A stretch of 64,000 nt of DNA from the NCBI GenBank assembly GCA_013306675.1, contig JABLUY010000166.1, positions 1 through 64,000 of the forward strand, in the 5' to 3' direction. The notes below the pieces were generated by a model. It was given only the letters and a program-made list of their open reading frames with translations. It had not been told where the DNA came from and did no database searches. The DNA is from Thraustochytrium sp. TN22 (Eukaryota; Sar; Bigyra; Thraustochytrida; Thraustochytriidae). Shown one piece after another: positions 1 to 64,000 of this stretch (position 1 is the first letter of the stretch; each line of letters begins with the position of its first letter). The position numbers were made by a program, and so were the translations under genes.

Positions 1-257
1 GCCTGTCACGACCTTCTGCGCCCAGTGCAGCGAGCGAGCAGCTCTACACAACCCGCGTAGCTCTGAGACGGGCTGCTGGGAGCGATTTCATGAAAGAAAG
101 CAGTTCATTTGAGCACGCGCGATTTGATGTTTCCCTTGCGACCCTGGCCCAGCAGCCCCAGCGTCGCCCCAGCTTGCCTTGAACAAATCCCGTGGGTCCC
201 TGCTTGGCTCTGCTTTGCACAAGCCGCGGCGGCCCGAAGTAAAACCTACCTCAGTCA
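1..257. other. Left-edge sequence, no gene recognised
   Basis: This stretch lies left of the duplicated block that begins near 258. It contains open frames on both strands but none has a recognisable motif. The plus-strand frame that runs into the glycosyltransferase-like gene is simply open in GC-rich DNA. Nothing else is seen. Confidence 0.4.
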
Positions 258-626
258 TCAGGGGCGAAATGAACGGAGTGTGGCGAGGCATGCCGACTGC
301 GCCCTCTGCCCCCTTGAGCGGCCAGAGAGCCTTGGTCGCGAAGAGGGGAGAATTGCAGCCAGAGAGGCACCCCACTCACCATCACTGCCAGGGCCCGCCA
401 GGCTGGACAGCTTCAAGTTGGCGCGGAGCGCAAGCAAACGCGGTACGGGAACGTCTGCCGAGACGAGCGTGGCAGGCGCGCGCGCAAGGGAGCGTCGGGC
501 AGCGCCGGCGCGGCGCGGGTCAGCGGCCGCGCCGTGGCAGGGCAGTCGCAGCGCCGCGGCGTGCGGAGCTAGACGCGTGCGCGGCAGGCGCTACGGCAGC
601 CGTGCAACTCGAAGGCAAGAGTGCCA

Positions 627-663
627 GGAGGAGGAGGAGGAGGAGGAGGAGGAGGAGGAGGAG
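627..663. repeat. (GGA)n microsatellite upstream of gene copy 1
   Basis: A run of GAG/GGA triplets lies about 70 bases before the chosen start codon. It would read as poly-Glu if the long upstream open frame were translated. The same run is present at 3564-3600 in the second copy, with a slightly different triplet count and end. Confidence 0.85.
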
Positions 664-729
664 GGCGGAAGTCCACGCGCCCTGTGGCCTGAGTCTGGGC
701 CGGCCTCCTGCACGCACAGCGTCTGGGCC

Positions 730-2331
730 ATGTTCGAGACGCGCTTTCGTACTGTTGGGTCAGGGGCAAAGACGATGAAGGCACGGCCCTTCACGCGCTT
801 CTGCAGAATGCATATGCGGCTCGTGATGATGCTGACCATGGCTACGATGGTGGTGTACATCCTTCACGTCCTCTACGTCAACATGGCGCAGCCGCTGCAG
901 AACCATGAGTCCATCTTGACCACCGGGAAAAGGCGATCAGGCACACCGCCATTTCGGCCAGACGAAGCCGTGGTTTCGACACAGTGGAAGTTGCGCAAGG
1001 ATGCAATTGAAGTGGTGAAGCGGCGCCCTGAGATTAGCCCAGACGGAAAGCGCATGGGTCCGCCTGGCATTGGACAGTTTCCTGACACGCGCATCAAAGC
1101 GGTCATTTTCGAAGACGGCGTTGATGGTCACGAGCCCTTCGACGGGGATCACTTGAAGACAAGGAACTCGAGCGTCTTCCGAAACCCTGTCAGGCTCCCG
1201 AGCAAGGAGCGCCTTCTCATGCTCATCACCGGCCAGATGTCGCGTTTGGAGCTGGAGAGCAAGATTCTGAACGTGTTCGAGCCGCAGCTTCGTCGCTACG
1301 AAGTCGAGGTGCTACTCTTCGTGAAGGTCTTGGTCAAGTTGGAGTCCCTAAAGCTTCCTCGCTGGCCCAGCCCTTACGAAATCACGGACTGGGACGACGA
1401 TTACCTGCGCAAGTGGGCTGTGAAGGTCATTCCGGGCGTCGTCTCGAGCACGCTCCACATTGAGCATGTTGCTGAGATGCGCGGTGACTCCCCATTTATC
1501 TACCGCAAGACTATCCACATGGACGTGCGCTCCCGGTCAACCGAAGATGTGATGACTTGGCACATCGTCCTTATCAGGGAAGAGAATGACGGCATGATCG
1601 TCTACCCGCCACCGACGAGCAGTTTCTTCCGGCCGGGCTGGGATGCACTGCACAACGGTTGGCTCGACGCTCAGCAAGATACCTTCCGGAACTTCCGCAA
1701 AGCCATGATGTACATCGAGCAGCTCGAGCTGCAGCAGGGTCTCTTTTACGATGTCATCTTCCGCATGCGTGACGATACTTTTGCGTTTGCGGAATTTCTC
1801 ATGCCCCACGATTTTGATCGCGACTCGTTTGCGACGACACAGTGCGGGCTCTCGTCGTACCCTATCGGCTATTCGGACCACAACTTCATCGTGGGTCGCA
1901 ACATTGCCAGCGGCGTACTCCGCGGTTTTGCCGAGGATTTCTACTTCCGTATGACGTCCATGTATCTCTTCGTGGAGAACTACCTGCACAACATCATCTC
2001 GCACCTTCAGCCCAAGATCATGCGCCTGCCGGACTGCGACTGGCCGTTCTTCCCTGTGATGTATGCGGACCTTGGCACCAACCAATGGCGTCTCGAATTT
2101 CGCGAGCTTGAAATCAGCCACCTCTGGCGCTTTGTTTGCACGAAGAAGTGGCACCACTCAACCAGCACCCCCGACGACTGCGCGTGGATCCAGCCCGACG
2201 TTTGGCTGCACCCGCGTGCTCAGGTCCTCAACGCTTACTTGCCTCTTCACATCATTGACAAGAGCGAGCTACCCGATGATGTTCTCGAGCTCGTCGAGTG
2301 GTACGGGCGCAAGTGGCCGGGGCAACTCTGA
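730..2331 (+). CDS. Type II membrane glycosyltransferase-like protein, copy 1
   Basis: The product is predicted to have 533 residues. The ATG at 730 is chosen because a short basic tail and one hydrophobic signal-anchor (about residues 30-55, LVMMLTMATMVVYILHVLYV) follow it directly; upstream residues in the same frame are low-complexity. The lumenal part has the look of stramenopile Golgi glycosyltransferase-like proteins: an early LITGQ motif, then YDVIFRMRDDT followed by SYPIGYSDHNFIVGR, where acidic and arginine residues of a nucleotide-sugar site would sit. I do not recognise a named CAZy family, so the donor and acceptor are unknown. It is the upstream member of a tandem pair, and the paralogue at 3667-5277 differs at only a few residues (for example FVCTKKW versus YFCPKKW). 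Membrane topology is fairly sure; glycosyltransferase function is inference. Confidence 0.7.
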   Translation: MFETRFRTVGSGAKTMKARPFTRFCRMHMRLVMMLTMATMVVYILHVLYVNMAQPLQNHESILTTGKRRSGTPPFRPDEAVVSTQWKLRKDAIEVVKRRPEISPDGKRMGPPGIGQFPDTRIKAVIFEDGVDGHEPFDGDHLKTRNSSVFRNPVRLPSKERLLMLITGQMSRLELESKILNVFEPQLRRYEVEVLLFVKVLVKLESLKLPRWPSPYEITDWDDDYLRKWAVKVIPGVVSSTLHIEHVAEMRGDSPFIYRKTIHMDVRSRSTEDVMTWHIVLIREENDGMIVYPPPTSSFFRPGWDALHNGWLDAQQDTFRNFRKAMMYIEQLELQQGLFYDVIFRMRDDTFAFAEFLMPHDFDRDSFATTQCGLSSYPIGYSDHNFIVGRNIASGVLRGFAEDFYFRMTSMYLFVENYLHNIISHLQPKIMRLPDCDWPFFPVMYADLGTNQWRLEFRELEISHLWRFVCTKKWHHSTSTPDDCAWIQPDVWLHPRAQVLNAYLPLHIIDKSELPDDVLELVEWYGRKWPGQL

Positions 2332-2655
2332 TGAGGCCACAATACAGGCCCCCAAACCGGCGGAAAACAAAGTATTTTGATTCCGAGTCTTGTGCGACGG
2401 CTTTCTGCTCGTCTGGGCGCGTGTAGCGAAGACGCCCTGGCCATGGTCCAGCCCACCAAGCCGCTCGTATCGTACGTCGTTGGCTTGGCCGTTGAGCACG
2501 AGCGACTCGCGCGTGCTGGTGACGGACTCGAGCAGGGTGTCGAGCAAACCGGATTGGAGGTGCGCGACGGCAGTGCCACGCGCTGGCCGGCAAGCAATGA
2601 TGAGATGCGCCACCCTCCGCGCCAACTTGAAGGAGGGAGCGGCGTCGCGGCGAGG
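2332..2655. other. 3' flank of copy 1, duplicated
   Basis: This follows the stop codon of the first glycosyltransferase-like gene and is repeated after the second copy (5278-5594). It probably includes the 3' UTR. No independent gene is supported; open frames here are antisense or out-of-frame noise. Confidence 0.5.
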
Positions 2656-3180
2656 TCTTAATTATTGGCAGTCTCTCCACGACTACCTTTTGGAGAAAGA
2701 GGGCCACTCGAAAGCAGCCCGGGGTTTGGTCGACGCGCGAAGCGTCGACCGGTGAAGGCACGGCCGTAAGGCTGGGCGGGTCGGGCCCCGGGCCCGAAGG
2801 GTCAGCAACCCTCAAGGTTGCCTCCTCCCCCTGGCTCGCGTACCAATCCCGCAGCAGCTCTTCGCCCGCAATTCTCCCGCCCAGGAGAATTGAGACGACT
2901 CTGTCGTCGCGCGTGTCCCATTCAGCCACAGGGGCTGCCTGGGGCCCGCTCCCCACCTTGTTGACGATCTCAATTGAGCTCTTGATGAGCTCCTCCAAGT
3001 GGTATTGCCGCAACCCGTGCCACCTGGTGCACCGCAGCATCAAGTGCGGCACCGTCTCCGGCTCGCCCGTTTCGCAGAATGGGCACTCGTTCTCGTACCT
3101 CTCGTTCACCAGCCCGTGTCTCGCGCCGCGCTCCAGCGTGAAGAAGGCGCCAATGCGCATGCGCGAGATGGCCGAGACGC
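2656..3180 (-). mobile_element. Non-LTR retrotransposon (LINE) 3' fragment
   Basis: On the minus strand this segment encodes the C-terminal tail of a LINE reverse transcriptase. The reading frame begins near 3180 and contains SRMRIGAFFTLERGARH, then the zinc-binding motif CPFCETGEPETVPHLMLRC (C-x2-C-x9-H-x4-C), which is typical of the region after the RT/RNase H part in many non-LTR elements. It continues about 100 further residues towards 2656. The endonuclease and polymerase domains are absent, so this is a 5'-truncated relic, the usual outcome of LINE insertion. Its limits coincide with the ends of the two duplicated blocks. No poly-A tail or target-site duplication was seen. Confidence 0.75.
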
Positions 3181-3563
3181 ATCAGGGGCGAAATGAACGG
3201 AGTGTGGCGAGGCATGCCGACTGCGCCCTCTGCCCTCTTGAGCGGCCAGAGAGCCTCGGTCGCGAAGAGGGGAGAATTGCAGCCAGAGAGGCACCCCACT
3301 CACCATCACTGCCAGGGCCCGCCAGGCTGGACAGCTGTCCGAGGCTTCTTCAAGTTGGTGCGGAGCGCAAGCAAACGCGGTACGGGAACGTCTGCCGAGA
3401 CGAGCGTGGCAGGCGCGCGCGCAAGGGAGCGTCGGGCAGCGCCGGCGCGGCGCGGGTCAGCGGCCGCGCCGTGGCAGGGCAGTCGCAGCGCCGCGGCGTG
3501 CGGAGCTAGACGCGTGCGCGGCAGGCGCTACGGCAGCCGTGCAACTCGAAGGCAAGAGTGCCA

Positions 3564-3600
3564 GGAGGAGGAGGAGGAGGAGGAGGAGGAGGAGGAGGGA
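3564..3600. repeat. (GGA)n microsatellite upstream of gene copy 2
   Basis: This is the counterpart of the repeat at 627-663, with a slightly different number and end of triplets. It shows replication slippage since the duplication. Confidence 0.85.
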
Positions 3601-3666
3601 GGCGGAAGTCCACGCGCCCTGTGGCCTGAGTCTGGGCCGGCCTCCTGCACGCACAGCGTCTGGGCC

Positions 3667-5277
3667 ATGTTCGAGACGCGCTTTCGTACTGTTGGGTCAG
3701 GGGCAAAGACGATGAAGGCACGGCCCTTCACGCGCTTCTGCAGAATGCATATGCGGCTCGTGATGATGCTGACCATGGCTACGATGGTGGTGTACATCCT
3801 TCACGTCCTCTACGTCAACATGGCGCAGCCGCTGCAGCCGCTGCAGAACCATGAGTCCATCTTGACCACCGGGAAAAGGCGATCAGGCACACCGCCATTT
3901 CGGTCAGACGAAGCCGTGGTTTCGACACAGTGGAAGTTGCGCAAGGATGCAATTGAAGTGGTGAAGCGGCGCCCTGAGATTAGCCCAGACGGAAAGCGCA
4001 TGGGTCCGCCTGGCATTGGACAGTTTCCTGACACGCGCATCAAAGCGGTCATTTTCGAAGACGGCGTTGATGGTCACCAGCCCTTCGACGGGGATCACTT
4101 GAAGACAAGGAGCTGGAGCGTCTTCCGAAACCCTGTCAGGCTCCCGAGCAAGGAGCGCCTTCTCATGCTCATCACCGGCCAGATGTCGCGTTTGGAGCTG
4201 GAGAGCAAGATTCTGAACGTGTTCGAGCCGCAGCTTCGTCGCTACGAAGTCGAGGTGCTACTCTTCGTGAAGGTCTTGGTCAAGTTGGAGTCCCTAAAGC
4301 TTCCTCGCTGGCCCAGCCCTTACGAAATCACGGACTGGGACGACGATTACCTGCGCAAGTGGGCTGTGAAGGTCATTCCGGGCGTCGTCTCGAGCACGCT
4401 CCACATTGAGCATGTCACTGAGATGCGCGGTGACTCCCCATTTACCTACCGCAAGATCATCCGTATGGACGTGCGCTCCCGGTCAACCGAAGATGTGATG
4501 ACTTGGCACATCGTCCTCATCAAGGAAGAAAATGACGGCATGCTCGTCTACCCGCCGCCGACGAGCAGTTTCTTCCCGCCGGGCTGGGATGCACTGCACA
4601 ACGGTTGGCTCGACGCTCAGCAAGATACCTTTCGGAACTTCCGCAAAGCCATGATGTACATCGAGCAGCTCGAGCTGCAGCAGGGTCTCTTTTACGATGT
4701 CATCTTCCGCATGCGTGACGATACTTTTGCGTTTGCAGAATTTCTCATGCCCCACGATTTTGATCGCGACTCGTTTGCGACGACACAGTGCGGGCTCTCG
4801 TCGTACCCTATCGGCTATTCGGACCACAACTTCATCGTGGGTCGCAACATTGCCAGCGGCGTACTCCGCGGTTTTGCCGAGGATTTCTACTTCCGTATGA
4901 CGTCCATGTATCTCTTCGTGGAGAACTACCTGCACAACATCATCTCGCACCTTCAGCCCAAGATCATGCGCCTGCCGGACTGCGACTGGCCGTTCTTCCC
5001 TGTGATGTATGCGGACCTTGGCACCAACCAATGGCGTCTCGAATTTCGCGAGCTTGAAATCAGCCACCTCTGGCGCTATTTTTGCCCGAAGAAGTGGCAC
5101 CACTCAACCAGCACCCCCACCGACTGCGCGTGGATCCAGCCCGACGTTTGGTTGCACCCGCGTGCTCAGGTCCTCAACGCTTACTTGCCTCTTCACATCA
5201 TTGACAAGAGCGAGCTACCCGATGATGTTCTCGAGCTCGTCGAGTGGTACGGGCGCAAGTGGCCGGGGCAACTCTGA
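3667..5277 (+). CDS. Type II membrane glycosyltransferase-like protein, copy 2
   Basis: The product is predicted to have 536 residues and is nearly identical to the product of 730-2331. It shares the signal anchor, the LITGQ motif and the FRMRDDT and GYSDHNFIVGR segments. Differences include an extra Pro-Leu-Gln after the signal anchor and substitutions such as SWS for NSS, TYRKII for IYRKTI and PTDC for PDDC. All are compatible with a working protein, and neither copy shows a break. The NSS-to-SWS change removes a potential N-glycosylation sequon present in copy 1. The start is chosen by equivalence with copy 1. The likely location is the Golgi lumen; substrate unknown. Confidence 0.7.
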   Translation: MFETRFRTVGSGAKTMKARPFTRFCRMHMRLVMMLTMATMVVYILHVLYVNMAQPLQPLQNHESILTTGKRRSGTPPFRSDEAVVSTQWKLRKDAIEVVKRRPEISPDGKRMGPPGIGQFPDTRIKAVIFEDGVDGHQPFDGDHLKTRSWSVFRNPVRLPSKERLLMLITGQMSRLELESKILNVFEPQLRRYEVEVLLFVKVLVKLESLKLPRWPSPYEITDWDDDYLRKWAVKVIPGVVSSTLHIEHVTEMRGDSPFTYRKIIRMDVRSRSTEDVMTWHIVLIKEENDGMLVYPPPTSSFFPPGWDALHNGWLDAQQDTFRNFRKAMMYIEQLELQQGLFYDVIFRMRDDTFAFAEFLMPHDFDRDSFATTQCGLSSYPIGYSDHNFIVGRNIASGVLRGFAEDFYFRMTSMYLFVENYLHNIISHLQPKIMRLPDCDWPFFPVMYADLGTNQWRLEFRELEISHLWRYFCPKKWHHSTSTPTDCAWIQPDVWLHPRAQVLNAYLPLHIIDKSELPDDVLELVEWYGRKWPGQL

Positions 5278-5816
5278 TGAGGCCACAGTACAGGCCCCCA
5301 AACCGGCGGAACACAAAGTATTTTGATTCCGAGTCTTGTGCGACGGCTTTCTGCTCGTCTGGGCGCGTGTAGCGAAGACGCCCTGGCCATGGTCCAGCCC
5401 ACCAAGCCGCTCGTATCGTACGTCGTTGGCTTGGCCGTTGAGCACGAGCGACTCGCGCGTGCTGGTGACGGACTCGAGCAGGGTGTCGAGCAAACCGGAT
5501 TGGCGCGACGGCAGTGCCACGCGCTGGCCGGCAAGCAATGATGAGATGCGCCACCTTCCGCGCCAACTTGAAGGAGGGAGGCGTCGCGGCGAGGAGACTC
5601 GCGCGCTATCCCCACGTGGCTTCCGCAACGCATTTTCCTTTTTAGACCACTTCTCGTGTGGCTCAAGGTCGCGCCAGCGGAGCCAACATAACCGTAGCCT
5701 CGGTCGCCGCGGCGGACGCGGACGCGGACGCGCGGAGCAAGGCGGCAGCGCGGCAGGGGTGGGCCGGGAGAGCTGGGCAACGCGCCTGCGCTCGCGCCTC
5801 TTGCTTCTCAGCCAGG
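5278..5816. other. Spacer before the nuclease gene
   Basis: The first 317 bases are the duplicated 3' flank. The remaining 222 bases (5595-5816) are unique and should contain the promoter and 5' UTR of the XPG-like gene. A GGACGCGGACGCGGACGCG run lies near 5715-5735. Nothing else is recognised. Confidence 0.4.
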
Positions 5817-7121
5817 ATGGGCGTGACTGGCCTTCGGCGGCTTCTGGCGTCCAAGTCGCGCGAGGTCAAGCTCTGCGAGCTCTTGTCCGACAAGGACGTC
5901 GGCGTGGACGCCTCTGTCTGGCTCCACATGTACGTGAGTGTCATGCACGAGGACAGCACGGAGAAGGACTTCACCAAGACCGTGGAGAGCTTTGTCAATC
6001 GGCTCACGGAGCTCAAAAGAATGGGCGCGAGGCCCATCGTTGCCTTTGCTGGGGCGCCCAGTCCGATGAAGTCTCTTACAAACTCGTCGAGAAGCAAGAA
6101 GCGCAAGGACAAGGCCGACGCCCTAGCAAGTCAGCTTCAGGAGCACGCTGCAAAGGGCGAAGAGCCTCCTCCCGATCTTTTGGAGCAGCTCTCCAAGGTC
6201 GACGCCGGCGTCTCGCGTGAGCTCGTCTATGCTGTCATTCGGCGGTTGCGCGAGGATGGATTCGCGTACGTGGTGGCGCCTTACGAGGCAAACCACACTC
6301 TGGCGGCGATGCTTCGCGAACGGACCATTCAATACATCATCTCGGCCGACTCGGACATGCTCGTGCACGAAGGAGGCAACCTCCTCGTCGTACCTTCTGC
6401 AGACTGGCAGGTTGGCATGGGAACCCTCTTCGAGCCTGCCGGACCTACAGCGCCTCTGGACGACGAGTCCGGGGAAGAGTGTCAGCGTGACCTTGGACAC
6501 ATCATCGACGAGCTCGCAGATGAGAAAGACTGCGAGCCCCAGGTTGCGGCGGCTGCCGTGTGCTTGGCGTACGCACTGCTCGTCAAGACTGACCACGACA
6601 CCAGGGGCGTTCAAGTTGGGCCTTTGACGGCGCTCCGCGTCCTCGACAAGCTCCTTAATGAGGAGGTGGACGTAACGGAGTGGCTCAAGCCCGAGAAGCT
6701 CGCCTGCAAGCTCATCGCGCACATGGGTTGGCGCCGGGCGCGGAAGGAGGACGTCTGCGTGCAGATGAAGACGGCAAAGGGCGGTCTTCTCGCCGGCGTT
6801 GGGCTCTTCCTCGCCTCGGGAAAGGTCGACTCGCTGGATTTGGACGTGCTGGCCGAGACCGACGTGTCGGCGCTCGTCGGCAAGACAGGCTTTGACAGGG
6901 ATCACGTTGACCTCATCGCGCTGGGGCTACGTTGCCTCCGCGAGAGGTGTGAGTGCAACGGCCTCCGCGAGACGTGTGACTGCGAGTGCAACGGCCTCCG
7001 CGGGACGTGTGAGTGCGACGGCCGTGCGTCCAAGCAACACGACGTGGGTGACGGGGTCACCAAAGTGCAACCCCAGGATGGCTTTGAGACTGTCGATCTC
7101 ACCGAGGGCCAAGATGGCTGA
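5817..7121 (+). CDS. XPG/FEN1-family nuclease-like protein
   Basis: The open frame from the ATG at 5817 gives 434 residues. It starts with MGVTGLRRLL, the usual amino end of Rad2/XPG nucleases, in which this end threads the catalytic site. It continues with the N-domain marks VGVDASVWLH and FAGAPSPMK, a basic KKRKDKADA helix, and the I-domain with VAPYEANHTLAAML and IISADSDMLV. These match the acidic metal-binding cluster of structure-specific nucleases such as EXO1, GEN1 and FEN1. A clear PCNA motif is not seen and the C-terminal third is divergent. The tail holds Cys-rich near-repeats (see 6942-7022). A SWIM-domain frame follows in the same direction, so the true 3' end may involve splicing. 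It is probably not the house FEN1, because the region past the I-domain is unlike FEN1; an element-borne nuclease is possible. Confidence 0.75.
   Translation: MGVTGLRRLLASKSREVKLCELLSDKDVGVDASVWLHMYVSVMHEDSTEKDFTKTVESFVNRLTELKRMGARPIVAFAGAPSPMKSLTNSSRSKKRKDKADALASQLQEHAAKGEEPPPDLLEQLSKVDAGVSRELVYAVIRRLREDGFAYVVAPYEANHTLAAMLRERTIQYIISADSDMLVHEGGNLLVVPSADWQVGMGTLFEPAGPTAPLDDESGEECQRDLGHIIDELADEKDCEPQVAAAAVCLAYALLVKTDHDTRGVQVGPLTALRVLDKLLNEEVDVTEWLKPEKLACKLIAHMGWRRARKEDVCVQMKTAKGGLLAGVGLFLASGKVDSLDLDVLAETDVSALVGKTGFDRDHVDLIALGLRCLRERCECNGLRETCDCECNGLRGTCECDGRASKQHDVGDGVTKVQPQDGFETVDLTEGQDG
6942..7022 (+). repeat. Three near-repeats encoding Cys-rich CEC-NGLR units
   Basis: Three imperfect direct repeats of about 25-33 bases encode GLRETC/CECNGLR-type units near the end of the nuclease frame. 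Two repeats contain the hexamer GTGAGT, which is also a perfect GT donor-type sequence. The repeats could be coding, or part of an unrecognised intron running to an acceptor near 7196 or 7200. Confidence 0.6.
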
Positions 7122-7200
7122 AAGCGAGGTAGATACGGCCAAGCAAGCGCAGCTGGCTCGCTGACTTCGCACTCGCGGTCAGTCTCCGGGCAACAGAAAG

Positions 7201-8316
7201 GTGGCTGAGCTCCACGCTGATGTTCGAACGCAGCTGCGCGTTGAGGAGGAGGCACGCAAGGAGCACAAAGCGCTCACCAACTTACGCTGCCCAGAAGTCC
7301 TGAGCGCTCTCCAAATCTTGCGCAATAACGGGCGCAGAACCCACGAGCTCCCACTCATCGACAACGCCGAGGTCAGCTCGATGCTCAAGGGCATTCAGAA
7401 TGAGGACTGGATCTCGAACATCGGTGAGATGCAAGAGCGCGCGCCAGTTGTCTCCGAGACGGTCTTGCAAGCGCACTTCAAGGACGTATGCACGAAGGAC
7501 GGGGTGCTTGAGAAGGGCTACAAGCGCATCTGCTTCCGCACACACCTGCGCGGATTCGGCGCCTACTACCCGAGCAATGGCGATCGCTTCCCTGACACCT
7601 GCTGGCTCATGCTTCTCTGCCCGAGGTCAATGGTCAACGGCGTGTATCAGGTCTACGCCAAATGCGAGTTCGTGTGGCGCCCAAACAACCGGCCCCCGGT
7701 CATCACCAAGATCAAGGACCAAATGTGCGAGTGTTCCGCGGCGCGTGCCGACAGCGGCTGCGTGCATGTGAGCGCACTGCTGCAGGCCGTCCAAAACCTC
7801 AGACGTGACCATTGCGAAGACGGCCCTGCCACCGACAGGAGGTGCGAGTGGAACCGGCCGAGGCAAGAGGCAGACGAGGAGCTGGTAAATAGTCCCCTCG
7901 CCAGCCTTATCTTCGAGCGAGCCCAGCGAACCCCTCGTGCGAAGAAAAGGCGATACGGCGAACCCGTCTGCCGGCAGAACACTCTTGGCCGACTCGAGTA
8001 CAACCCGTTTCCTCCCGAGGTCCATGCTGCAACACTGCGCGACATCGCCGAGAGGGGCCGCAACAGCAACTACGTGAAAGCATTAGCTGAGTGCATCGCG
8101 GCGGGCGCAGAGACATGCCCAGGTGGGGAGTCTGCCGCCTCGCAAATGTTTACGCCGGTGCTGAACGGTTTCGTGTCCAAGAATTTCTGGAAGGACCGTG
8201 CTGCTGCGGAGCTACGCAGAACCGGCCTCGACGAGCTCCCCATCGACGAATCCACCGAGTTGGCCCTCGATCCCATCTTCGACGAGGACTCTGACGAGAG
8301 TCCTGACATGTGGTAA
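7201..8316 (+). CDS. SWIM zinc-finger protein (5' end unresolved)
   Basis: The frame is open from 7165 and encodes about 371 residues from 7201, but has no ATG before 7381, so part of the start is missing from a simple reading. Two splice models fit. One joins an ATG exon at 7114-7128 (MAESE) to 7201 over a 72-base GT-AG intron. The other joins the nuclease frame at 6946 to 7197, which would make one nuclease-SWIM protein. The central motif CECSAARADSGCVHVSALLQ has the C-x-C-xn-C-x-H pattern of SWIM zinc fingers, found in transposases, MEKK1 and YqaJ-linked proteins. A basic TPRAKKRRYG patch suggests nuclear import. The C-terminus is acidic (DEDSDESPD). A link to the nuclease gene is inference from same strand and an 80-base gap. 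Confidence 0.65.
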   Translation: MAELHADVRTQLRVEEEARKEHKALTNLRCPEVLSALQILRNNGRRTHELPLIDNAEVSSMLKGIQNEDWISNIGEMQERAPVVSETVLQAHFKDVCTKDGVLEKGYKRICFRTHLRGFGAYYPSNGDRFPDTCWLMLLCPRSMVNGVYQVYAKCEFVWRPNNRPPVITKIKDQMCECSAARADSGCVHVSALLQAVQNLRRDHCEDGPATDRRCEWNRPRQEADEELVNSPLASLIFERAQRTPRAKKRRYGEPVCRQNTLGRLEYNPFPPEVHAATLRDIAERGRNSNYVKALAECIAAGAETCPGGESAASQMFTPVLNGFVSKNFWKDRAAAELRRTGLDELPIDESTELALDPIFDEDSDESPDMW

Positions 8317-8527
8317 AGATCATTCTTTTTTTTCTTGGTGCGGTGATTTGGGGGAGGGGGGCGCCGCTGACGAACTGTCATAGTCGACAAAGGCGAGCGA
8401 ACGCACGAACGTCGGACTCCGCCACGGCTGTAGTGAGCACATCGCGAAGATCTCGCGACCTTGACGCCCTCCGTCTGGCACCACATCCGGCCGCGTCGTG
8501 ACGAATTTCCCCTAGCCAGCAGCGCAC

Positions 8528-8597
8528 GCAGCGCAGCCGAGCAAGCATCCTCGTCCATGGCCAGCCAGCAGCGCAGCCGAGCAAGCATCCTCGTCCA
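8528..8597. repeat. 30-bp direct repeat, two copies
   Basis: The 30 bases beginning GCAGCGCAGCCGAGCAAGC occur at 8528-8557 and again at 8568-8597, identical by eye and 40 bases apart. This is a short local tandem duplication in non-coding DNA. Confidence 0.9.
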
Positions 8598-10565
8598 CCC
8601 AGCAGCGCAGCCAGCGCAAGCTAGCTAGCTCGCTCGATGCGCGAACTGCCGCCAATCACTGTCGTCCTACCAGTACCACTGCAGCTATTGGTGGCAAGTG
8701 CGCCCTCTCAGGCCGTGCGGCGCAGCGGCCGCACCGTGACTGCACGACTCGGACGGTCACAACCACCGTCGCGCCGGCGGTAACTACGACGCAGACACGG
8801 TCCGCGTCGGCGTCAAGGCCGCGGTCACGGTCTGCGTCCGCAGGCGTCCGCAGCTAGCTAGGCCGCGCGTCTGAACTCTGAGGCGACTTCGTCACTCTCC
8901 AGAGGCGCTTCCCGGCTGCCGCCAGCCTGCTGCAAGCAAGCCTTGAGACAAGCGGCACCAGCCAGCCATCACCAGACAGACACAAACTGCGGGCAGCGCT
9001 GCGTGCGCCGGCGGCCCATCTCGCTCACTGGCAGGCTCCGAGGCTCGCCGCCGGGTCGCCGGTCCGCGTCCGGCCTCCACCGCTCCGCTGCAGACAGATG
9101 CGGCGGCTCGCCACCGCTCCAAGCCTGGCACTGGCAGCACTCCACCACCATAGCCTCGCCAGCGTGCTTTCCTTCAGCCGCAGCCGCATCCACGCCCTGG
9201 TTTTCGTGCTGTGTTTGCCTGTCCCAATCTTGCCAGCGGCCGCCAGCTGTGGCTGATGAGATGAGCAGAGAGCACTGCCCGACTGCCGGCTATCCAAGCC
9301 AGGGCTTCCTGCGCCCGGTGCCTTTCCTTTCAGCTGGTCTCGCGCGCTCCCAGGCTCGCAGGCTCGCACGCACGCGGTCACGCGCGCGCGCCCGCCGTGG
9401 TGATGGCCGCGGCCGCGTCCGCGTCGCCCTCGCGCGCGGCCTCGGCCTCCGACCCGAACTCCCGCCGGCCGCGGCCCTGCCAGTGGACAGTGGACAGTGG
9501 ACGGCGGCCCCACTCCACTTCACCAACCAACTTAGTAGGATAGCCTCCCTCCTGCAGTTGCACTCTCCGCGGAAAAAGTCGACAACCAAGCAACCATCCG
9601 AGTCGCATCGCATCGCAACCAACCAAAGCACGGCGAGCGAGCGCGCAAGAGCGAGCCTAGCCTTGACCGCGACGGCGGCCCTGAACTGGCAGCGCCGGGG
9701 GCTCTCCGGAAGGCGGCCGCGCGCGGCGTCAAGGCTCCGAGACGATACGAATCGTACCATCCTTCGCGGCGGTGGCTGGCTGGCTCGGCTGCCTCAGCCC
9801 TCCCGCCAGCCTGCCTGGCGCGTGGCTGGCGTACTTGCCAAGCCTCGCCACGGCCACGCTTACCTGCGCGCTCCGCTCAGGCTTCTTCCTGGCCCCGCGC
9901 AAGTCCAACCTCCGTGCCCGATCAACTGCCATTCGCATCCCTGCTGTGCGCGGCGTCATCGCCGCTCCGCAGCGCTGGCAGCTACGACTCCTGACATCCC
10001 GCTTCGCGCGCCTCGCTCGCTCGCTCGCGCGCCCGCTCGCGCCCTCGGCCGGTCAGCACGCCTCCCTCGCCGCGTCCACCGCCCGCGCGCAGCCCAGCGC
10101 TCCTGCCAGTGCCACTGCACGCCTGCACGTACAGCACTGGTACTTCCTTCCTCCTGCCGCGCCGGGCCGCCGAGGCCGGCTCGGCTCGGCTCGCCCGCGC
10201 TCGGCTCGCCCGCGCCGCCTCGCGCGCCTCGCCTCCCTCGCCGCGGCGCCTGCTGCCGCGCTGCGCGGCGCCGCGGAGCTGCGCGGCGCCGGCGGCGGCC
10301 TCCGCGGCCTCGACCTGGGCGCCGGCGGCCAGCCCGGCGCCGACCGCGACCGCGACTCGGGCAGCCCGTGCACGCGCGGCCGCGACAGTCCAAGTTTGCG
10401 CGGCCGCCGCGCACGCGCCGCGCCCGCGCTGCACCGGCCAGCCGGTCGCGGCCGCGCGCGAGCGGCGCCCGGACGCGGGCGCGGCCTCGGGGCGTACTTT
10501 CCGCCTGGCGCGAGGCGCGGCAGTGCCCTTTCGCGCGAGCCCTCCCTCAGCAGCGGCGGCGGCGG

Positions 10566-10610
10566 CGGAGCGGGGCGGGCGGGGCGGGGCGGGGCGGGGC
10601 GAGCGCGGCC
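10566..10610 (+). promoter_or_regulatory. GC-box-like run before the seven-helix gene
   Basis: Four to five overlapping GGGGCGGG/GGGGCGG units lie 46-90 bases upstream of the ATG at 10656. They look like Sp1-type GC boxes, but in a genome this rich in GC they may be simple-sequence expansion. The promoter role is inferred from position only. Confidence 0.35.
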
Positions 10611-10655
10611 GGGGCTGGCGGAGCGGCAGCTGCGACTGCAGGACGCAGGGCGAGG

Positions 10656-11867
10656 ATGGCGGACCTCTGCGGCAACACGGAGGCGTACCTGCTGCCGTTC
10701 TTCGCCTCGTACTACAGCGAGCCGTGGAACGCCGTGTGCGGCGCGGGCTCGTGCGTGGCGGGCTACTGCGTGTGCCCCGACGGCTGGACGGGGCTGACGG
10801 ACTTTATCAGCACCGAGGGCATCACGTGCGATGTGAACCTCGTGGCCATCAAGGTGCTCTGGGCGATCAACCTGGCCTACCTCGTCGTCAACTTGTTCGC
10901 GGTGCGCGAGGACGTCCTCGCCAAGCGCGAGCAGCACCGCGAGCTCGTCCTGCAGAAGGAGCTCGCCGGCAAGCGCTACGGCCTCTTCGACAACAAGGGC
11001 TACGTCGCCGTGCTGTCCTTCCTCGTCTTCTGCGCGCCCGCCACCTTTGTCGTCGGCATCATCAAGCTCGCCACCAACGATGAGCGCCTCGGCCACACCT
11101 GGCCCATGACGGTCTTCTTCTTCATCGCCAAGTTCGGCTTCTACATGTCCGCCTTCTTCTTCCAGCCGCAGCTGCTCGCCACCATCCTCAAGGGGTCGCG
11201 CGCACAGATCGCCCTCGTGCGGATGGCGCGCGCATGGGGTTTTATCAACATGCTCATGTCCATGTTTGTCGCCATCCTGCCCTTCATCACGCTCATCGCG
11301 TCGGACGGCTTCCGTGACGAGACCGCGCAGGTTGTCTATGTCCTCTACATGGCCGGCTCCGCGCTCACCATGCTGCTCAACGGTGTCCAGGCCTTTGTCA
11401 TCCAGGTCCAGTTCGACCGCATCATGAGCGGCGAGATGACCTCCAAGTCTGGCCGCGCCGAGGCCCTCAAGCGCAAGCTCTTCAGGTTCCAGCGCGGCAC
11501 CTACACGCAGGCCGCCGTTCAGGGCATCATCTACACCGCCTTCCTCTTCATCCCTTACCTGTGGAACAAGCACGACTACTTCCTCCCGGTCTCCTGGCTC
11601 GCCTTCCACGTGCTCTTTCGCAAGATGGCCACCTCCACCGTTACCACAAAGCGCGTCGGCATCTCCGGTACCGACAGCGCCTCGCGCTCCAAGGACGGCG
11701 ACGGCTCCTTCTCTTCCAAGAATTCCAAGGGCATCGAGCACCCGACCTCCTTTGTGCAAACCCACAGCGTCCTGCCGCCGCCCACAAACTTCGACGCCTT
11801 CCGCGACAAGGCGGTCAGCTTCCACGAGGCGCCCCCTGCCAATACCGACGACGACGACTATGTCTAA
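10656..11867 (+). CDS. Seven-helix membrane protein with EGF-like N-terminus
   Basis: The product is predicted to have 403 residues. The ATG at 10656 is the first one followed by non-repetitive protein. The N-terminal 55 residues hold a cysteine cluster, CGAGSCVAGYCVCPDGWTG, which resembles an EGF module. Seven hydrophobic segments follow at roughly residues 62-85, 110-133, 148-170, 190-212, 226-250, 286-304 and 308-325. The tail is cytosolic-looking: Ser-rich, then acidic (DDDDY). The order extracellular EGF, seven helices, soluble tail resembles a receptor, but no known GPCR family motif is seen, so function is open. It is convergent with the oxidase at 12324-13694. Confidence 0.75.
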   Translation: MADLCGNTEAYLLPFFASYYSEPWNAVCGAGSCVAGYCVCPDGWTGLTDFISTEGITCDVNLVAIKVLWAINLAYLVVNLFAVREDVLAKREQHRELVLQKELAGKRYGLFDNKGYVAVLSFLVFCAPATFVVGIIKLATNDERLGHTWPMTVFFFIAKFGFYMSAFFFQPQLLATILKGSRAQIALVRMARAWGFINMLMSMFVAILPFITLIASDGFRDETAQVVYVLYMAGSALTMLLNGVQAFVIQVQFDRIMSGEMTSKSGRAEALKRKLFRFQRGTYTQAAVQGIIYTAFLFIPYLWNKHDYFLPVSWLAFHVLFRKMATSTVTTKRVGISGTDSASRSKDGDGSFSSKNSKGIEHPTSFVQTHSVLPPPTNFDAFRDKAVSFHEAPPANTDDDDYV

Positions 11868-12323
11868 TCGTTGATGAGGCCTGAGCCATCTAGAGGAGGA
11901 GGAGCAGGTGCAGGGCGCGCCTCTCGTCTCGTCTCTCCGTGTGCCCTCGCCCAAGGATGCTCCTTAGCGGCTGCCTCTCTCTCGCTGTCGCTCTCTGCCG
12001 TTTGCCTGTCCGTCCGCCTGTCTACTCGCTCGCTCGCTCGCTCGCTCGCTCGCTCATTTGCCCATCCGTCTCACGTCGCGGCCCTTCATTTGCCCGTCGG
12101 CATCGCGACGTGCGGCCTTTCCCTTTATGTGCATTTCCGCTTGTCTCGATCGAACAAGCGGGCGTCTCTGATGATTTGATCTCACCTCTGTGTTGCAGAT
12201 TGACTCTCTCTGTCTATTTTTCGATGATCTGATGTCACCTCAGCGTTGCTCTTCAAGTTCTGGGGTTGGTACCATGGTACCATGGCAACCATTTCTTTTC
12301 TTCTTCGTCTTACACTTACTCAC
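11868..12323. other. Tail-to-tail spacer with simple repeats
   Basis: This lies between the stop codons of two convergent genes. It has a (CTCG)n tetranucleotide run (about 12025-12055), a diverged direct repeat with TCACCTC-GTTGC cores (12169-12199 and 12223-12252), and the palindrome GGTACCATGGTACC at 12268-12281. No gene is seen. Confidence 0.6.
12268..12281. repeat. Perfect 14-bp palindrome in a convergent spacer
   Basis: GGTACCATGGTACC is its own reverse complement. Its core GTACCATGGTA recurs at 18987-18997 in the next tail-to-tail spacer. It may mark transcript ends, but this is only a positional guess. Confidence 0.5.
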
Positions 12324-13694
12324 TTACTCCACGCGGCCAACGTCAAAGAGCTCCAACAGCTCTCGGTCCGTCGCGTCGGGGCCAGGACAATGGCCGGGCT
12401 GCAAGTGAGCGGCACTAAGAGCCGCCACTGCGCGCCCGGCGCTAAAGGTGCGCACCATACCGTGGCCACCAAACCCCACCGCAACAAACTGGCCAGCCCG
12501 CTCCGCCAGCGCGCCCACAACCGGCTTGCGATCCTCCGTGAAGCACATCAGCCCGGTCCACGTGTGTCGCACCGCAAACTTTGAGTCCGGGAACAGCTGC
12601 TCCAGAGCACGTACCAGACCGTCGCGCACTTGCGATTCCGGCTCGCCCTCGTCCTCGAACGGCTCGCCCTCCTCCGTCGCCAGATGCCGGCAGCCGCCCA
12701 AAATCACCATACCATCGCCAGTGCGCTGGATCAGATACTCCTCGTGGCTGCCCGGGCAGCTCTCAAACGTCAGAGAGCGAGGCGCCACACGCGGCCCACG
12801 GCCGTCCACTACCTCCGCCGCGATGCACTGGCCACGCACGCCGCGCACGAAGCGCTGCAGCCGCTCCGGCAACAGCGCGCGCCCGTACGCATTCGAGGCG
12901 TGAATCACGCAGTCCGCCATTACCCGAACCGACCCGCTTGCCATGTGCAGCTGCACGCTCCAGCCCTCTTGCTCACCCACCGCTTGCGCCGCGCCCTCCA
13001 CCCCCGCCAAGGACTGGTACGTCGGCGACACCGCGCCGACCCGGCACCCTGTCTGCACGCGAATACCGCGCTTGCGCGCCTCCTCCACGAGCGCCAGCAC
13101 CAGCCATCCCGGCACGAGCTGGCCCGCGCCCGACACCTCCACGCCGCTCAGGTGCTCCTCCGCGCACGCGGCGCTCACCGCGCCACCCTCATGCATCTCC
13201 CGGTTGTCCAGAAACCCCTGGCCCGTCTTTTGCGCAAAGTCGCGCAAAAACGGCTCCTCCTTGGCGTCCATGGAGAAGTGCACGCCGCCCGTCTCGTGCA
13301 GCTCGATGCGCTTGCGCGTCGCCTCGTCCGCGACCGTGCGCACGAACTCGCGCACGGCCCGCACGTCCGCCGCCTCCACACGCATATGCGCCTGTCCGGC
13401 CTCGTCCTCGGCCTCCGCGACTTCGCCCCACTGGTGGCCGCCATTTCGCCCTGTCGCGCCGTCGCACAGCCCGCGCGCCTCCACCACGAGCACGTCCTGC
13501 ACGCCCTGCAGGGCCAGGTGGTACGCGGCCGAGGCGCCCGTCAGCCCGCAGCCAACGATCACCACTTTGACGCGCTCAGGCACCTCGCGCTCGCCACCCA
13601 GGTCATTGATCTGCACGGGCTTGCCCTCGGGCAGCAGCGTGTGCCAGAACGGCGTCTTCAACAGGAGCGTCTCTGCCTCGTTCTCGGCCTCCAT
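12324..13694 (-). CDS. FAD-dependent amine/amino-acid oxidoreductase (DAO family)
   Basis: The product is predicted to have 456 residues. The dinucleotide-binding motif VVIVGCGLTGASAAYHL (about residues 44-60) is a Rossmann GxGxxG. It is followed by GLCDGATGRNGGHQWG, the GRNGGH signature shared with gamma-glutamylputrescine oxidase and related DAO enzymes, in which the FAD sits against this loop. The C-terminal FAD loop is FVAVGFGGHGMVRTFSAGR. Such enzymes oxidise an amine or amino-acid C-N bond to an imine with release of hydrogen peroxide; the exact substrate cannot be read here. No targeting signal is clear. The start at 13694 (MEAENEAETLLL) is preferred to the longer frame because upstream sequence is a GTGGC repeat. 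It is divergent from the LRR gene, with 363 bases between. Confidence 0.85.
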   Translation of the reverse strand: MEAENEAETLLLKTPFWHTLLPEGKPVQINDLGGEREVPERVKVVIVGCGLTGASAAYHLALQGVQDVLVVEARGLCDGATGRNGGHQWGEVAEAEDEAGQAHMRVEAADVRAVREFVRTVADEATRKRIELHETGGVHFSMDAKEEPFLRDFAQKTGQGFLDNREMHEGGAVSAACAEEHLSGVEVSGAGQLVPGWLVLALVEEARKRGIRVQTGCRVGAVSPTYQSLAGVEGAAQAVGEQEGWSVQLHMASGSVRVMADCVIHASNAYGRALLPERLQRFVRGVRGQCIAAEVVDGRGPRVAPRSLTFESCPGSHEEYLIQRTGDGMVILGGCRHLATEEGEPFEDEGEPESQVRDGLVRALEQLFPDSKFAVRHTWTGLMCFTEDRKPVVGALAERAGQFVAVGFGGHGMVRTFSAGRAVAALSAAHLQPGHCPGPDATDRELLELFDVGRVE

Positions 13695-14057
13695 GGTCTC
13701 GCTCTCCTGTGCGCCGCGCCGCGACCAAGGTCCCACCTCGAACCAAAGCGCCACGCCACGCCACGCCACGCCACGCCACCCTGCGCCACGCAGCGCCACG
13801 CTACGCTGCGCTGCCCCGTCCGGGACTGCGTTGGCTTTCGTAGCTGAGGCTGGATCCTTGTCGCTACAGACTGTGAGCCAGCCTGATCCGAGTCTGAGGG
13901 CGGAACTTGAGGAGGTGCGCGAACGCGAGAACGCACACACACGCGCAGAAAGCGAGCCTCCACGCGGACACCCCGCGCGCCAACCCAACTTCGGGCCACG
14001 TCAAAGCCACAGTGCTCTTGCGCAGCGCGAGGCGGCGGTTGCTGGCCAGCCTCGAAG
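13695..14057. promoter_or_regulatory. Bidirectional promoter region of oxidase and LRR genes
   Basis: This short head-to-head spacer must carry both promoters. Next to the oxidase start, at 13749-13780, the sense strand of that gene has a GTGGC pentamer array. The rest shows no TATA-like or other recognised element. Confidence 0.5.
13749..13780 (-). repeat. (GTGGC)n pentanucleotide array upstream of the oxidase
   Basis: About six GTGGC units, read on the strand of the oxidase gene, end roughly 55 bases before its ATG. The same repeat in the same orientation relative to the gene lies before RAD54B (34389-34436). Confidence 0.85.
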
Positions 14058-17000
14058 GTGCCCGGCTGGGCGCTCGACGCCATGGCGCAGGCCAACCCAG
14101 CCCTGCCCCCGCGCAGGCGGCGAAAGCGCCAGCGCGGCGCGACGACGCGCAACGTGGAGCCGCCGCAGTCGCAGCTGCCCTCCTTGCCGCTCGTGGCCGC
14201 ACAGCCGGCTGCTCTGCGGAACCAGCACAAGGAGCAGGGACAGGATCGGGGAGAGGTCGTGCAAGCGCCGCCGAGACACAGGGTTCCGTCCGTCAAGGTG
14301 CGGACCTTGCGCCCTGGTGACGAACCCACGCGCTTCGTGGTGCGGCCTGGCGACACACGGGAAACCTTTGTGGGTGAGGAGCCCGAAACGCATCCGGACG
14401 TCAGCTACACGGACTGGGTTGCGAAGCTCGGCTCGCACCGTGCGGCACGAGAGCAGCTCGCGGCCTTGCAAGAGGCCCGCGTTGAGCACGTGGCGTGGAA
14501 CCAGCGCAAGAACGAGCACGACGTCTTCTTGCAGATCGAGGAGCGGCGCGAGCAGGAGCGACGCTGGACGCGCGGGCCGGCACGACTCGCAGCAAATGTC
14601 GCCGAGGCCGTGCAGTTGGAGCGCCACCGTAAGCTGGAACGCATGGAGCTGCGCATGTCGGACCGCGCCGACGTCGACGTCCTGGTGCGCGAGGCGCCCC
14701 ACACGGACCGGCTGGATCTGCAAGGCAAGCTTCGCGACGACAATCAGGACCTCTTGCGTGCGCTCGTGCAGGACGATCGCGTGAATCGCGTGCTGGAAGC
14801 GCGCCTTGCGCGCAACGGTCTGCGAGCCCTGCCGGAGGGCCTGCATCTGCGCTTCTGGCGCCTGCGCGTGCTCGATCTCTCGCAGAATTACCTCGCGGCG
14901 CTCCCGAGCGATCTCGCCTTGCTGCGCACGGTGCAGGAGCTCAATATCCAGTACAACCACCTGGAGGAGCTCCCCGCAAGCGTCTTTGCGCTCCCCGAGC
15001 TTCGCCTGCTCGTCGCAGGGGGCAATACCTTCATGGCGGTCGAATCTCACGTGGCTCAGGCCAAGTTGCTGCGCACGCTCAAGCTCGATCGTAACAATCT
15101 CGTCACACTTCCGCTTGCGCTTTCGGAGCTCGACGCCTGCGAGGAGCTGGACTTGAGCCACAACGTCCTCGAGACGCTCGCGCTCTTTCCGCCCCCCGCG
15201 CAAGCCGCCATGTCGCCGGAGCAGATCCGCGCTGACATGCACAACTGGAAGTTCCTCGCGCATCCGGCCACGGGCGCCATTGGCTTTGTGCACGACCGCA
15301 CCGGGGAATGTCTGCGGTCTCTCGAGGCGCTGGAAACCCAGGCGGCCGCGGACGCGCAGGACCTCGCCATCGACGACGCAGCGCTCCTCGCCGGCTTCCT
15401 CGCTGGCGCCGACGGCGAGAGCGACCTGCCCGACGGCTGGACCGAGGCCGCCGAGGAGTCCTCCGGCGAAACCTTTTACCATCATGGCCCCACGGGACGC
15501 GCGCAGCGCACGCGGCCATCGCACCTCCCGGCGCCGCCCGGCGCCACGCCGCCCCCGAACCAGCGTGGCGGAGAGCACGACGTCGCCATTGCCCAACTCG
15601 ACCTGTCCAAGGTGCCCTCCAAGGCGGCGCTCGGCAAGCGCCGTATCAAGCAGCGCTATGCGCTGGCCCGCGCTGGCAAGCGTGAGTGGCAGTTCTGGAT
15701 GAACGACACCACGGGCGCCAACGAGTATGGCAACATCGTCACGGGCGAGGTTGTGCGCAGCGGCATCCCGCCGTCGCTCGACCGCTGGCACACACTGCAC
15801 CACCTGCGCGAGCTCGTTGTGCGCGGCAACAGGCTCACGGACCTACCGGCCAGCTTGGGCCGCCTGCCGCGTCTCGAGCGCCTCGAGGCCTCATACAATC
15901 AGATTGTGCGCGTGCCGGACGCCATCACTGGCATCGCCACGCTTCGCGTGCTCGGGCTGCGGGAGAACCGTCTTGAAGCGCTTCCAGAGTCGCTTGGCCA
16001 ACTCACGAGCCTGGAGTGCCTCGAGCTAGGCGGCAATCGCCTTCGGGACGTCCCGGAGTCTCTTTATCGCTGCGTGCACCTGCGCGTGCTAGACCTCACC
16101 ACGAACTGCATCGTGGAGCTGAACAGCCGCCTCGGAACGCTCACGCAGCTCGTTACGCTCTCGCTCGTAGACAACCCAGATCTGCAGCATCCGCCGCCCA
16201 CGGTGGCCCAGCGTGGCGTGCAGGCCATTCTCTGGGACTGCCGCGAGCGCGAGAAGCGCCGCATCATCGGGCAGCCGCCAGAGCCCACGCTACGGCCCGA
16301 CGTTGGCGTGGCCGGCGAGCACCGCGTCGTGGAGGGGCTCTATCACAAGAAGCTCGCCGCGGCCGTGGCGCGCGCGCGAGACGGGTGTGCTCAAGTTGCA
16401 CTTTTTCGGGCTGCGCGTGATGCCAGAGGCCGTTTTCCGCCTCGTACGCCTCCGCGAGCTGCGCATCTCGGGCCACGCCACGCTCACATCGCTGCCTTCG
16501 CAGCTTGCGCGTCTGCACCTGCTCGAGGTGCTCAGCTTCGCGGCCAACGGGCTCGAGACGCTGCCGCAGGAACTCTCCTTCTGGGCCAGCTTTCAGCGAC
16601 TGCGCGAGGTCGACCTGTCTGACAACCGGCTCACGTCGCTGCCGCCGGCAATCGCCATGCTCTCCTCGCTGCGTACACTCGCGCTGTCCGGGAATCAGCT
16701 CAGTACGCTCCAGGAGGCCTGCTTTGAAGGCAAGATGCGCCGCAGCCTGCAGCGGCTGCTCGTCAATAGCAACCGCCTGCAGAGGCTGCCCGAGGCCGTC
16801 ACCAAGCTGATGGCGCTGCAGGAGCTCCAGGTGAGCCGCAACAAGCTCGAGGCGCTGCCAGACGCTATCGGCGACCTGCACCAGCTCGAGCGCCTCCACG
16901 CGAGCAGCAACGCGCTGCGGGCGCTGCCGTGTTCGCTCGCAGAGATGCCGCGCCTCCGCTCGCTGCAGCTCGCGCGAAACGAACTCGAGCACCTGCAGCC

Positions 17001-18972
17001 GGCGCTCTGGGCAGGGGCCCTGCGCGACTCGCTCGAGGTGCTCAACGTGCAGGCGAACCGCCTGGTGGAGCTCGTACCGGAGCTGGGCGCCATGCGCGTG
17101 CTCCGAAAGGTGCTCTTCGACGGCAACCCAATCCACTCACCACCTGCCGACTTTGCCGGCAAGGCGTGGACCGCCGAGCAGGTGCTCGAGTACTGTGCGG
17201 AGCGTGGACGCCGACGCGACCTCATCGCCCGTTTGCTGCAGGCGAACGCGGAGCAGACGGGCTTCTTTGCGTTGGACGCCTCGTGCCTCACGCCACTCTG
17301 TCAAGGCGCCATCATGGACTCGCATGGCTTTGTCAGCGCGGATGCAGCGTCCGAGGTCGACGACCTCATCAATGGCTTCATGAACGGAGCATTCTGGGCC
17401 AAGGAGGAGTCCGGCTTTGACGTGGCGGACCGCATCGCCCACGTGATCGACGCCTCGCGCAACGCTACGTTGCGTATCGTGCTTCACGACTTTTACAGGC
17501 TTATCGAGATTGCGCGCGAGCACGATCTGCTGCCGCCCAAGGCCTTCGCGGCGACCCTGCGCGTTGGCTTCGGCCGCGATCACGAAGATGTGCCGAGCTA
17601 TGCCGTGCACCTCTCGGCAGTCTTCGGTGACGGGCCGGTCCTGCTCTTGGACAGCGACGATGAGGGCGACGACGACAGCGACTCGGTTGCGAACAGTCTT
17701 TCGTCGTCGGAGTCGGATGAGTACGCGTATTCGAGCGCGGAGTCGTCCGTCTCGAGCGACTCGGTCTTCTCGGAACCAGGGGACCATCCTTCGCTCGTGG
17801 AGGCCGTCGCGTCGCTGCGCCAGTGCTATGCCTTTCGCTTCCTGCACTCGCGTGAGATGCTGTTGACCGCGCTGCGTTCCTTTCACGGACCCTACGGCGC
17901 CGTCGCCTGGCTCGGGGCACCCTACGACTTTGCGACGCGCGAGCTGGCCTACCGCGAGTTTGACGTCGAGGCGGGGGAGGAGGAGACCGAGGAGAAGGAC
18001 AAAGACGCGGAAGCGGCGTCTGGAGCCTTGGCACTCCCGAGGCTCCGGGCCGCCGGCGCCAAGCTCGTGGCGCTCCTGCGGACCCCGCCGCCCGCGCCGC
18101 CGCCGCCGGAGCCGCCCAGAATCTACACGTTCAGGCCGTCCGGCGAGGAGGAGTTTCAGGACATTGTGGTGCTGATGCAGACGCTCTTCAGCGACGAGGA
18201 GGCGCAGCGCCGTGCGCGTGAGGAAGTCAAGCTGCGACGTGTGGTGAAGCTTGCGACCAAAGTCTTTGCGGAGTGGTGCGCGCAGGAGGAGGGCAAGAAC
18301 CGCCTCTCAAGCGTGTGCGTGGAACGCATGGGTCGCGCGTCCGAGACTCTGGCGCGCGCGCGTCGCGCCGCGACGCTTGCCAAGCAGAACCTCAGCGTGG
18401 CCCAGCAGAGCCAAATTGAGGCGGAGGACCGGGTCAAGGCCTTCCAAGCTGGTCAGCCGGAGCACCTGCACCACATCAAGAGCCCAGGCGAGATCGATGG
18501 GGTGCTGCAGGAAGCGCGCGAGGAGCTGGAGGCCTGCACCAAGGCTGCCGACACGGCGCAGCAGACGCTGCAAGGGGCTGTGGAACGCGGCAGGCTGCGA
18601 CTCAAGGACCTCATGCCACTCACGCAAGAAGACGTGACCCGCATCGTCGGCGCCCGCGCCGAGGCGCTGCAGCTGCACCGGTTTCGCCTCAAGGCGCTCA
18701 AGGCCGGGCTGCGCAGGCCGTGGGATGGCGAGGGCGGCGCGGCTTTCGAGGTGTGGCGCATCGCCAGGCAGCGCGAGATGGCCGACCTTGGAATTGAGGA
18801 CGCGACCGAGTTCCTGAGTGACGAGGATATGGAGGACCCGCCCGCGCAAGATCTCACGCAAGTTCTCGGCGACCTCTTCGCCTACGACGCCTACTTTGAT
18901 CTGCTGGACGCGGATGAGGAGGAGAAGGATGCGGAGGAGGATGGGGAGGAGAACGGCAGACTCACTGTCTGA
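14058..18972 (+). CDS. Giant leucine-rich-repeat protein with WW-like domain (frame break)
   Basis: Two overlapping frames, 14058 to about 16380 and about 16369 to 18972, encode one continuous protein of about 1,635 residues. The frame changes inside an alternating CG run (16368-16378) while LRR spacing and meaning continue. The N-terminus is basic (PPRRRRKRQR). LRRs lie at about residues 250-380. A WW-like module LPDGWTEA...FYHHGPTGR lies at about 456-495. More LRRs lie at about 575-720 and 780-1030. Then come an acidic DDEGDDDSDS segment, a Pro-rich patch and a long charged coiled coil, ending in an EEEKDAEEDGEENG tail. LRR and WW modules are protein-binding; a cytosolic scaffold is likely. 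The start may instead be the ATG at 14082. The break is either a two-base slip in the assembly or a real lesion. Confidence 0.75.
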
Positions 18973-19088
18973 TTTGTAATGATGGTGTACCATGGTAGTA
19001 TAGTGTACTGGGACCGGTTCCGCTGCTCGACCATGACGCGTTGCGCTGCATGCGCGCAATCGCCCGCTCGCTCGCCCCGCTAGCAGCT
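18973..19088. other. Short tail-to-tail spacer with GTACCATGGTA core
   Basis: Only about 116 bases separate the stop codons of the LRR and TBC genes, so both 3' UTRs must be very short or overlap. At 18987-18997 it carries GTACCATGGTA, the same core as the palindrome at 12268-12281. Confidence 0.5.
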
Positions 19089-20762
19089 CTATTGCACAAG
19101 GCAGGAGGCTTCCTCCTTGGAGGGTGCCTGTTTGGGCGCTTCGCGCGGACCAAAGCAGGCGTAAAGGCCGCCACCGCTGGCGCCGAGGTCCTTGAGCGGC
19201 AGGTCTGACTTGCGTCTGAAGAGGTGGGCGGGCGCCTGGCTGGTGCGGTCGTCGTTCCGCGGCGACGAGAGCGGCGTGGACGCCGGCGTGGATGCCACCG
19301 TAGACGTCGCCGGCTTGATGGGCGGCCTCTTGCTGCGCTCCGCCTGCCGAGCGGCGCGCGCCTGGTCCAGCCAATCTTGACGAATGGTCATCTCTTGCGC
19401 AAGGCGCAGAATGCGCTGTGGGCGGTCGTCGCGCGCGGCGCAGTGCTGGATGCGCTGGATGAAGGCGCTACCCGCCGTGGTCTCGAGGCTCGCCCGCAAG
19501 TGCGCTGCGTAGCCACACTCCGGCGCCGCGATCTTGATGGCTTGCTCCGCAGTCCAGTGCGTCGAGAGCAGCGGGCCGGCGTGCACCTCGAGCAGTGCAA
19601 AGGCCACGCGGTGCAGACCCAGCACGAGGTCGCGCCCGTCCAGCAGAAAATCCCAAATGGCCAAGGTTGTTTCGAGAGGCACAACGCCGGCGAAGAGTGG
19701 CACCATCCAACGCACGAGCAGGTAGCTCATGGCGCGCTGAAGCTCGCCGGGTGTCGCCTCGTCCGCCTCGAGGTGGTCTGCGATCGTTGGCGCGCAGTGC
19801 CGGACGATCTCCTCAAAGAGCTCCACCTCGTCCAAGGCCGCGCGCTGGAAGAAGCCATCCGGCAGCGCCTCGGCCAGGTCTACGAGCAGCCAGAAGGCGT
19901 CCTCGTCGCTCATGTGCGCGAGCGCCACCACGCAGACGAAGTTCATGCCCTGCGTGTACCCCACCTCCGGCTTGTGCGCGCAGAACACCACGAGCACCTC
20001 CAGCAGCTCGCGCCTGCGTTGCGGCGTGTCCAGGTGCGCTAGTTCGCTCCCAAACGACCGCGGCACGTCGCGCTCAATCACCGCCACCATCTCCGCCGCC
20101 ACCTCTCCCGTCCGCGCCACGCGCCTCGCAAATTCCCTGGCGGCCGCGAGCTCCTCCCCGCCCAGGTCATCGGCGTCCAGCTCCAGCGCCGTCAGCTTGC
20201 GCCCGGCCACGGCGCGGCGGCTCTCCACCTCGCGCTTCTCGGCCTCGAGCTCGACCTGGGGCTCGGCCTCGAGCTCGTCGGCCTCGTGCTCACCGGCCTC
20301 ACGAACGTCGTCCTCGATCTCGTCGACCTCGACCTCGTCCGCCTCGTGCTCGTCCACCTCGTGCTCGTCCACCTCGGGGTCCTCGCCCGCGAGCCTCGCG
20401 CGCAGCCTCGCGTACGGCGCCGCCGCCGCCGCGCGCCGCACCGCGCCGCCGCGCGCCAGCCAGCGCGCGCCGCGCTCCGTCGCGCGCATGCCGCCGCCGC
20501 CGCGCCGGGTCTGCTCGCGCCCGCGCCCGCGCGCGCTCGCGCTCGCGCTCGCGCTCAGGGCGGCGGAGTTCGGGTTCGGGCTCCAAGTCGTGTGCCTGCG
20601 CCGGCAGCCGAGCGACGCTCCAAGGCGCACTCGCGGGCGCCAAGGACCAAGGGGCGAGCGCGGCGCCGAGGAGGAGGAGGAGGAGGAGGGCGAGCCCGCC
20701 GTGGCAGGCCGGCCGTGCGGGCCCGCCATGAGAGTTGCAACGCAGCACAGGTACAGCCACAT
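19089..20762 (-). CDS. TBC-domain Rab GTPase-activating protein
   Basis: The open frame gives 557 residues from 20762; ATGs at 20729 or about 20669-20490 could be the true start, because the first 120 residues are low-complexity Ser/Ala/Arg sequence. A negatively charged repeat of DEHE-VDEHEADEV type covers about residues 129-170. The TBC domain spans about 215-420 and contains the two catalytic marks: VIERDVPR (arginine finger motif IxxDxxR) and GYTQGMNF (glutamine finger motif YxQGM). Both fingers are present, so it should stimulate GTP hydrolysis by a Rab and so act in membrane traffic. The tail is Ser/Thr/Pro-rich and ends CLVQ. It is convergent with the LRR gene and followed upstream by the glutaminase gene on the same strand. 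Confidence 0.85.
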   Translation of the reverse strand: MWLYLCCVATLMAGPHGRPATAGSPSSSSSSSAPRSPLGPWRPRVRLGASLGCRRRHTTWSPNPNSAALSASASASARGRGREQTRRGGGGMRATERGARWLARGGAVRRAAAAAPYARLRARLAGEDPEVDEHEVDEHEADEVEVDEIEDDVREAGEHEADELEAEPQVELEAEKREVESRRAVAGRKLTALELDADDLGGEELAAAREFARRVARTGEVAAEMVAVIERDVPRSFGSELAHLDTPQRRRELLEVLVVFCAHKPEVGYTQGMNFVCVVALAHMSDEDAFWLLVDLAEALPDGFFQRAALDEVELFEEIVRHCAPTIADHLEADEATPGELQRAMSYLLVRWMVPLFAGVVPLETTLAIWDFLLDGRDLVLGLHRVAFALLEVHAGPLLSTHWTAEQAIKIAAPECGYAAHLRASLETTAGSAFIQRIQHCAARDDRPQRILRLAQEMTIRQDWLDQARAARQAERSKRPPIKPATSTVASTPASTPLSSPRNDDRTSQAPAHLFRRKSDLPLKDLGASGGGLYACFGPREAPKQAPSKEEASCLVQ

Positions 20763-21182
20763 ACACGAAGAAGTCCTCGCGGAGTCGTGCTGGCAATGCG
20801 GGAGAGGTACTTGGCCGGCGCCGCTCCACGAACACGTCTCACTGGAAAAAGCTTCGAGGACTCATGCGTCTCTCGCACACGAACAAGAGGTGATAGTTGC
20901 GCACTGCAGGCGGCCATCATCAGATGCGCGTGGATGGGCGTCAACTTTGCCGTCCCGGACGGGCAAGGCTGGGACCTGCGTCGGGCGGCTCCCAAGAGCA
21001 TGAAAGGAGAAAAGCTAAATAATTTGCGCTATACCAGCGGCCGGGCAGGCCCAAACCCGCTCGCTGGCTCGGTCTATCTGCTAGCCAGCGAGCTGTAGCC
21101 CAACCTCCAAGAGCTGGTCCACAGACAGCCTGGCGAGCTCGCTCGCTAGCTCTAGCTAGTGGCTAAAGCTCTAGCGCAGGAG
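20763..21182. other. Spacer between TBC and glutaminase genes
   Basis: This holds the TBC promoter and the glutaminase 3' UTR. The part nearest the glutaminase stop (21100-21190) is rich in AGCT/CTAG tetramers. No gene or RNA is seen. Confidence 0.4.
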
Positions 21183-24052
21183 CTAGCTAAAGGTGGTCTT
21201 TTGGTTCTTGGGAGGCTTGACGCTGGGCTGAGCGGCGTTGTCGATGTGGCAGGCCGTGACGGTGACGGGGGAGGGCGGGCGGGCGCGCACGGGGGTGCGG
21301 GTGCCTGGGCCGCGCGAGGCGTCGACGGAGGCGAGAAAGGCGACGACCTCGGCATGACCGTGGTTGACGGCGTCGTCGAGCGGGGTGTGGCCCCAGCGGT
21401 CAACGGAGTTCATGCTTGCGCCGGCCTCGGCAAGGATCTTGAGGAAGTCGAGGTTGTTCTCGGAGGCGGCGAGGTGCGCGGCAGCGCGGCCGTCGTAGTC
21501 GGTGGTGTCGAGCGAGACGCCCTCAGAGACGCATAGCTTGAGCGCCTTGATGTCGCCGCGCGTGGCGGCCTCGACGAGGCGCTGGCAGCGGCGCTGCAGG
21601 TAAAAGTCCTCGGAGAAGTCGCGCACGTCTAGCTTCTTCGAGACGCCGCGCAGCAGGCTGTAGCGGTGAATGGTGTACTGCTCCTGGAGCAGCTTGCAGA
21701 ACTGGATGCCGCGCGCGGAGTTGCCGAGCTTGTCGAGTCGGGGCGACCAGGTGCAGATGCCCATGACGTTGGGCACGACGATGAGCAGCGCGCCGGCGAC
21801 ACCGGACTTGGCAGGGACGCCGATGGAGAACTGCCACTCGCCGGCGTAGTCGTACATGCCGGAGGAGGCGGTGAGCGAGAGGCAGTTGCGCACGGTCTCG
21901 GCGCGAAAGACGCGCTTCTGCGTGATGGGGTTGACGCCGCCGTTGGCCAGCGTGGCGGCGACCACCGAGAGCGACTCGGCGGTGGCCTCGAGGCTGCACA
22001 TTTGGAAGTAGAACTCGAGCACTTCCTCGAGCGCGTGCGTGGAGTTGACGTGCGGCGGGAAGGCGCCCTTCTCCTTCATGAGGTAGCCGAGGCAGCGATT
22101 GCGGTCTGCGGTGAACATCTCGCTGAGGAAGGTCTCGTTCGAGTACCCCGGCTCCTCGCCGCCGTTGAGCTCCTTCCAAACCGAGGTGACGTAGTCGAAG
22201 CGGTCCTCGGAGCTCACCTCGGGCAGAATGAGCGAGGCCGTCATGATGGCGCCCGCGTTAATGAGCGGGTTGTGCGGCAGGCCGTCCTTGTTGAGGGTGA
22301 GCTCGTTGAAGTTGCGGCCGCTCGGCTCGTGCGCCACGTGCCGGTGGATGACGCCCTCGCCCACAAGCTCGTGTGCAATGCAGTACGAGATGGGCTTGCT
22401 GCAGCTCTGCACGCAGAACGGGTCTCGCGCATCGCCGTACGAGAAGCGCTGCGCGTCCACCGAGCAGACGGCGATGCCGAACTTCTCCGGGTCCTGCCGC
22501 GCGAGCTGTGGGATGTAGTCCGCCACCTTGCCCTCGCGGTGATCCTTGGCGCGCTCGTAAACCTTGATCATGTTGCGCGAGAAGCCGCGAAAGTCGCCGA
22601 TCACGGCGCGTCCCTGCAGCACGCGCTCGATGTAGGGAAACTTCTGGCAGTAGTACTGCAGTCGGCGCGCTGTGAGCTCGCGTCCGCAGCCGGCGCCTGC
22701 AGCCGCAGCGGCGTCGCCGTCGGCGACTGGCCCATTGCCCTTTCCGCCAGCCGCCGCCGCCGCCTTGATGGCGCTGAGGACCGGGGGGGGCGAGCTTGGA
22801 GCGACGCCGGTGGCGGCCGGCGGGGGAGGCGTCGGAGGCGTCCGGCCCATCATCACGCGCGAACTCGCGTGCCAGGTCGTTGTAGCGCTCCTCTGTGCCG
22901 ATGCCCTGGAGGTGCAGCGCCTGAAGGAGGTCCAGCTCGGTCGCGCTGCGGCTGTGCTCGACGCCGGCCTCGTCCGTGTAGATCTGCGCGAGGGAATTGA
23001 GGATCTGCTCCATGCGCGCGCGAGTGTCCGCGTCAGGGACGGCGGGTTTGAATGCGCGCGGCGCTTCAATACCGCGCAGCAGCAAGTCGGCCAAGGGGCC
23101 TATGAAGTTTGAGCTCTCGGAGCTGACATCGCCCACTTCGCTCGCGGCGATATCCCCGGTGAAGTCTTCCGTGTCCGTCCGCGTGGAGCCTGGTTCGTCG
23201 TCGATGCTGGCCGAGGCCGGGCGCATGCCCTGGCGCTGCGTCATGGCGTCCATGAGCATGTGATAGGCGCGAAGCCCGTTGGACAGCTGCGCGCGCGATG
23301 GGCTAGGCGTCATGGTCTCGGTGAGCCGCGGCGAAGGCGGCGTGTTGGTGCTCTCATTGCTGGCGCGGGCCTCGAGGCGATCGGCGGGTGAGACACTGGC
23401 GTCCACATCGTTCTCAATGTCGTCGTCGTCGTTGTCGCCGTCGCCGTCGTCCTCATCCTCGTCGCGGATGGCGCCCTGGACAGCCGACGGCGGAAGCGGC
23501 GGCGGCGCGGCGGCACTGACGATCAAGTCGCGGTCGGGTTCTGACGCTGAGTCGCAGGTGCTGCCCAGGGAGTCGTCGTCGCCAAAGTCCGTGCCGGCGC
23601 CGAGCTTCTCCAGCACATGGTAGTCACGCGGCGAGCGGCACTGCGCGTAGTCGGGGAGTGCCGAGAGGTAGGCGGCGACGTCGGCGTGGCCCTCGGCGCG
23701 CGCATCGTCGAGTGGTGTGTTACCGTAGCGGTCCCGAGCGGTCGTATCGGCGCCGAAGAGGCAGAGGAGCTTCACACAGTCCAGGTGGCCCTCGGATGCG
23801 GCCAGGTGCAGGCAAGTGCGCAGGTCGTAGTCGGGCAGATTGACGTCGACGCCGCGCGCCACGACGCGACGAAGGTGCGCGGCGTCACCGCGCGCCACGC
23901 AGTAGAAGAGCTCGTCGTTGATGATCTCGGCCCCGCGCGCAAGACTGGCGGACTGCGCCGCATCCGGCTGAACGGCACGTAGCGCCTGCGAGGACATGCT
24001 TACGCGCAGGCGCGACGACGACGATGAGGTCGGCTGCTGTTGCTGCTGTTGC

Positions 24053-24083
<31 letters not shown>

Positions 24084-25818
24084 GCTGCTGCTGCTGCTGT
24101 CTGGGTCTCGGCTGCGCCAGGAAGCGCGGCGAGAGGCGCGGCGAGAGGCTCGGCGGGGGCGGCACCGCGTAATGGCCGTTCCCGTTCTCCGGCGACGGCA
24201 AGGCGAAAATGCCGGCGCCCTCATCGTAGGAGTCGACGCGCGGCAGGTCTGGAATACCAGGCGCTAGAAACTCGCCCTGATCGCTGTACTTGTCCTCTGC
24301 ATCGGTCTCGGGCGGGGCGGCGCTATCCTCGTCCTCGTCCTCGTCGTCCTCGTCCTCTTCGTCCTCTTCGTCCTCCTCACTCAGGCTCTCCTCGAGGCTG
24401 CTGCGGCGGCGCTGGCGCTGGAGGTCGCGACGCTCCTGCTCGGCGCGGCGGCGGGTGGCGGCCTCGGCGGCCTTTGCAGCGTCCGCGTCCGCCTCACACG
24501 CGGTCTTGCCCTTGGCGGTGCCGGCCTCGAGGACCGCGTCGCCGAGCGAGTCGCGTGACTCGGGCGGGCCGCGAAAGATCTCGCGGTACACGTGGGCGTC
24601 CTGCACGACGAAGGAGTCGAAGGTGTGGAGACGGAACTGGTTGACGAACTGCTCCGCGAAGGCCAGGCCGTACTTGCTGATCTCGGCTTCGGGCTCGAGG
24701 CGCGGCGAGTAGGTGCAAAAGCCGCCGAGGTTGGGGATGACGACCATGGTGAAGCCCGAGACGGAGCTCTTGCACGGGTAGCCGATGGTGAACTGGAGGG
24801 AGCCGCTGTACGGCCCCATGCCGCAGGAAGACATCATGCTGAGGCACATTTGCACGTGCTCCGCGGAGAAGACGCGCGTGTTGGTGGTGGGGCAGACGCC
24901 GCCGCCAGCGAGCGTGGCCGCGAAGACGGCGAGCTGCTGCGTGCTGGCCTCGATGCAGCAGTTCATAAAGTAAAAGTCCATGGTGTCCTCGAGGCTGGCC
25001 GAGGCCTCGCGCGGGAAGCTGTTGTGGTCCTTGAGCATGTAGGCCAGGCAGTAGGCGTGATTGGCGTGGCGGCGCTGCGAGAGGTAGTGCGAATTGGCAA
25101 AGGACGCCTCTGCGTGGCCCGTGGCGCGCTTCCAGATGGAGCGCACGTAGTTGAAGCGGTCTGCCAGGCGGTCCGAGGTCTTGATGAGCGCCGCCAGCAT
25201 GATGAGGCCCGAGTCGACGAACGGGTTGAACGGCAGGTTGGCGCTGTCCAGCGAGAGGTCGCGCACGCTGCGGCCGGAGGGCTCGCGGCCGATGTAGCTG
25301 TGCACGCGCTCGACGCCGTTGAGCTCGAGCGCCGTACAGTACAAGAGCGGCGCGCACATCTCCGTGACGGTGAAGCGCGCCTCGTAGTCGCCGCGATTCC
25401 ACTGCTGGCCGTGCATGCTGCAGAAGGAAGCGGCCACGCGCTCCGGGTCCTCGCGCGCCAGCTTGGGCGTGCGCGTGCTCACCTTGCCTGAGTGCCACGC
25501 CTTGCCGCGCACCGTTTGCTCGAAGCACGCGTTGAGTTGCTCTGCGGCCTGCTGGAAGTTCGGGATCACCAGGTTGCCCGTCAGCGCCGTCTCCACCAGC
25601 GCGTTGTGCTTCGCCAGCGCCATGAGCTCGCCTAGCGAGATCTCCTCCTTGCCCAGGCACGCCCTGATGGCGCTGTCGCTGCTCAGCCGCTCATCGTCGA
25701 TGCTCAGCCCCGTGCGCTCCAGCAGCGCCAGCAGCTCGCGCGTCGACACTGCGCCGCGCCCGTCCTCCAGCAGCTCCGCCAGCGCCTCGGACGCCCCGCC
25801 CAGCGACACCTGGCTCAT
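21183..25818 (-). CDS. Double glutaminase-ankyrin protein, first domain catalytically dead (frame break)
   Basis: Two frames overlap and together cover about 1,540 residues. The order is: EF-hand-like N-terminal helix region (about 10-80); glutaminase domain 1 (about 85-400); acidic DEEDEEDEDDEDED tract; poly-Gln near 24036-24100; ankyrin repeats; a long acidic linker; a second N-terminal region (DLLQALHLQGIGTEERY); glutaminase domain 2; ankyrin repeats; basic tail. Domain 2 keeps the serine-lysine pair of glutaminases (QSCSKPISY), the tyrosines of DYIPQL and SGMYDY, and the NAGAI, SE and RN positions. Domain 1 has TEMCAP at the Ser-Lys site (E153, A156) and changes at the others. Glutaminase makes glutamate and ammonia. 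The frame changes at eight Cs (22783-22790, minus strand), after which the second frame continues domain 2. Confidence 0.85.
22783..22790 (-). other. C8 homopolymer at the glutaminase frame break
   Basis: On the coding strand eight Cs lie exactly where the upstream frame (ending SKLAPPGPQRHQ) must give way to the downstream frame (SPPPVLSAIKA). A one-base length error in such a run is a common assembly fault, so the gene may be intact in the organism. Confidence 0.7.
24036..24100 (-). repeat. Coding CAA/CAG repeat (poly-Gln)
   Basis: About twenty consecutive Gln codons, mostly CAA in the middle and CAG at the edges, lie between glutaminase domain 1 and the first ankyrin block. It is probably a length-variable disordered linker. 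Confidence 0.9.
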
Positions 25819-27236
25819 GGCGCTGTGCGCGGTGGCCGCGGCCGCTTGGATGGATTGTGCTTTGCTTCGACTTGATGTGAGTTATGTCATCACGGTCTTG
25901 TCACCAACGATCTCCGCGAGTCCGAGTCCTCATCAACCAACCCTGCAGCGCCACGCGCTGCCACTGCAGTGCGTAATGAAAGGCAACGTGCAGTTGCAAG
26001 GCACGAACGACCAACCTCACTGTCACTGGCAGTGCAGAGGCTGTGGAGCAACCAAGCAAACCTCGCCTCTGACTCACTGCACAGAGACTCACCCGAGTCA
26101 CCACCGGCCAGACGGTCTGATGAGCGCCGAGTCGAAGCGGAGGAAGCCAAAAGTCGCAGGCAGATCTCACCTCGCATCGGTCCTCCTCTGACAGGCTCAC
26201 ATTGGTGGAGGGGAGCGCCGGGTCCGGCCTTTTGGAGGATCTGCTGCTGAGCTGGGCGCCCTGCGAGCCACAGAATCGCTGGTGTCACAGAATCTCTGGT
26301 ATCGTCACGAGTCAGTCAGACCGCCGCGCCGTCGTGGCCATTGAGATGCGCCGCGACTCGCGACGTTGGGACAAGGGGAGTGGCGGCACGTCGGGCACGA
26401 TGCAGAATCGTCTCCGGCGCACAGCACCGCGGGCGAGGCTTGGTTGTCACCAGTTTGCAAGGGCGCAACGGCGTGACGAGCGATCCGAAGGAGGAACAGT
26501 GTAGTAGACCTAGGCCTAGGCTGGAATCGCAGTAGCTTGGTGCTACAGCTTTGAGGCCAGCAAGTGAGCGGCTTTTGACCCACTGGCAGGCACGTGCGCG
26601 CCATCTTGGTTCCTCTGTGTGCCACTGTGTGGCACGTGTCGCATCTCTCTTCACCCCCTCCGGACCGTAACCCACTGGTTCTGCACGAGTCGGAACCCAC
26701 ACCGGGACTCCAAGGTGTTCCATCCATGGTGCTCGCTACTCACGACGTGCGCGCATGCCATCTTGACAGGGCAGAAGCGCTCTCAAGCATCACGATGCGA
26801 AGCCTACGGGCCTGATCAGCCTGGTGTCCGGGCCGGATGAGCCTAATTTCCGAACCACTTCGTGCCTGGCGGCACCGCTTTGCATGCGCCACGTCATAAA
26901 ATCAATTCTCCACAGCAAATTGCACGCGTGCGCTTGGCGGCTTGAGTCATGAACTCCAAGGCCGCATCAGCGGAGCGCCACCGTCGCGTACGCCGATGAC
27001 AAGGTCTCCCATCGTCGTCTCTTGAAAGAGAGCGCGCATTCGCCTCGCATGCTGCAAGTACTCTCCCGAAAGAAAACAAGGTCTTCCGAATGAGCCAAGG
27101 CTCCTGCATCATCCGATTGGCCCATGCTCATGCGCTTGATTGGTTGCTCCGCTTGACTCGGATTTCTAAGTGTGATTACGTACAAGACCGAGGTCCAGAA
27201 CGGGCCGCGCGCGGCGTCTTCTGTGTCGTGCGGCTC
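25819..27236. other. 1.4-kb non-coding region
   Basis: This contains the promoter of the glutaminase gene and the 3' flank of the next minus-strand gene. It is less GC-rich than the genes. It shows several CACTGGCAGTG-type words (25960, 26025, 26580) and the 12-base palindrome CCTAGGCCTAGG at 26509-26520. All open frames are short and motif-free. Confidence 0.45.
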
Positions 27237-27914
27237 TCATGGTCGCATGGGCTCCTGTGCGCACGCCTCGACGAAGACCCAATCCGTGGATGGGCCCTCC
27301 TTGCGCGTCCAGGCGTAGGTGGTTGTGCCAGAGTCGAGGTCATGGGTGAGCGTGAGGCGCACGCGGAAGCGCTCACGCGGCATTTCTTCATTGGCCGGGA
27401 AGTCGACGACGCGAAAGGGCTTGGTGATGGAGATGCTCTGCACGGTGCGCGGTGGCTTGTCGGTGAAGTGGATGTCCGTGCGCTGGCGGCCGCCGTCAAG
27501 GAAGTGCGCCTCGTGGTCGTCGCCCTGGATCCAGCGGCGTTGGCCCATGGCGAACCAGCCCACGAGCTCGGACTGGGAGCAGAGGCGCAGTACGCGCGCG
27601 GCGCGGCGGCGGCTCGGGTTGCGCGCCAGCAGGCGCTGCCAGAGCTCCATGAAGAGCAGCGTGGGGTGGCCCGCCCAGGGCTCGTCGTCCACGACCATGT
27701 CCATGCGCGGCACATCCAGCACGAACTGCCTGTACACGCTCTCCACGGACACCTCTCGGTCTCGGTTTCGCTCTCGCTCCAGCTTGAGTCTTCGCGCGGC
27801 CTCTGGGTCCTGCGCGGCCAGCGCCTGCAGCCCGAGCTCCTCGCCGGGCGCCTCCACATTTTCCCAGCTCGACACGCCCTCCACCGCCTCCCAGTCCGCG
27901 TCGCCGTCGTCCAT
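27237..27914 (-). CDS. Unrecognised 225-residue protein
   Basis: The ATG at 27914 (MDDGDADWEAVEGVSSWENV) is chosen because the longer frame to 28139 is Arg/Ala low-complexity. The N-terminal 70 residues are acidic and then helical (RRLKLERERNRDRE). The rest reads as a compact domain with aromatic residues and conserved-looking blocks (FVLDVPRMDMVVDDEPW, LVGWFAMGQRRWIQGDDHEAHF). No catalytic signature, membrane segment or targeting signal is seen. I do not recognise the family. The non-repetitive amino-acid composition and normal length support a real gene. Confidence 0.65.
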   Translation of the reverse strand: MDDGDADWEAVEGVSSWENVEAPGEELGLQALAAQDPEAARRLKLERERNRDREVSVESVYRQFVLDVPRMDMVVDDEPWAGHPTLLFMELWQRLLARNPSRRRAARVLRLCSQSELVGWFAMGQRRWIQGDDHEAHFLDGGRQRTDIHFTDKPPRTVQSISITKPFRVVDFPANEEMPRERFRVRLTLTHDLDSGTTTYAWTRKEGPSTDWVFVEACAQEPMRP

Positions 27915-29126
27915 GCTGCCCGAGGCCCTCTCCAGCTCCAGCCCCAGCTCCAGCAGCAAGCCTGGCCACCTACCTACCTCCCTTTCCAGTGCGCGCGAGT
28001 CCCAGCTGCACCCGCCGCACGCGCGGGCTTGTCTGTCTGCGCCGCTTCGCTCGGCCGCCGGCGCCGCGCCGTGCGTCCTTCGCCTTCGGCCGCGGGCTGC
28101 GCTCCGCTCCTCGCCTCGCGTCGCCCGCGCGCGCGCCAACGTGCCCTGGGCTCGCCCGCCGGGGCCCTGCCTGCCTCCTGCCTGCCTGCCTGCCTGCCCG
28201 CCGCCCTGGCGCCGCGGATGTTTCCTCGTCCGCCCCGCGCCGCGCGCCGCCCGCCGCCGCCGCGCCGCGCCGCGCCGCCGCGCCCGAGGCGGCCCGCGCT
28301 CCGCCGCCGCCGCCGCGCCTCGGTTCTGCGGCTGGCCGCGATGACGAGGCGCAGCGCGCGGCGGCGGGCGGCGGCGGCGGCGGCGGCGGCGGCGTCATCG
28401 CTTGCACGCCCTCACCGGCGCCGCTGAGGCCGTCACTGGCCAGCGGCGTCACTGCGGTGGCCACGCCCCGGGCCCTCGGTGTGCGCTGCGCACACGCGGC
28501 GCACACGCGGTGCACACGGGCGCACACGCGGCCCCGGCGCTCGCGCCCCCCTCGCGCGGACCCGGCGAAAGCGGTGACGAGGCGGCGGAAAACTCGGCGC
28601 CCGAGGCCGCTGCCTGCGTCTGCTCGAGCGGGCGCGGGCCGGCCGGGCGCGGGCGGCGCGGCGGGCGGCGCCTCGCGGCGCCTCGGCTCGGCTCGGCGCG
28701 CGGCGCCTCGGCCGCGCGGCGCGGCGCGGCCGGCGCGCGGCGCGGCGCGGAGGGGCGGCGCGGCGCGGCGCGGCGCGGCGCGCAAACCGAGGGCGCGACA
28801 CGAAGCGCGGGATTACAGCCTTAGGCGGCGGCGGGCGCGGGAGGCGCGCGCCGCCTAGCGCAAGGCGCTTACACCTACCGGCAAGGCCTGCTCGGGCTTT
28901 GCGGGCGAGGCCGCTTGTGCATCAAGATCGCACGAGCGGCGGCAGGGCGCCGCGGCAGACAGGAAATCGGGGCCGCGCCGCGCTCGCTGCGAGTCGTGCC
29001 GCGCCGCGTCTCGCTCGCGCTCGCGCCTGGCCCGCGCCGCAGAGCTCGCTCGTTCTCTCGCTCGCCCCCGCCCGCTGCTCGCGCGCGCGGCTGGGACGCT
29101 CGTGGTGGGCCAGGCAGGCAGGCAGG
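27915..29126. other. Head-to-head spacer of extreme GC content
   Basis: This separates the unrecognised minus-strand gene from MCAD. It is a patchwork of GCGGC/GGCGC simple sequence, with a (CTGC)n tetranucleotide run near 28168-28198 and a (CGG)n run near 28367-28393. Frames on both strands are open for hundreds of bases only because of composition. The region must hold two promoters. Confidence 0.5.
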
Positions 29127-30290
29127 ATGCTGGGCACGCAGGCCGTGAAGCGCGCCGCCGGGCGGCTCGCGGGCGCGCAGGTGCGCGCGCTGTCGGGCGG
29201 GTCCCTGGGCGGGCCGACGCTGTCGCTGACGGATGACCAGAAGGCGTACCAGGAGCTGGCGCGCAAGTTCGCCAAGGAGGAGATCGCGCCGGCGGCCGCG
29301 GAGCTGGACCGCACCATGGAGTATCCGATGGAGATCTTCAAGAAGGCGCACGAGCTGGGCCTGGTGAACACGCACGTGGACGCCGAGTACGGCGGCATGG
29401 GCCTGGGCTGCCTGGACAACTGCATCATCCAGGAGGAGCTGGCCTGGGGCTGCACCGGCGTCATGACGGCCATCGAGGCGAACTCGCTGGCGTCCATGCC
29501 GCTCATCGTGGCCGGCAACGACGAGCAGAAGCGCGAGTACCTCGGCCGCCTCACGGCCGAGCCGCTGCAGGCCTCGTACGGCGTCACGGAGCCGGGCGCC
29601 GGCAGCGATGTGGCCGGCATCAAGACCACGGCCGTCAAGAAGGGCGACAAGTACATCATCAACGGCCAGAAGATGTGGATCACCAACGGCGGCCACGCCA
29701 ACTGGTTCTTCGTGCTGGCCAAGACCGACCCGGACGCCGGCCCCAAGGGCATGACCGGCTTCATCGTCGACGGCGACTCCCCGGGCATCACGCGCGGCCG
29801 CAAGGAGATCAACATGGGCCAGCGCTGCTCCGACACGCGCGCCATCACCTTCGAGGACGTCGAGGTGCCGGCCAAGAACGTGCTCGGCGCCGAGGGCCAG
29901 GGCTTCCGCATCGCCATGCAGGCCTTTGACCACACGCGCCCGCCCGTCGCCATCGGCGCCGTCGGCCTCGCGCGCCGCGCCATGGAGGAGGCCATCGCCT
30001 ACTCGCAGGAGCGCACCACCTTTGGCAAGCCCATCGCCACGCACCAGGCCGTCGCCTTTATGATCGCCGAGATGGCCATGAACATCGAGGCCGCCCGCCT
30101 GCTCACCTACAAGTCCGCCATCGTCATGGACGAGGGCAAGCAGCGCAACACCATGTTCGCCTCCATGGCCAAGGCCTTTGCCTCCGAGGTTGCCAACAAG
30201 ACCGCCGCTGACGCCGTCCAGATCTTTGGCGGCAACGGCTTCAACACCGAGTATCCCGTCGAGAAGCTCATGCGCGACGCCAAGATTTAC

Positions 30291-30322
<32 letters not shown>

Positions 30323-30374
30323 TGTCATTGTCGCCCGTGAGCTCTTCTCCGACCCCACTAAGCTGCAGCCGTAA
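29127..30374 (+). CDS. ACADM: Medium-chain acyl-CoA dehydrogenase, mitochondrial
   Basis: The product is predicted to have 415 residues, the usual length for this enzyme. It does the first step of mitochondrial fatty-acid beta-oxidation, turning acyl-CoA into trans-2-enoyl-CoA with FAD and passing electrons to ETF. Residues 1-27 (Arg/Ala-rich, no acids) look like a mitochondrial presequence. The N-terminal helical domain, the [12 protein letters not shown] signature (about 152-163), the WITNG flavin loop, [10 protein letters not shown], and the C-terminal [20 protein letters not shown] are all present. The catalytic base is the Glu of [11 protein letters not shown] (about residue 392), at the position used by MCAD rather than the shifted position of isovaleryl- and long-chain enzymes. 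Identity to animal MCAD is high by eye. A CAGG tetramer run touches the ATG. Confidence 0.95.
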
Positions 30375-32735
30375 GAAGAAACACCATGAGTTCGACAAAA
30401 AGCGTGCTAGCTAGATTTGCGCGCATGCGCGCATGCAAATCAATGCGACAAGGACATTAGATACTGAACCCAGAAGGCCTGTGCCTTGGCCCTCGCCGTT
30501 GACGCTGACGCTAACGGAACGTAAGAAACCTTCTCTCCCTTCTCTCATCAGGCTTTTCGGGCGGCTTGGCCATGGCAGTGACGTCGCACGCGTTTCTCAC
30601 GCCCGTTGATCGCATTGAGAGTCATTGGTTCGTTTTTTTTACATGGCTGGAGCAAGCCCCGGCTCCACATTGTGCTCGCGCGTTCGCGAGGCCCTGGCGC
30701 CAGTAGACTCGCCAGCAAGGCGCGCACAACGCCGCTGGCTGGTCCGGTGGCAGCCGTGAACAAGCGCCGGGCTTCCTCTCTCGTGAAACCGTCAAAAGGC
30801 ACCAGTGTGTCCGCGTCCGGCAGACTCGAGGCACCCGCAGCGCTGAAGGCCGTCAGCCTGAAGCTGCGAGCCATCTCGCTGTCAAGGCACGTGGCGTCCT
30901 CTGTGTGAGGTGAGAACCCCTTGTTGCCGGTCGGTGGCTGCCCGTGGGTGGCTGGAGGGAGGCTCAGAACTGCTCAGGCATGCTTTTAGGAAACGCCCAG
31001 GTCTCTTGCTCAAAGTCTCAAGCCCAGCCAGAGCGTTTTTAGAAGACCACTCGTCACGGACCAGCCTCGACTGAGCATTGGTGGGGCACCCGAAACGGTC
31101 TCGCAGCCACCACGCTGGCAGCTGGCACTGCACGAGCGGCTCGCTCAGATCACAGTAGTCACAGCTGCCAGTGCCAGCCAAGCTTACGTGGCCGCCGCTG
31201 AGCGCGTTGAGAGCTTCGCTTCCGAATTTTGGGAAAATCACGGAGCGCGAGAGGAGCAAGCAGGTCAGCTAAGCAGCCGGCCCAAGGCCTCATCCTCGGC
31301 CCGTGCTCGGCCTCCATGTCCACGATTTGGCCCGGCGCCTAGCCGCTAATGACACGAAACGAAACGCGAGCTCAACGGCACCTTTCGCTAATCTCGGCTC
31401 AGCTGGCACTGCTGCACCGCACAAGCAAGCCATCGACGCGCTCGATGGGCTCGCGTTGCGAGGCACGACCGCGCTGCGCGCCTCGCGGCTGACCGAGCCT
31501 GAGCAGCACTGCAGCGGCCGCAAGCAAGCAAGCAAGCAAGCAAGCTGGCCGCCCGGCCGCGTAGCCGCTGCGAGACCAGGATCACGGGCGCGCGCTAACA
31601 ACAGTCAGCCAGCCAGCCAGCCAGCCAGCTAGCATGGGGAGAATCCGAACCTCACAGTCGATGTCAGCGAGCGAGCGATGTCAGCTCGCTCTCAGCTCGC
31701 TCATCGCCCATCGCTCATTGTAAAAAATACATCCATAAAATACCAGCCAACGTGGAGCCACCATCAGGGCGGCACGGCGGCTCGTGCTCGTTGGATCGAG
31801 CTGCAGCGCTGCGCGCGCCAGGGGCGAGAAACGCCTGGCTGGCTGACACGAGGCCGGGAGCGTGGTCCCGTGCGCGCGTGCCTGCAGCGTGCGAGGGATC
31901 GAGCACGCGGCTCGGCTCCCGCACGCACTAGGCGTTGAGTGGGGCGGGGCACTGCGTGCTCCCGGATGTTCGTGATCACCAGCGAGCGAGCATGTGCAAG
32001 TCAAAGGAATCACACGTGGAAGCAGAGGCAAGCTCACGCTCGCAGAAAACCAGCCAGCCAGCTGGCCGGGCCACCTTGCCACTCTTGTGGGTAAGAAGTA
32101 ACTTATCGCTCGCTCGCTCGCTCGTGATCGCTCGCACGAAACGAAACGTCGCAGCCGCGTCACCGCGGTCTAGCCCGGCCATCGGCCACATGACCAGTAG
32201 CCCGGCGCGCTCCAGCCATCGACGTTCCCGCGCGCCGGTCTCTCTCCGCTCGCCGACCTCGAGCCAGACAGAGGCGGCCACGCGGCCGGCCATGCGGCCG
32301 GCCGGCGAGCCGAACGTGGCTCCGGCTCGGCTCCGTGCCGCCCGCGCCGCCAGCGAGAGAGGTTCCTCGACGCTCGCTCGAGTCTCGACTTGAGCGCCAG
32401 CCAGAAAAGGCCCGCTGAGTCCGAGTCCGGACTTGCGCAAGTGGCACAAGTGGCAGTTTCCCGCGGGACGCCGGCGCGCCGTCCCGCGCGTGCGCCGAGC
32501 GCGAGCGCGCATCCGAGACGCCGCGCCGAGCGCCCGCCGAGCATGCAAACCCGAAACAACCGAGCTCGCGAGACCAGAGCGAGAGCGTGAGCGCACCCGC
32601 GGCAACCTCGCTTCGCCTCGCGTGCACTCTCCGCCCCCTCGAGGCGTACCAGCAGCAGCAGCAGCAGCAGCAGCGGCAGCAGCAGCAGCCGCAGCAGCAG
32701 CGCGTGTGCACGGGATCGACATCGAAAACAACACC
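30375..32735. other. 2.4-kb gene-free region with tetramer repeats
   Basis: No gene is supported. It holds (AAGC)n near 31526-31546, (AGCC)n near 31603-31630, (CTCG)n near 32107-32125, and repeated TGGCACTG/CAGTGCCA words at 31125, 31165 and 31398. The last 80 bases hold a CAG repeat (32650-32702) just before the next start codon. Confidence 0.5.
32650..32702 (+). repeat. CAG repeat in the 5' leader of the secreted-protein gene
   Basis: About sixteen CAG triplets with a few CGG/CCG interruptions end 34 bases before the ATG at 32736. They lie in a frame open through the start codon, but the signal peptide begins at 32736, so the repeat is probably untranslated. Confidence 0.8.
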
Positions 32736-33827
32736 ATGGCCAGCTTCTCCGCGCTCAAGGCTGTGGCCGTGCTGGCCGTGGCCGCCGCCGTGGCGCAGCC
32801 GGCCGAGGCGGACTTCGCCACGGCGTGGAAGACGAACGGCGTGCTCGTGCAGATGCTCGACAGCAGCGTTGTGGACGCCTTGGTGAACTCGTCCGCAACC
32901 ACGGACGAGATCAACTTCGAGGCCCTCACCACGTGCGGCCCCATGTGCTCCGCCTGGACCTACTCCACCAAGGGCCTGCCGCTGCCCCTGCAGGGCTCCA
33001 AGATCGGCTTCGCCGTGCGCCGCACCTCCGCCTTCGTGCGCTCCTACGGCCAGGTCATGGCGCCGGCCTACTTCGCGCCGGAGAACCGCCAGTTCTGCGC
33101 CGAGCCCAGCTCCTCGTACGGCCCCTCCCTCTACGAGCTCCCGGCCAACTACACCCCGACCGACGTCGAGACGGCAGGCTGCGGCTCCGACAGCACCTGC
33201 AAGATGGTGGCGGCCGGCGGCGGCATCGACTACACCCTCTTCCTCGACGACGACTTCGCCAACGAGACCTGCTCCTTCGACGCGATCGACTCCGGCGACT
33301 GCGGTCTCTGCAAGGAGACCTACACCTGCGAGGAGTTCTTCGACAACCAGTTCTCCGGCGAGGACATTGTCGACAGCTTCGTTGCGCCTTGGTTCGAGAA
33401 CGAGAACATCACTGTCGAGGAGCGCGACATGAGCATCGCTTCCACCATGTGCCTGCTCAAGGCTGGCGAGAACCGCGACTGGGTCCGCATGGACGACGCC
33501 TCCGCCGCCGTTCTCGAGATGCTCGTCAGTGCCAACATGACGGACGACGCTTACACCGTGCCGCAGGTCACCACCTACGTGCCCATCGACCAGGACGAGC
33601 TCTCCGTCGCCAACGCGGCGCTTAACAACGCCGCCCTCGCTGTCATCTACCGCTCGCCCGACGGCACGCTCGACGCCGACTACGACCTCGCTTACGAGCT
33701 CGTGCAGCTTTACAACGACTCGCGCTCCATCCGCAAGTCCATCGACCTCTACGTCTGCACCGGCACCTGGGACCTCAGCTCGGACCTCTCCGACAAGATG
33801 CCCGCCGGCTGCACCAAGGCTCTCTGA
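32736..33827 (+). CDS. Secreted cysteine-containing protein of unknown function
   Basis: The product is predicted to have 363 residues. The ATG at 32736 sits in a good context (ACACCATGG) and begins a signal peptide, SALKAVAVLAVAAAVAQPAEA, with likely cleavage near residue 27. The mature part is acidic and has about twelve cysteines in pairs (CGPMCSAW, CGSDSTCKM, CGLCKETYTCEEF, CTG...GC) and several N-glycosylation sequons (NSS, NET, NIT, NMT, NDS). No transmembrane segment or GPI-type tail is present, so it is probably exported to the cell surface or scales. No known domain is recognised. Codon use is strongly C-ending, as in highly expressed genes. Confidence 0.75.
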   Translation: MASFSALKAVAVLAVAAAVAQPAEADFATAWKTNGVLVQMLDSSVVDALVNSSATTDEINFEALTTCGPMCSAWTYSTKGLPLPLQGSKIGFAVRRTSAFVRSYGQVMAPAYFAPENRQFCAEPSSSYGPSLYELPANYTPTDVETAGCGSDSTCKMVAAGGGIDYTLFLDDDFANETCSFDAIDSGDCGLCKETYTCEEFFDNQFSGEDIVDSFVAPWFENENITVEERDMSIASTMCLLKAGENRDWVRMDDASAAVLEMLVSANMTDDAYTVPQVTTYVPIDQDELSVANAALNNAALAVIYRSPDGTLDADYDLAYELVQLYNDSRSIRKSIDLYVCTGTWDLSSDLSDKMPAGCTKAL

Positions 33828-34493
33828 TTGCGCGCGCGCACCCAAGTTGTCTGCTTCAAGGCCTGCTCTGCTGCCTCTGGCCGCTTGCACATGCAAGCGC
33901 ACGTTTTTGCTGCGGCCAAGCGCGCGACCGTCCAGCGCTTTCGCGCTGGCGTCTGAACACCAAACGCAACCAATCTGACTGTAGTCTGACGATCACATGA
34001 GCTCTCACGCGCTCGAAACTCCATCAACCTCACTTTTGGATATCCGATCACCTAAATCACCTGGCTGCTGAACGAGGATGAGCGGCCCTTGTTGGCTTGG
34101 CCAAGCGGAACTTGAAGCTGCTGGCCCTGCGCCCTGTCCCGTGTCGCGTGTTCCGTGCTGGGGACATCCTGTCGGCGTCTCGCGGCCAAGCAAGAGAGCG
34201 AGCAAGCGAGGAGGCATGGAGCGCCCAACCACGGCGCGGCAGAACGCATTCAAACTCGCGCGGCGGCGCAACGGCGGCGGCGGCGCAGCGGCAGCGGCAG
34301 CGGCAGCGGCAGCGGCAGCGGCAGCGGCAGCAGCCGCGGGAGAGCGGGGGCGGCGACGACTGCGTGCGGCCTCGACCACGCCAGAGGCGCGTGGCGTGGC
34401 GTGGCGTGGCGTGGCGTGGCGTGGCGTGGCGTGGCGCTGGCCAGGCGGATCCGCGCGCGCAGAGCCGCGCAGAGGCAAATCCTCCGTTCCGCC
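33828..34493. other. Spacer before RAD54B with GTGGC and GCAGCG repeats
   Basis: This contains the 3' UTR of the secreted-protein gene, a (GCGGCA)n hexamer run at about 34285-34335, and a (GTGGC)n array at 34389-34436. The frame from 34155 is open across these repeats into RAD54B but gives only low-complexity residues. Confidence 0.55.
34389..34436 (+). repeat. (GTGGC)n pentanucleotide array upstream of RAD54B
   Basis: About nine GTGGC units end 58 bases before the preferred ATG at 34494. Distance and orientation match the array before the oxidase gene (13749-13780). Confidence 0.9.
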
Positions 34494-37352
34494 ATGCGGC
34501 GGTCGCGCGGCTTTAAGGCGCCGAGGCGCGTGGATGGCGCGGGCGTCGCGGGCAAGCCAGCCCCTCCTCCCGAGCGGCGCCCAGCTTCATCAGCGCCCTC
34601 GCGGTCTCCGGCTTCATTAGCGCCCTCGCGGTCTCCGGCTTCATTAGCGCCCTCGCGGTCTCCGGCTTCATTAGCGCCCTCGCGGTCTCCGGCTTCAACA
34701 ATGACAACAGCGCCCTCGCGGTCTCTGGCTTCAACAGCGCCCTCGCGATCCACGACGCCGGCGGCAGCGTCACCCCCCACCATGGAGACCTCGCGCAGCG
34801 GCAGCAGCAACAGCAGCGGCAACAGCAGCAAGAGCAACAGCAGTACAACCTGCAAGCAGGTGTACCTGGCACTGCACACGAAGAGATCGAACAAAAAGCG
34901 CAAGACGTGGGACGACGGCGTGCTGGTGTTGGAGAAGAACAAGGCCATCTTGTACGAGATGGACGGCAAGGTGATGGGGCGCACGCTCTTCAAGCACGGC
35001 GACGACAGTGAGCTCCCGGACGGGAGCACGCTGGCGGTGGCCGGGCGCGACGTGGAGGTGGGCGCGCGCGTGGATGCGGCGCGCTTCGACTCGGGCCGCC
35101 TCTTTGTGGGCGGCCAGACCGGCGCGGCTGCGCAGACCGGGGGCGCCATAGGCTCGGGCGTGCCGGTGAACAAGCCGTTCAAACGCGTCGGCGGGCCGGC
35201 CAAGGCGCGCCCGGCGTCGCAGCCAGTCATCGCCGCGGGCCAGCGCACGCCGGCGCCGGCGCGGCCTCTGCACGCCGAGGACTCGCCCGATGCACTGGTC
35301 CTCCTCCGCGGAAACGAGCGCAAGGGGACGGCCGCAACGGTGGTGGACCCGAAGCTGTCCAAGGCGCTGCGGCCGCACCAGCGCGAGGGCGTCCAGTTCC
35401 TCTTCGACTGCGTGGCGCAGACGCGCGGCGCCATTCTCGCAGACGAGATGGGGCTCGGCAAGACCCTGCAGTGCATCACGCTCATCTGGACGGTGCTCCG
35501 CCAAGGCCCGCGCGGCGCGTCCGGGCCGCCTTGGTGCCGCCGCGTCGTGGTGGTGACGCCCAGCTCGTTGGTCAGGAACTGGGACGCCGAGTTCCGCAAG
35601 TGGCTCGGCCGCGAGCGCATCGAGCCCATCGAGGTCTCCGGCACGGCCAAGGAGACGCTCGCGCAAATTGAGGAGTTCGCGCGCTCCAAGTTGCGCCGTG
35701 TGCTCATCATCAGCTACGAGACCTTCCGCAAGCACGCCGACATGGTCAACGCTGTGCCTGGCATCGACCTCGTCATCTGCGACGAGGGCCACCGGCTCAA
35801 GTCCGCCTCCGGCAACCAGACCATTACTGCGCTGCAGCGCTGCCCCACCAAGCGCCGCATCCTGCTCACCGGCACACCCGTGCAGAACGACCTCGGCGAG
35901 TTCTTCGCCATGGTCGACTTTGTCGCGCCCGGCGCGCTCGGTGGCGACGTGCGCTCGTTCCAGCGCATCTTCCAGGCGCCCATCGAGCGCGGAACCGAGC
36001 GCGGCGCCTCCGCGGATGACCGCGAGCTCGCCGACGCGCGCTCCGCTGAGCTCCAGGCGCTCACCAAGGGCTTCATTCTGCGCCGAACCGCCGCCGTCAA
36101 CGAGCGCTTCTTGCCGCCGCGCACCGACGTCAACGTCTTCGTGCGTCTCTCCGCCGCCCAGGCCCAGGCCTACCAGGACTTTGTCCGCGCGCACCTCTAC
36201 GGCGGCGCCGCGGGTTCCGCCGCCGGTGCTGGCGGCACCGACGCGCTCAAGCTCATTCACCACCTGCGCAAGCTTTGCACGCACCCGGCGCTCATCGCTG
36301 GCGACGACGAGGGCGCCGCCGACGCCAACAACGGACTCAGGGGGGGCGCCGCGGACCCCGGCATGAGCTTCGAGGTGGACGTCGCCGCCAAGCTCGCGCT
36401 GCTGCAGGCGTTCTTGCGCCAGATCCGCGCGGCGCGCCCTGCCGATCGCATTGTGCTCGTCTCCAACTCCACCATGACGCTCGACCTCGTGCAGGTGCTG
36501 CTGCGTCGTCTCTCGTACGGCTTCTTGCGCCTCGACGGGTCCACGACGGCGGGCGAGCGCCAGGGCCTGGTGGATCGATTCAACGCGCCGTACCGCGGCG
36601 ACCCAATGCAGCTGGGCTTCCCCTTTGCCTTTTTGCTTTCCGCGCGCGCCGGCGGCTGCGGACTCAACCTCATCGGCGCCAACCGCCTCGTCCTGCTCGA
36701 CCTTGACTGGAATCCGGCGACAGACCAGCAGGCCGCCGCCCGCATTTGGCGCGACGGTCAGGCCCACCCGGTCTTCATCTACCGCTTCATTGCCACCGGC
36801 ACCATCGAGGAGCGCATCTTCCAGCGTCAGCACATGAAGCTCGCCTCTGCGCAGGGCATTCTGCATGCGAGCTCCGCCAAGGGCCCAAGCGCGGCGGGCT
36901 CCAGCAAGTCCGCGCGCTTCACGCGCGCCGAGCTCAAGCAGCTCTTCGAGTACAAGGCCGACACCGCCTGCGACACCTACGACCTCATGAAGGCCGGCAG
37001 ATCGCGCGCCGCAGACGCCGCCGCCCTCTCCGACGTCGCGTACGAGTGGCCTGAGTACCATGGTCCGGGCGACATCGCCGACGCCGCCCTGCGCGCCACC
37101 GCCGACCTTCTCGGGCCCGAAGTCGTCACCTGGGTCAACGCTCAGGAGCGCGCGGTGCGCGATACCGATGCGGACGTCAAGGATGACGGCGACCAAGCCG
37201 GGGATGACGAGAACGGGCAAGACAACCACGAGGCGGACAAGGATGGCAGCCTTTGCGACCGGCGCGACACGCCACCACCGGCCTGCACCACGCCCAAGAA
37301 GCGCCGACGTGTGCTGGATGACCCCGAGGACGAGGACGAGTTTGAGCTTTGA
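34494..37352 (+). CDS. RAD54B: RAD54B-type SNF2 recombination ATPase
   Basis: The product is predicted to have 952 residues (human RAD54B has 910). The start at 34494 reads MRRSRGF, matching the MRRS beginning of RAD54 and RAD54B; an ATG at 34155 is possible but reads through repeats. Residues 120-200 (KKRKTWDDGVLVLEKNKAILYEMDGK and onward) match the small N-terminal domain that separates RAD54B/Rdh54 from RAD54. The SNF2 motor has DEMGLGKTLQC (Walker A, about 317), DEGH (about 430), LTGTPVQNDL, and the C-lobe GGCGLNLIGANRLVLLD with the arginine-finger region AAARIWRDGQ. It moves along duplex DNA and remodels Rad51/Dmc1 filaments in recombination. The tail PKKRRRV is a classic nuclear-import signal. 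A nine-residue ASLAPSRSP repeat lies at the N-terminus. Confidence 0.93.
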   Translation: MRRSRGFKAPRRVDGAGVAGKPAPPPERRPASSAPSRSPASLAPSRSPASLAPSRSPASLAPSRSPASTMTTAPSRSLASTAPSRSTTPAAASPPTMETSRSGSSNSSGNSSKSNSSTTCKQVYLALHTKRSNKKRKTWDDGVLVLEKNKAILYEMDGKVMGRTLFKHGDDSELPDGSTLAVAGRDVEVGARVDAARFDSGRLFVGGQTGAAAQTGGAIGSGVPVNKPFKRVGGPAKARPASQPVIAAGQRTPAPARPLHAEDSPDALVLLRGNERKGTAATVVDPKLSKALRPHQREGVQFLFDCVAQTRGAILADEMGLGKTLQCITLIWTVLRQGPRGASGPPWCRRVVVVTPSSLVRNWDAEFRKWLGRERIEPIEVSGTAKETLAQIEEFARSKLRRVLIISYETFRKHADMVNAVPGIDLVICDEGHRLKSASGNQTITALQRCPTKRRILLTGTPVQNDLGEFFAMVDFVAPGALGGDVRSFQRIFQAPIERGTERGASADDRELADARSAELQALTKGFILRRTAAVNERFLPPRTDVNVFVRLSAAQAQAYQDFVRAHLYGGAAGSAAGAGGTDALKLIHHLRKLCTHPALIAGDDEGAADANNGLRGGAADPGMSFEVDVAAKLALLQAFLRQIRAARPADRIVLVSNSTMTLDLVQVLLRRLSYGFLRLDGSTTAGERQGLVDRFNAPYRGDPMQLGFPFAFLLSARAGGCGLNLIGANRLVLLDLDWNPATDQQAAARIWRDGQAHPVFIYRFIATGTIEERIFQRQHMKLASAQGILHASSAKGPSAAGSSKSARFTRAELKQLFEYKADTACDTYDLMKAGRSRAADAAALSDVAYEWPEYHGPGDIADAALRATADLLGPEVVTWVNAQERAVRDTDADVKDDGDQAGDDENGQDNHEADKDGSLCDRRDTPPPACTTPKKRRRVLDDPEDEDEFEL
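34580..34755 (+). repeat. 27-bp coding minisatellite in RAD54B
   Basis: Tandem 27-base units around GCGCCCTCGCGGTCTCCGGC encode SPASLAPSR-type nonapeptides. Four units are almost exact and two or three later ones are diverged (ASTMTTAPSRSL). The reading frame is kept by the unit length. The repeat lies in a disordered N-terminal region. Confidence 0.9.
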
Positions 37353-37485
37353 GGATGACCACCTCACCTCACCTCACCTCACCTCACACCTCACTCATCA
37401 CGCCACGCCACGCAAACGGAAAAGGAAAGAAAATGATCTCTGTCTTTGTTACTATTTTGTACCACCATCATTACGGAATTCAGAT
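37353..37485. other. Tail-to-tail spacer with (ACCTC)n repeat
   Basis: Directly after the RAD54B stop lies a run of about five CACCT pentamers (37358-37388), then CACGC pentamers, then AT-richer sequence with TTACTATTTTGTACC that may hold the 3' ends of both convergent transcripts. Confidence 0.5.
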
Positions 37486-38589
37486 TCACCACAGCATGAG
37501 GCCGGCCACCATGCAGGCCACTGCCTGAAGCTCCACGCCACGCTTCACGAGAGACGCAGGGGGAGCCTTCTCGGCGCCGTCCGCCGCGGCGTCCTCGCCT
37601 TCCAGGCGCTGGCGCTCCAGGAGCACCTCACGCAGCCGCTGCAGCGCGGCCGTGGCCTCGGTAGCGCGCTTCTCCGAGGCAGCAGCCTCATCGCGCGCCG
37701 TCTGCAGCGCAAGCTGCAGGTCGCCACTGGCCTGCGCGCGCTCCAGCTCGCCGCGCAGACGCGTCATCTCCTCGCTCCGATCATGCAGCTTGGCGCGCAG
37801 GTGCGCCACGCAGGCGGCGGCCTCCTCGTCGTGCGCGGCGGCCGTGGCGCGCGCCTGCTCGAGCGCCTGCTCGAGGCTGATTACGCGGTCGAGCGCCGCC
37901 TCCTCGCGCACGAGCGCCGCCTCCAACTGCACCTCGGCCTGCTGCGCCGCGGGCGAGGGCCGCGCGACGGCGCGCAGCCCCTCCAGCTCGTCCGCCTGCT
38001 CGTGGTAGGCATCCTCCAGCACAGACATTTGCTGGCGCAGCGCGTCAAGGTCCTCGAGCACGCGCGCCGTCTCGGCCTGCGCCTGCTCCAGGCGCGCCTC
38101 CAGGTCGGCGCGCGCACCGGCGGCCTCGGCCAGCTCGCCGCTGCGCGCGGCGGCCTCGCGCGCCTCGGCTTCAATAATCTCGCGCAGCCTGCGCTCGCGC
38201 GCCAGCTCCGCGCGCGCCTCGTCGCGCTCCACGGCCGCGCGCTCCAGCTCCTCCAGGCGCGCCAGCGCCGTCTCCAGCTCCTTGGCCACGCGCACCCGCT
38301 CCTCGCGCTCCTCCTCCAGCTGCGCGCGCACGTCCTTCTCGCTGCCGACGCTGGTGCTCTCGAACGAGAGCTCCGCCTCGGAGGCCGCCCTCGCGAGGCG
38401 CCCGTCCTCGCCCGCTCCCTCTCCCTCGCGCGCGCGCGCGCCGCCCTTGCCCCCGCCCGTCACCAGCGTCGGTCCGAGCTTGCGCGCGTTCGCCGCCGCA
38501 TCGTCGCGCCACCGCCGCGCCAGTCCGCGCCGCCGCGTCGCCAGCAGCAGCGCGCCGGCCGCGCCGCCCGCCAGCGCCGCCGCCTCCAT
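37486..38589 (-). CDS. Coiled-coil protein with short hydrophobic ends
   Basis: The product is predicted to have 367 residues from the ATG at 38589. The first 20 residues are hydrophobic (AAALAGGAAGALLLATRRRG) and followed by positive charge, like a signal anchor. Residues about 95-345 are a near-continuous Glu/Arg/Ala-rich coiled coil with heptad patterning (for example LETALARLEELERAAVERDEA in two pieces). The last 16 residues (VELQAVACMVAGLMLW) are again hydrophobic, which could be a tail anchor. No known domain is seen. A golgin-like or organelle-tethering protein is possible but not shown. A longer frame reaches 38712. It is convergent with RAD54B. Confidence 0.7.
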   Translation of the reverse strand: MEAAALAGGAAGALLLATRRRGLARRWRDDAAANARKLGPTLVTGGGKGGARAREGEGAGEDGRLARAASEAELSFESTSVGSEKDVRAQLEEEREERVRVAKELETALARLEELERAAVERDEARAELARERRLREIIEAEAREAAARSGELAEAAGARADLEARLEQAQAETARVLEDLDALRQQMSVLEDAYHEQADELEGLRAVARPSPAAQQAEVQLEAALVREEAALDRVISLEQALEQARATAAAHDEEAAACVAHLRAKLHDRSEEMTRLRGELERAQASGDLQLALQTARDEAAASEKRATEATAALQRLREVLLERQRLEGEDAAADGAEKAPPASLVKRGVELQAVACMVAGLMLW

Positions 38590-39546
38590 CGCCGCGCGCG
38601 CCGCCCGCTCCTGCCCAGGCGCCGCCGCCGCCGACTCGGACTTTGATTGCGGTTCTGCTTCTCGTCCTTTCGCGCGCCGCCTCGCTTCCCTCCGTTCCCC
38701 CTCCCGCGCCACCGTGCACGGTAACGGCTCGCGCGGGACGCCCGCCCTGCGTCCCCGCCGAGCACCGCCGTCGCGGACGAGGGCGGCTGCTACGAGCAGC
38801 GGGTCGGAGGGCAGCGGCGGCGCCTTGGCTGCGCTCGGCCGGGGAGGCTGACTGGTGCCGGGCTGGGCTGGGCTGCCTGGCCGGTCACGGCCGGATGGCT
38901 GGACGGTTGCAAGGGGTTGTTCTAACTTAGGTGGCTTTCATGGCGCTGCGACAGATGACCTCTGAGGATCATGGGGCAGGCAGGTCTCGGAAGGCGGGAG
39001 ATTTTAGGTCTTGGGCTCGTGGCGGCATGCGACTCGAGCGAGCTGGCTGGGGGACGAACATGCAGTGCGAGCTTTTCTTTGACGCCGTGCGCGTTCAAGG
39101 TGATCTGCAGCGAGACAAGTCGACCTTTGTGCGTCGCTTTCAGTTGTATGGTCGTATGGGCCGGGCCGGTCTTACGTTTGGCATCATGGGGCGCTCAAGC
39201 CGCTGTCACCTTCGTTGCAACCTGGTCGACTGCCTAATGCCGAGCCACGGAGTCGCTCACTTCATCACACGGAGCTTATTTCGCGACGATGGAAAGGAGC
39301 TTATCTCGCGAAGATGGAAAGTCCCGACGCTGCCGACCGCCTCGTGAGGCAAGTCACGGTCGCTGTTGCCGCTGCCGAAATGGTCGCCATGCATGATCAC
39401 GACGAGCACGAGAAGCTTGACAAGCGCGATTCGTAAAAGCATGACGTGCAGCACGAGTGGCGCCGCCTCGAGTCGCGCTTGCCGCCCCCGCGCCGCTTGC
39501 GCAGAATCAAATCAAAGCGCGGCTTGCGCGAGCGGCGGGCAGCGCG
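38590..39546. other. Head-to-head spacer, no gene supported
   Basis: A 138-codon frame at 38931-39347 exists but lacks any motif and has unbiased codon use, so I do not call it. Near 39276-39320 a short imperfect repeat is seen (GGAGCTTATCTCGCGAAGATGG and a variant before it). The region holds two promoters. Confidence 0.4.
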
Positions 39547-39993
39547 ATGCTGGCACGGGGGCTGCGCGCGGCGCGCGCGCGCGGCGCGGCGAGCGGCGGC
39601 GCGGTGCGGTGGCTGAGCGCGTCGGAGGGCGGGCGGCTTCATGATGTGGAGCGCGAGCTCCTGGACAGGACGCAGCTGCGCAGGCAGCACAACACGCTGA
39701 GCGTGCAGGACGAGGCGGTGGGCACGTCGTTCGCGGAGCCCATCAGCGAGTACTTTGACGCGCTGCAGGCCGCGACGCCGGCGCCCGAGCTCGTGGAGCA
39801 GTTCGCGGCCGCCGTCAAGGACACCGAGGGCGGCGGGCAGGTCGCTAGGGACTACGCGCTCCTACTGGCCGCCACGCGCGAGAAGATGCGCCTCACTGTC
39901 GAGTGGAACGACACGGCCAAGCTTACGGAGAAGCAGCGCGTGCTGGCCACCGCCTCGCGCGTTGGCCTTTCCGTGCCGGAGGACCAGAAGTAG
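39547..39993 (+). CDS. Small protein with mitochondrial-type presequence
   Basis: The product is predicted to have 148 residues. The first 30 (MLARGLRAARARGAASGGAVRWLS) are rich in Arg and Ala with no acids, a typical mitochondrial targeting peptide. The mature part is acidic and helical (HDVERELLDRTQLRRQHNTL, then EYFDALQAATPAPELVEQF and DYALLLAATREKMRL). I do not recognise it; a lineage-specific subunit of a respiratory complex or ATP synthase is a guess from size and targeting only. Its stop is 66 bases from the end of the convergent kinesin gene. Confidence 0.65.
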   Translation: MLARGLRAARARGAASGGAVRWLSASEGGRLHDVERELLDRTQLRRQHNTLSVQDEAVGTSFAEPISEYFDALQAATPAPELVEQFAAAVKDTEGGGQVARDYALLLAATREKMRLTVEWNDTAKLTEKQRVLATASRVGLSVPEDQK

Positions 39994-40059
39994 ACAACAG
40001 AGAGAGGCCGAGCTGGTGGGTGAAAACAAAACAACGATTGAAAGGAGAGCTCTTCTTCG

Positions 40060-40523
40060 TTACAGATCTGGTGGCCGCTCCTCCTCGGCGGAGGTCGCGG
40101 CGGTGCTCGTGGCGGGCGAGGGCGCGTCCGCGACCTTGGCCCTATTCTTCATGTTGCGCAGCTTGTGCTTGACGGCCGTCGCCCGCTTGCGGAACTTGGA
40201 GTCGCGCGCGGCCTGATCCGCGTCGCTGCTCTCCTCGCGGCGGCGGTCCTCCTCGAGGCGCTCCAGCTCCCGCTGCGCCTTGGCGGCGAGCCACTGCTGC
40301 AGCTTCTTGTGCTTGGCGAGTTCTTTCTGCTTCTCGCGGAGGCTCGCCGACAGCGCCGAGCTTGCTGGGTCTGCCGGATTGCTTGTCTCGCGCTCCGCTT
40401 GCTGCTGATTCTTGTGTACTTGCGGCTGCTGCGGCTGCTCCACGCGGTTGCCAACGCCGCGCACGCGATACGAAGCCGGGAGCGCGGCACTTGGGACCGG
40501 GGCACGCGGCGAGAGCCCACTAC

Positions 40524-40559
<36 letters not shown>

Positions 40560-42288
40560 TGCTGCCACCTACATGACGCCTGAACTCGGCCTGGAACTCC
40601 TCCTCCTCCACCTCAAACGCGAAAAACTTGTCCGCGCAAGACTTGAGCGCCGAAACGGTGCCGCGCAACCTGCGGTTCTCCGCCCGCAGGCTGGCTGCGT
40701 CCGCGTCCGCCTCTGCCTTGGCGGCCGCCACGGCCGCCTGCAGCTTCGGAGGTGTTACGCCCGCGTCCTGCGCCTCGCGCAGCTTTTGGTTGTCGCGCTC
40801 CAGCCTCGCGATGCGCTCGCGCGCGTCAAAGAGGTCCTTGGCTGCCGCAAAGGCCGCTGTGCTGTTGTTTGGTGGCGCTCCAGGTGCGCCGTCTTCGAGC
40901 GCGAGCAGCGGCTGCGCACCAGCAACAGGTTGCTCAGGCTGGTGATGCGCCCCCGCTGGCACGAGCGCCAGCGCATTGCCCGCAGCATAGGTAATCCCGT
41001 GTGCGTCGAGCAGCCCCCGCAGGCTGGTGATCTCTGCCTCGAGGCGGAGCACGAGGTCCAGCGAAACCTCGCGCGTCTCCACCACGCGCGCGTGCTGCAT
41101 GACGCGCTTAGCGCGGTCCGCAAACTTGAGCGTGGAGATGGACTCCTCCACAAAGTCAGCGCTCGGCGAGAGCGTGGCGATGACGCACGTGCGCGAGTTG
41201 CCCCCCAGGGCATCCTGCAGAATGCGCGTAAGTTTCGAGTCGCGGAATGGCACGTGCGTGGCCTGCGGGTCCGTGAGCGCTGCGATGCACCGCCCCAGCG
41301 TGTGCAGGCTCGTGTTGATGTTGGTCAGCTCCGAGACGTGGCCCTTGTCGAGCTGCTCCAGCGTACCCCATTTCTCGGAGCCGGCCAGGTCCACCAGGTT
41401 CAGCTTGGCACGCACCACGCGCCCGCTGCGCTGCTTGCGCCGCTCCACGCACATCTGGAAGATCGAGTGACTACGGCTGCTCACGTCGTTCATCTGCGTC
41501 TGCCTGCACGCGCGCTGCTCGTCGCCCTGCTCCAGCAGCGCCATGCATTCGTGAACGGACGTTACCGCGTACTCGCTCAAGCCCACCACGTAGATCTCCT
41601 TCGTCTCCGCGTTCTCGTGCACTTGCAGCGGCCGCTCGCGCTGCGGATCTCGCAGGAGGTCAAACGGCTGGTCGTTGTAGATCTGCATGAAGCTGCAGTA
41701 GACTGACACCTGCTCGTCCTCCCCGTCCGCGTCCTCGTCCTCCGCGCGCGCGGACCGCCGCTGCTCCACGATGCTCAGCACCTCGCGCACCGCGCGTGGG
41801 ATCACGCCCGTACTCTCCGAGAGCGCCTCGGCGCCGTAGATTGACAGGTCGTCCTCCGGCCCGAACATCGTATATGACTTGCCTGACCCGGTCTGCCCGT
41901 ATGCAAAAATGGTGCAGTTGAGGCCATCCAGCACCGACCCTGCCGCGAAGCGCACCTGCTCGTACACCTCGTGCTGGCTGCTGCTGCCATCGAAGACATG
42001 GTCGAAGCGCGCGCGCACGTCGTGCAGGTCTGTCTTGATGAGCACCTGGTTCTCGCTCGCCTCCGCCACCATGTCTGCGCCTGCCTCGCGCCCCAGCGGC
42101 GGCCGGATCCGGATGAGCACCTTGATACGCTCGCGGCATGCTTTCGCGCGTGCGTCCGCCATCGCCTCCGCCATCGCGCCCGCCGGCCGAGGCCCGGCCT
42201 CAAGCCTGCCGCGCGCAGAAGCGGGCTCGAGTTGCCGCTTCGAGTAGCTCCACGCTCCGAGTTGTGCTTGACTTTGAGCGCGTGTCAC
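40060..42288 (-). CDS. Kinesin with N-terminal motor
   Basis: The open frame gives 742 residues from 42288; the ATG at 42174 (MAEAMADARAKACRERIKVL) would give 704 and is at least as likely, because the motor begins right after it (IKVLIRIRPP). The motor has FAYGQTGSGKSYTMFG (P-loop), SSRSHSIF (switch I) and LVDLAGSEK (switch II), all intact, so it should be an ATP-driven microtubule motor. The neck ISTLKFADRAKRV ends the motor near residue 385-390. A coiled coil, a poly-Gly run and a Lys/Glu-rich coil (KQKELAKHKKLQQWLAAKAQ) follow. The kinesin family is not clear by eye; the N-terminal motor suggests plus-end movement. It is divergent from the phosphorylase-deaminase gene. Confidence 0.88.
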
Positions 42289-43216
42289 GCTTCGGGTGGC
42301 GCGGCCGCGCCGGAGAACCCAACGGCTACTCTCATTTTCACAACGTCAGCCAGCGCCGTGATGGTAGTTAGCGCGCCTGGGACTCGCTCGACGCTTGACC
42401 GGAGTGGATGAGCACAAAGAGTGCAAGGATAAAAAAGCTGAATGAAAGCAGTGACGGGCCAGAACAATAGAAGCCTGCTTTGGCATGGGCGAATCCCAAT
42501 TTGCGGAACGGTGCGGGCTCGTGCATCGCCACCGGCTTGCACTGCCTGTGATGTGATTTCCATATCTGCTCATTCGTTTCGTACGGCGCAATTGGAGCAC
42601 CCGCTGCGCAGTATGCCCAACGCTCATCTGGTGGTCTTCATCAGCATCGAGTCTCAGGCTCGCATGCCGGCTTTTCGCAACATCTTCATGCGATGCAATA
42701 CGATGTGTCATTCTTGCACCGCAGCAGATTGCTCCCTGCAGCCCTTCCCACATCGCGCCACATGATCGGCGCTCGGCCCAGGTTGGTCGTACCCGTAGGC
42801 TTAATGTTTTGACGAACGGACTGTCCTTGGCAAGCGGCGGTCTTTCGTCCCAGCGCGTACCCCGATCCCCAAACTGGCTGTGATGGCGCTGCCTCAACGT
42901 GAAAGTCAAGGCCGCGCGCTCGCTGGTCTGGATTCTGCTTCAACAAGGTGTAGCGTTCAAACTTCCTGGCTCACCGCCCCCGGCTTGTTACGTGACGAGC
43001 TGCCTCGCTCTGCGTTGATTTGCGAACAAATGTGCGGCTTTCTCAACTCGTGCACGACATCGCCGATGGCACGACGCGACACGAGGCACGAGAGCGAGTG
43101 ATCATGATCATGATCATCCACCATTCGTACGTCAAGGTCCGGCTCGGTCTCGACGGCAGTCTCGATTTGGTCGGCGGACGGGGGCGCGGACGCGGACGAG
43201 GGCGGGCGCAGGAACG
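42289..43216. other. Head-to-head spacer of lower GC content
   Basis: This 0.9-kb region holds the promoters of the kinesin and phosphorylase-deaminase genes. Frames of up to 187 codons lie on the minus strand but have no motif. A GATCATGATCATGATCATC stretch (about 43099-43117) gives overlapping TGATCA palindromes 100 bases before the plus-strand start. Confidence 0.45.
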
Positions 43217-45463
43217 ATGTCGGGCGGCAGCGAGGTCGTAGTGCTTGGCGTGATCGGCGGGTCCGGCCTGCTCAAGAGCGACATCTTCTCGCGCGACGTG
43301 CGCGAGGAGGTGGTGTCCACGGCGTTTGGCGAGGTGAAGTTGGCGCGCAAGGAGCTGAGCCCGCAGCTGCACATGGTGTTTGCGCAGCGCCACGCGAGCG
43401 ACCCCGAGGTGGCGTACAGCCCGCCGCACCTGGTGAACTACCGCGCGGTGCTGGCGGCGCTCAAGGAGACGGCGCACGCCGTGGTGGCCATCTGCTCGGT
43501 GGGCTCGCTGCGGCCCAACGTGCAGCCCGGCACGCTGGTTGTTCCTGACGACTTCTTTTGCCCGTGGCGGCTCATGACGTCCTTCGACGACGCGCGCGGG
43601 CACTGCATCCCGGGTTTCAACGAGGCGCTGCGGCAGGAGATTCTCGCCGCGCTCACGCAGGACGGCGCGCCGGAGCACCGGATGCTGGACGGCGGCGTGT
43701 ACGTAAACAGCCTGGGCCCGCGCTTCGAGACCAAGGCGGAGATCAAGTGGATGAGTCAATGCGGCGATCTCATCGGCATGACGCTGGCCAACGAGGCTGG
43801 CCTGGCCATGGAGCTCGGCTTGCCGCTGGCCAGCCTGTGCATGATCGACAACATGGCCAACGGGCTTGGCCCGCGGCTCTCGCTGGAGGCCTTTCACGAG
43901 CTGCAGCGCCAGAATCAGGCGCACGTGGAGCAGGCCGTGCACCTCATCCTGAGTCACTTCGAGGGCAACCCGGACGTGCTGCGGCGCATCGCTGGCGGCG
44001 AGGGTGATGGCGCTGCCAAGGGCGAGGCCAAGGGCGAGGATGGCGTCAAGAACGGGGCTTCGGAGGCCCAGGCCGAGGCGGATGAGGTCATCCACGCCAT
44101 GAGCGTCGTGACCGTGGACGCGGAGAACCGCGTGCTGCCGGGCCACGCCGTGGCGCTGCGCGACGGCCGCATCGTGGACATTTTGCCGTCCGAGGAGGCG
44201 GACGCCAAGTACGGCGCGGTGTCCAGCAAGGCCACCAAGATCGTGCGGCGCCCCGAGTGCGTTCTCATGCCGGGCCTCATCAACGCGCACACGCACTCGC
44301 CCATGAACCTGCTCAAGGGCTTCAGCGACGATCTGCCGCTCTCCACGTGGCTGCAGGAGAAGATCTGGCCCGTCGAGGTGCGTTGCGTGTGCGGCAACTT
44401 CTCGCGCGAGGGCTCGCGCCTGGCCATCGCCGAGATGCTGCGCGGCGGCACCACCTGCTTCTCCGACATGTACTTCTTCCCGGAGTCCACGGCCGAGGCC
44501 GTCGAGGAGACCGGCATTCGCGCCTGCATTGGCTGCATCATCATCGAATTCCCGTCCAACTATGCCGGCGGCGCCGACGACTACTTGGCCAAGGGCCGCA
44601 AGATGCTCGCCGACTTTGCCGGTCGCACCGACCGCCTCACCTTTAGCGTCGCGCCGCACAGCGTCTATGCGGTCTCCGAGGAGCACATTCTCGAGGCCCG
44701 CAAGCTGGCGCGTGACAACAAGATTCCCTTCCACATCCACCTCTGCGAGACCACGGGCGAGGTCGAGGACTCGGAGCGCGGTGACCGGACTTCACAGTTC
44801 TGTCACCAGACCGACAAGAAGGTGCGCCCGCTGCGCAACCTCTTTGACATTGGCGTCGTCGACGACCGCTTTGTTGCCGCGCACATGGTGCACCTCACCG
44901 ACGATGAGATCGCCGAGTATGCCAAGTGCGGCGCGCACGTCGTGCACTGCCCCACGTCCAACCTCAAGCTCGCCAGCGGCTTTTGCCCCGTGCAGAAGCT
45001 CCTCGACGCCGGTGTCAACGTCGCGCTCGGTACCGACGGCGCCTCCTCCAACAACTCGCTCGACATGTTCCAGGAGATGAAGCTCGCCGCCATCCTCGCC
45101 AAGGGCGTCGCCAAGGAGCCCTGCGCCGTGCCCGCGCCGCAGGCGCTGCGCATGGCCACCATCAACGGCGCCAAGGCGCTCGGCATCGACGACAAGGTCG
45201 GCTCCATCGAGGTCGGCAAGCAAGCTGATCTCGTCCTCATCAACTTCGCGGAGGTGTCCTGCCTCCCCGCCTTTGACGTAGTCAGCCACCTCGTCTACTC
45301 TTGCAGCCGCCATCAGGTCTGCGACGTCTACGTTGCTGGCAAGTGCCTCGTTCGCGACCACGAGCTCCTCTCCATCGACGCCGCCCAGCTGCGCGCCGAT
45401 GCCGAGAAGTGGCACGAGAAGGTTCTTGAGACCGACGCCAGCCACGATGGCAGCTACAAGTGA
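43217..45463 (+). CDS. Fused methylthio-nucleoside phosphorylase and MTA/SAH deaminase
   Basis: The product is predicted to have 748 residues in two enzymes. Residues 1-265 are a MTAP/PNP-family phosphorylase: phosphate loop GVIGGSGL, FAQRHASDP, NYRAVL, and GMTLANEAGLAMELGLP. At the purine-recognition loop, where human MTAP has Asp220 and Asp222, an ungapped alignment gives Asn212 and Ala214 (CMIDNMANG), which suits a 6-oxopurine. Residues 290-748 are an amidohydrolase of the MTA/SAH deaminase type: metal ligands HTHSPMNLL (about 357), FHIHLCETTGE (about 505), and GTDGASSNNSLDMF (about 605). Deamination of methylthioadenosine would give methylthioinosine, which the N-terminal half could split into hypoxanthine and methylthioribose-1-phosphate. 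Domain calls are firm; the combined pathway is inference. An acidic/Lys linker joins them. Confidence 0.88.
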   Translation: MSGGSEVVVLGVIGGSGLLKSDIFSRDVREEVVSTAFGEVKLARKELSPQLHMVFAQRHASDPEVAYSPPHLVNYRAVLAALKETAHAVVAICSVGSLRPNVQPGTLVVPDDFFCPWRLMTSFDDARGHCIPGFNEALRQEILAALTQDGAPEHRMLDGGVYVNSLGPRFETKAEIKWMSQCGDLIGMTLANEAGLAMELGLPLASLCMIDNMANGLGPRLSLEAFHELQRQNQAHVEQAVHLILSHFEGNPDVLRRIAGGEGDGAAKGEAKGEDGVKNGASEAQAEADEVIHAMSVVTVDAENRVLPGHAVALRDGRIVDILPSEEADAKYGAVSSKATKIVRRPECVLMPGLINAHTHSPMNLLKGFSDDLPLSTWLQEKIWPVEVRCVCGNFSREGSRLAIAEMLRGGTTCFSDMYFFPESTAEAVEETGIRACIGCIIIEFPSNYAGGADDYLAKGRKMLADFAGRTDRLTFSVAPHSVYAVSEEHILEARKLARDNKIPFHIHLCETTGEVEDSERGDRTSQFCHQTDKKVRPLRNLFDIGVVDDRFVAAHMVHLTDDEIAEYAKCGAHVVHCPTSNLKLASGFCPVQKLLDAGVNVALGTDGASSNNSLDMFQEMKLAAILAKGVAKEPCAVPAPQALRMATINGAKALGIDDKVGSIEVGKQADLVLINFAEVSCLPAFDVVSHLVYSCSRHQVCDVYVAGKCLVRDHELLSIDAAQLRADAEKWHEKVLETDASHDGSYK

Positions 45464-46084
45464 GTCAGTCGGCGTGAGTCCGAGCCAGCCCTTTTTTTGC
45501 ATTTGCGCTTCTGAGCTCCTGTGCTGCGTCGGCGTGGGTCCGAGCCAGTCTTCCTGCGTCGTCGAGCTGCACCGGTGTGAGTCCAAGCCAGGTTCCCGGG
45601 GGGGGGGGGCATTTCAGAGCGTTCTTGAGCTGCCGCGGCGTGAGCAGTCTGTCTTTGCGTTCTCTTCGAGCTCCTATTCTAAGTTACGTCGGCGTAGCTC
45701 CGGACCAATCTTTCGCGTGTTTCGCGCGCCTCTCGGCTGCCCCAGCAAGCACACCAATCTTGTCTTGTCCACAACAAGGGTGGGTGGTACCTGGGCACCC
45801 GGGTGCAAGCGCTGCGTAGACAACATCAATAGACGCACGCCAGTGGCGATGTATTTCTTGCCCTGCGACCCCTGGCGATCATCATTCGTCTCACGTGCCA
45901 GCCGGGACACTTGCTGACGGTCGCGCGTCGAACGAAGGTGGCCTTGTCGTCGCAGACCTCCAATCTGCACGAGCTGCACGAATCGACTTTGTCGCGGGTC
46001 GGGACGCTGGCCCGCGCCGGGCGGCGGGGCGCGAGGCGCGCGCGTGCGCCCCTGCGTCCTCGACGCGAGCTGGCCAGGCCAGCT
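45464..46084. other. Spacer starting with a decayed tandem repeat
   Basis: The first 250 bases after the stop are a degenerate array (see 45466-45710). The rest, including 45598-45610 (a run of Gs), is the presumed promoter and leader of USB1. No other gene is seen. Confidence 0.5.
45466..45710. repeat. Degenerate tandem array with GTCGGCGTGAGTCCGAGCCA units
   Basis: Related units begin near 45468, 45528, 45571, 45630 and 45688, spaced 43-60 bases. Each has a GTCGGCGTG-like head, a T/C-rich middle and a GAGCTCC/GAGCTGC tail. The units differ by many substitutions, so the array is old or fast-evolving. Confidence 0.65.
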
Positions 46085-46846
46085 ATGAAGCGACCGCAGG
46101 CGGAAGGTGTCGAGCCGGGGCATGAGCTGGAGCAGGGCAACGAGCGCCAGCGCCGACGCCGACGCAGCGAAAGCCAGGGCGAAGGCGTGGGCGGGCTGGA
46201 CGCCGGCAGCTCGAAGGCCGAAGGGGCTGCAGCCGAAGTGAGCCTGCAAGCTGCGCGCGGCGAGCGACTCTTTCCACACGTGGACGGTCAATGGGCCACC
46301 TCTGTTGCACTGCCCGTGCAGGTGCCAGAGAGCGCAGTCGAGGACGCCGTCGACTTTCTCGAGGACGCGCGACCGGAGGCTGAGGTTGCTGCAATACTTC
46401 AGCCGCATGTGAGCCTGTCGCGAACCTTCCCGCTGCGCGAGCACCAGATCGAGCCCTTTGTCGCCGCCGTGCGCGCTGCTGTCGCACCCTTCGCCGCCTT
46501 CACGGCCAGCGCACGCAGATTACGTCTCTTCGCGAGCGAAAACCTCACGCGCGTTTTCGCCGTCCTGCTCACGGACCGCGGCTCGGATCGTGTGCTGGCG
46601 CTCATCAAGGCCATGGACGCGGTCGCCGCGGCCTTTCAGGCTCCTGCGTACTACGAGGACCCGGTGCCCCACGTCTCGCTAGCATCTGCAGCACAGGACG
46701 TCTCTGCTGCGCTTGCTGACGAGGGACTTTTGGCCGGTCCGCCGGCCTCAATCTCCATGTATGAGGTCGTGGTGACGTGTGGCGACCGACGCTTCGTTCT
46801 TCCACTCGCAACAAAAGGCAGCAGTGGGAGCACACCTCACGTGTAG
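46085..46846 (+). CDS. USB1: U6 snRNA phosphodiesterase USB1
   Basis: The product is predicted to have 253 residues (human 265). The start at 46085 is chosen because it begins MKRPQAEG and gives family length; the frame itself is open from 45911. The protein is of the 2H phosphoesterase fold: the two catalytic H-x-S motifs are HVSLSRTFPLREHQIEPF (about residue 110) and VPHVSLAS (about 199). Between them is the strand-helix region ENLTRVFAVLLTDRG typical of Usb1. The N-terminal 70 residues are charged and Gln/Glu/Arg-rich, as in other Usb1 proteins. It trims the 3' oligo-U tail of U6 snRNA to leave a protective end and so supports splicing, in the nucleus. Introns are scarce here but splicing must exist. 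Confidence 0.92.
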   Translation: MKRPQAEGVEPGHELEQGNERQRRRRRSESQGEGVGGLDAGSSKAEGAAAEVSLQAARGERLFPHVDGQWATSVALPVQVPESAVEDAVDFLEDARPEAEVAAILQPHVSLSRTFPLREHQIEPFVAAVRAAVAPFAAFTASARRLRLFASENLTRVFAVLLTDRGSDRVLALIKAMDAVAAAFQAPAYYEDPVPHVSLASAAQDVSAALADEGLLAGPPASISMYEVVVTCGDRRFVLPLATKGSSGSTPHV

Positions 46847-47288
46847 CCTGTGAGGCGTGCGCTGTTTCGATGTGCGGCAGAGCGCGTCGCTGCAGCTTGC
46901 GGCTGTCGGGCTCGACAATCTCGTGGACACATCTGTGTTGTTCGACCTTCCTTCCTCGTCCTGGGGTCTCCTCAGTTCGTCTCTCTCTCTCTCTCTCCCT
47001 CTCTCTCTCTCGTGTCACAGAGGCTGGCTGTCACATGCTTTCAGTGCTCTAGCTAGCTAGCAATCTAGTCACGTGGCATGGTGGTTGGTACCCCAGCCTG
47101 ATGATGTCAAAGATCCGGTCATCGCGCACACCATCGCGAGAGCCAAGCGGAATTGCACAGAATTGCGCGGAATCGGCAATCATTGCACCAGAGGCGCACG
47201 CGCGGGCGGCCGGCGGGCGGGCGGGCGGGCGGCGGCGGCGGCGGCTGCAGCGGAGCAGGGGTGGCCGCGCGCGCCGGGCGTAAGCGCG
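46847..47288. other. Spacer with (CT)n microsatellite
   Basis: A (CT)n run lies at about 46980-47012. Just beyond it is a CTAGCTAGCTAG stretch (47049-47061), then the presumed promoter of the next gene with a (GGGC)n stretch at 47215-47232. Confidence 0.6.
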
Positions 47289-48251
47289 ATGTCGGCCTCG
47301 GCGACGCGACCGCCAATGCTGCGGGCCAAGTCGCAGATCGGGTCGCGGTCCGGGCGCACGAACTTCACGGCGAGCGAGACGGCGCTGCCGGACACGCCGG
47401 CGTACGCGGAGAAGCGGGCGGTGAAGCGGGCGGTGAAGCGTGCGTCGAGGCCGGACATTCTTGGTCTGCAGCAGACGAAGTGGAACACGAGCGTGCATGT
47501 GGCAGATGACTTTGCGCAGCGGCGGTCGTGCCAGGTATCCAAGCACGACCCTACGCTCTTCCAATACAACTACCGCGCCGAGGAGCTGCCGCGGCCGAAC
47601 ATGGACTTCGTGCCCAAGCCGGATCGCCACGCGTTCGACCACACCAAGCTGCACCGGGGATACCGCGCGGAGCACTCGGTCATCCCGCCGGCCTCGCGTG
47701 CCGGTGAGCTGCCTGTGAGCGCCACATTGGTGGACAAGCCGGCGTGGCGTGGGTCTACGGAGCTGGACCGCAGGGCGCTCGAGGAGACCTCGCGCGCTGC
47801 CGTCCAGCGCTGCGTGCGCAACAGCCGGCGCAAGAACGCCGTCATCGTGCGCGAGGGATACGTCGGACCTGTGGAACGCGAGACACTGCGCATGGAGCGC
47901 CTGCGCAAGGAGCGCGAGGCGAAGCGAAATGGGACGTGGCAGGAGCCGTCGGCGCCCTCGCCGACGCCGTCTCGGGGCGGCGACGACCTGGTGGACCCAG
48001 CCCCGCGGCTGACCAAGTCGCGCAAGTACAAGGAGTATTTCAACGACGGCGTGTACATGGAAAATCCGCTTGCACTTTACCCAGAGGATCGCGAGGAGAA
48101 CGATGATGACGACGACGACGCGGACAGCGAGTTTGCCGCGCCCAGGGCAACGGAGAAGTATTGGTCGTGCTCCATGAATCCGAACCCAGACTTTCGCGGT
48201 TCCTGCTACCGCATTCGTAACCCGGACGCGTGGAACTTTGCCAGTCCTTGA
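47289..48251 (+). CDS. Unrecognised basic protein, possible cytoskeletal/ciliary type
   Basis: The product is predicted to have 320 residues. The ATG at 47289 (MSASATRPPMLRAKSQIGSR) is preferred; the frame is open to 47073 but that part is low-complexity. The protein has no membrane segment, and is rich in Arg, Pro and aromatic residues, with motifs such as YNYRAEELPRPNMDF, HRGYRAEHSVIPP and an MNPNPDF tail, in the style of small axonemal or microtubule inner proteins. A DDDDDDAD acidic run lies near residue 282. This style is weak evidence only. It is flanked by (CT)n before and (GA)n after. Confidence 0.6.
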   Translation: MSASATRPPMLRAKSQIGSRSGRTNFTASETALPDTPAYAEKRAVKRAVKRASRPDILGLQQTKWNTSVHVADDFAQRRSCQVSKHDPTLFQYNYRAEELPRPNMDFVPKPDRHAFDHTKLHRGYRAEHSVIPPASRAGELPVSATLVDKPAWRGSTELDRRALEETSRAAVQRCVRNSRRKNAVIVREGYVGPVERETLRMERLRKEREAKRNGTWQEPSAPSPTPSRGGDDLVDPAPRLTKSRKYKEYFNDGVYMENPLALYPEDREENDDDDDDADSEFAAPRATEKYWSCSMNPNPDFRGSCYRIRNPDAWNFASP

Positions 48252-48258
48252 CCATGAG

Positions 48259-48292
<34 letters not shown>
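48252..48292. repeat. (GA)n microsatellite after the stop codon
   Basis: About seventeen GA units start ten bases after the stop codon. Together with the (CT)n at 46980-47012 it places complementary simple repeats on either side of one gene. Confidence 0.9.
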
Positions 48293-48296
<4 letters not shown>

Positions 48297-48444
48297 GGGA
48301 GTTTTTAAAAACAAAGAACGTGCGTTTGCGAGACGTATTTGTTTCCTTGCCCTTGAAACACACATGGATAGAACATCATCACGTTTCAGAAAAACAACAT
48401 CATCGTCATCATCATCACCACCACCACCAGTACCCGCGCGCCGC

Positions 48445-50721
48445 TTAGGGCGGCAAAATCGGCTGCGTCGGCTGTGTGGTGGCCAGGCGGCGGCGCTCGC
48501 GGCGACGCCGCATCCAGTCAAGCGCGTTGAGGGCCGGGCCGCCGAGGAAGATACGCTGCGCGCTGCGCTCACGCGCAGCGGCCTCGTCCACGTGCTCGGG
48601 GCCCGCCTCGATGCGCTGTCGATTCAAGTTGTCCATGGCGCCCTCCGTCGTGTTGTCGCTGCTGAATTCCCTCGAGCCGGCGCCGGACTCGGGGTCGCCG
48701 GTCTCGGCCGAGTCGCCCTCGCGCTCCTCGTCGTTGGCCTCGACGTGCTCATCGTGCTCATCGTGCTCGACCGGGCGGCCCGTGACAACGTGGCACTTGC
48801 ACAGCGGGCAGTTGCCGCGGCGCAGGAGCCAAGGGTCAACGCAGTCGTCGTGGTAGAGATGCATGCACGGGAGCTCGCGGAGCACCTCGCCCTTTTCAAA
48901 GGGCAGGAGGCAGATTGCGCACGGGTCCTCGTCGTCGTTCATGTAGAAGCTGGCCGGGTCAAAGGTAGGTGTGGTCGCGGCGGGCTCGGCGCCCGCGGAA
49001 CCCGCCGCCGAGGCCGCGGAAGGATCGGCAACTTCCGGCTGCGCAGCCTCAAGGTCCGTGGTCGTGGAGGCGGCAGCGCTGCTGCGGCCGTCCTGGCTCT
49101 CGGCCGCCAAGGAGGCGTCCATGAGAGCCTCCTTGTCGGAGCTGGCGGCGACGCGGCGCGGGCCGAGGTGCGCCTGCTGGTCGTCGGGCAGGTCCTCGTA
49201 GGTGTCCTCGCCGTCATCCTTGTGGATGCGCTTGACGTAGACGTGCCGGCCGTCCGGATCGTAGCGCACGAGCGGGAGAGCGTCCACGACCTCCTGGGAG
49301 ACGCCCGTGCCCCGGGGGCGACCGTCTTCGGGCAATTGGAACTCCGGCTGGCGCGTGCGAAATAGGCAAAAGAGGGAGACGAGCAGGAATCCGCAGGCCG
49401 CGATGAGGGCGTACTGCAGCGTGACGAGGTTGGCGAGAAAGAAGCTGGAGCTCTCGTAGTCGATCGCGTTCACGAAGCCGCCGCGGGCCACGACCGTGGC
49501 GCTGTCCATGCGCCAAATGGACATGCGCGTGGTGCCCGGCATGAGCACGACGAGCTGGCCGCCGCGCTGCACGCCGACGGCGTCGGTGGTGCTGCCGGGG
49601 AACTGCGCAATGAAGCCGCACCACACGTACGAGTAAGGTCCGCTGGAGCACTGCACGCTGAGACCGTTCTCAGTGTCGCCCGTGATGCTCGTGACCGCCA
49701 CGTAGTCGACGGGAGTCTCCGTCGTAGCGCCGGAGTTGTCCGTGTCGGCGCGCACGCCGCCGTGCAGGAGGACCTTGTTGCCGCCCGTGGTACTGAGCAG
49801 GTGGCCCGCGCGCGAGACCCACTGGGACTGCGTAACCTCGATAACGCGCGTCGGGAGCTCGCTGGCGTCCATGGTGCCGTCGGCCTCAAGCACCAGGGCC
49901 GTGAGGTTGAGGACAAGGAGGTCGGAGAGGATGTGCTCCTCGCGCAAGGGGCGCTCGTAGCCGCCGTGAATGGCCCAGGTGGAGTCGGTCAGCTTGGCGC
50001 TGGCTGCGTTGGAGCGGGTCTTGAGCCCCGAGGAGCTTAGTGTCACCCAGCTGCCGCGCGGCACATCGTCCGCCGTCGTGTTGAATTCGTCGAGGGAGAA
50101 GCAGTAGAGCCCGTTGAACATGACCGGGCCCGTCGGCCCGGTGGACCCGCCGTAGATGACCATGCGGCTGCCCAGGCCGACGGCCGCCGGCTGGTAGCGG
50201 CCCAGCACTTCGGTGGACTCGACATTCACCTCGGCCGCGTGCACCAGGCCGTTCGCCTCGAGCTCGATCATCCACACGCGGCCGTCGCTGGACCGGTCGT
50301 AGCGCAGGGCGCGGTCCGCCACGCCGCCGTGCGCCAAGAACCGGCACGAGGTGGGCCGCTCCTCGTGCGGGTCGATCTCCACCAGCACGCCGCCCCAGCG
50401 CGGCTGCACCAGGTCCTCCGTGACGTCCGAGAGGTCCGTGTACATGCCCGTCTGGAACGAGTATGCGTACAGCCCGCTCGTGGCCAGGCCGCTCGCTAGC
50501 TGGCCGCCCAGCAGCAGCATCACATCCATCCGGCTGCAGTACGCCGCCGCCGGCTGCAGCAGCACGGGCGGCACGTCGCCGCTGTCCGACACCAGCTGCG
50601 CCCAGAACTCCACGCCCAGCAGCGAGAACTGCGAGTACAGCAGCACGATCGCCGTCACCGTGATGAGCAGCAGCAGCAGCCACAGGCACCGCCCGGCCCT
50701 CTCATTGCACCTCAGCACCAT
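48445..50721 (-). CDS. Kelch-repeat, transmembrane RING-H2 ubiquitin ligase
   Basis: The product is predicted to have 758 residues from the ATG at 50721. Residues about 15-37 (CLWLLLLLITVTAIVLLYS) are a signal anchor. A lumenal part of about 400 residues contains kelch-type repeats (MLLLGGQLASGLATSGLYAY, IYGGSTGP, AIHGGYERP, VLLHGGVRAD). A second membrane segment, LVTLQYALIAACGFLLVSLF, lies near residue 490. The cytosolic part ends in a RING-H2 finger, CAICLLPFEKG...CMHLYHDDC...CPLC (C-x2-C-x14-C-x-H-x2-H-x2-C-x10-C-x2-C), which should recruit an E2 enzyme. The arrangement suggests a secretory-pathway E3 whose propeller senses a lumenal client; kelch plus membrane RING in this order is unusual. 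Repeats (CTCCGC)n upstream open the frame to 50931. Confidence 0.85.
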   Translation of the reverse strand: MVLRCNERAGRCLWLLLLLITVTAIVLLYSQFSLLGVEFWAQLVSDSGDVPPVLLQPAAAYCSRMDVMLLLGGQLASGLATSGLYAYSFQTGMYTDLSDVTEDLVQPRWGGVLVEIDPHEERPTSCRFLAHGGVADRALRYDRSSDGRVWMIELEANGLVHAAEVNVESTEVLGRYQPAAVGLGSRMVIYGGSTGPTGPVMFNGLYCFSLDEFNTTADDVPRGSWVTLSSSGLKTRSNAASAKLTDSTWAIHGGYERPLREEHILSDLLVLNLTALVLEADGTMDASELPTRVIEVTQSQWVSRAGHLLSTTGGNKVLLHGGVRADTDNSGATTETPVDYVAVTSITGDTENGLSVQCSSGPYSYVWCGFIAQFPGSTTDAVGVQRGGQLVVLMPGTTRMSIWRMDSATVVARGGFVNAIDYESSSFFLANLVTLQYALIAACGFLLVSLFCLFRTRQPEFQLPEDGRPRGTGVSQEVVDALPLVRYDPDGRHVYVKRIHKDDGEDTYEDLPDDQQAHLGPRRVAASSDKEALMDASLAAESQDGRSSAAASTTTDLEAAQPEVADPSAASAAGSAGAEPAATTPTFDPASFYMNDDEDPCAICLLPFEKGEVLRELPCMHLYHDDCVDPWLLRRGNCPLCKCHVVTGRPVEHDEHDEHVEANDEEREGDSAETGDPESGAGSREFSSDNTTEGAMDNLNRQRIEAGPEHVDEAAARERSAQRIFLGGPALNALDWMRRRRERRRLATTQPTQPILPP

Positions 50722-52152
50722 CTCCCTCCCTCCCTCCCTCCGGCCCGTCCGCAGCGCCGCCTGCGCGTCCTTCCCGCCGCTCGCCGTGCGTCGCGTCGCC
50801 GCCGCGGGCCCCGCCTCCGCCTCCGCCTCCGCCTCCGCCTCCGCCTCCTCCGCCTCCTCCGCCGCGCCGGCCGCGCCGGCCGCGCCGCGCCGCGCCGCGC
50901 CGCGCGCGCGCCGCGCCGCGCGCCGCGCCACGCGCCGGGGCGATCGCGGTCTGCCGCGCGCGTGCGCCGCCCGCGCCAGCCGCGCCGCGGCTCAGGCAGC
51001 GCGGCCAGCCCGCTCCCAGTCTGTCACAGTCGGAGCTGCCCGTAGGCCTAGTGCTCCACTCTTGCGCACGCTACTACTCTCCACGAGAGCTACTTCCTCA
51101 ACAGTGCCAGCTCGAGGCGCAAAGTAGAGCTGAGGCCAGCTGAGCTCGACTTCCCGCGACTTCCCCCTCCCGCGCAGCTGGCTACTAAGAGCTAAGCTTA
51201 GCTAGCAGCTACCCCGTCGAAGAAGTGGCAGGCGGCGCGGCGCCTGCACGCGCGCCCCGTGCACGGGGCGGGCGCCTGCACGGGCGGCGGCGTCGGCAGG
51301 GCAGGGCGGCCGCCGCGGCGCGCGCGCGGCGGCGGGCGGGCGCCGCGCGGCGGCCGGCAGCAGGAAGGCAGGCAGGCAGGCAGGGCCGGCGCGAGCGGAG
51401 GCGGTGGCCGCGGCGGCCAACGCCGGCGGGAGGACGCGCGGCGACGCGCGAGCGGGCGGTCGTCAATGACTGGCGGGACGCCGGGGACTCGGACGACTCC
51501 GACTCGGACTTGGAGGGCGCGGCCGCCGCGCTGGACGTGCAGCGGAGCAGACCGACCGGACCGTGTCCGTCTCGAGCGCGGCGGCGAGCCGCGCGGAGGG
51601 CTGAGGCGCCGCGCGGCAGGAGGGCTCTCGCGGGCGACGAAGGGCTGCGCTGCCAGGCCTGCTGGACGCGGCGCTGCAGGTTCCAGGGCTCGCTCGCGCG
51701 AGGCGTGTCCGTCGCGGCGCTCGCTACGCTTGCCGCCGTCCGTGACCGCTCCCGGCCGGGGCTCGGCTCGCTGCTCTCAGGCTCTCCCACGCTCGGCCGA
51801 TGTCGATCTGCGCGTCGCGCTCGCCCGGGCTCGCCGCGCGCGCGCGCTCGCTGGCTCGCTCGCTCCCTTCGCCGCTCGTCTCGTCTCGCCGCGCCATGCA
51901 GTGCAGACGGCCGCCGGCGGCGCGCCGACGGGGTTTCCGCGCAGCGGGCACGGCGCGCGGCCGGCCGGCCGGCCGGCGCGCTCCGAGCGGGCCCGCCGGC
52001 GCCGCGGCCCGCGCGCGCCGGCCAGCATGAGCCGCGCGGCGCCATCGTGAAGGCCTCATGGCGCGGCGGTGGCGGCGGTTGCCTGCCTGCCTGCCTGCCT
52101 GCCTGCCTGCCCGCCTGCCTGGCGCGGGCGGCGCGGCGCGCAGGCAGACCCC
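50722..52152. other. Head-to-head spacer of extreme GC content
   Basis: This holds the RING and DOCK promoters. Simple repeats include (CTCC)n (50723-50741), (CCTCCG)n (50813-50865), (GGCA)n (51365-51385) and (CTGC)n (52081-52119). Near 51030-51215 the DNA is less GC-rich, with AGCT tetramers, and may be the core promoter region. No gene is supported. Confidence 0.5.
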
Positions 52153-53228
52153 ATGGAGCCCCCGGCCGCGGGCGCGCGGTCGCCGGCGGCGGCGGCGGCG
52201 GCGCGGTCGCCCGCGTGGTCGCGGCGCGAGGGCACGGGCCGCGCGCGGTTCGCCTTCGAGGCGCGCGGCAAGCACCAGCTGTCGCTGGCGGCCGGCGACC
52301 TGGTGCACGTGCAGGGCTTCTCCAGCGGCTGGTTCAAGGGCGTGCAGGCGCGCACGGGCAAGCGCGGCATCTTCCCCGCCGCCTACGTGGACCTGCTCGA
52401 GGCCGGGGACGCGGGCGGCGCCGAGGATGCGCGGCGCCAGGGAGGCGCCGGCGCCCTGGACGCGGAGGCCCTGCTCGCCGAGGTCGATGAGGTGCTGGGC
52501 GCGTGGCAGGCCGTGCTGGACCGCCAGGCCGCCACGCACGAGGTAGGCGACCTGCAGGCGCGCCTCGCGCTGCTCTCGGACTGGCGCCGCGCGCTCTGGG
52601 GCCAGCCCACGCCGCCACCCGAGCCGGAGGCGGCGCGCCTGCGCGGGGGCATCCTCAAGCTGCTCGAGCTGGACGTCCACAGCGAGGCGGGCGGCATGCT
52701 CACGCCGCGCAACGGCGCTGGTCGCCCTGTCTCGAGCGCGGACGCTTCGCTGGCCGAAATGGTCGCACGTCATGAGCGCTTGCAAGCCGACCTTGAGACC
52801 GGCCTGCAGCGCGCCGACACGTTGTGGGCGCGCATAGGCTCCTGGCCCGTTCAAGGCGACAGCACCGAGGCTTGCGTTGCGCTCTCCGTGCGTGTAGCGC
52901 GCGCCGACCTGCGCTGCAGCGACCCGCTCTGGCTCTGCTTCGCACTTTACGATGCGCGCGCGCAGGTGCAACTCTCCGAGGACGCGATCATTCGCGTGGA
53001 CGGAAGCGCGGCAAGCAACGCAAGCGAGTTGGGCGCCGACGCGTCCTCTGCGCGCTTTGCTTGCGTCCCACGACACCTTGTGGACGAGCGACTAGCGCTT
53101 GTCTGCAAGATCGTGCGCGAGGGCCCGCTACTGCCGCAGCCGGGCCAAGAGGTCTCCTCCGAGCCACGTGACGACACCTTTCGGCGGCCCTTTGGCATGG
53201 CTGTTTGGTTCTTGGCCGACGCTCTTGC

Positions 53229-53286
<58 letters not shown>

Positions 53287-56200
53287 CTTCCAGACAGCAA
53301 GGACAATGGCTGTCCAGCGGCCAGCCTCTGGCTTGCGCAGGGTCGCGAGGACCACCTCGAAGCGCGTCTGCGCGCCGAGCTCATGCAAGGGTTCACCAGG
53401 AGCATGGTCCGCTCGCCATCGGCGCAGAGCACGCCGCAGGCGCTGGCAAGGCGCGAGCGCCTCGCCATCTGCCTTGAAGCGCACGAGCCCGAGCTTCAAA
53501 ACGACTGCACCGGGGCGGTGCTCCTCAACCCGGACGCTTGCCCCTCGGCGCGCGCGCCCGCATTCGAAGCACGGCGCGAGGTCTACCTTCGCCTCAGGCA
53601 CGGCAACTTCCAGCAGGACCAGAAGAGGTCGGCGCGCAACGTCCAAATCCGCGTGCACCTTGTCGATGGCGCCGGTAAGCTCTTGGCAGGCGCGGTGGGC
53701 CGCGACCGGGCTGACCTCGGCGACACCTACCGGTCGACCGTGTACTATCATGACAATCAACCAAGCGTCGAGGAGCAACTCATCCTCAGGCCTCCTCAGG
53801 GCGCGAGACCAGGGGATGGTCTGCACGTGCTCTTCGTGTTTCTGCACGCGTCCTCCACAGTGCGCAAGTCGCGGGCCTTTTCATTTTCATTTTTGCCGCT
53901 CTTCACCAAGGCTGGCGCCCTGCGGGCCGATGGCGACTACACGCTCAAATGCTATACGCCTTTATCCGGCATGGGCCCGGTGGAGACCGAGGTGGCGGGC
54001 AACGCCAAGTACCTGGTGGCGGACCCAGTGCTCCCCAAGGGAGGCGTGGCCATGGCGGAGCCCAACTTGCGGCCCAAGGAGACCCTTTCAATCCGTCTGT
54101 ACGCGAGCTCCACGCTGCTGTCGCAGGACGCTCGCCTGGCGACTCTCTTCTCGCTCGTGCGCGAAGGCGCCCCGGGTTCGCGGGAGGACCTCGGCTCGCT
54201 CTTCCGCCTGGTGGCCACGCAGGTGGACATCCACACGCAGCTACGGCATTTGTGGCCGCTCCTCGACTGCGTCTTCATCGCGATGGATACTGTCGAGGAC
54301 GACCTCATCGTGCAGGCCGCCTTCTCCATGCTCGTCGCGCTTCTCGACCAGGCCTCCATCACTGTGGACCGGGAGCTCTTGCAGAAGCGTCTCGACACCT
54401 ACGTGGGCGACCATTTGCACGAGCAGGCCTTCGCGTCCCGCGCCTACGTGGCGCTCCTCGGCAACCTGCGCCTCTGGCTCGAGGCGCTCCCACCCGCTGC
54501 CTCTGAGGAGCCGAACGAACGCGGGAACGGCGGTGGCGCCGTCCTGCGGACGCTGGGTCATTTGTGCCAGCTCCTCTTCGCGTCGCGAAGATGCGCGGCG
54601 GCCGATGCCATGGGACGCAACATCGGCTGGGACGGCAGCAGCGCCGGCCTGGCGAACTTCGAGCAGCACGTACTTGAGCTCTTCTATCTGGTGGACGCGG
54701 TGGCGGCCTCCGAGTCCTCGGGCGTGGCGCAGGAGCTCCGACGCGATGCTTTGGCTGGCATGGCGCAGGTCCTGAACTTTGCGCTCGTGGACAGCGGCCT
54801 CGAGGAGGCGACCGTGGCAGAGATTGCGCGCGGGTTTCTGGATTCGCTGCACCACGTGCCCTCGGGCGTCAAGCTGGACGCCCTCGACGTGCTTGGGAGC
54901 CTGTGCGAATCGCGCTTGCTGACATGGTGGGAGGTGCGCAGCCGCGTCACGCCCTCGCTCGTGCGCGCGCTGCAGGCGCACCTTCGCGGCAGCCTCGAAG
55001 AGCAGGAGCGCTGTGCGAAGTGCGTGGCGGCCTTCTTTGCGATTGTGCCGCGGCAAGACCCGGTGCTGACCGTGACGCAGCGGCGCGAGGACATCTGGAA
55101 TGCCTCCTTTCTGCTGCCCGACCTCTTTGGCGCCGCCCGAGCTTTCGTAGCGATTCGCCACGAGGCGCCGCCGCCGCCGTCGCGCGTGGAGGCGGCCGCC
55201 CAAGCGCGCAGGGCGCGTCCCAGCTTCATGCTCGACCACCTCCCGGAAGACGTGCGGCGGACGGTGGTGCGCCTGTTGACGTGCGCCTTTTCGATCATTC
55301 TGGACCTGGACGCGCAGCAGCTGCGCTACTTTATGACGGCGGCCTTTTCTCCAGACGATGACCCGGACAAGGCGGCAACGGCAAGTGGCGGTCCAGGCGG
55401 TCCAGGCGCCGCGGATGACTTCGTGCGTGCGGCCCTGGTGTGCTGCAACGCTGCGCTGCGGCGCGCCGACCACGTCTACCTGGACTTGTACCCGGATGCT
55501 TGGTTTGCGGCGCAGGCAGCCGCGATCGTTGCCATGCTGCGCCTGCTGGAGTGGTTCGCACAGCGCCTGTCCGCGTACTGCAGGGACGGCGCGGCGCGCG
55601 CCGACCTGCAGCGCGGAGACAACAGCGTTTGGCTCCTCTTTATGCGTGCCGGTCTCGCACTCGCTGGCAACCCAGTCCTGGGCGGTGGCGTGAGTTTGCA
55701 GGACGCGGGCCGGCGCCGCGCGCGGGAGCGTGAGCGCCTCCACGAAGGGCCATCGCGGCTCGCGCGCGTCCTTCGCAGCGTGTGGGACGGCGCCCTGGCT
55801 AGCCAGCGCCGCGTCCTCGCGCCGCTCCTGACGGTCGACGTCCTCGACCTCTGCACTGGAACGGACTCGGACGATCTACTTGCGCTGGCACGGAAGATGT
55901 ACCTGGACATGCTTGTGGCCGAGCTCCGGCCTGACGCCAGCACGAATGCCGGCAGCTCAAGCCGCGCCGTGGAGCTCGCCACGGCCTCCTTTGTGAACTT
56001 CGTCTCTCGCGCGCCCTCGTCAGGGCCGGCGCAACGCGCCGTGGAGCTCTTCGAGGTCTCGCTCTTGGAGAGCGCCAGCCTCGAAGTGCAGCAGAACAAT
56101 GCGGTGGCGGGCTTCGTGCAGGACATGGCACACTTTTGCCGTCTGCTCCAGGAGCTGGATTCGCTGCCGCGAACGGCAGAGCGCGAGCACGAACGCGTCG

Positions 56201-57501
56201 ACGCGCAGGTTGAGCTGCTCAACTATCTGCGCCGCCAGGGCCGCGACGAGAGCTTTTTGAGCCGTCTCGACGAGCTGGTGGGCCTGCACGAGGAGCGCGG
56301 AAACTTTGCGGAGGCCGTCAACGCGCGGCTACTGCAGCTGCCCCTGACGGGGGACCGTGAGCGCGTGCTGTGGGAGGTCGTCGAGGCTTGCACGCGCGGC
56401 GCGCTTTGGGACCGCGCCGTCACCGTGCTGGACGAGCTTCGTGACATCTTTGAGCGTGACTTCAAGCTGCACCGCGTCCCCGAGGTGCTTCGCCGACAGG
56501 CGGACTTTGTCGAATGCCTCGTGCGTGACCAGCAGCAGCGCGTCTACCCGCACTACTACCGCGTGTCCTTTAAGGCGCCGGGCGCGCTCCCCGAGCACGA
56601 CGTTGCGGTATGGAACCGCGTCTTCGTGTACAAGGCCGGACCTATGGAGGGTCTCGTAGACTTTTCCGCGAGCCTTGGCGCCGCCTTTCCCGGCATTCGT
56701 GTTCTGCAGCCCGCCCAGGCTCATGCCGCCGACGCGGCTGCCGCTGGGCCTTGGATTGAGGTGCAGACTGTCAAGCCGGTCTCCTGGTTTGAGGATGCCC
56801 TGCTCGCGGAGCGGAAAGCAGGCGATGGCGCACGAGATATGCACGCGTGGAGGTTGAGCGTGGCGAGCGCGGAGCACGCCGCTAGGGAGCTGATGCCGCC
56901 GGCGCGAGCGCTCAAGGACAAGGCGCACGCGGCGGTCGCCCGCGTGGCGAGCCTGACGTCCTTTCGCAAGCGCACCGCCAAGAGCGGCAACGACTTCCTC
57001 GACACCTGGGCCCGCGTGCGCGTCACGCTTCTCGAGCCGCCCGGGTTTCCGTGCCTCTCGCGCAGGCTGCCGGCCGCCGGCGAGCTCGAGCTCGAGGTGG
57101 ATCCGCTGCGCATCGCCATCCAAGCCATTCAGGACAAGAACTGCGAGCTCGCCGAGCAGTCCGCCGATCATGCGCGCCGTACCGCGCGCGACGCGCCGCA
57201 GTCCTTTACCATGCTCCTGAGCGGCGTCATTGACGCGGCTGTCAGCGGCGGTGTCGCTCGCAACTACGCCTCCTTCTTCGATGGCTCTTACCGTCGCGAC
57301 TACCCCGAAATTGTTGCGGCGTATCGTTCCGAGGACGTCGCCGAGCTCTGGGTGGCGCACCTGCGTGCCGCAGTGCGCACGCAGGTCGACCTTCTCGATG
57401 CCGCGCTGCGCGCCCACGGCGGCGTCTGCGCCGAGCCTGTGCTCCCGCTTCACGAGTACCTCGTCGACAAGATGGCGGACCTCAAGGCCGCGCTCCTCTG
57501 A
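52153..57501 (+). CDS. DOCK-family guanine nucleotide exchange factor with SH3
   Basis: The product is predicted to have 1,782 residues. The ATG at 52153 (MEPPAAGARS) avoids an upstream part encoded by a CTGC repeat. An SH3 domain lies at about 30-77 (FAFEARGKHQLSLAAGDLV, then GWFKG and GIFPAAYV). A poly-Gln run follows near 360-380. The DHR-1 (C2-like, lipid-binding) domain lies at about 475-640, with RREVYLRLRHGNF and SFSFLPLF. A long helical repeat region follows. The DHR-2 exchange domain lies at about 1360-1780 with LVGLHEERGNFAEAVNARLL, YYRVSFKAPGALP and the final VSGGVARNYASFF and CAEPVLPLHEYLV blocks. DOCK proteins load GTP on Rac/Cdc42 at membranes and drive actin change. SH3 plus DHR-1 plus DHR-2 is the DOCK-A/B order, so an ELMO partner is expected elsewhere. 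Confidence 0.9.
53231..53283 (+). repeat. Coding CAG repeat (poly-Gln) in the DOCK gene
   Basis: Eighteen uninterrupted CAG codons lie between the first helical region and the DHR-1 domain. Pure CAG without CAA implies recent slippage and likely length variation between strains. Confidence 0.9.
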
Positions 57502-57734
57502 AGTTCCGTCTTGCTTGTACACGCGAAACGATGTGCTGCGATGGACTCTCAGCGCCTTTCAACCCGACATAGTTCTTGTGCATGCATTCAAGCAAGCAAG
57601 GAAGCAAATTTGCTGTTATTAGTGAATGAGTGGTGCTGCCCGACAGAAAGCGGACAAGGTGAGTGATGAGAACGTCGAGCGAGCGAGGGGAAGGCAGGGG
57701 AAGGCGCAGGCATGAGAAGTGAGAAAACTTGTCC

Positions 57735-57870
57735 TGGTGGAAAAGGCCGGGCGGTCTCGGTCAGTGCCGATGTGATGGTCAGTGAGCGTCGCATTGCAGG
57801 GCAGAACTTCTGAATGAAAGCTCTTTTTGGTGGAAATGGCCGGGCGGTCTCGGTTAGTGCCGGCGTGATG
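57735..57870. repeat. 43-bp direct repeat pair
   Basis: Units at 57735-57777 and 57828-57870 share TGGTGGAAA-GGCCGGGCGGTCTCGG and the following bases, with four differences by eye. The period is 93 bases. Confidence 0.85.
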
Positions 57871-58240
57871 AGCGAAGGGAAACCAGAGCACACGCGCACC
57901 GAATCTCGCCGGTTGGCTACTCATGAAGGCCTCCTCTTCACTAATAGGGCTGCGGCGCCGCTCCGGCGCATTTTCACGGTGTCCGCCCTTCCCCAGTCCC
58001 TCAGGCTGCATTCACATCCTCTAGCTATGCCTAGGTTGGCGCAGACCTGTGCTGCCTGCCTTGCAGTCCCAGTCACAGTGCGAGTCACGCAGCGTGCCGC
58101 AAGCTTGCAATGCCAGTGGCCAAGACTCCGGCCGCAGGACAGCGCGGTCGGCCCCACCGGCCCAAGCCGCCGCTACTTGTACCGGGGAAGAAGGACTCGT
58201 ACGTAAGTTACTCGGACGATGAGACCGGCCCGGGCCGGCG

Positions 58241-58428
58241 TAGGACAAAACCGCACGCGCGGAACCCTTTTGCCGCGAGCGTGTGCAGGCGTGTGCAGTG
58301 AGCGTGGTGGTGGCACTGCAAGTGCACGGATCTTAGGCTACTAGGACAAAACCGCACGCGCGGAACCCTTTTGCCGCGAGCGTATGCAGGCGTGTGCAGA
58401 GAGCGTGGTGGTGGCACTGCAAGTGCAC
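58241..58428. repeat. 87-bp direct repeat pair
   Basis: Units at 58241-58327 and 58342-58428 differ at only two bases. Each starts TAGGACAAAACCGCACGCG and ends with the dyad GCACTGCAAGTGCAC. Fourteen bases separate them. This is a recent tandem duplication about 230 bases before a start codon. Confidence 0.92.
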
Positions 58429-58653
58429 TGACTCACTGACAGCGCAGCGCGGCGCGTTTGAGCGCGTGGTCGGCGGCCCGGAATCCGTGGGCCCAGGCGG
58501 AAACGTGGCACTGGCAGACCAAGCGCGACCACTGCAAGCTCATTGGCGGTCGTCGGCGGTCGTCGGGCTCGTCGGCGCTCAGATCAGCTCCTCTCGGCGC
58601 GGCGGCGCTCGTCAAGCAGGGCGAGCAAAGGCAGAATCACCGGCGGAGCGAGA

Positions 58654-59499
58654 ATGATGACCTGGACTCGGATGGCGGCGCGTCTCGCGCTCGTGGCTGT
58701 AGCGATGCTTACGCTAGAGGCGCGCGCGCAGGGGCGCCGAGCGGGGGCAGTCCTAGGACGGCAGCTCGACGAGGAAGGCGAAGTGGAATGCGACCTTTCC
58801 ATTGCTTGTGAAGGGCCCTTGGCCGCATGTTTGCAGGATCACGCGTGCGCCGAGCTCTATGGAAAGTTGTGGTCGGCACACGCCTCCCAAGAAGCCCACG
58901 TCGCCGCTGTGGAAGCCATGTACGCGAATGAGCGCGGCAAGCTGTGGCTCTCGTGCAGATGGTGCACAGGGATGAGCTGTGACCCCACCGAGGAGGCCCT
59001 TTACCCGGTGGACCCGGACTCAGACCTCGCAGGGATGCTGAACGCTACCTGCGAAGAGCCGAGGGCCACGTACGCGCCGACGGCAGAGCTGTGCGACGAG
59101 GGCGCGGTCGAGGTTGCGTGCTCCAGTGCCCTTGCGGCCTGCGTTGCAGACCCGGCGTGCAACAGCACCTTGTCGGCCCTGGACATCGAATACGAGTCCG
59201 AGTCTGACCTGCTTGCGGCGTACTACGCGCACGACTCGAACGATCTAGGTCATGCTGCACTTCTCTGCCAGGCGTGTTTCTCCCCTGCATGCGCCGAGTT
59301 CACACTGTCCATGGCAGTGGTCTTTGACACCCGAGTGACCGGCTTCTACGAGTTTTCTGAGCAGCTCGTCGCCGAGTGCGGCTTCACGATCTCGCCGACA
59401 GCCTCGACGCCAGCGCCTTCGCCCATGCCGGAAAGTTCAAGCACCAAACTTCTTGCCAACACGGTCGCAAGCCTCCTCACTGCTCTTCTCATGCGCTAG
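58654..59499 (+). CDS. Cysteine-rich GPI-type surface protein, member A
   Basis: The product is predicted to have 281 residues; ATGs at 58654, 58657 and 58672 are all possible. A signal peptide (RLALVAVAMLTLEARA) is followed by two copies of a cysteine repeat of about 95 residues. The repeat pattern is C-x5-8-C-x5-6-C-x4-C, a helix ending in a Tyr/Trp-rich part, C-x2-C-x3-5-C, then a final Cys. Copies start CDLSIACEGPLAACLQDHAC and CDEGAVEVACSSALAACVAD. A short Ser/Thr/Pro stalk and a hydrophobic C-terminus (LLANTVASLLTALLMR) suggest a GPI anchor. No known family is recognised. The convergent gene at 59854-60884 is a paralogue with the same plan. Confidence 0.75.
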   Translation: MMTWTRMAARLALVAVAMLTLEARAQGRRAGAVLGRQLDEEGEVECDLSIACEGPLAACLQDHACAELYGKLWSAHASQEAHVAAVEAMYANERGKLWLSCRWCTGMSCDPTEEALYPVDPDSDLAGMLNATCEEPRATYAPTAELCDEGAVEVACSSALAACVADPACNSTLSALDIEYESESDLLAAYYAHDSNDLGHAALLCQACFSPACAEFTLSMAVVFDTRVTGFYEFSEQLVAECGFTISPTASTPAPSPMPESSSTKLLANTVASLLTALLMR

Positions 59500-59853
59500 C
59501 CCAGAAGCGACCATCTGGCGTTCCTTCCTCGTCGGCACGCAAGCCCGCTGGCTTCCTCGGCTTCGTCACCCCTCTTTATTTTTTAGAGCTCTGTAAAGCA
59601 TAGCGGGACGACCGCTTCGAGATGCCCACGTCGTCTTCTGGTTCGTGCGCAGCAGCAAGCCAAAGTGCTAGTTGCTCTGGCTAGCTAGTTTGCCAGAGGA
59701 CAATAACGTTCGCGAGGAGCTTGGCGCAGTCGCAGTGGTCTTGCCACTGCAATGGGAGGGCCGGCAGGAGCCTCGGGCAGCGCTCGTCAGCTGACGTAGA
59801 GAAATCATCCTGGGGAGGCGGAGAATCGATCGAGAACTCTGCGCGCCAATTGC
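59500..59853. other. Tail-to-tail spacer of the two surface-protein genes
   Basis: The spacer includes an AT-rich CTTTATTTTTTAGAG (about 59574-59588), a possible polyadenylation region for the plus-strand gene, and a TAGCTAGTTTG stretch near 59682. No gene is seen. Confidence 0.45.
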
Positions 59854-60884
59854 CTATCGCGAGGCGAATGCGGCCAAGAGCACGGCAAGGACGCCCGTGA
59901 CTACCGAGTCCGCGAGCCTGGCGGCCATATTCTCGCGAGCATCTGAGATGGTTGGCGAGCTCGTGAAGTCGTCGGTTGGAGCGGTTGGAGAGCTCGTAGA
60001 CCCCTCGGCCGTGGTACTGTCGGTTGGAATGGCTGTGGTTGCGGGCGTAGACGTTGAGGTGCTTCCGCCTGGGCACGTGGCGGCAATCTCGTAGGTAAGC
60101 TCCAGCAGCTCCGTGTCCGGGCTTTCGGCCCCCTCAGCGAGGTCGATGTAGAGCGCCTTGCATTCTTCGTCCGCGCAAACCTCGCAGGCGATGACAGTCC
60201 GGCTGGGCTCCACCTGCCATCCCTCCTGAAGAAGATCTGTGTACTGGGGCGTGCCGACCGTCGCGTTGATGACGTTCTCGTACCAGGTTGTACACTGTGA
60301 GCTGAGCGCACAATCTACGTAGGTGTCAACGCAAGCGGCCCGGACGTACTCCAGGTCGCAGCCGTCGCCGCTTGTCGGCTCACTTGTGGTCATGTTGTTG
60401 CCAGGACAAGTCCTGTAGAGGTTTCCAAAGTCCTCATCGAGCGCGGCCATACCCTCCACGAAGTCAGCCGTCTCGTCGTTTTCATCCACGTTGCAGTCGT
60501 CCCTAAAAGGCATGCATACGCCGCACATGACCAGCTCCTCGCCCAGATCAGTCTGGGACACAATGTCGACGTAGAAGTACGCGTATGCCAGAGCCACTTC
60601 CTCGTACGTCGCTGCCCCCGAATTCTCCAATCCATCGAGCGCTTCGTAGTACGACGCATTGCACACTGCATCAGCAAAGCATGCATCTGCCAATTCTCCG
60701 CACAGTGTCTCGTAGTCGCACGTCGGCAAGAGCGGCGCCTCGAGCCATCGGAGGGCCAGGCTGCTCAGCGCACGCGGGTGCTCTGCATGCATCAGCCCAC
60801 GATGCGAGCGCAGCACCGGACTCTGTTGGGTAGTCAGAGCGGCGACAGAAGCAGCCATGAGGCCATGCATCGTTGGGAAGATCA
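59854..60884 (-). CDS. Cysteine-rich GPI-type surface protein, member B
   Basis: From the ATG at 60884 (MIFPTMHGLMAASVAALTTQ) the product is predicted to have 343 residues; the open frame extends to 60981. A weak signal peptide is followed by two cysteine repeats like those of the convergent gene: CDYETLCGELADACFADAVC...CGVC...C and CDLEYVRAACVDTYVDCALS...CEVC...C. A long Thr/Ser/Pro stalk (STSTSTPATTAIPTDSTTAE) and a hydrophobic tail (SVVTGVLAVLLAAFASR) suggest a GPI anchor. Several NAS, NMT and NAT sequons are present. Sequence identity to member A is low outside the cysteine frame, so the pair is old. Role unknown; cell-wall scale or adhesion protein is a guess. Confidence 0.72.
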
Positions 60885-62259
60885 TTGCCTTCGCGCAGGT
60901 GTACCAAAGATGGAACGAGCGATAGTTACCAGCGAGAGGGGCGATGGTCCGGGCGGCAGCGGTGTCCAACTTTTGCTTCAAGCCGACTCGGCGCTTTGCG
61001 GTTTTGCTCTCGCGCGAGTACGTAGCCTCCGAGAGGCCAGGCTCTTCGGTCTCGCGATCTTGCGGGTTTCGCGGACTCGCGCTGGTCTCTAGGCCTAGCT
61101 AGCTCTGGCTAGGCAGAGTGACTCACGCGAACCGCAGACGCACGACGCCAGCGGCAGCACTGGCCATGGCAGCCGCAGCCAGCACGACCCGCAGCCTGAC
61201 GTCGGCGCGTGCGGGGGTAATTCTGCGGATCCTTGTGGTGAGCCTCAGGCCGCGCAGTGCAACAGCATGTGGCAATGCAAGTAGCTCCCGGCGCAGGCCT
61301 TCACGTGCGGGGCACGCGCTGGCGTCTGGCTGCTCAGGCTGCGGTTCCCCGCCCCGCCCGGCAAGATGCTTTCGTACCTCAGGAGGCTGCCAGTGGCAGT
61401 AAGAAAGTAAAGGTAAGAGTTGCGCGAGACAGGGCGAGACAGTCCCACCGAGGCAGCTGCGGGTCCCCTGCAACGCCGAAGCCTCCGGTTCCCGTCGCGC
61501 TGCTTGCGTGGGCACGCGCGCGCGCGCTCAGGCTGGCACCACGTGATCGCTGGCTGCCGGTCTCGGCTGCGCAAGTGGCGCACGCCCCGAGCCCGTCCTG
61601 ACTGTGACGCGCGCCGCTTCAAGTTGTGCGGATCTCCTACGAGTGCCCACTTGAGCAGCGCACGTTCACCACTGCACGCACTGCACTGCCACTGCATGCG
61701 TCCGGTTCCCGTCACATCTTAGCCAGCGGCACGTAGGAGTGACTGCCAGTGCCAGTGGCACCCGCTCAGGCTGGCCGCAGCGGCGGCGGCGAGCACTCGT
61801 GACCGCACACGGCCTGGGTCCGACTTGGAGCCACGGCGGTACCTCCCTCTGTGCAGGCCGCTCGAGCGGCGAGCCGAGTCGGCCGTCCGAGTTGCCACGG
61901 TGCACCAGGTGCAGTGCAACGGCGGACCGCGACGGCCGACGCGTGAGCCAAATCGTTTCCAAGAAGAAGGAGGAGGGGGACTTGCGTGTGCCAACCTTTG
62001 GCCCCTGGCAGCGAAGTCTCGCCACGAGTAATGTAACTTAGATGAACCGCTGTGATAATTTTGTCAACAACCCTCATCGGGAACGGTCATCCTTTCTGCG
62101 GCAGCGCTGCTTGGGCGCTGAGAACTCGCAGCAGTGCAGGACTAGCACCGAGACCTAACTTAACAGTGAGTGCCGGCCATAAGCACGCAAGAAAAGGACC
62201 TGGACGCCCCCCCTGATTCATCTGCATCAACATTTTCTTGGCTACATTCTTCTCCGTCT
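60885..62259. other. 1.4-kb spacer rich in CACTGCCA words
   Basis: This lies between the surface-protein gene and the 3' end of DRC1. It is dense in TGCCAGTG/CACTGCCA words (61390, 61665-61695, 61743-61765) and has the AGGCCTAGCTAGC stretch at 61092. No frame has a recognisable motif. Confidence 0.5.
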
Positions 62260-64000
62260 TCAGGGGCGGTAGAGTGTCCGAGGCGCAGCGGCGGGCGCCG
62301 CGTGGTCAACAAAGGTCTCTAGGGGTGGAACGAGGAGATCCTTGACGGTCTGAGAGCCGAGGTATTGATTGAGGAGATCCTTGAGGTCCTCATTCTGCGC
62401 CTCGAGCTGCTGGAGCTCACCGATACTGGCGGCGCGCTCCTTGAGGACCTCAATGTACTTGTGCATGGCCTGCTCGAGGCCTTCCCAGACGCGCACGGTG
62501 CGGTCCGGGACGATGGTGGCGACCCGCGACCAGTACTGAATCTCCTCGATGCGGTCGCGCTCACGTCGCGCGTCAGAGGCCTCCTGCTCGGCCTGCGTTG
62601 TGGTCTCACGCTTGCTGCGCGGCTTGGCCGGCCCAAGGTCCGCCTCGCTGTCGCGGTTTCGTTGCTCCACAAAGGCGCGCGCCACCTTGACAACGTCGTC
62701 CTGCTTTACCTTGAGCCCGAGCACCTGGCGGCACGCGTCCTCGGTATCAGCCTGCTCGAGGGCGAAGGCGTCGTCTTCGTCATCGTCGACGCGGTCGAAG
62801 AAGTGGCCTAGCAGGGAGCGGATCTCGGGCTCTGTGACAACGTTGAGCGCCTTGAGGATGGCATTGGCGCGAAGGACGGCGGACCCGGCGTCGTCACTGG
62901 AGGCCGCCTCGTTGCGCGTCTTAGCGTCGACCAAAAAGTCGGCCTCCAGCGAAAGCATCTCCAGCATAATGCGGACCTTGGCGTCGAAGACCTTGGAGCG
63001 GCCGGCCGCGAGCCCGTCTGCCGCCTGCGCGGACGCGCCCTTGGCTGCGGCGATCCCGTCCTCGCTGGCGTCTGGAGCGTCGGCGGCGTCGGCGGCAGCG
63101 TCCGCACCCGCGACGGCCAAGTCGCCGGCGCCGGCCATGCGCACGCTCTGATCCGCAAAGGCGGCCGATCTGCACACGAGCAACTCGGGCTTGGGCGGCT
63201 GCCAGCGGTGACCGAGTTGCTGCTCCTGGATGATCTTGTCGGCCGCCAGCAGGCGGTCAAGCTGACCGAGGATCTCCTCCTGGTGCATGGTCCAGACCTC
63301 ACGGTACTTTTTGTTGTCGGCCAGCTCAAAGTGCCTGAACTTGCTCTGCAGATCTTTGTACTGCTTGGTGATGCGCCGGTACTCCTCGGTGAGGTCCATG
63401 TTCTCCTGCTTGAACTTGGCATCGCTCGCGTGGTACTTGCCCATGAGCGTGGACAGCGCGTCCTTGAGTCTGGCCAGCTTGCGCTTCTGCTGTGCAAGCG
63501 TCGCCGAGTTCTCCATATCGCGCTCCGTCAGCACGCGGTAGTTGTACTCGAGCTTCTCCGTGTTGAGCTGGTACGTGGCGCGCATCTCCTCGAGCTGCTG
63601 CTCCAGCACCTGAATGTCAGTCTCCAGCTTGATCTTGAGCTGGTTGTAGTCCTCGGCGTCGCGCGTGCGCAGCTCCTCAAGCTCCTTCTGGTAGTTCGCC
63701 TCGCGCTCCTGCCGTGCCTCCATGTAGTTCATCTCCATCTCGCGCCGCTTTTCAAAGAGAGCGTCTGTCTCCGCGCGATTCGCCTCGATAAGCTCCTTTC
63801 GCTCTTGCAAGAATGCGTCCTCGATGTTGGAGAGTTCTTCCTCGTACTGGGCGCGCAGCTCCGCGTACTGTGCCGCCATGCGCGAGAGCAGCTCCTCGAT
63901 GTCGGCGCCCTGCTGCTTGAGCGCCTTGACGTACTCCTCGTCCTTGATCTTGAGCTCGCGCTGGAACTCCGCGATGAGCCGGTCCTTGCTACGGATAATC
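62260..64000 (-). CDS. DRC1: Dynein regulatory complex subunit 1 (5' end outside window)
   Basis: The 3' end and about 580 codons are present; the frame continues through the right edge (IRSKDRLIAEFQRELKIKDEEYVK). The sequence is a long coiled coil with the very conserved DRC1 block DAEDYNQLKIKLETDIQVLEQQ and MRATYQLNTEKLEYNYRVL, then EYRRITKQYKDLQSKFRHFE. A Cys-containing linker and an Ala/Asp-rich insert (about 63020-63140) follow, then the C-terminal coil and a VKDLLVPPLETFVDH end. DRC1 is a base subunit of the nexin-dynein regulatory complex, which ties neighbouring outer doublets and tunes dynein in motile flagella. Its presence predicts a 9+2 motile stage such as a biflagellate zoospore. 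An ATG at 63879 is internal, not the start. Confidence 0.93.
   Translation of the reverse strand, partial: IIRSKDRLIAEFQRELKIKDEEYVKALKQQGADIEELLSRMAAQYAELRAQYEEELSNIEDAFLQERKELIEANRAETDALFEKRREMEMNYMEARQEREANYQKELEELRTRDAEDYNQLKIKLETDIQVLEQQLEEMRATYQLNTEKLEYNYRVLTERDMENSATLAQQKRKLARLKDALSTLMGKYHASDAKFKQENMDLTEEYRRITKQYKDLQSKFRHFELADNKKYREVWTMHQEEILGQLDRLLAADKIIQEQQLGHRWQPPKPELLVCRSAAFADQSVRMAGAGDLAVAGADAAADAADAPDASEDGIAAAKGASAQAADGLAAGRSKVFDAKVRIMLEMLSLEADFLVDAKTRNEAASSDDAGSAVLRANAILKALNVVTEPEIRSLLGHFFDRVDDDEDDAFALEQADTEDACRQVLGLKVKQDDVVKVARAFVEQRNRDSEADLGPAKPRSKRETTTQAEQEASDARRERDRIEEIQYWSRVATIVPDRTVRVWEGLEQAMHKYIEVLKERAASIGELQQLEAQNEDLKDLLNQYLGSQTVKDLLVPPLETFVDHAAPAAAPRTLYRP

Follow-up and report, generated by a model that had tools for sequence, protein, structure and literature searches.

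A thraustochytrid gene joining an MTAP-family phosphorylase to an MTA-deaminase-type amidohydrolase: a predicted one-protein route through methylthioinosine

The window analysed here, a stretch of 64,000 nucleotides from contig JABLUY010000166.1 of Thraustochytrium sp. TN22, contains a gene in which a phosphorylase domain of the MTAP family (N-half) is joined to an amidohydrolase domain of the MTA deaminase type (C-half). The fused protein is probably a bifunctional salvage enzyme that, as judged from its sequence, would convert 5'-methylthioadenosine (MTA) through 5'-methylthioinosine (MTI) to hypoxanthine and 5-methylthioribose-1-phosphate, standing in for MTA phosphorylase (MTAP). The C-half would remove the 6-amino group from MTA, yielding MTI and ammonia, and the N-half would then use phosphate to split MTI into the two end products. 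We infer both activities, the order of the steps and MTA as the main substrate, as well as any advantage conferred by the linkage of the two domains. The features of the gene are as follows.

43217..45463, forward strand: the fused gene, 748 aa, stop codon included in the coordinates; an open frame starting with ATG, with both domains in frame
43217..43990, forward strand: the N-half (aa 1-258), a phosphorylase of the MTAP/MTIP fold and a member of the DN clade described below
43727..43729, forward strand: codon of Glu171, at the site of human MTAP Ser178 (column 171 of the comparison rows)
43847..43864, forward strand: purine loop D211-N212-M213-A214-N215-G216, located from the sequence and the alignments
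43991..44065, forward strand: linker between the two domain matches, about aa 259-283 (~25 residues), with a high content of Gly, Glu, Lys and Ala
44066..45433, forward strand: the C-half (aa 284-739), an amidohydrolase of the MTA deaminase type according to the NF006549 score, the match to 4f0r and the tree
44288..44296, forward strand: the His358-Thr-His360 motif, by position in the sequence
44738..44749, forward strand: His508 to Glu511, within HIHLCE (aa 506-511), by position in the sequence
45035..45037, forward strand: Asp607 in GTDGASSN (motif starting at aa 605), by position in the sequence

The initial annotation placed the phosphorylase and the deaminase in one frame, and this is borne out by a single ATG-started frame of 748 codons without internal stops in which both Pfam domains are found, PNP_UDP_1 at aa 69-242 (8.6e-25) and Amidohydro_1 at aa 349-709 (3.1e-76). 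The frame is single-copy in the host assembly (37.9 Mb in 453 contigs) as indicated by an assembly-wide search. The chance that a missed stop or an assembly error merged two genes appears negligible considering the continuity of this frame, the in-frame linker and the high GC3 of both halves (0.93 in the N-half and 0.91 in the C-half; the linker is at 0.76 and the kinesin frame of the window at 0.84). Contamination is unlikely as well because the fused gene sits between eukaryotic genes. Eight other frames of the window were scanned with Pfam, and five of these have matches whereas three have none; the matched frames encode a kinesin on one side of the fused gene, an HVSL-domain protein, presumably of the USB1 type, on the other side, a RabGAP-TBC protein, a glutaminase-domain protein with ankyrin repeats, and an NYD-SP28_assoc protein. 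The glutaminase domain and the ankyrin repeats are combined in a 1186-aa frame on the reverse strand (window positions 22258-25818).

The C-half scores 574.3 bits against NF006549 (PRK09045, 'TRZ/ATZ family hydrolase'), above the cut-off of 540, and 332 bits against the 5'-deoxyadenosine deaminase model, below the cut-off of 522. We take the NF006549 group to include the MTA deaminase of Pseudomonas aeruginosa, and in the genome of this bacterium a gene named TRZ/ATZ hydrolase adjoins mtnA. Among solved structures, the best match of the C-half is 4f0r, named MTA/SAH deaminase (2.3e-124). The motifs HTH, HIHLCE and GTDGASSN are all present; His358-Thr-His360 is presumably the first metal-binding motif, the segment from His508 to Glu511 presumably provides a metal ligand and the catalytic Glu, and Asp607 is presumably the catalytic Asp. 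An 11-residue insertion (window positions 44780-44812, about aa 522-532) follows the HIHLCETTGEVEDS stretch and is absent from the bacterial deaminase rows compared.

The N-half is a whole-domain structural match to the MTAP/MTIP fold, and human MTAP and the MTI phosphorylase (MTIP) of P. aeruginosa (3ozb) are tied in structural Z. With 150.4 bits against the MTAP model TIGR01694 and 128.7 bits against the MTIP model NF006599, the N-half remains below both NCBIfam cut-offs (274.85 and 223, respectively), the MTAP model giving the higher of the two scores. In the phmmer alignment with 3ozb, Asn212 is opposite Asn and Ala214 is opposite Ala. Human MTAP numbering was reached via a bacterial MTAP (L091), which is gapless against human MTAP at the purine loop, and this alignment puts Asn212 and Ala214 at the sites of Asp220 and Asp222. 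Thus, the replacement of these two aspartates, proposed in the initial annotation, is confirmed by both alignments. A second pocket position agrees with Asn212, namely, Glu171 at the site of human MTAP Ser178. Among the 119 comparison rows, which are related and hence not independent, Glu is found at position 171 in all 108 rows with Asn212 (the PNP of the host itself, 66 DN-type rows and 41 rows of other Asn types), whereas in the 11 rows with Asp at position 212 this column contains Ser (10/11) or Ala (1/11). In trimeric PNPs, Glu201 and Asn243 bind 6-oxopurines, and the combination of Glu171 and Asn212 would likewise suit a 6-oxopurine. The residue argument that the changed loop favours such a base therefore stands as a prediction, strengthened by Glu171, which the earlier proposal did not include. 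The active-site residues listed for human MTAP include S178, T219, D220 and D222 (available part of PMC5738077). Instead of the Ser178/Asp220/Asp222 set, the N-half contains Glu171, Asn212 and Ala214, the same three pocket residues as 3ozb; the pocket further differs from that of human MTAP at position 211, with Asp in the DN clade instead of Thr219. The distinction between Glu171 with Asn212 and Ser with Asp provides a sequence rule that should tell deamination-first systems from direct phosphorolysis of MTA.

The Glu/Asn pair is common to the PNP of the host, which would be compatible with a general inosine phosphorylase in the N-half and a fusion that handles adenosine. Such a function is highly improbable, given that an inosine/guanosine-type PNP is encoded elsewhere in the host genome (323 bits; cut-off 218) and that the C-half matches MTA-deaminase-type amidohydrolases. 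An N-half that works as an MTAP, directly on MTA, together with a C-half that deaminates another compound, such as SAH, is also quite improbable: the higher score of the MTAP model and the tie in structural Z are in line with this possibility, but the Ser and both Asp of MTAP are all replaced, both family scores are below the cut-offs, and the MTAPs are placed apart in the phylogenetic tree.

The N-half set consisted of 119 rows after seven duplicate or near-copy loci were dropped at building; 23 of these rows (10 Verrucomicrobiota rows of DN type, 7 other Asn-type rows and 6 odd ones, namely L008, L009, L010, L104, L107 and L113) were removed by hand, and the tree of the remaining 96 rows was built without the loop columns 205-220 and midpoint-rooted. 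The N-half belongs to a 57-row clade (support 100/99), here the DN clade, in which all rows have DN or EN loops. Adjoining this clade (95/96) are 14 MTIP rows of the Pseudomonadota type including 3ozb; they form a clade of their own (100/99), and the N-half is outside it. The nearest kin of the N-half (98/88) are 14 rows, all of them from genomes sampled in the phylum of Luteibacter (G021; Pseudomonadota). The eight MTAP-type rows (six reference MTAPs plus two additional rows of Asp type) form a separate group (100/97), and a constrained topology that forces the N-half together with them is rejected (AU p = 0.004). Thus, the N-terminal domain does not cluster with MTAPs; such clustering was the outcome that the initial annotation had named as fatal to its proposal. 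Thirteen other Asn-type rows, mostly from Bacillota, as well as four rows with the loop VNFAEG are found on the MTAP side of the midpoint root; the position of these 13 rows indicates that Asn alone does not define a clade. In the comparison of the domains with MTIP and MTAP, as suggested in the initial annotation, the pocket is MTIP-like and the N-half is not among the MTAPs, but neither by score nor by tree is it a classical MTIP, and it is assigned instead to the separate DN clade. Identification of the N-half as an MTAP was rejected on the basis of the cut-off, the pocket residues and the tree, and identification as a classical MTIP on the basis of the cut-off and the tree. We know of no characterised enzyme of the DN clade.

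In the tree of the C-half (58 rows; partial or weak rows with less than 150 bits and L009, L059, L073 and L086 were omitted), the C-half is the outermost row in a group with 13 Pseudomonas-type deaminases including those of P. aeruginosa and Xanthomonas (100/99). The 33 deaminases from DN-clade genomes, of which 32 adjoin a phosphorylase frame and one (L143) is distant from it, make up a separate clade (100/100), and joining the C-half to these 33 is rejected (AU p = 5e-46; the group was named after the tree had been seen). Given that the C-half goes with the Pseudomonas-type deaminases and not with the deaminases that neighbour the DN-type phosphorylases, the two halves are of different origin within the present sampling. 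The uptake of an existing bacterial gene pair as a unit is rejected for the C-half by the tree and the AU test within the sampled rows. As far as sampled, two bacterial genes of different lineages appear to have been fused, giving a combination that in prokaryotes exists as neighbouring genes; unsampled eukaryotes could hide intermediates.

The genomic neighbourhood of the prokaryotic relatives was assessed in a scan of species genomes that gave at least 595 matching stretches, 590 of them relatives. The best 80 of these 590, selected independently of neighbourhood, were used: 50 loci of DN type and 30 of other Asn types, with two loci in each class having less than 700 bases downstream. Within the best 80, 19 of the 50 DN-type loci have a deaminase-like frame immediately downstream in the same orientation, compared to none of the 30 others (Fisher p = 2.9e-5, kinship ignored); the remaining 31 DN-type loci have no adjacent deaminase, two of these for want of sequence. 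In the same set, a deaminase-like frame is present at a distance of 0.8-3 kb downstream in 8 of the 30 non-DN loci (same strand) and on the opposite strand in a ninth, so that a deaminase close by is no distinguishing mark of the DN clade. The eight same-strand cases are Bacillota loci (L022, L024, L059, L066, L073, L079, L085 and L086) that encode a non-DN, Asn-type phosphorylase. In the 299-genome sample, an adjacent deaminase is present for 34 of the 40 N-half matches listed (hand count) and is not adjacent for the other six, with the deaminase of one of these (G321) about 31.5 kb away. The adjacent phosphorylase-deaminase pair occurs in archaea and in several bacterial MAGs, and wherever the frames of such pairs were read, they are separate genes. 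Loci of Opitutaceae and other Verrucomicrobiota (L042-L071) encode DN-type phosphorylases, mostly with the loop DNYANG, and no adjacent deaminase. Altogether, these observations point to an unnamed phosphorylase clade, often with a deaminase-like neighbour gene.

No true prokaryotic fusion, i.e., a stop-free match over both halves, is present among the matches listed for 23, 299 and 200 genomes, with few candidates per genome scored and with many long frames, e.g., those in G338, G561, G589 and G783, left out of this check. The nearest approach seen is the pair in G713 (L127/L147), where the match extends over aa 9-706 and includes an internal TGA; both frames are in one register and are split by that single codon. 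In G001 and G007, the frame length was suggestive of a fusion, but stops separate the two frames. Seven frames of 563 to 986 aa from the N-half matches listed in 297 genomes were read, with frames of ~340-410 aa mostly left out; four of the seven have a radical-SAM part ahead of the phosphorylase, and in the other three, the remainder is unlike the C-half. The radical-SAM frames (L105, L106, L108 and L109 in G066, G161, G276 and G187, respectively, all genomes sampled in the phylum of G004, 'Deltaproteobacteria' L014) contain an MTAP-family phosphorylase with the loop VNFAEG and are followed by an amidohydrolase frame. The first part of L109 is MqnC (470.7 bits; cut-off 428.1), and the other three radical-SAM frames read alike; the amidohydrolase that follows in L109 is closest to aminofutalosine deaminase (174 bits, below the cut-off of 320). 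With these frames, futalosine hydrolase may be replaced by a phosphorolytic reaction. No relative was found in the viral contigs searched; in phages, six records show partial matches of the MTAP/PNP type.

The host assembly contains PF01048 in three places, which correspond to the fused gene, a uridine phosphorylase and the inosine/guanosine-type PNP. This search of the assembly revealed no stand-alone MTAP, and the only other match to the fused protein is a guanine deaminase. MtnA, which could take on the 5-methylthioribose-1-phosphate, is present (391.6 bits; cut-off 279). There is also an APRT-like gene (150 bits, below the cut-off of 185.85), so that release of adenine is conceivable, and one contig carries two HGPRT-like stretches that are below the cut-off, one of them with internal stops. 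ARD (PF03079) and MtnC (TIGR01691) gave no match in the assembly in a six-frame search that is blind to introns; later methionine salvage may be absent or its genes may be split by introns. PF00596 matches in two places, and the one that was partly read does not resemble MtnB (28.8 bits; cut-off 137.05). The role of the fused protein could possibly be recovery of purines, or disposal of MTA or 5'-deoxyadenosine.

The usual regeneration of methionine needs both ARD and MtnC, and the lack of matches to either lends some support to a fusion that mainly serves 5'-deoxyadenosine, which radical SAM enzymes release as a by-product, or mixed 5'-deoxynucleosides, in the same order of deamination and phosphorolysis. 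The adjacent pairs in archaea and bacterial MAGs are also compatible with this possibility, as is the precedent reported for Methanocaldococcus jannaschii, where a 5'-deoxyadenosine deaminase is accompanied by a promiscuous MtiP that acts on MTI and 5'-deoxyinosine (PMC6302742, available part). Such a main function is nevertheless rather unlikely because the C-half passes the cut-off of the Pseudomonas-type model (574 bits) and fails that of the 5'-deoxyadenosine deaminase model (332 versus 522). With MTA as the presumed main substrate, 5'-deoxyadenosine would be a plausible co-substrate of the fused enzyme.

The proposed reaction order is that of P. aeruginosa, where MTA is deaminated to MTI, which then undergoes phosphorolysis (PMC6302742, in the part available). 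The likeness extends to the proteins, with the C-half in one clade with the TRZ/ATZ hydrolase of this bacterium and the N-half sharing the loop residues of 3ozb, whereas the differences are that P. aeruginosa employs two separate proteins and that the thraustochytrid N-half lies beside, not among, the MTIPs. The M. jannaschii enzymes likewise deaminate and then phosphorolyse but are separate, and MtiP has broad substrates (same part of PMC6302742). Among eukaryotes, Plasmodium runs an MTI route as well, although with two proteins, ADA and a hexameric PNP (PMC3885546, as far as the available text goes). FAMIN/LACC1 also combines deaminase and phosphorylase activities in one protein, but in a single DUF152 domain as opposed to the two unrelated domains of the fused protein (available text of PMC6978800). 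Other fusions in methionine salvage are known from protists, namely, MTNAK and MTNBD of Tetrahymena, with mtnAK found in some stramenopiles too; these, however, cover other steps of the pathway, and the word deaminase does not occur in the main text of the respective report (PMC2759508, available part). According to the initial annotation, no eukaryotic fusion of this kind is known to have been described; no earlier report was found among the titles and abstract starts listed for open-access papers, which is weak evidence of absence. The claim has to be narrowed nonetheless: because ADA and PNP of Plasmodium already constitute a eukaryotic MTI route (PMC3885546, same text), only the fusion and the MTAP-fold version of this route look new.

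The pocket residues, the trees and the gene neighbourhood support the route proposed in the initial annotation. The fused protein would replace MTAP with two halves that come from two bacterial lineages and are joined by a linker. On balance, a scenario is moderately favoured in which a eukaryote swapped MTAP for one chimeric protein of dual bacterial ancestry, re-creating the gene neighbourhood of the DN clade, and in which this clade, with members in Pseudomonadota, Myxococcota, Gemmatimonadota, Tharpellota and archaea, represents a third type of enzyme within the MTAP family, one devoted to 5'-deoxynucleosides that have been deaminated. A genome of this sort could be annotated with an MTAP that it does not have. 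The phosphorylase-deaminase pairing would then have been rebuilt in a eukaryote from other parts.
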